From assembly GCA_019347855.1 (NCBI GenBank), contig JAHWKO010000061.1:1-14242 (forward strand): a stretch of DNA of 14,242 nucleotides, written 5' to 3'. The DNA is from Actinomycetota bacterium. GTDB lineage: Bacteria > Actinomycetota > Nitriliruptoria > Nitriliruptorales > JAHWKO01. The notes under the pieces were generated by a model. The model did not search any database. It was not told the origin of the DNA and saw only the letters and a program-made list of their open reading frames with translations. Of the stretch, positions 1 through 14,242 are shown piece after piece (the stretch's first letter is position 1; every line of letters starts with the position of its first letter). Both the position numbers and the translations under genes were made by a program.

Positions 1-784
1 ACAGCTGTCGGTCACAGTCAGCGAAGTGCTCACGGAGGCGATACCGGGTACGAGCGGAGAGCGGTGGTGTGTGCCCGGGGTTACGTTCCGCGACGGCCGG
101 CACCTCGACGGGGTCCACGCCGAGGTGACCCCAGGAGCTGCTGAGCGTGCCCTGCCGGTCCGCCGCCAGGTCCGCCGTGAACAGCACCAGGAGCCGCTCC
201 CGCCCGAAGGCACCGATCCAGCGCTGGAGCTGCTCCGCGTACCGGCCACGCGCCAGGTAAGAGCGGTCCCGGTCCGATCGCGCGCCACCCTCCAGCGCCT
301 CTCCGTCACCCCGGCGTGCCGCCTCCGCCTCGATCGCGGCCTCGAACGTCGGGATGGGCTCGTTGCCACGCCGGCGCTGGTGGTGGAAGTGTGACCATGC
401 CCGGTCCACCGGGTCGCGGAGGATCGCGATGAGCGCGGGCGATCCGAGCGTCTCGGCGACACGGTTCGGGCCGCGGTCGTCGTACAGGAGGTACGGGGTG
501 GCCTCACCCGTCGCCCATCTCACGTCCCCTTCGCGGAGCTCGGCCTCGAGCGGGAAGTGCGCGCGGTACCAGCACCGGCCACGGTCGTACCAGGCATCGA
601 AGTAGTGGATCTCCTTCATGACGGCGGGCGCCACCGACGGGTGGGTGCACAGCAGGTCGTAGAGGGACGTCGTCCCGCTGCGCTGCGCACCGATGACGAG
701 GAAGTCCGGCAGCGCGCGTTCGTGGCAGCTCCCGAGCCGCTCAGTCGACGGTTGGTCGGGGAGCCAGACGGGGATCTCACGCAT
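1..784 (-). CDS. Sulfotransferase, 3' end cut by window edge
   Basis: This is a PAPS-dependent sulfotransferase of the heparan-sulfate/NodH-like type, expected to move sulfate onto a sugar or lipid hydroxyl or amine. Translation from the ATG at 784 gives 261 residues before the sequence ends. The 5'-phosphosulfate loop IGAQRSGTTSL lies at residues 31-41, a KEIHYFD segment at 57-63, GEATPYLL at 93-100, and the 3'-phosphate-binding segment LRDPVDRAWSHF at 122-133. These occur in the order and spacing of Sulfotransfer_1 proteins. The family is usually about 280-320 residues, so only the tail is missing. The ATG is the only good start, because an in-frame TGA lies a short way upstream; no strong Shine-Dalgarno sequence is visible. 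It is transcribed away from the second sulfotransferase. The family call is firm; the acceptor is unknown. Confidence 0.88.
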   Translation of the reverse strand, partial: MREIPVWLPDQPSTERLGSCHERALPDFLVIGAQRSGTTSLYDLLCTHPSVAPAVMKEIHYFDAWYDRGRCWYRAHFPLEAELREGDVRWATGEATPYLLYDDRGPNRVAETLGSPALIAILRDPVDRAWSHFHHQRRRGNEPIPTFEAAIEAEAARRGDGEALEGGARSDRDRSYLARGRYAEQLQRWIGAFGRERLLVLFTADLAADRQGTLSSSWGHLGVDPVEVPAVAERNPGHTPPLSARTRYRLREHFADCDRQL

Positions 785-863
785 CAGGCGGGACCGTAGC
801 CGTGGCCGGCCTCGCGGAACGTCGGGAGGTCACGGGACCTCGCCGGTTGGTTCAATCGTCGGC
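785..863. promoter_or_regulatory. Divergent intergenic region with 6-bp inverted repeat
   Basis: This 79-base gap lies between the start codons of two sulfotransferase genes facing away from each other, so it must hold both start regions unless transcripts are leaderless. It contains a perfect inverted repeat, gaggtc (826-831) and gacctc (836-841), separated by acgg. I see no convincing -35/-10 pair. The repeat could be an operator or a small hairpin in the leader of the plus-strand gene; the regulatory role is inference from position only. Confidence 0.35.
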
Positions 864-2001
864 GTGACGACGACCGCCCGGCCCGGCATCTGTGTCCTCG
901 GTATGCACCGCAGCGGCACGTCGGTCACCGCCGCGATGTTGGAGGAGCTCGGGGTCTCGCTCGGCGACGAGCGGGCTCTGATGCCCGAGCTCCGCGAGCA
1001 CCGCGAGATCGTGCGGATCGACGACGACCTCCTGCGCGAGGCCGGCGGGCGATGGGACGACCCGCCCCGACGGTCGGCGTTGAGCGGCGTCCTCCGGTCT
1101 CCGCCCGAGGGGCTCCGGGACCGCGCGGTCACGGTGTTGGAGGAGCTCGGGGAACGGCCCTCCTGGGGTTTCAAGGACCCGCGCGCGAGCCTGACGTTGC
1201 CGTTCTGGCGAGACATCGCGGATCTGGTGCCGGTGCTGTGTGCGCGACCCGGTCGACGTCGCCCGCTCCCTCGAACGACGCGACCGCTTCCCCCTGGCCA
1301 AGGGCGTGTGGCTGTGGGCGAACCACCTGGCGGCGCTGCTCGACGCGTCGATCCGGGATCCGCTACTGATCCTGTACGAGGATCTGTTGCGCGATCCCCG
1401 GGCCACGGTGGACCGCCTGATCACGCACCTCCGGCTCCAGCCGCCATCCGAGGGTGCTGCGCGCGCTGCCGGGCTCGTGCGAGGCGACGGCGGGGGCGCT
1501 CCCCCTCCGGCCACCGGCGTAGCGCGGGCGGCGAGGGAGGCGTACGAGCTCGTCCGCACGGGGGGCCTGAGGCCACCGGCGTCCGTCACGGCCATCCTCC
1601 GCCAGCTCGACGACGACCTGCGCCCCCGCCTCAGCGAGTCCTGGGAGCAACGCACGGAGAGGATGCTCGAGGCCATCACCAGGGCCGTGCCCGCAGGCTC
1701 GACCATCGCGGTCATCGATGACGGCAGCCTCCAGCTCCCCCCGGACGTCCGGGGCTGCCGTGTGTTGCGCCACGACGACCTCCCCGGGGTGGAGGGTCCT
1801 CCGGCGGACGGCGCTGGTGCGTCCGCCCGGCTCGCCCGGATCCGGGACGCGGGCGCCTCGCACGTCGCCATCTCCTGGACGTCGACGTGGTGGATCGACC
1901 ACTTCGCCGCGTTCGCGAGCGCCCTCCGATCAGGCGGTGAGCCCGTACTCGCCGACGAGCGGGTCACGCTGTTCGCCCTCGGGGCGCCAACCGATCGCTA
2001 G
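864..2001 (+). CDS. Sulfotransferase with C-terminal accessory domain, apparently frameshifted
   Basis: This is a PAPS-type sulfotransferase read in two frames. From the GTG at 864, frame one gives the P-loop VLGMHRSGTS (residues 11-20), a helix MLEELGVSLG and FKDPRASLTLPFW (103-115), and is sensible to codon 125 (ends 1238). From base 1240 the next frame continues with VRDPVDVARSLERRDRFPLA, the 3'-phosphate-binding motif, then a helical part containing YEDLLRDP. A tail of about 100 residues (VAVIDDGSL-like start, then TSTWWIDHF) resembles an accessory domain seen on some actinobacterial sulfotransferases and glycosyltransferases. Joined, the protein would be about 378 residues. GTG 864 is chosen because the first beta-strand GICVLG needs to be included. 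Without a frame change neither part has both cofactor motifs, so the gene is a pseudogene, a sequencing error or, less likely, recoded. Its stop overlaps the convergent operon's last stop. Confidence 0.75.
1233..1246 (+). other. Apparent +1 frameshift site
   Basis: The reading frame changes between codon GTG-CTG (1233-1238) and GTG-CGC-GAC (1240-1248). One base, T1239, is extra, or two bases are missing. The site sits in a TG-rich run, gctgtgtgcgcg, which is prone to slippage and to assembly error. It falls immediately before the RDPVDVARS motif. Confidence 0.7.
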
Positions 2002-3179
2002 CCGGGGAGGGGGACGTCCGCGGCCCGCAGTAGATCGGTCAGGACACGAGGTGCCGAGAACCAGCGTTCCGCCCGTTCCCGTGCCCCGGCGGCGTGGTCG
2101 TCCCACGCGCCCTCGACGGTACGGATCCCACGAGCAGCGCCCCCGACGTCACGGAACAACCGGAGCCCGGTCCCGGCGCCCATCCAGGACAACCCCGTGT
2201 CCGACACCACCGCGGGCCGCCCCGCGGCCAGGTAGGCGGCCGTGCGGTTGTTGAACGCCCCGGTCCGGGCCTGCACGAACGCGTCCTTCGCGATGCCGAT
2301 CTCCCCCCTGGAGTCCGCGAGGTACGACCGGTAGTCGGCCGTGGACCGCGATCGTGGAACGGGATCGACGACGCGCCAGCCGTGCGCACGGAGCCGGTCG
2401 CGTGGGGCCGCTCCCGCGAGGGCCAGCTCGACCGGCACACCGATCCGATCCGGGAGCTCGACGATCCGCTCCAGCGTGACGTCCTTCTGGTGCCAGCGTC
2501 GGCCATCCCAGTCTCGAGATCCGTACGACGCCCACGAGGTGACGGTCGTCCAGGCGGCGCCGTCCTCCACCGGTTCCACCGTCCAGGAGGCGACGTCGAC
2601 CGGTGGGAGGGTGGCCACCCACCGACGACCCGCCGACGGCACGTCGGCCGTGCCGTCCGCGAGGTTCACCGCGTACGTGGCCAGCACGTCGTGCCGATCG
2701 ATGTGGGCGGCCCAGTCCGGATCCTCGAGCATGCGGATCTGCGTGAACGGCGCGTCGCAGTCCACGAGGATGTGACGCGACGCGAGCTCGAGTTCGGGGG
2801 CCCAGCACGTAGCGGCCACGTCGATGACCACAGCAGCACCTGCCAACGTCGCCCGGGCCTCCTCCCGGGACATGCCGTGGTCCTCATCCCCATCGCGGTA
2901 CCACCACCGGATCCCCCCGAGCCCCTCGACCTCCAGGCTGTGCCGGAGGTGCGCCAGCCCGACGGTCGCATCCCGGGTCAGCATGCCACGGTCCGGGTCG
3001 TAGCACGTCCCGTCGTGCCCCTCCCCCGAGATGTCGGCCGTCTCGACGTACACCGGCTCGAACCCGAGGTCACGGAGCCCCTGCAGGTACGGCAGGAACA
3101 CCAGGGTCATCCCGCCGAGCGGGAAACGCACGACGTAGCCGGTGACCACCACGACCGGCCGCGCTGCGTCGCTGGTCAC
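1998..3179 (-). CDS. CgeB-like GT-B glycosyltransferase, paralog D
   Basis: This is a predicted cytosolic glycosyltransferase of 393 residues and the last gene of the operon. It begins with a nucleotide-binding-like strand/loop VVVVTGYVVRFPLGGM (residues 9-24) and GLRDLGFEPVYVE (34-46). A central VDCDAPFTQIR (139-149) follows. The C-terminal donor-side half carries SRGEIGIAKDAFV (290-302), RTGAFNNRTAAYLAAGRP (305-322) and SDTG (326-329). The last half resembles Glyco_trans_1_2/CgeB proteins. It is the most divergent of the four paralogs: where the others read RSGWF and QDTGW, this one reads RTGAF and SDTGL. It is closest to paralog B (shared VVDP.PRSR stretch). The GTG at 3179 is preferred over a GTG 27 bases upstream because it overlaps the previous stop as GTGA and has GGAGGG at 3186-3191, six bases away. 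Donor and acceptor are unknown. Confidence 0.78.
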   Translation of the reverse strand: MTSDAARPVVVVTGYVVRFPLGGMTLVFLPYLQGLRDLGFEPVYVETADISGEGHDGTCYDPDRGMLTRDATVGLAHLRHSLEVEGLGGIRWWYRDGDEDHGMSREEARATLAGAAVVIDVAATCWAPELELASRHILVDCDAPFTQIRMLEDPDWAAHIDRHDVLATYAVNLADGTADVPSAGRRWVATLPPVDVASWTVEPVEDGAAWTTVTSWASYGSRDWDGRRWHQKDVTLERIVELPDRIGVPVELALAGAAPRDRLRAHGWRVVDPVPRSRSTADYRSYLADSRGEIGIAKDAFVQARTGAFNNRTAAYLAAGRPAVVSDTGLSWMGAGTGLRLFRDVGGAARGIRTVEGAWDDHAAGARERAERWFSAPRVLTDLLRAADVPLPG

Positions 3180-4324
3180 AGGGCGCCCTCCAGCAGCCGA
3201 CCGCACACCTCCGCCGCGTCGAAATGCTCCTCCACCAGGCGTCGTGCGGCTGCTCCATGCCGTTCCGGATGCGCGGCGACCTCCTCGATCGCGCTGACGG
3301 CGTCCTCGGGTGTCGAGAACGCCAGGAGCCCGTCACCGTCCGGCAGCCAGTCGCGCCAGCCGGTGTCCTGGACGATCGCCGGGCGCCCGCTCGCCATGTA
3401 GTAGCAGGTGCGCTCGCTGAACCACCCCGAGCGGGCCGCCACGTACCCGTGCTTGGCGAACCCCAGCTCGCCGAGGCTGCGGCGCATGAACGTCCGGTAG
3501 CGCTCGGTGGTGAGGGTCGACTCGATCGCGTTCGGCTGCTCCCAGCCGTGGTCGCGCAGCAACCGTTCGCCCTGCAGCATCGCTTCCCCGTCGCCGCCGC
3601 CGAGGGCGATCGCCAGCCGCTGCTCGGTGCGTCGTGGCAGGTCGACGTACCTCCGGATACTGCGGTCCTTCATCCCGAAGTCACGGCCGTCCCACGTCCG
3701 CACGTCGTAGGCGTGCCACGCGGTCACGGTGGTCAGCGGCTGGTCGCGACACGGCGGGTCGTCAGCCGGGGGCCAGCAGATCGTCGACACCGGTTGACGC
3801 GTGGGCACCCACTCGTGCCGCTGGGCTGGCAGCGGTGGCCGGCCGAAGGTGAACAGCCGCGTGTGCGTCTCCGGCACGGACCCGAGCATCTCGTCGCCCT
3901 GCGCGATGCGGATCTGGTTGAACACCGGATCCGTGTCGATCGCGAGCCGGTGCGGGATCGCGCGGTACTCGGGACGCATCGGACAGGTCATCGAGACGTT
4001 GACGAACACGTCCGCCTCCGCCAGCACGTCCATCGTGGTCTCGCGGTCCATGCCCTCGAAGCGGTCCTGGGGCACGTGCCGGAACACCCACCGCCCGTCG
4101 AGGCCGAGATCCGCCATCTCCCGCTGGAGGAACCGGACCCCGGCGTGACAGTCGGGATCCACCTCGTCGGTCTCCGGGTCGTAGCCGAACGGCGCGTCCC
4201 CGGCGTCGTCGAGGAACCAGACGTCGTGCCCCAACTCCCGGAACCCCAGCGCGAACGAGACCGGGTGCCACAGGAACCCCGCGACGGGGAACCCCGCGAC
4301 CCAGCCGGCGACGACGACCTTCAC
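3176..4324 (-). CDS. CgeB-like GT-B glycosyltransferase, paralog C
   Basis: This predicted cytosolic glycosyltransferase of 382 residues is a paralog of A, B and D. The N-terminus is KVVVAGWVAGFPVAGFLW (2-19) with ALGFRELGHDVWFLDDAG (25-42), very like paralog A. The centre has ADVFVNVS (104-111), IDTDPVFNQIR (129-139) and WVPTRQP (172-178). The C-terminal half has SLGELGFAKHGYV (283-295), RSGWFSERTCYYMASGRP (298-315), QDTGW (319-323) and FSTPE (336-340), the probable donor-binding Rossmann half of a GT-B fold. The GTG at 4324 overlaps the preceding TGA by four bases (GTGA); a longer reading from 4429 would lie inside the GT4 gene and adds only low-complexity residues. The stop in turn overlaps the start of paralog D. 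Donor sugar and linkage cannot be read from the sequence. Confidence 0.8.
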   Translation of the reverse strand: MKVVVAGWVAGFPVAGFLWHPVSFALGFRELGHDVWFLDDAGDAPFGYDPETDEVDPDCHAGVRFLQREMADLGLDGRWVFRHVPQDRFEGMDRETTMDVLAEADVFVNVSMTCPMRPEYRAIPHRLAIDTDPVFNQIRIAQGDEMLGSVPETHTRLFTFGRPPLPAQRHEWVPTRQPVSTICWPPADDPPCRDQPLTTVTAWHAYDVRTWDGRDFGMKDRSIRRYVDLPRRTEQRLAIALGGGDGEAMLQGERLLRDHGWEQPNAIESTLTTERYRTFMRRSLGELGFAKHGYVAARSGWFSERTCYYMASGRPAIVQDTGWRDWLPDGDGLLAFSTPEDAVSAIEEVAAHPERHGAAARRLVEEHFDAAEVCGRLLEGAL

Positions 4325-5646
4325 GCCGGCACCGTCCCTCGCGACCCGCCGATGGCGACCCCGGCCTCCCCCAGGGCCACGCCCAGTCGTCGGCCTACCG
4401 CGTCCAGTCCGAAGGACCGCTCCGCGCATCGTCGCGCAGCCGCAGCGACGCCACGTCGGCGTCCCACGTCATCGAGCAGGGCGCCGAGGGCGTCGGCAAG
4501 GGCGTCTGGATCCTCCGGTGGGATGCGCAGCACCCCGTCGGCCTCGCCACGTGGGGCGAGGTCGCGGACCCCCGGGACATCGGTTGCAACGACCGGCAAC
4601 CCCGCTGCCATGGCCTCGAGGGGGGCGACCGGGAACCCCTCGTGACGGGAGGGCAGGACGGCGACGTCCCCGCACGAGACGAGGTCGGCGAGCTCGCTGC
4701 GGTCGGCGACGAACCGGTCCACCCAGACGACGTCCGTCCGTCCTCCCAGGCGCATCCGTAGGGCCTCGCGGTCCGGGCCGTCGCCCACCAGCAGCAGCCG
4801 GACGTCGTCACGTCCGTCCGCGAGGCGCGTCCAGGCCTCGATCAGCACGTCGAGCCCCTTGACGTGCATCGCGACGCGCCCGTGCCAGACGACGACCTCG
4901 ACGTCGGACGGCAGACCGAGCCGTCGGCGGACCGACGCGCCGTCGCTCGCCCTGTCCCACAGATCGAGTCGGACGGGGTTGGGGACATCCAACGCGGTGA
5001 CCCCGTAACGCTCGGCGACCCGAGCACGCTCGGAGGAGGGACCGGCCATGATCCCCGCCGCGAGCCGCACCGAGAGCGGACGCGTGAACCGCTCCAGGGG
5101 GGTGGTCCGGAAGTCCCCGCCCTGGAAGCTCGCGAGCACCGGCACACCCGACAGCCGACCCATGGCGACGACCACGTCGAAGCGCGGATGCTCGTAGTCC
5201 TGACAGATGATCGCGTCGACCCGATCCTCCCGGAGGACCCTCCCCAGCTCGACCACGGGCGTCGCCAGGTACGGGGCGAGCGCCCAGGCGGCGGTCGTGA
5301 CCCACCGTCGGCCCGGACCGCCCGTCTCCGCCCCGGCCTGCTCGACCGTCATCGCGTACGGGTTCGGCACGCGACGGCGAACGGCCCGGTACGGCGACGG
5401 AGCGGGGAGCACCACGATCGGGGCGCCGGTCGGTCCGTGGGTGGTCCGCGTCGTCGTCCGCGTGATGGCGGATACGACCACGATCGTGGCGTCGACCCCG
5501 ACGCGATCGAGGGCACGGACGTAGCCGAACAACCAGCCGTCGTCCAGGTCGTCACGGTACTGCTCGAACGTCAGTCCCACCGCGTCCAGGTAGTCCTCGA
5601 GCAGGTGGGTCCAATCGAGGATGACGACACGCCGTCGACCGCTCAC
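4321..5646 (-). CDS. GT4 family glycosyltransferase
   Basis: This is a retaining GT-B glycosyltransferase of family 4, 441 residues, expected to add a sugar from a nucleotide donor on the cytosolic side. The N-terminal acceptor half includes VVILDWTH (7-14) and an ICQDYEHPRFDV segment (147-158). The linker leads into the donor half with VVWHGRVAMHVKGLDVLIEA (252-271), LLLVGDGPDRE (284-294), and the EX7E motif HEGFPVAPLEAMAAGLP (335-351; E336 and E344). Lys263 is the usual donor-phosphate contact. The open frame extends to 6285, but the GTG at 5646 overlaps the upstream TGA as GTGA and places the first beta-strand at residue 7, as is normal for the family. It lies between paralogs B and C and is clearly not of their family. 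Confidence 0.9.
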   Translation of the reverse strand: MSGRRRVVILDWTHLLEDYLDAVGLTFEQYRDDLDDGWLFGYVRALDRVGVDATIVVVSAITRTTTRTTHGPTGAPIVVLPAPSPYRAVRRRVPNPYAMTVEQAGAETGGPGRRWVTTAAWALAPYLATPVVELGRVLREDRVDAIICQDYEHPRFDVVVAMGRLSGVPVLASFQGGDFRTTPLERFTRPLSVRLAAGIMAGPSSERARVAERYGVTALDVPNPVRLDLWDRASDGASVRRRLGLPSDVEVVVWHGRVAMHVKGLDVLIEAWTRLADGRDDVRLLLVGDGPDREALRMRLGGRTDVVWVDRFVADRSELADLVSCGDVAVLPSRHEGFPVAPLEAMAAGLPVVATDVPGVRDLAPRGEADGVLRIPPEDPDALADALGALLDDVGRRRGVAAAARRCAERSFGLDAVGRRLGVALGEAGVAIGGSRGTVPA

Positions 5647-6782
5647 AGCCCCGCTTCCGACAACATCGCGCCGAGGACCGTGCGGGCGTCGAACTCCCGC
5701 TCCGCGATCCGCCTGGCGCAGGTCGCGTGGTGCGCCGGGTCGGCCTCGACCGTGTGCAGGGCGTCCGCGGCTTGCTCGGGGGTCGAGAACGGGAACAGCC
5801 CACCCCCGTCCGTGGGGAGGAAACTCGACCAGCCGGTGTCCTGAGCGACGACGGGTCGCCCCGCAGCGAGGTAGTTGGCGCTGCGCTCCGCGAACCAGCC
5901 GGAGCGCGAGCGCACGAACGCCTGTTTCTGGACGGTGAGCTCGCCGCGGCTGGCGTGGATGTAGTCCTGGAGATCCCAGATCGTCCGGGATCGCGGCAAC
6001 GGGTCGACGACGCTCCACCCGGCGGCTCGCAGCTCCTCGCGGGGGGCCGGTCCGTCCAACGCGATCTCCAGGGCCAGCCCCGTGCGGGCTGGGAGATCCC
6101 AGACCACCGGGAACGCGGCGTCCTTCTGGCCCCAGGTCTCGCCCTCCCACGTCACCGTCCCGTAGGAACGCCAGTTCATCACCGTGGTCCACGTCCCTCC
6201 GATCTCGTGGTCCTCGTCCCAGAGCGGTAGATGGATCGGTTGCCGGGTGGGGCGCCACCGCAGCCCGACGTCGGGGATCCGGCACCAGGGCTCGCCGATC
6301 GCCTCGGCGAACGTGAAGTGCAGGTCGTGCATCTCCATGAGGACGCGCAGGTCGTCGTTCCCCGTGAGGGCTCGCACCTGGTTGAACGCGGAGTCCGTGT
6401 CGACGAACGCGAGAGTCCGAGCCTTGCGATGGTGCTCGAAGGGGAACAGCCCACCGCTGAGGTTGATCAGCAGGTCCGCGGTCGCGCAGCGGCCATGGAC
6501 ATCACGCCGGTCTGTCCCGTGGTAGTCCCCATGCGGGTCCATGTAGGCCCAAGGCAGATCGAAGGCCTCGAACAGGTCGGTCAGCCAGGCGATCGTGTAC
6601 GAGGCGTCCTCGATCACGTCCCGCCGGTCCGGGTGGTAGGGCCACGCCCAGTGGTCCTCCAGGTAGAAGACCTCGACCCCGAGATCCCGCAGTCCCAGGC
6701 AGTACTGCAGGTAGTGCAGTCCCATCCCGCCGACGGGGACCGCACCCGCCAGTCCGCACACGACCACCCGCGGATCAGGCAT
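5643..6782 (-). CDS. CgeB-like GT-B glycosyltransferase, paralog B
   Basis: This predicted cytosolic glycosyltransferase has 379 residues. The N-terminus VVVCGLAGAVPVGGMGL (6-22) leads into CLGLRDLGVEVFYLED (28-43). The middle has LLINLSGGL (104-112), VDTDSAFNQVR (127-137), WRPTRQP (176-182) and WTTVMNWRSYG (198-208). The C-terminal half carries SRGELTVQKQAFV (278-290), RSGWFAERSANYLAAGRP (293-310), QDTGWSSFLP (314-323) and FSTPEQA (332-338). The AAGRP segment matches the CgeB/Glyco_trans_1_2 pattern. It is most like paralog D in the first 45 residues and around LRAAGWSVVDPLPRSR (251-266). The ATG at 6782 overlaps the stop of the acyltransferase upstream by eight bases and has GGAGGA about eleven bases before it. 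An extension to 6851 adds residues without family match. Confidence 0.8.
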   Translation of the reverse strand: MPDPRVVVCGLAGAVPVGGMGLHYLQYCLGLRDLGVEVFYLEDHWAWPYHPDRRDVIEDASYTIAWLTDLFEAFDLPWAYMDPHGDYHGTDRRDVHGRCATADLLINLSGGLFPFEHHRKARTLAFVDTDSAFNQVRALTGNDDLRVLMEMHDLHFTFAEAIGEPWCRIPDVGLRWRPTRQPIHLPLWDEDHEIGGTWTTVMNWRSYGTVTWEGETWGQKDAAFPVVWDLPARTGLALEIALDGPAPREELRAAGWSVVDPLPRSRTIWDLQDYIHASRGELTVQKQAFVRSRSGWFAERSANYLAAGRPVVAQDTGWSSFLPTDGGGLFPFSTPEQAADALHTVEADPAHHATCARRIAEREFDARTVLGAMLSEAGL

Positions 6783-7326
6783 CGCCGGCCCCGTCCTCCG
6801 CCTCGTACACCGAACCCACGATCCGGGCCGGCTGTCCGGCCACGATGGCACCCGGCGGTACCGGCTGATCGACCACGGTGCCGGTCCCGATCACCGCATC
6901 GTCGCCGATCGTCACCGGCCCGACCACGACGGTGAGGTTGTTGATCCAGACGTTGTCACCGATCACCACGTCGCCACCGCCGCCATGTGTCTCCTGCCCC
7001 ACGGGCGCCCCGGGCGGGGCCGTGAAAGGGGTGTCGGCGATCAGCACCCGGTAGCCGATCATCGCGTGGGACCCGATGACGACCTCGTGGTCGGAGCTGA
7101 CCACCGACCCGTTGAAGGTGCAGAAGTCGCCGGTGACGAGGCGTCCGGAGGGGCCCAGCACGAACATCGTCCCGTCGTAGACGCCGTTGCTCCGCCCGAT
7201 CCTCACCCCCCGTTCGCTGCGGTAGTGCAGGAACGCGTACGACGAGTACAGCCAGCTGTCCGCTCCCAGCTCGACGTTGTCGGGGAGCGGTCGGGGGAAC
7301 CAGTCGTGCTGGAGCCCGCCAGTCAC
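6775..7326 (-). CDS. Hexapeptide-repeat (LbH) acyltransferase, second copy, catalytic His absent
   Basis: This is a left-handed beta-helix protein of the sugar O-acetyltransferase type, 183 residues. After PLPDNVELGADSWLY (13-27) and an HYRSERG segment it has runs of hexapeptide turns such as VVIGSHAMIGYRVLIADT (82-99) and VVIGDNVWINN (120-130), ending VPPGAIVAGQPARIVG (156-171), the usual cap of Maa/NodL-like enzymes. It is a tandem paralog of the gene just upstream. The usual catalytic His after the IADxxF strand is not there: the aligned residue is Thr102 (codon 7021-7023) in PFTAPPG. Either the enzyme uses another base (H114, in ETHGGGG, is a candidate) or it is not catalytic. GTG 7326 overlaps the previous TGA as GTGA and has AGGAGG at 7333-7338, six bases away. 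Confidence 0.85.
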   Translation of the reverse strand: MTGGLQHDWFPRPLPDNVELGADSWLYSSYAFLHYRSERGVRIGRSNGVYDGTMFVLGPSGRLVTGDFCTFNGSVVSSDHEVVIGSHAMIGYRVLIADTPFTAPPGAPVGQETHGGGGDVVIGDNVWINNLTVVVGPVTIGDDAVIGTGTVVDQPVPPGAIVAGQPARIVGSVYEAEDGAGDA

Positions 7327-7904
7327 CGGTCCCCTCCTGACACCGGGGTCGCGGGGTTGCCGCCCACCGTGGTCCCCGGCGGCACGTCCCGGGTGACGAC
7401 CGCCCCCGGCAGGACCGTGGCGCTGGCGCCGATCGTGACCCCCTTGAGCACGATCGCGCGCGCACCGAGCCGCACGTCGTCACTGATGACGACGGGGTCG
7501 GCGGTGAGCGGAGCACGGTCGCGCCGGTCGCCCGTCGGGGTGATCGCTCGGGCATCCTGGCGACGCGCCTCCGGCTCCAACGGGTGGAAGCTGCTGTCGG
7601 CGATCATGACGTCGAACCCCAGCAGGACCCGACGGCCCACCCGGATGTGCTCGTGGCACATGAACAGCGGCCCCACGAGCACGCTGTCGTCGCCGACCTC
7701 GACCAGCCCGGGCGGGTCGACGCTGAACTCGGTCCAGGTGTAGACCGTCACGCGGTCCCCGAGGACGAGGCCGGGGTCGCGCTGACTACGGTAGCGGCGG
7801 AAGCTGTCGGCACGTTCGAGGTACACGTCGGCGCCGAGCCGGACGTTGTCGGGCAACGTGGAGTGATCCCAGTTGCCCGTCCAGCTCGCGACGGGATCGT
7901 TCAC
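7323..7904 (-). CDS. Hexapeptide-repeat (LbH) sugar O-acyltransferase, first copy
   Basis: This left-handed beta-helix acyltransferase of 193 residues probably acetylates a hydroxyl of the glycan from acetyl-CoA. It has TLPDNVRLGADVYLERADSF (16-35), then hexapeptide turns VLVGPLFMCHEHIRVGRRVL (75-94), and IADSSFHPLEPEARR (101-115), in which His107 (codon 7584-7586) matches the catalytic His of the HPLDPEER motif of Maa/NodL/LacA. PVVISDDVRLGARAIVLKGV (137-156) and VLPGAVVTRDVPPGTTVGGN (164-183) complete the helix cap. The open frame begins at 8132, but the GTG at 7904 overlaps the stop of paralog A as GTGA, with GGAGAGG upstream, and places the TLPDNV segment where it lies in the sister gene. 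Confidence 0.9.
   Translation of the reverse strand: MNDPVASWTGNWDHSTLPDNVRLGADVYLERADSFRRYRSQRDPGLVLGDRVTVYTWTEFSVDPPGLVEVGDDSVLVGPLFMCHEHIRVGRRVLLGFDVMIADSSFHPLEPEARRQDARAITPTGDRRDRAPLTADPVVISDDVRLGARAIVLKGVTIGASATVLPGAVVTRDVPPGTTVGGNPATPVSGGDR
7333..7338 (-). promoter_or_regulatory. Strong Shine-Dalgarno deciding the start at 7326
   Basis: The minus strand reads AGGAGG, six bases before the GTG at 7326. It lies inside the last codons of the first acyltransferase gene. It is the best ribosome-binding site in the cluster and supports the GTGA-overlap start. Confidence 0.7.
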
Positions 7905-9061
7905 GTGACCGTCCTCTCCAACAGGTCGCCCAGCACGAGCTCGGCGTCGAAGTGCGTCTCGGCGATCTCGCGGGCCGCCTGCGACTCCGCACCCCACGAG
8001 CCCTCGACCTGGCGCACCGCCCGCTCCGCCTCGGCCCCCGACTCGAAGGCGTGCAACCCAGCACCCGCCGGCAGCTCCTCGGACCACCCGGTGTCCTGCA
8101 GGACCGCGGGGCGGCCGGCGGCCAGGTAGCACGTCGACCGACAGCTGAACCAGCCAGAACGGGTCGACACGTACGTGTGCTTGGCCACCGCCAGCTCACC
8201 GCGGGAGCCCTGCAGGTAGTCCCGGTAGCGGTCAGGGGTCGCCGAGACCTCCGGACCGGACGTCACCCGCCAGCCGAGCTGACGCCAGCGTTCCACGGGA
8301 GGGTCAGCACCGCCGGCCGCCAGCTCCAGCGGAGCGTCGACCCGGCCGGGCAGTCCCTCGATGCGGGGGAACTCGCGCTCGCGCGCCCCGAGCTCCGCGC
8401 CGGCACCGTCGAGGACCGGCTCGGTGAAGTTGCTCCACGTGAACACGGTGGTCCAGGTCTCCCCTGCCGGCATCTCGGCATCCCAGCGATCGAGCACGAC
8501 CGGTGGACGGGTGGGATGCCACGTCAGATCGAAGTCCGGGAGCGGGCAGTCCGCCCGGCCCAGCCTCGTGGCGTACGTGAAGAACACGTCGTGATCGCTG
8601 TAGAGGCCGCCGATCCGACCAGGCTCGTCGTGCTGGCGCGGCCACCGGTCGTAGTGGTTCCATCCCGGGTCCGTGTCGATCAGGACGGTCCGCTCGGCCT
8701 GCCGGTACTCGTCCCGGAGCTGGGCGCCGCCCGACACGTTCACGAACACATCGGCGGTCGCCAGCACCTCCCCCATCACCGCGGGGTCCGCCCCGTACAC
8801 CCCGCCGTCGTAGGTGCGCAGCTGCCAGCGCTCGCCCAGCGTGGGCGAGACCGCGGCCAGCCACGCTCGCAGACGCTCGGCCGCACCGGCCCAGTTCTCG
8901 CCGTACTCACCCACGTCCGGGTCGTAGGCCGGGAAGCCGGCGTCCTCCAGGTACCACACCTCGCACCCCAACGCCTCGAAGCCGAGCGCGTACTGGGCGT
9001 AGTCCCAGAACGGTCCACCCAGGCCGAACGTGGCGATCATGCCGCTGACGACCACCTTCAC
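7901..9061 (-). CDS. CgeB-like GT-B glycosyltransferase, paralog A
   Basis: This predicted cytosolic glycosyltransferase of 386 residues is the first of the four paralogs in transcription order. The N-terminus KVVVSGMIATFGLGGPFW (2-19) and ALGFEALGCEVWYLEDAG (25-42) are very like paralog C. Further motifs are ADVFVNVSGG (103-112), IDTDPGWNHYD (128-138), WHPTRPP (181-187) and WTTVFTWSNF (203-212). The C-terminal half has SRGELAVAKHTYV (286-298), RSGWFSCRSTCYLAAGRP (301-318) and QDTGW (322-326). The central motif departs from the DTDxxxNQ(I/V)R of B and C by reading NHYDR. The start is GTG 9061 because the beta-strand begins at residue 2 and GAGGGG (9068-9073) sits six bases upstream, overlapping the stop codon of the ABC gene. 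A longer frame to 9109 lies inside that gene. The family call rests on the C-terminal half. Confidence 0.8.
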   Translation of the reverse strand: MKVVVSGMIATFGLGGPFWDYAQYALGFEALGCEVWYLEDAGFPAYDPDVGEYGENWAGAAERLRAWLAAVSPTLGERWQLRTYDGGVYGADPAVMGEVLATADVFVNVSGGAQLRDEYRQAERTVLIDTDPGWNHYDRWPRQHDEPGRIGGLYSDHDVFFTYATRLGRADCPLPDFDLTWHPTRPPVVLDRWDAEMPAGETWTTVFTWSNFTEPVLDGAGAELGAREREFPRIEGLPGRVDAPLELAAGGADPPVERWRQLGWRVTSGPEVSATPDRYRDYLQGSRGELAVAKHTYVSTRSGWFSCRSTCYLAAGRPAVLQDTGWSEELPAGAGLHAFESGAEAERAVRQVEGSWGAESQAAREIAETHFDAELVLGDLLERTVT

Positions 9062-9067
9062 ATCGCA

Positions 9068-9073
9068 CCCCTC
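9068..9073 (-). promoter_or_regulatory. Shine-Dalgarno embedded in the ABC gene stop codon
   Basis: The minus strand reads TGAGGGG at 9074-9068: the TGA ends the ABC exporter gene and GAGGGG forms a good ribosome-binding site, six bases before the GTG at 9061. It settles the start of paralog A and suggests reinitiation. Confidence 0.65.
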
Positions 9074-11315
9074 ATGCCGGTAGCCGATCTGAGGAGACCT
9101 CCCGCGCACCCTCCAGCGCGCGTACCCGGTGAGCGTGCAGCTCGAGCAGCGCGTCGCAGTAGTCGAGCGTCGACAGCCGGTGCGCGATCATGATGGTGGT
9201 GCGTCCGCGCATCAGCCGCTCGAGGGCCGCCATGATCGTCGCCTCGGTCTCCCGATCCACCGAGCTGGTGGGCTCGTCGAGGATGAGGACCGGGGCGTCC
9301 TTCAGGAAGGCCCGCGCCAGGGAGATCCGCTGACGCTGACCGCCGGACAGCCGCATCCCCTTGTCGCCGACGTCCGTGTCGTACCCGTCGGGGAGCTGGC
9401 GGATGAACGCGTCCGCATCGGCGGCACGCGCCGCCTCGACCACCTCGTCGAGGGTCGCCTCCGGACGGGCGTAGCGGATGTTCTGCGCGATCGAGTTCGA
9501 GAACAGGACGGGCTTCTGCAGGACGAGGGCGAACTGCCGACGCAGGGAGTCGACCTGCAGATCGCGGAGATCGACGCCGTCGAGGAGGATCCGCCCCTCC
9601 GTCGGGTCGTAGAACCGCATCATCAAGCTGACCATCGTCGTCTTGCCTGCTCCGGTGCGACCGACCAGACCGACGCGCGCACCGGGCTCGATCTCGAACG
9701 AGACGTCGGAGAGGACCGGGACCCGCCCGTCGTAGGAGAAGGACACGTGCTCGAAGGTGAGGCGTCCCCGGACGTCGGTGGCGGGCCGTGCATCGGGGCG
9801 TTCCACCACCTCGGGCTCCCGGTCGAGGAGCTCGAACGCGCGCTGGGCACCCGCCAGGGAGTTCTGGGCGTCACCGGCCTTCTGGCTCACCTGTCGCAGC
9901 GGGTCGTACAGCTGGCGGATGTAGCTCATGACGACCAGCAGCTCGCCCAGCCGCAGCTCGCCGTTCATGACGCTGTGGACCCCCAGGAACAGCACGAGCG
10001 CGGTCCCGATCGCCGTCGTCACGTTGATCGCCAGCCCGAACCCGCCCTCGGCGAACGCGAGACGCACCCGGGCACGCACCGTTTCGCCCGAACGCTCCAT
10101 GAAGCGGCGCTGCTCGTCATCCTCCCGTCCGAACGCCTTCACCACCTCGACGGCCGACAGGGTCTCCTGCACCACCTCCATCGCGGCGCTCTGTTTCTCG
10201 TGCAGCTCACGGTACTGACCGCGGACCCGCCAGACGTAGCTGCGCGCCAGGACGAACAGCACCGGCATGACGACCAGTGCGACCAGCACCAGCCGGATCG
10301 AGATGCGGGCCGTGATGACGAGCGTGGCGATCAGCAGGACCACCGAGGACACGACCGATATCGCGCTGTCGAGGAGGTGCCGTATCGACTGAGCGTCGTA
10401 CTGGACGCGGTACAGGGCGTCTGTCGGTCCGTGCGCGTAGTGGTGAGCGAGCGACATGCGCTGGGCGTGTCGGAACAGCTGTGACCGGAAATCCACCGTG
10501 AGCTGCTCGCCGAGCCGGGTGTGGAGCGCGTACGAGGCGATCGACTGCAGCTGCACACCGAGGACGATCAGGACCTGAAGGACCGCAACCGCGATCAACA
10601 GTCGGCCCGGGGACGTCTCGAGCTGGGCGGGGATGATCGGTGACAGGAAGGTCGGGACCGGGTCGGAGCCCAGGACGCTGTCGACGGCGACCTTGAGCGG
10701 CACCGGGGCCAGGAGGGACAGGGGGATCATGAGCAGGTCGAGGCCGATCATGGCCGCGATCCCCAACCGGAACCCGGACAGTTGCCGGACTATCCGTCGG
10801 ACCAGCACCTCGTCATCGGAGCCGCTGTCGTCCCCCCCGGGCCGTGCTGGTGGATCGGGGGCGAACTCCACATCCCCGCGGGCCCGGGGCGGATCGATCA
10901 CCCGTAACGGCTCCGGGCGGTCGCGCTCGTCCGCCCGGGGAGCGTCGACGGTGGGCTCGTTCTCTTCGACCGGGATCGTTCGCCACCGCCCCTCGAGCAC
11001 ACCGAGCAGCCGGTCCGCATCGAACTCCCAGACGGTCTGGGCGTGGTGGTCGGCGTCGACCCCGATGCTCTGCAGGAGATCGATCACCGCGCTCGTATCG
11101 ATGTCCAGCCTCTGCGCGAGCTCGTAGATACGGATCTTGCCGACCCCGTCACCGTCGCGTCGTGCCTCGAGCCAGCTCCGGAAGCGTTCCGCATCGGTAC
11201 GCGAGACGGTCGAGGCGTGGGTCCCCGCGGCGATGCCGAGGTGCTCGAGCTGCTCGAGCACCTCGGAGCTCGTCAACCCGCTCTCACGAGCGAGCTGCCA
11301 CACGCGGACGGACAT
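9072..11315 (-). CDS. ABC exporter half-transporter with two N-terminal IF-2-type domains
   Basis: This is a fused membrane/ATPase ABC exporter (MsbA/lipid-A or polysaccharide type), 747 residues, expected to work as a homodimer moving a glycolipid or glycan across the membrane. Residues 1-50 (SVRVWQLARESGLTSSEVLE start) and 60-109 (KIRIYELAQRLDIDTSAVID start) each match the small IF2_N helical domain of translation initiation factor IF-2. An acidic, proline-rich linker (110-168) follows. Six membrane segments lie at about 183-213, 238-260, 318-338, 341-360, 428-447 and 455-470. The ATPase has Walker A GRTGAGKTT (552-560), Q-loop Q600, signature LSGGQ (656-660), Walker B VLILDE (676-681) and His712, all intact. 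Typical exporters are about 580-600 residues, so roughly 165 residues are extra. The ATG at 11315 is four bases after the previous stop, with GGTGAG before it. The substrate is inferred from neighbours only. Confidence 0.93.
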   Translation of the reverse strand: MSVRVWQLARESGLTSSEVLEQLEHLGIAAGTHASTVSRTDAERFRSWLEARRDGDGVGKIRIYELAQRLDIDTSAVIDLLQSIGVDADHHAQTVWEFDADRLLGVLEGRWRTIPVEENEPTVDAPRADERDRPEPLRVIDPPRARGDVEFAPDPPARPGGDDSGSDDEVLVRRIVRQLSGFRLGIAAMIGLDLLMIPLSLLAPVPLKVAVDSVLGSDPVPTFLSPIIPAQLETSPGRLLIAVAVLQVLIVLGVQLQSIASYALHTRLGEQLTVDFRSQLFRHAQRMSLAHHYAHGPTDALYRVQYDAQSIRHLLDSAISVVSSVVLLIATLVITARISIRLVLVALVVMPVLFVLARSYVWRVRGQYRELHEKQSAAMEVVQETLSAVEVVKAFGREDDEQRRFMERSGETVRARVRLAFAEGGFGLAINVTTAIGTALVLFLGVHSVMNGELRLGELLVVMSYIRQLYDPLRQVSQKAGDAQNSLAGAQRAFELLDREPEVVERPDARPATDVRGRLTFEHVSFSYDGRVPVLSDVSFEIEPGARVGLVGRTGAGKTTMVSLMMRFYDPTEGRILLDGVDLRDLQVDSLRRQFALVLQKPVLFSNSIAQNIRYARPEATLDEVVEAARAADADAFIRQLPDGYDTDVGDKGMRLSGGQRQRISLARAFLKDAPVLILDEPTSSVDRETEATIMAALERLMRGRTTIMIAHRLSTLDYCDALLELHAHRVRALEGAREVSSDRLPA

Positions 11316-11319
11316 CAGC

Positions 11320-13758
11320 TCACCGTTCGGACGCCCGCACGATGGCGTGTCGGACCGTCGGCCCGGTGCGCACCCACCCGATCGCCAGATCCATCGCGGT
11401 CATCGCCAGCATGGCACCGGTCAGGGCCAGGGAGCCAGACACGTCCACGACCACGATCCCGGTCAGCAGCCAGGCGAGGGCACGTCCCCACCGCGGCTTG
11501 CGGCGCACGCGGAGCTGCACCACCCCCTCCGGGTAGGCGCTCGAGACCACGTGCCCGTCCAGCAGGATCGAGCCGAGGATCCGGGCGTCGTACGGCACCC
11601 AGCCCGATCCGCTCCGCAGCGGGAGTCCGGCGCGTCGCAGCACGGTCAGGACGTCGTCAGTCACTCCGGCCCGATCACGGGAGGTGGGCAGGACGAGCAC
11701 CCCACCGCGTTCGCGACGCACCGGACCCGGCAGCCTGGCCTCCCCGGTGAGGTCGCGTCGTGCGGTGGCCCGGGCACGGATGCGGCCCCAGGTCCGGACC
11801 ACGGGCTGCAGCAGGTGCATCATCCCGACGCCGAGACGGAACCGCACGCCGGGCGACCGCACCTCCCGTGGCAGATCCGTACTGAGCGCGTCGACCACAC
11901 CGAGGACGACGATGAACACCGCCGCCACGAGCGCGGGGAGCGCCGCCCGAGGTTCCAGGAACCCCAGCGGTGACGTCGCGAGCAGGACGGACGCCACCGG
12001 CATCCCGACCTGGTGGACCAGGTCGTTGGCGTGCCCGGGGGTCCGGTAGATCGACTGGTAGGCGGCGGTCCCGTACTCACCGTGGTAGATACGGGTGGTC
12101 CCCAGGGACGGCGTCGCCGCGTCGTAGATGTGCCCGCGCCAACTCGCAGAGCCGAGGGACGTGAACCGCTCCGGGTGCCGTGCCTCCACGAGCGCCTCCG
12201 CACGTCCGTAGCCTCGTTGCTGACGCAGGTAGGCCCGCAGGCCGGTCCGCCGGTGGTGCCAGACGAGCGCCGCAGGATGGAAGCCGATCTCCCAGCCCGC
12301 ATCGAGCACGCGCCAGCACAGGTCCACGTCATCGCCCGCGGCCTCGTAGGCAGGGTCGAACCCGCCGATCTCCGCGAGCACCTGCTCGCGCCAGAAGGCC
12401 ATGTTGCAGCCGGGCACGTGCTCGGCGCGATCGTCGGCGGTCAGGACGTGGACGGGACCGCCGGGGGCGCGGGCGACCTGCTTGGAGCCCAGGCCGTCGT
12501 CCGGGGGCGGCACGTTGGGTCCCCCTGCACCCCCCACGTCGGGACGGTCGAAGGCCAGGGCGAGGTAGTAGGGCCACTCCGGCGTCGGGTAGGCGTCCGC
12601 GTCCAGGTACGCGACGATCTCCCCGGTCGCCTGGCGGATGCCCTCGTTCCGCGCGACCGACAGCCCGCCGTGCTCGATGGACACCAGCCGGGCACGCTCG
12701 TGCCGGCGCGCGATCGCCGCGGTGTCGTCCGTCGATCCGTCGTCGATGACGAGCACCTCGATCTCCGGGTAGTCGAGAGCGCATGCGTGCGTCAGGCACT
12801 CGTCGAGCGTCGCCTCGGCGTTGTACGCGCAGATGACCACGCTGATGCTCGGCCACGGGAAGTCCAGGTCGCGCACGGTCCGCCCGTTCCAGCGGCGAGC
12901 GACCTCGAGTGCCCGACGTTCCGTGCGGTCCTCCCGTGTGAGACCGAAACGCCAGTCCTCGACCGCCGCATCGCCCACCCACCACTCGTCCGTCCAGGAG
13001 AAGAGGCAGGTCCCGGCCACGCCGCGCTCCACGGCCGTCTCGAGCTGCCAGTCCAGCACCTCCGCCTGGTGGCGCTCCCCGTCGGCGTCGTCGCCGGCGT
13101 GCAGCCCGACCTCACCCAGCACCAGCGGGCGGTCCCCAGCCAGGTGGTGCAGCCGCGTGAGGTAGCGCCGCAGGGGTTCGCGACGCTCCAGGAAGACGTT
13201 GAACGTGAGGAAGTCCAACGTCTCGACCTGCAGGTACTCCGCGGTCGGGTAGTTGGCGTAGGTGACGAGACGTTCCGGATCCTCGTCCCGGACGGTGGCC
13301 GCCAGGCGGTCGATCACCCCACCGATCCGCTCCCGGCCGTACCACCGGACGACGTCGGCGGGGACCTCGTTGCCCAGCGACAGCGCGAGCACCGTGTCGA
13401 CCTCGCGGAAGCGCCGCGCGACGTCGCCCACCTGCCGCGCTGCCTCCTCGAACAGACGGCGCCGCTGCCGGCTCGAGTCCCCGAGCAGGTAGCGCCAGTC
13501 CGGGTAGAAGACCCCGACGAGCAGCCGAAGCTCCTCCTCGTCGGCGATCTCGACCAGATCGTCGGGTGGGACGGTGTAGGTGCGCACGGTGTTGAACCCG
13601 GCCTCCCGGATATCCCGCAGGTCCCGCTTGATCTGGTCGCGGTCGGGGAACCGCGCTCCGTCGGTGTCCCTGGGGCGGAACGTCCCGTACGTCACGCCTC
13701 GCACTCGGAACCGTCGCCCGTCCAGGGTGAAGAACTTGCCGTCGACCTGGACGCGCAT
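11320..13758 (-). CDS. GH2-like TIM-barrel / GT2 glycosyltransferase fusion, membrane-anchored
   Basis: This is a bifunctional-looking protein of 812 residues, first in the operon. Residues 1-290 resemble a glycoside hydrolase family 2 catalytic barrel: FRVRGVTYGTFRP (17-29), GFNTVRTYTVPP (54-65), SLGNEVP (127-133, Glu131 acid/base), LVLGEVGLH (212-220, Glu216 nucleophile) and LFSWTDEWW (252-260). Residues 304-560 are a GT2 GT-A domain: SVVICAYNAE (306-315), VLVIDDGSTDDT (335-346), YLDADAYPTPEW (384-395), PGCNMAFW (449-456), GDDVDLCWR (475-483) and RQQRGYGRAE (512-521). Hydrophobic segments lie near 603-626 and 762-795, with a soluble stretch between. There is no signal peptide, so both catalytic domains should be cytosolic. 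The ATG at 13758 has GGAGA (13762-13766) just before it. It likely makes or edits the glycan core; linkage is unknown. Confidence 0.88.
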   Translation of the reverse strand: MRVQVDGKFFTLDGRRFRVRGVTYGTFRPRDTDGARFPDRDQIKRDLRDIREAGFNTVRTYTVPPDDLVEIADEEELRLLVGVFYPDWRYLLGDSSRQRRRLFEEAARQVGDVARRFREVDTVLALSLGNEVPADVVRWYGRERIGGVIDRLAATVRDEDPERLVTYANYPTAEYLQVETLDFLTFNVFLERREPLRRYLTRLHHLAGDRPLVLGEVGLHAGDDADGERHQAEVLDWQLETAVERGVAGTCLFSWTDEWWVGDAAVEDWRFGLTREDRTERRALEVARRWNGRTVRDLDFPWPSISVVICAYNAEATLDECLTHACALDYPEIEVLVIDDGSTDDTAAIARRHERARLVSIEHGGLSVARNEGIRQATGEIVAYLDADAYPTPEWPYYLALAFDRPDVGGAGGPNVPPPDDGLGSKQVARAPGGPVHVLTADDRAEHVPGCNMAFWREQVLAEIGGFDPAYEAAGDDVDLCWRVLDAGWEIGFHPAALVWHHRRTGLRAYLRQQRGYGRAEALVEARHPERFTSLGSASWRGHIYDAATPSLGTTRIYHGEYGTAAYQSIYRTPGHANDLVHQVGMPVASVLLATSPLGFLEPRAALPALVAAVFIVVLGVVDALSTDLPREVRSPGVRFRLGVGMMHLLQPVVRTWGRIRARATARRDLTGEARLPGPVRRERGGVLVLPTSRDRAGVTDDVLTVLRRAGLPLRSGSGWVPYDARILGSILLDGHVVSSAYPEGVVQLRVRRKPRWGRALAWLLTGIVVVDVSGSLALTGAMLAMTAMDLAIGWVRTGPTVRHAIVRASER

Positions 13759-13990
13759 GGATCTCCGAGAGGGGCGTGGGGACGGGACCGCGGTTAGTCC
13801 TTCGACGCCGGATCAGCCGTCTCCTGCCCCGACACCTGACCGTTCCGCCGGCTCACGGGTGAGGGGATCGTCTCGGCGTGGCGTGATCTCCACCGTCACT
13901 GCCCACCCAGGAGCGCGGCCTGACCCGTCGGCGAGGCACCTGGCTCCGTGTCTCTGCCGGTGACCCAGCGGAGATGTGACTGGTCGATGT
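13759..13990 (-). promoter_or_regulatory. Intergenic leader, probable operon promoter region
   Basis: This 232-base gap separates the stop of the upstream UVR-domain gene from the first gene of the operon. It is the only sizeable gap ahead of nine packed minus-strand genes, so the promoter is expected here. I see no confident -35/-10 pair, no clear terminator with a T-run, and no riboswitch consensus I can name. Short inverted repeats such as ctcac-gg-gtgag (near 13854-13865) are too small to interpret. The only certain site is the GGAGA ribosome-binding sequence at 13762-13766. A small ORF crossing this gap into the next gene has no recognisable content. Confidence 0.4.
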
Positions 13991-14242
13991 TCACACGTTG
14001 GCGGTCCGGAGAGCATCGAGCTCCCGCTTCAGCTCGGCGACCTCGTCCCGGAGCCGTGCCGCGTACTCGAAGCGCAGCTCCCCGGCGGCTCCGTGCATCT
14101 CCTCGGTCAGCTCCCTGATCAGGGCCTCGAGGTCCTCGACCGGGAGCTCGTCGACCTCCGCGTCCATGCGGTCCCGGACGGGCGAGGTCGCGGACTCGTA
14201 GGGCTCGCCCGCCTCGGCGGCCCTGGCCGACTGGATGATGTC
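13991..14242 (-). CDS. uvrB: UvrB-like C-terminus with UVR domain, 5' part outside window
   Basis: This is the last 83 residues of a protein, open at the window edge, ending in TGA at 13991-13993. The piece starts DIIQSARAAEAG and ends with a helical-hairpin UVR motif at residues 37-72, containing LIRELTEEMHGAAGELRFEY (41-60) and AARLRDEVAELK (61-72). This matches the C-terminal UVR domain of excinuclease subunit B, which binds UvrC in nucleotide excision repair. UvrC also has a UVR motif, but in mid-protein, whereas here the protein ends about eleven residues after it. Other proteins with a terminal UVR motif (McsA or ClpC types) have different flanking sequence. It has the same direction as the glycan operon but a 232-base gap and no functional link. 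Confidence 0.8.
   Translation of the reverse strand, partial: DIIQSARAAEAGEPYESATSPVRDRMDAEVDELPVEDLEALIRELTEEMHGAAGELRFEYAARLRDEVAELKRELDALRTANV

Follow-up and report, generated by a model that had tools for sequence, protein, structure and literature searches.

An ABC exporter of 747 residues begins with two tandem IF2_N domains, a domain described from the bacterial translation factor IF-2. It is encoded in a 14,242-nucleotide stretch (the window) of contig JAHWKO010000061.1 from an actinomycetotal bacterium. Pfam, the predicted fold and an alignment of relatives agree on this assignment, and they bear out the preliminary description of the DNA, which had proposed it from the letters of the sequence. 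The N-terminus of the exporter is composed of IF2_N domains, which probably derive from IF-2. As far as found, the combination is undescribed, although it is visible in database entries, in which precomputed Pfam marks already pair IF2_N with ABC domains: the open-licence papers listed (for some searches the best 8 of 330, 10 of 19 or 15 of 206), judged by title, start of abstract and passages, yielded no description of IF2_N on an ABC exporter and none joining IF2_N with an ABC transporter.

An ABC exporter that starts with IF2_N

The exporter gene has the following parts:

Window 9072-11315, minus strand: ABC exporter, 747 amino acids
11157..11312, minus strand: IF2_N repeat 1, exporter residues 2-53
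10983..11138, minus strand: IF2_N repeat 2, residues 60-111 (second Pfam stretch, family profile, models)
10821..10982, minus strand: Pro-rich, disordered linker, residues 112-165 (pLDDT and low identity)
9801..10820, minus strand: ABC exporter transmembrane domain (TMD), residues 166-505 (PF00664, E = 1.4e-35)
9117..9800, minus strand: ABC ATPase, residues 506-733 (PF00005, E = 7.1e-34)

The match to the Pfam family PF04760 has E = 3.5e-13 and 49.5 bits (curated cut-off 25.3), and the predicted fold lies within 1.1 Å of the N-domain of Thermus IF2. Repeat 2 scored 75.6 bits against the family repeat profile, and 64.1 bits when the window was omitted from the profile. The models of the repeats have the β-α-α-β-α order of secondary structure and a wHTH-like fold, and seven presumed IF-2 N-domains of the window's class share 40-46% identity with the exporter N-terminus. 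Tandem copies also occur within IF-2 itself, in 134 of 191 IF2 sequences (PMC1780047, excerpts). The exporter N-terminus resembles IF-2 in profile, fold, size, tandem copies and the flexible linker behind them; unlike IF-2, the protein has no GTPase domain, has lost several IF-2-typical residues and is joined to a membrane exporter. The Pfam scan of the whole exporter contained neither the GTPase nor the C-terminal domains of IF-2, and no C39 family, the papain-like domain looked for at the N-terminus, where IF2_N was found instead.

The remainder of the protein is a type IV ABC exporter, with ABC_membrane and ABC_tran in one chain. The ATPase is complete, as had been described, and Walker A, LSGGQ, Walker B and the H-loop could all be located in addition to the PF00005 match. 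In these respects it is like the exporters of the MsbA/Sav1866 type; Sav1866 can be aligned with the core over nearly its entire length, and the window exporter differs in the 165 residues that lie ahead of the core. With the MsbA lipid A exporter equivalog TIGR02203 it scored 412 bits, below the cut-off of 602. As to the six membrane segments of the preliminary description, hydropathy gave four peaks at the threshold used, and the model contains long helices at a mean pLDDT of 66. Between repeats and core, pLDDT stays under 50 over residues 111-168, in keeping with the Pro-rich linker noted earlier.

A natural start beyond residue 110, which the preliminary description had named among the things that would refute its reading, is unsupported: the start codon lies 4 nt past the stop of the upstream gene, GC content by codon position is coding-like in the N-terminal DNA, and two-repeat relatives align with the window exporter from about residue 1, that is, from the start codon.

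Distribution and conservation of the domains

Two full-length protein searches (the best 120 of 919 and the best 120 of 913 matches) yielded 151 different relatives, which were scored for IF2_N with the family repeat profile. Among the matches listed, 12 of the 151 carry a clear IF2_N (P0001-P0010, P0121 and P0123), so that the architecture does recur in other genomes, a question the preliminary description had raised. One of them, P0010, is from Nitriliruptor alkaliphilus (Actinomycetota) and belongs to the main clade described below; another, P0121, is recognised by the family profile, yet stays under the Pfam cut-off. P0075 was considered as a further carrier and counted as being without IF2_N, as it has a weak trace of 15.9 bits against the repeat profile and no Pfam IF2_N; P0012 is without IF2_N as annotated. 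Two copies are present in P0001-P0004, P0006, P0009, P0010, the window and the loci L087 and L089, and one copy in P0007, P0008, P0121, P0123 and locus L007, while P0005 has two and a weak third (11.8 bits). A search with residues 1-120 alone returned one protein at E <= 0.01 (P0001), fewer than the full-length searches, which we take to be an effect of database size on so short a domain.

In P0002-P0006, P0009 and P0010 the repeats are 33-62% identical to those of the window and the linkers 13-29%, compared with 51-69% for the TMD and 64-75% for the ATPase. The near neighbour P0001 has values of 87 and 96% for the repeats, 70% for the linker and 96-97% for the core. For the one-repeat proteins, identity to repeat 2 of the window is 37% in P0007 and 23% in P0008, and the linkers, with 8 and 14 aligned residues, are 38 and 36% identical. 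As the repeats are more conserved than the linker and less so than TMD and ATPase, they have been retained, yet less tightly than the transporter. Repeats at the same position, moreover, are more alike (mean 0.46) than repeats at different positions (0.36), which holds for repeat 1 and for repeat 2, and thus the tandem looks old. Linker length in the family ranges from 13 to 134 residues.

A tree of the exporter core (105 rows, quick method, no bootstrap) places 13 of 15 IF2_N rows in one group with an SH-aLRT of 98, which also includes P0012 and P0075; P0121 and P0123 fall outside it. The tree requires five changes, at least four of them under the well-supported branches. This placement, together with the number of changes, suggests one main origin of IF2_N on exporters and one or two extra gains; the alternative is a broader origin followed by losses. 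The start of P0061, the sister of P0121, resembles by eye the second half of IF2_N, so that the absence of the domain in this protein may be an annotation cut.

In the genome scans absences are soft, since at most 70, 16 or, in the phylum scan of 396 genomes, 2 candidates were scored per genome. Three of 66 genomes of the window's class (G001, G052 and G053) contain an exporter of the family at E <= 1e-180, and all three carry IF2_N in it; in each of them IF2_N is also found in another frame of IF-2 size, and G052 encodes a second exporter without the domain. The 396 genomes drawn from the phylum contain four matches at 1e-220, with IF2_N in G053 and G001 and none in G096 and G144. A 906-residue frame of G144 was considered as an N-terminal extension; it contains no IF2_N and was read as a wrong-frame stretch. 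In 46 related loci, searched in six frames, IF2_N rose above noise in L007 only, the next best score being 9.9 bits (the exporter frame of L040 runs off the contig start), and, to judge from the frames, many of the other exporters begin near the core.

Other N-termini were also seen in the family. The exporter at L009:9199-11773 has a different extension of about 225 residues with CxxC zinc-ribbon-like motifs (by eye); the N-terminus may be a site that accepts accessory modules. The extensions of P0014, P0015 and P0127 resemble, by eye, extra membrane segments and not IF2_N, and P0137, a family exporter of 926 residues, also carries PF01636, a kinase-like domain.

The gene cluster around the exporter

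The exporter lies within a cluster of genes for glycan assembly, in agreement with the preliminary description. Its neighbours in the window are:

11320..13758, minus strand: fusion of a GH-like TIM barrel and a family-2 glycosyltransferase (GH/GT2), 812 amino acids, upstream neighbour (PF02836 and PF00535)
7901..9061, minus strand: GT-B-like protein GTlD, directly after the exporter (start inferred from homologues)
7323..7904, minus strand: hexapeptide acyltransferase HEX2 (PF00132; start inferred)
6775..7326, minus strand: hexapeptide acyltransferase HEX1 (PF00132)
5643..6851, minus strand: GT-B-like protein GTlC (weak PF13524, 18.6 bits, below the cut-off of 25)
4321..5622, minus strand: family-4 glycosyltransferase (PF13692, E = 1.6e-34)
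3176..4429, minus strand: GT-B-like protein GTlB (PF13524, 34.4 bits)
1998..3206, minus strand: GT-B-like protein GTlA (PF13524, 14.2 bits, below the cut-off)
2-784, minus strand, and 1240-2001, plus strand: sulfotransferase-like ORFs at the cluster end, one with a sub-threshold Pfam match

GTlD has no Pfam match, and its designation as GT-B-like rests on kinship with GTlB. We take the second sulfotransferase-like ORF to be of this type from a motif; homologues of these ORFs occur near some related clusters. Beside the cluster, a fragment at 13991-14242 on the minus strand looks like the C-terminal end of UvrB.

The 46 related loci, which were found with the front part of the exporter, span Actinomycetota, Chloroflexota, Gemmatimonadota, Acidobacteriota, Nitrospinota, Bacteroidota, Planctomycetota, Verrucomicrobiota and Pseudomonadota, among others. 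The GH/GT2 protein is encoded in 35 of them, in 33 of the 46 on the same strand and no more than 2.5 kb upstream of the exporter, and at least one GT-B-like paralogue in 27; either of the two is present in 37 loci and neither in 9, within the DNA examined. The cluster (window 1998-13758 and L001-L046) is thus conserved over many phyla; for several of its proteins the family libraries give weak names or none. The exporter match at L046:10001-11572 is in three separate pieces, as if the frame were broken. A plasmid collection searched with the GH/GT2 protein gave no match.

All four IF2_N exporters with a readable context (window, L007, L087 and L089) lie in this cluster. The gene order in the window, L007 and L087 is GH/GT2, IF2_N exporter, GTlD, HEX2, HEX1 and then GT-B-like genes; the contig of L089 begins 0.7 kb before the exporter and has the GH/GT2 gene at its far end. 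A GTlD homologue (52-56% identical) directly follows the exporter in L007, L087 and L089, and a HEX2 homologue is paired with HEX in the same three loci and in L015 and L046. The HEX acyltransferases were considered as an obligate partner of IF2_N and rejected: in L015 and L046 the HEX pair accompanies an IF2_N-free exporter, and therefore HEX is not the explanation for the domain. The second cluster of G052 (L151 and L152), in which GH/GT2 and an exporter without IF2_N were found and a HEX pair was not, is a within-genome control for IF2_N.

Judging solely from the neighbour genes, the exporter would transport a glycan or glycolipid that may be acylated and, provided that the sulfotransferase-like genes at its edge are part of the cluster, sulfated.

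A possible docking function and its alternatives

The N-terminus of type IV exporters is cytosolic. The reading that we prefer, at a probability of roughly 0.4, is that the protein exports the glycan or glycolipid made by its own cluster and carries an IF-2-derived docking arm that couples the last cytosolic steps to export. The exporter, of the MsbA/Sav1866-like type IV, would be a homodimer, and in one lineage of the family its N-terminus would have gained IF2_N domains via a disordered linker. Each half would then hold two small domains on a flexible tether, giving the dimer a set of cytosolic arms, which could keep a soluble partner beside the transport cavity and thereby couple glycosyl or acyl transfer to export; an enzyme of the same cluster is our guess for this partner.

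Docking is a sensible reading because binding is a known function of the IF2_N-type domains of IF-2: the N1 domain of Escherichia coli IF2 binds NusA in pull-down and photo-crosslinking experiments (PMC12297416, excerpts), and N2 of Pseudomonas aeruginosa IF2 binds helix h16 of 16S rRNA, mainly through Ser277, Val278, Lys279 and Arg259 (PMC9192638, excerpts). By analogy, HlyB-type exporters of type I secretion provide a precedent, since secretion there hinges on an accessory domain at the N-terminus: the C39-like domain (CLD) of HlyB is the most critical secretion determinant of the exporter (PMC11026475). The fold of the CLD is unrelated, and the HlyB type has a protein substrate, whereas the window exporter sits in a glycan cluster. 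We counted in favour of docking the identity and fold of the domains, their recurrence, the higher conservation of the repeats than of the linker, the cluster context in four of four loci, the IF2_N-free exporter in the second cluster of G052, the lost IF-2 positions, and F40 and L45 of repeat 2. Counted against it were the HEX pair beside IF2_N-free exporters, the residues R4, E7, H33, D41 and R44 shared with IF-2, and the low repeat identity in P0007 and P0008.

The same binding data would suit exporter repeats that have kept IF-2 binding and anchor the exporter at NusA or at the shoulder of the 30S subunit, so that its own operon would be expressed at the membrane. This is unlikely in our view, although the 40-46% identity to presumed IF-2 domains speaks for it, and a comparison of 21 exporter repeats with 33 presumed IF-2 domains (frames of loci, 29 of them from the window's class) cuts both ways. 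The exporter repeats retain R4, E7, L8, A9, G13, V19, L23, G27, H33, A42 and L49 of IF-2. Y6, N16, R21, S34, S48 and G50, near-invariant in the IF-2 set, are mostly lost from them. Repeat 2 has D41 and R44 in common with IF-2; it has F40 in 8 of 9 sequences and L45 in all 9, and the presumed IF-2 domains have no F at position 40 and mostly F at position 45. The h16-contact lysine, mapped to position 15 via alignment to E. coli N2, is matched by K in 0 of 21 exporter repeats, 14 of which have D or T; K is equally absent from the 33 presumed IF-2 domains, so that this position disfavours an N2-like contact and does not separate exporters from N1. R4, E7 and H33 are polar, and hence the change of surface is not total and part of the old IF-2 surface may survive. 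Exporter repeats and IF-2 thus probably share a scaffold and differ in partner, a conclusion of moderate weight; the control at the lysine position and the polar residues still present weaken it, to the benefit of a NusA or ribosome tether. Domain charge, which varies from -6 to +5, argues against such a tether. A membrane tether that binds nucleic acid in general would fit the wHTH-like fold and is very improbable, as repeat 2 of the window has a net charge of -5 over 52 residues and repeat 1 of zero, and no conserved charge pointing to nucleic acid was found in the family. Of the docking or sensing functions proposed in the preliminary description, docking therefore stands as sensible, and its ribosome or RNA version is somewhat weakened by residue loss and charge.

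It is rather unlikely that the repeats act as a sensor of winged-helix-like fold for a ligand, or for the lipid or nucleotide part of the glycan, and gate the ATPase, as copy number and linker length vary widely, which better suits a tether than an allosteric gate. A further possibility, which we regard as quite improbable, is a neutral or expression-boosting fusion in which the 5' end of infB was copied before the exporter without a specific partner. The infB 5' end does seem to be copyable. The membrane protein encoded at L123:1379-2683 (minus strand), another envelope-type protein that bears a domain of a translation factor, unites IF2_N with LytR_C; it also has one hydrophobic segment, seen by eye, and a LytR_cpsA_psr match below threshold. 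Over 66 residues its IF2_N shares 73% identity with the IF2_N of a 745-residue frame from the same genome, which is presumably IF-2. This identity suggests that the L123 domain is a young copy, and the IF-2 5' end may be a repeated donor of IF2_N. The match to the L123-type fusion covers the IF2_N part in 1 of 36 genomes of its class. A neutral origin of the exporter arm is countered by the fact that both repeats are still recognisable in relatives with TMD identities of 51-69%, and by the closer resemblance of each repeat to its own counterparts.

IF2_N on a protein other than IF-2 is also known from actinobacterial RNase E, which has the domain at its N-terminus and is an RNase rather than an envelope transporter; L121 encodes an RNase E with IF2_N, the NCBIfam RnaseEMycob match being far below its own cut-off. 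IF2_N might be a cytosolic docking module that is portable and was attached on more than one occasion to the machinery of envelope glycans (the present exporter family, with up to three origins, and the LytR_C-type membrane protein), physically linking the expression machinery to cell-envelope assembly, a generalization that we consider distinctly improbable at present.

The exporter docking arm, if it is one, would offer a small and concrete bait of 111 residues for exporter-enzyme coupling and for the binding range of IF2_N. The finding also exposes a gene cluster of many phyla that comprises the GH/GT2 fusion, the exporter and GT-B-like proteins. A domain described from a translation factor is a stable component of a membrane exporter across one lineage.
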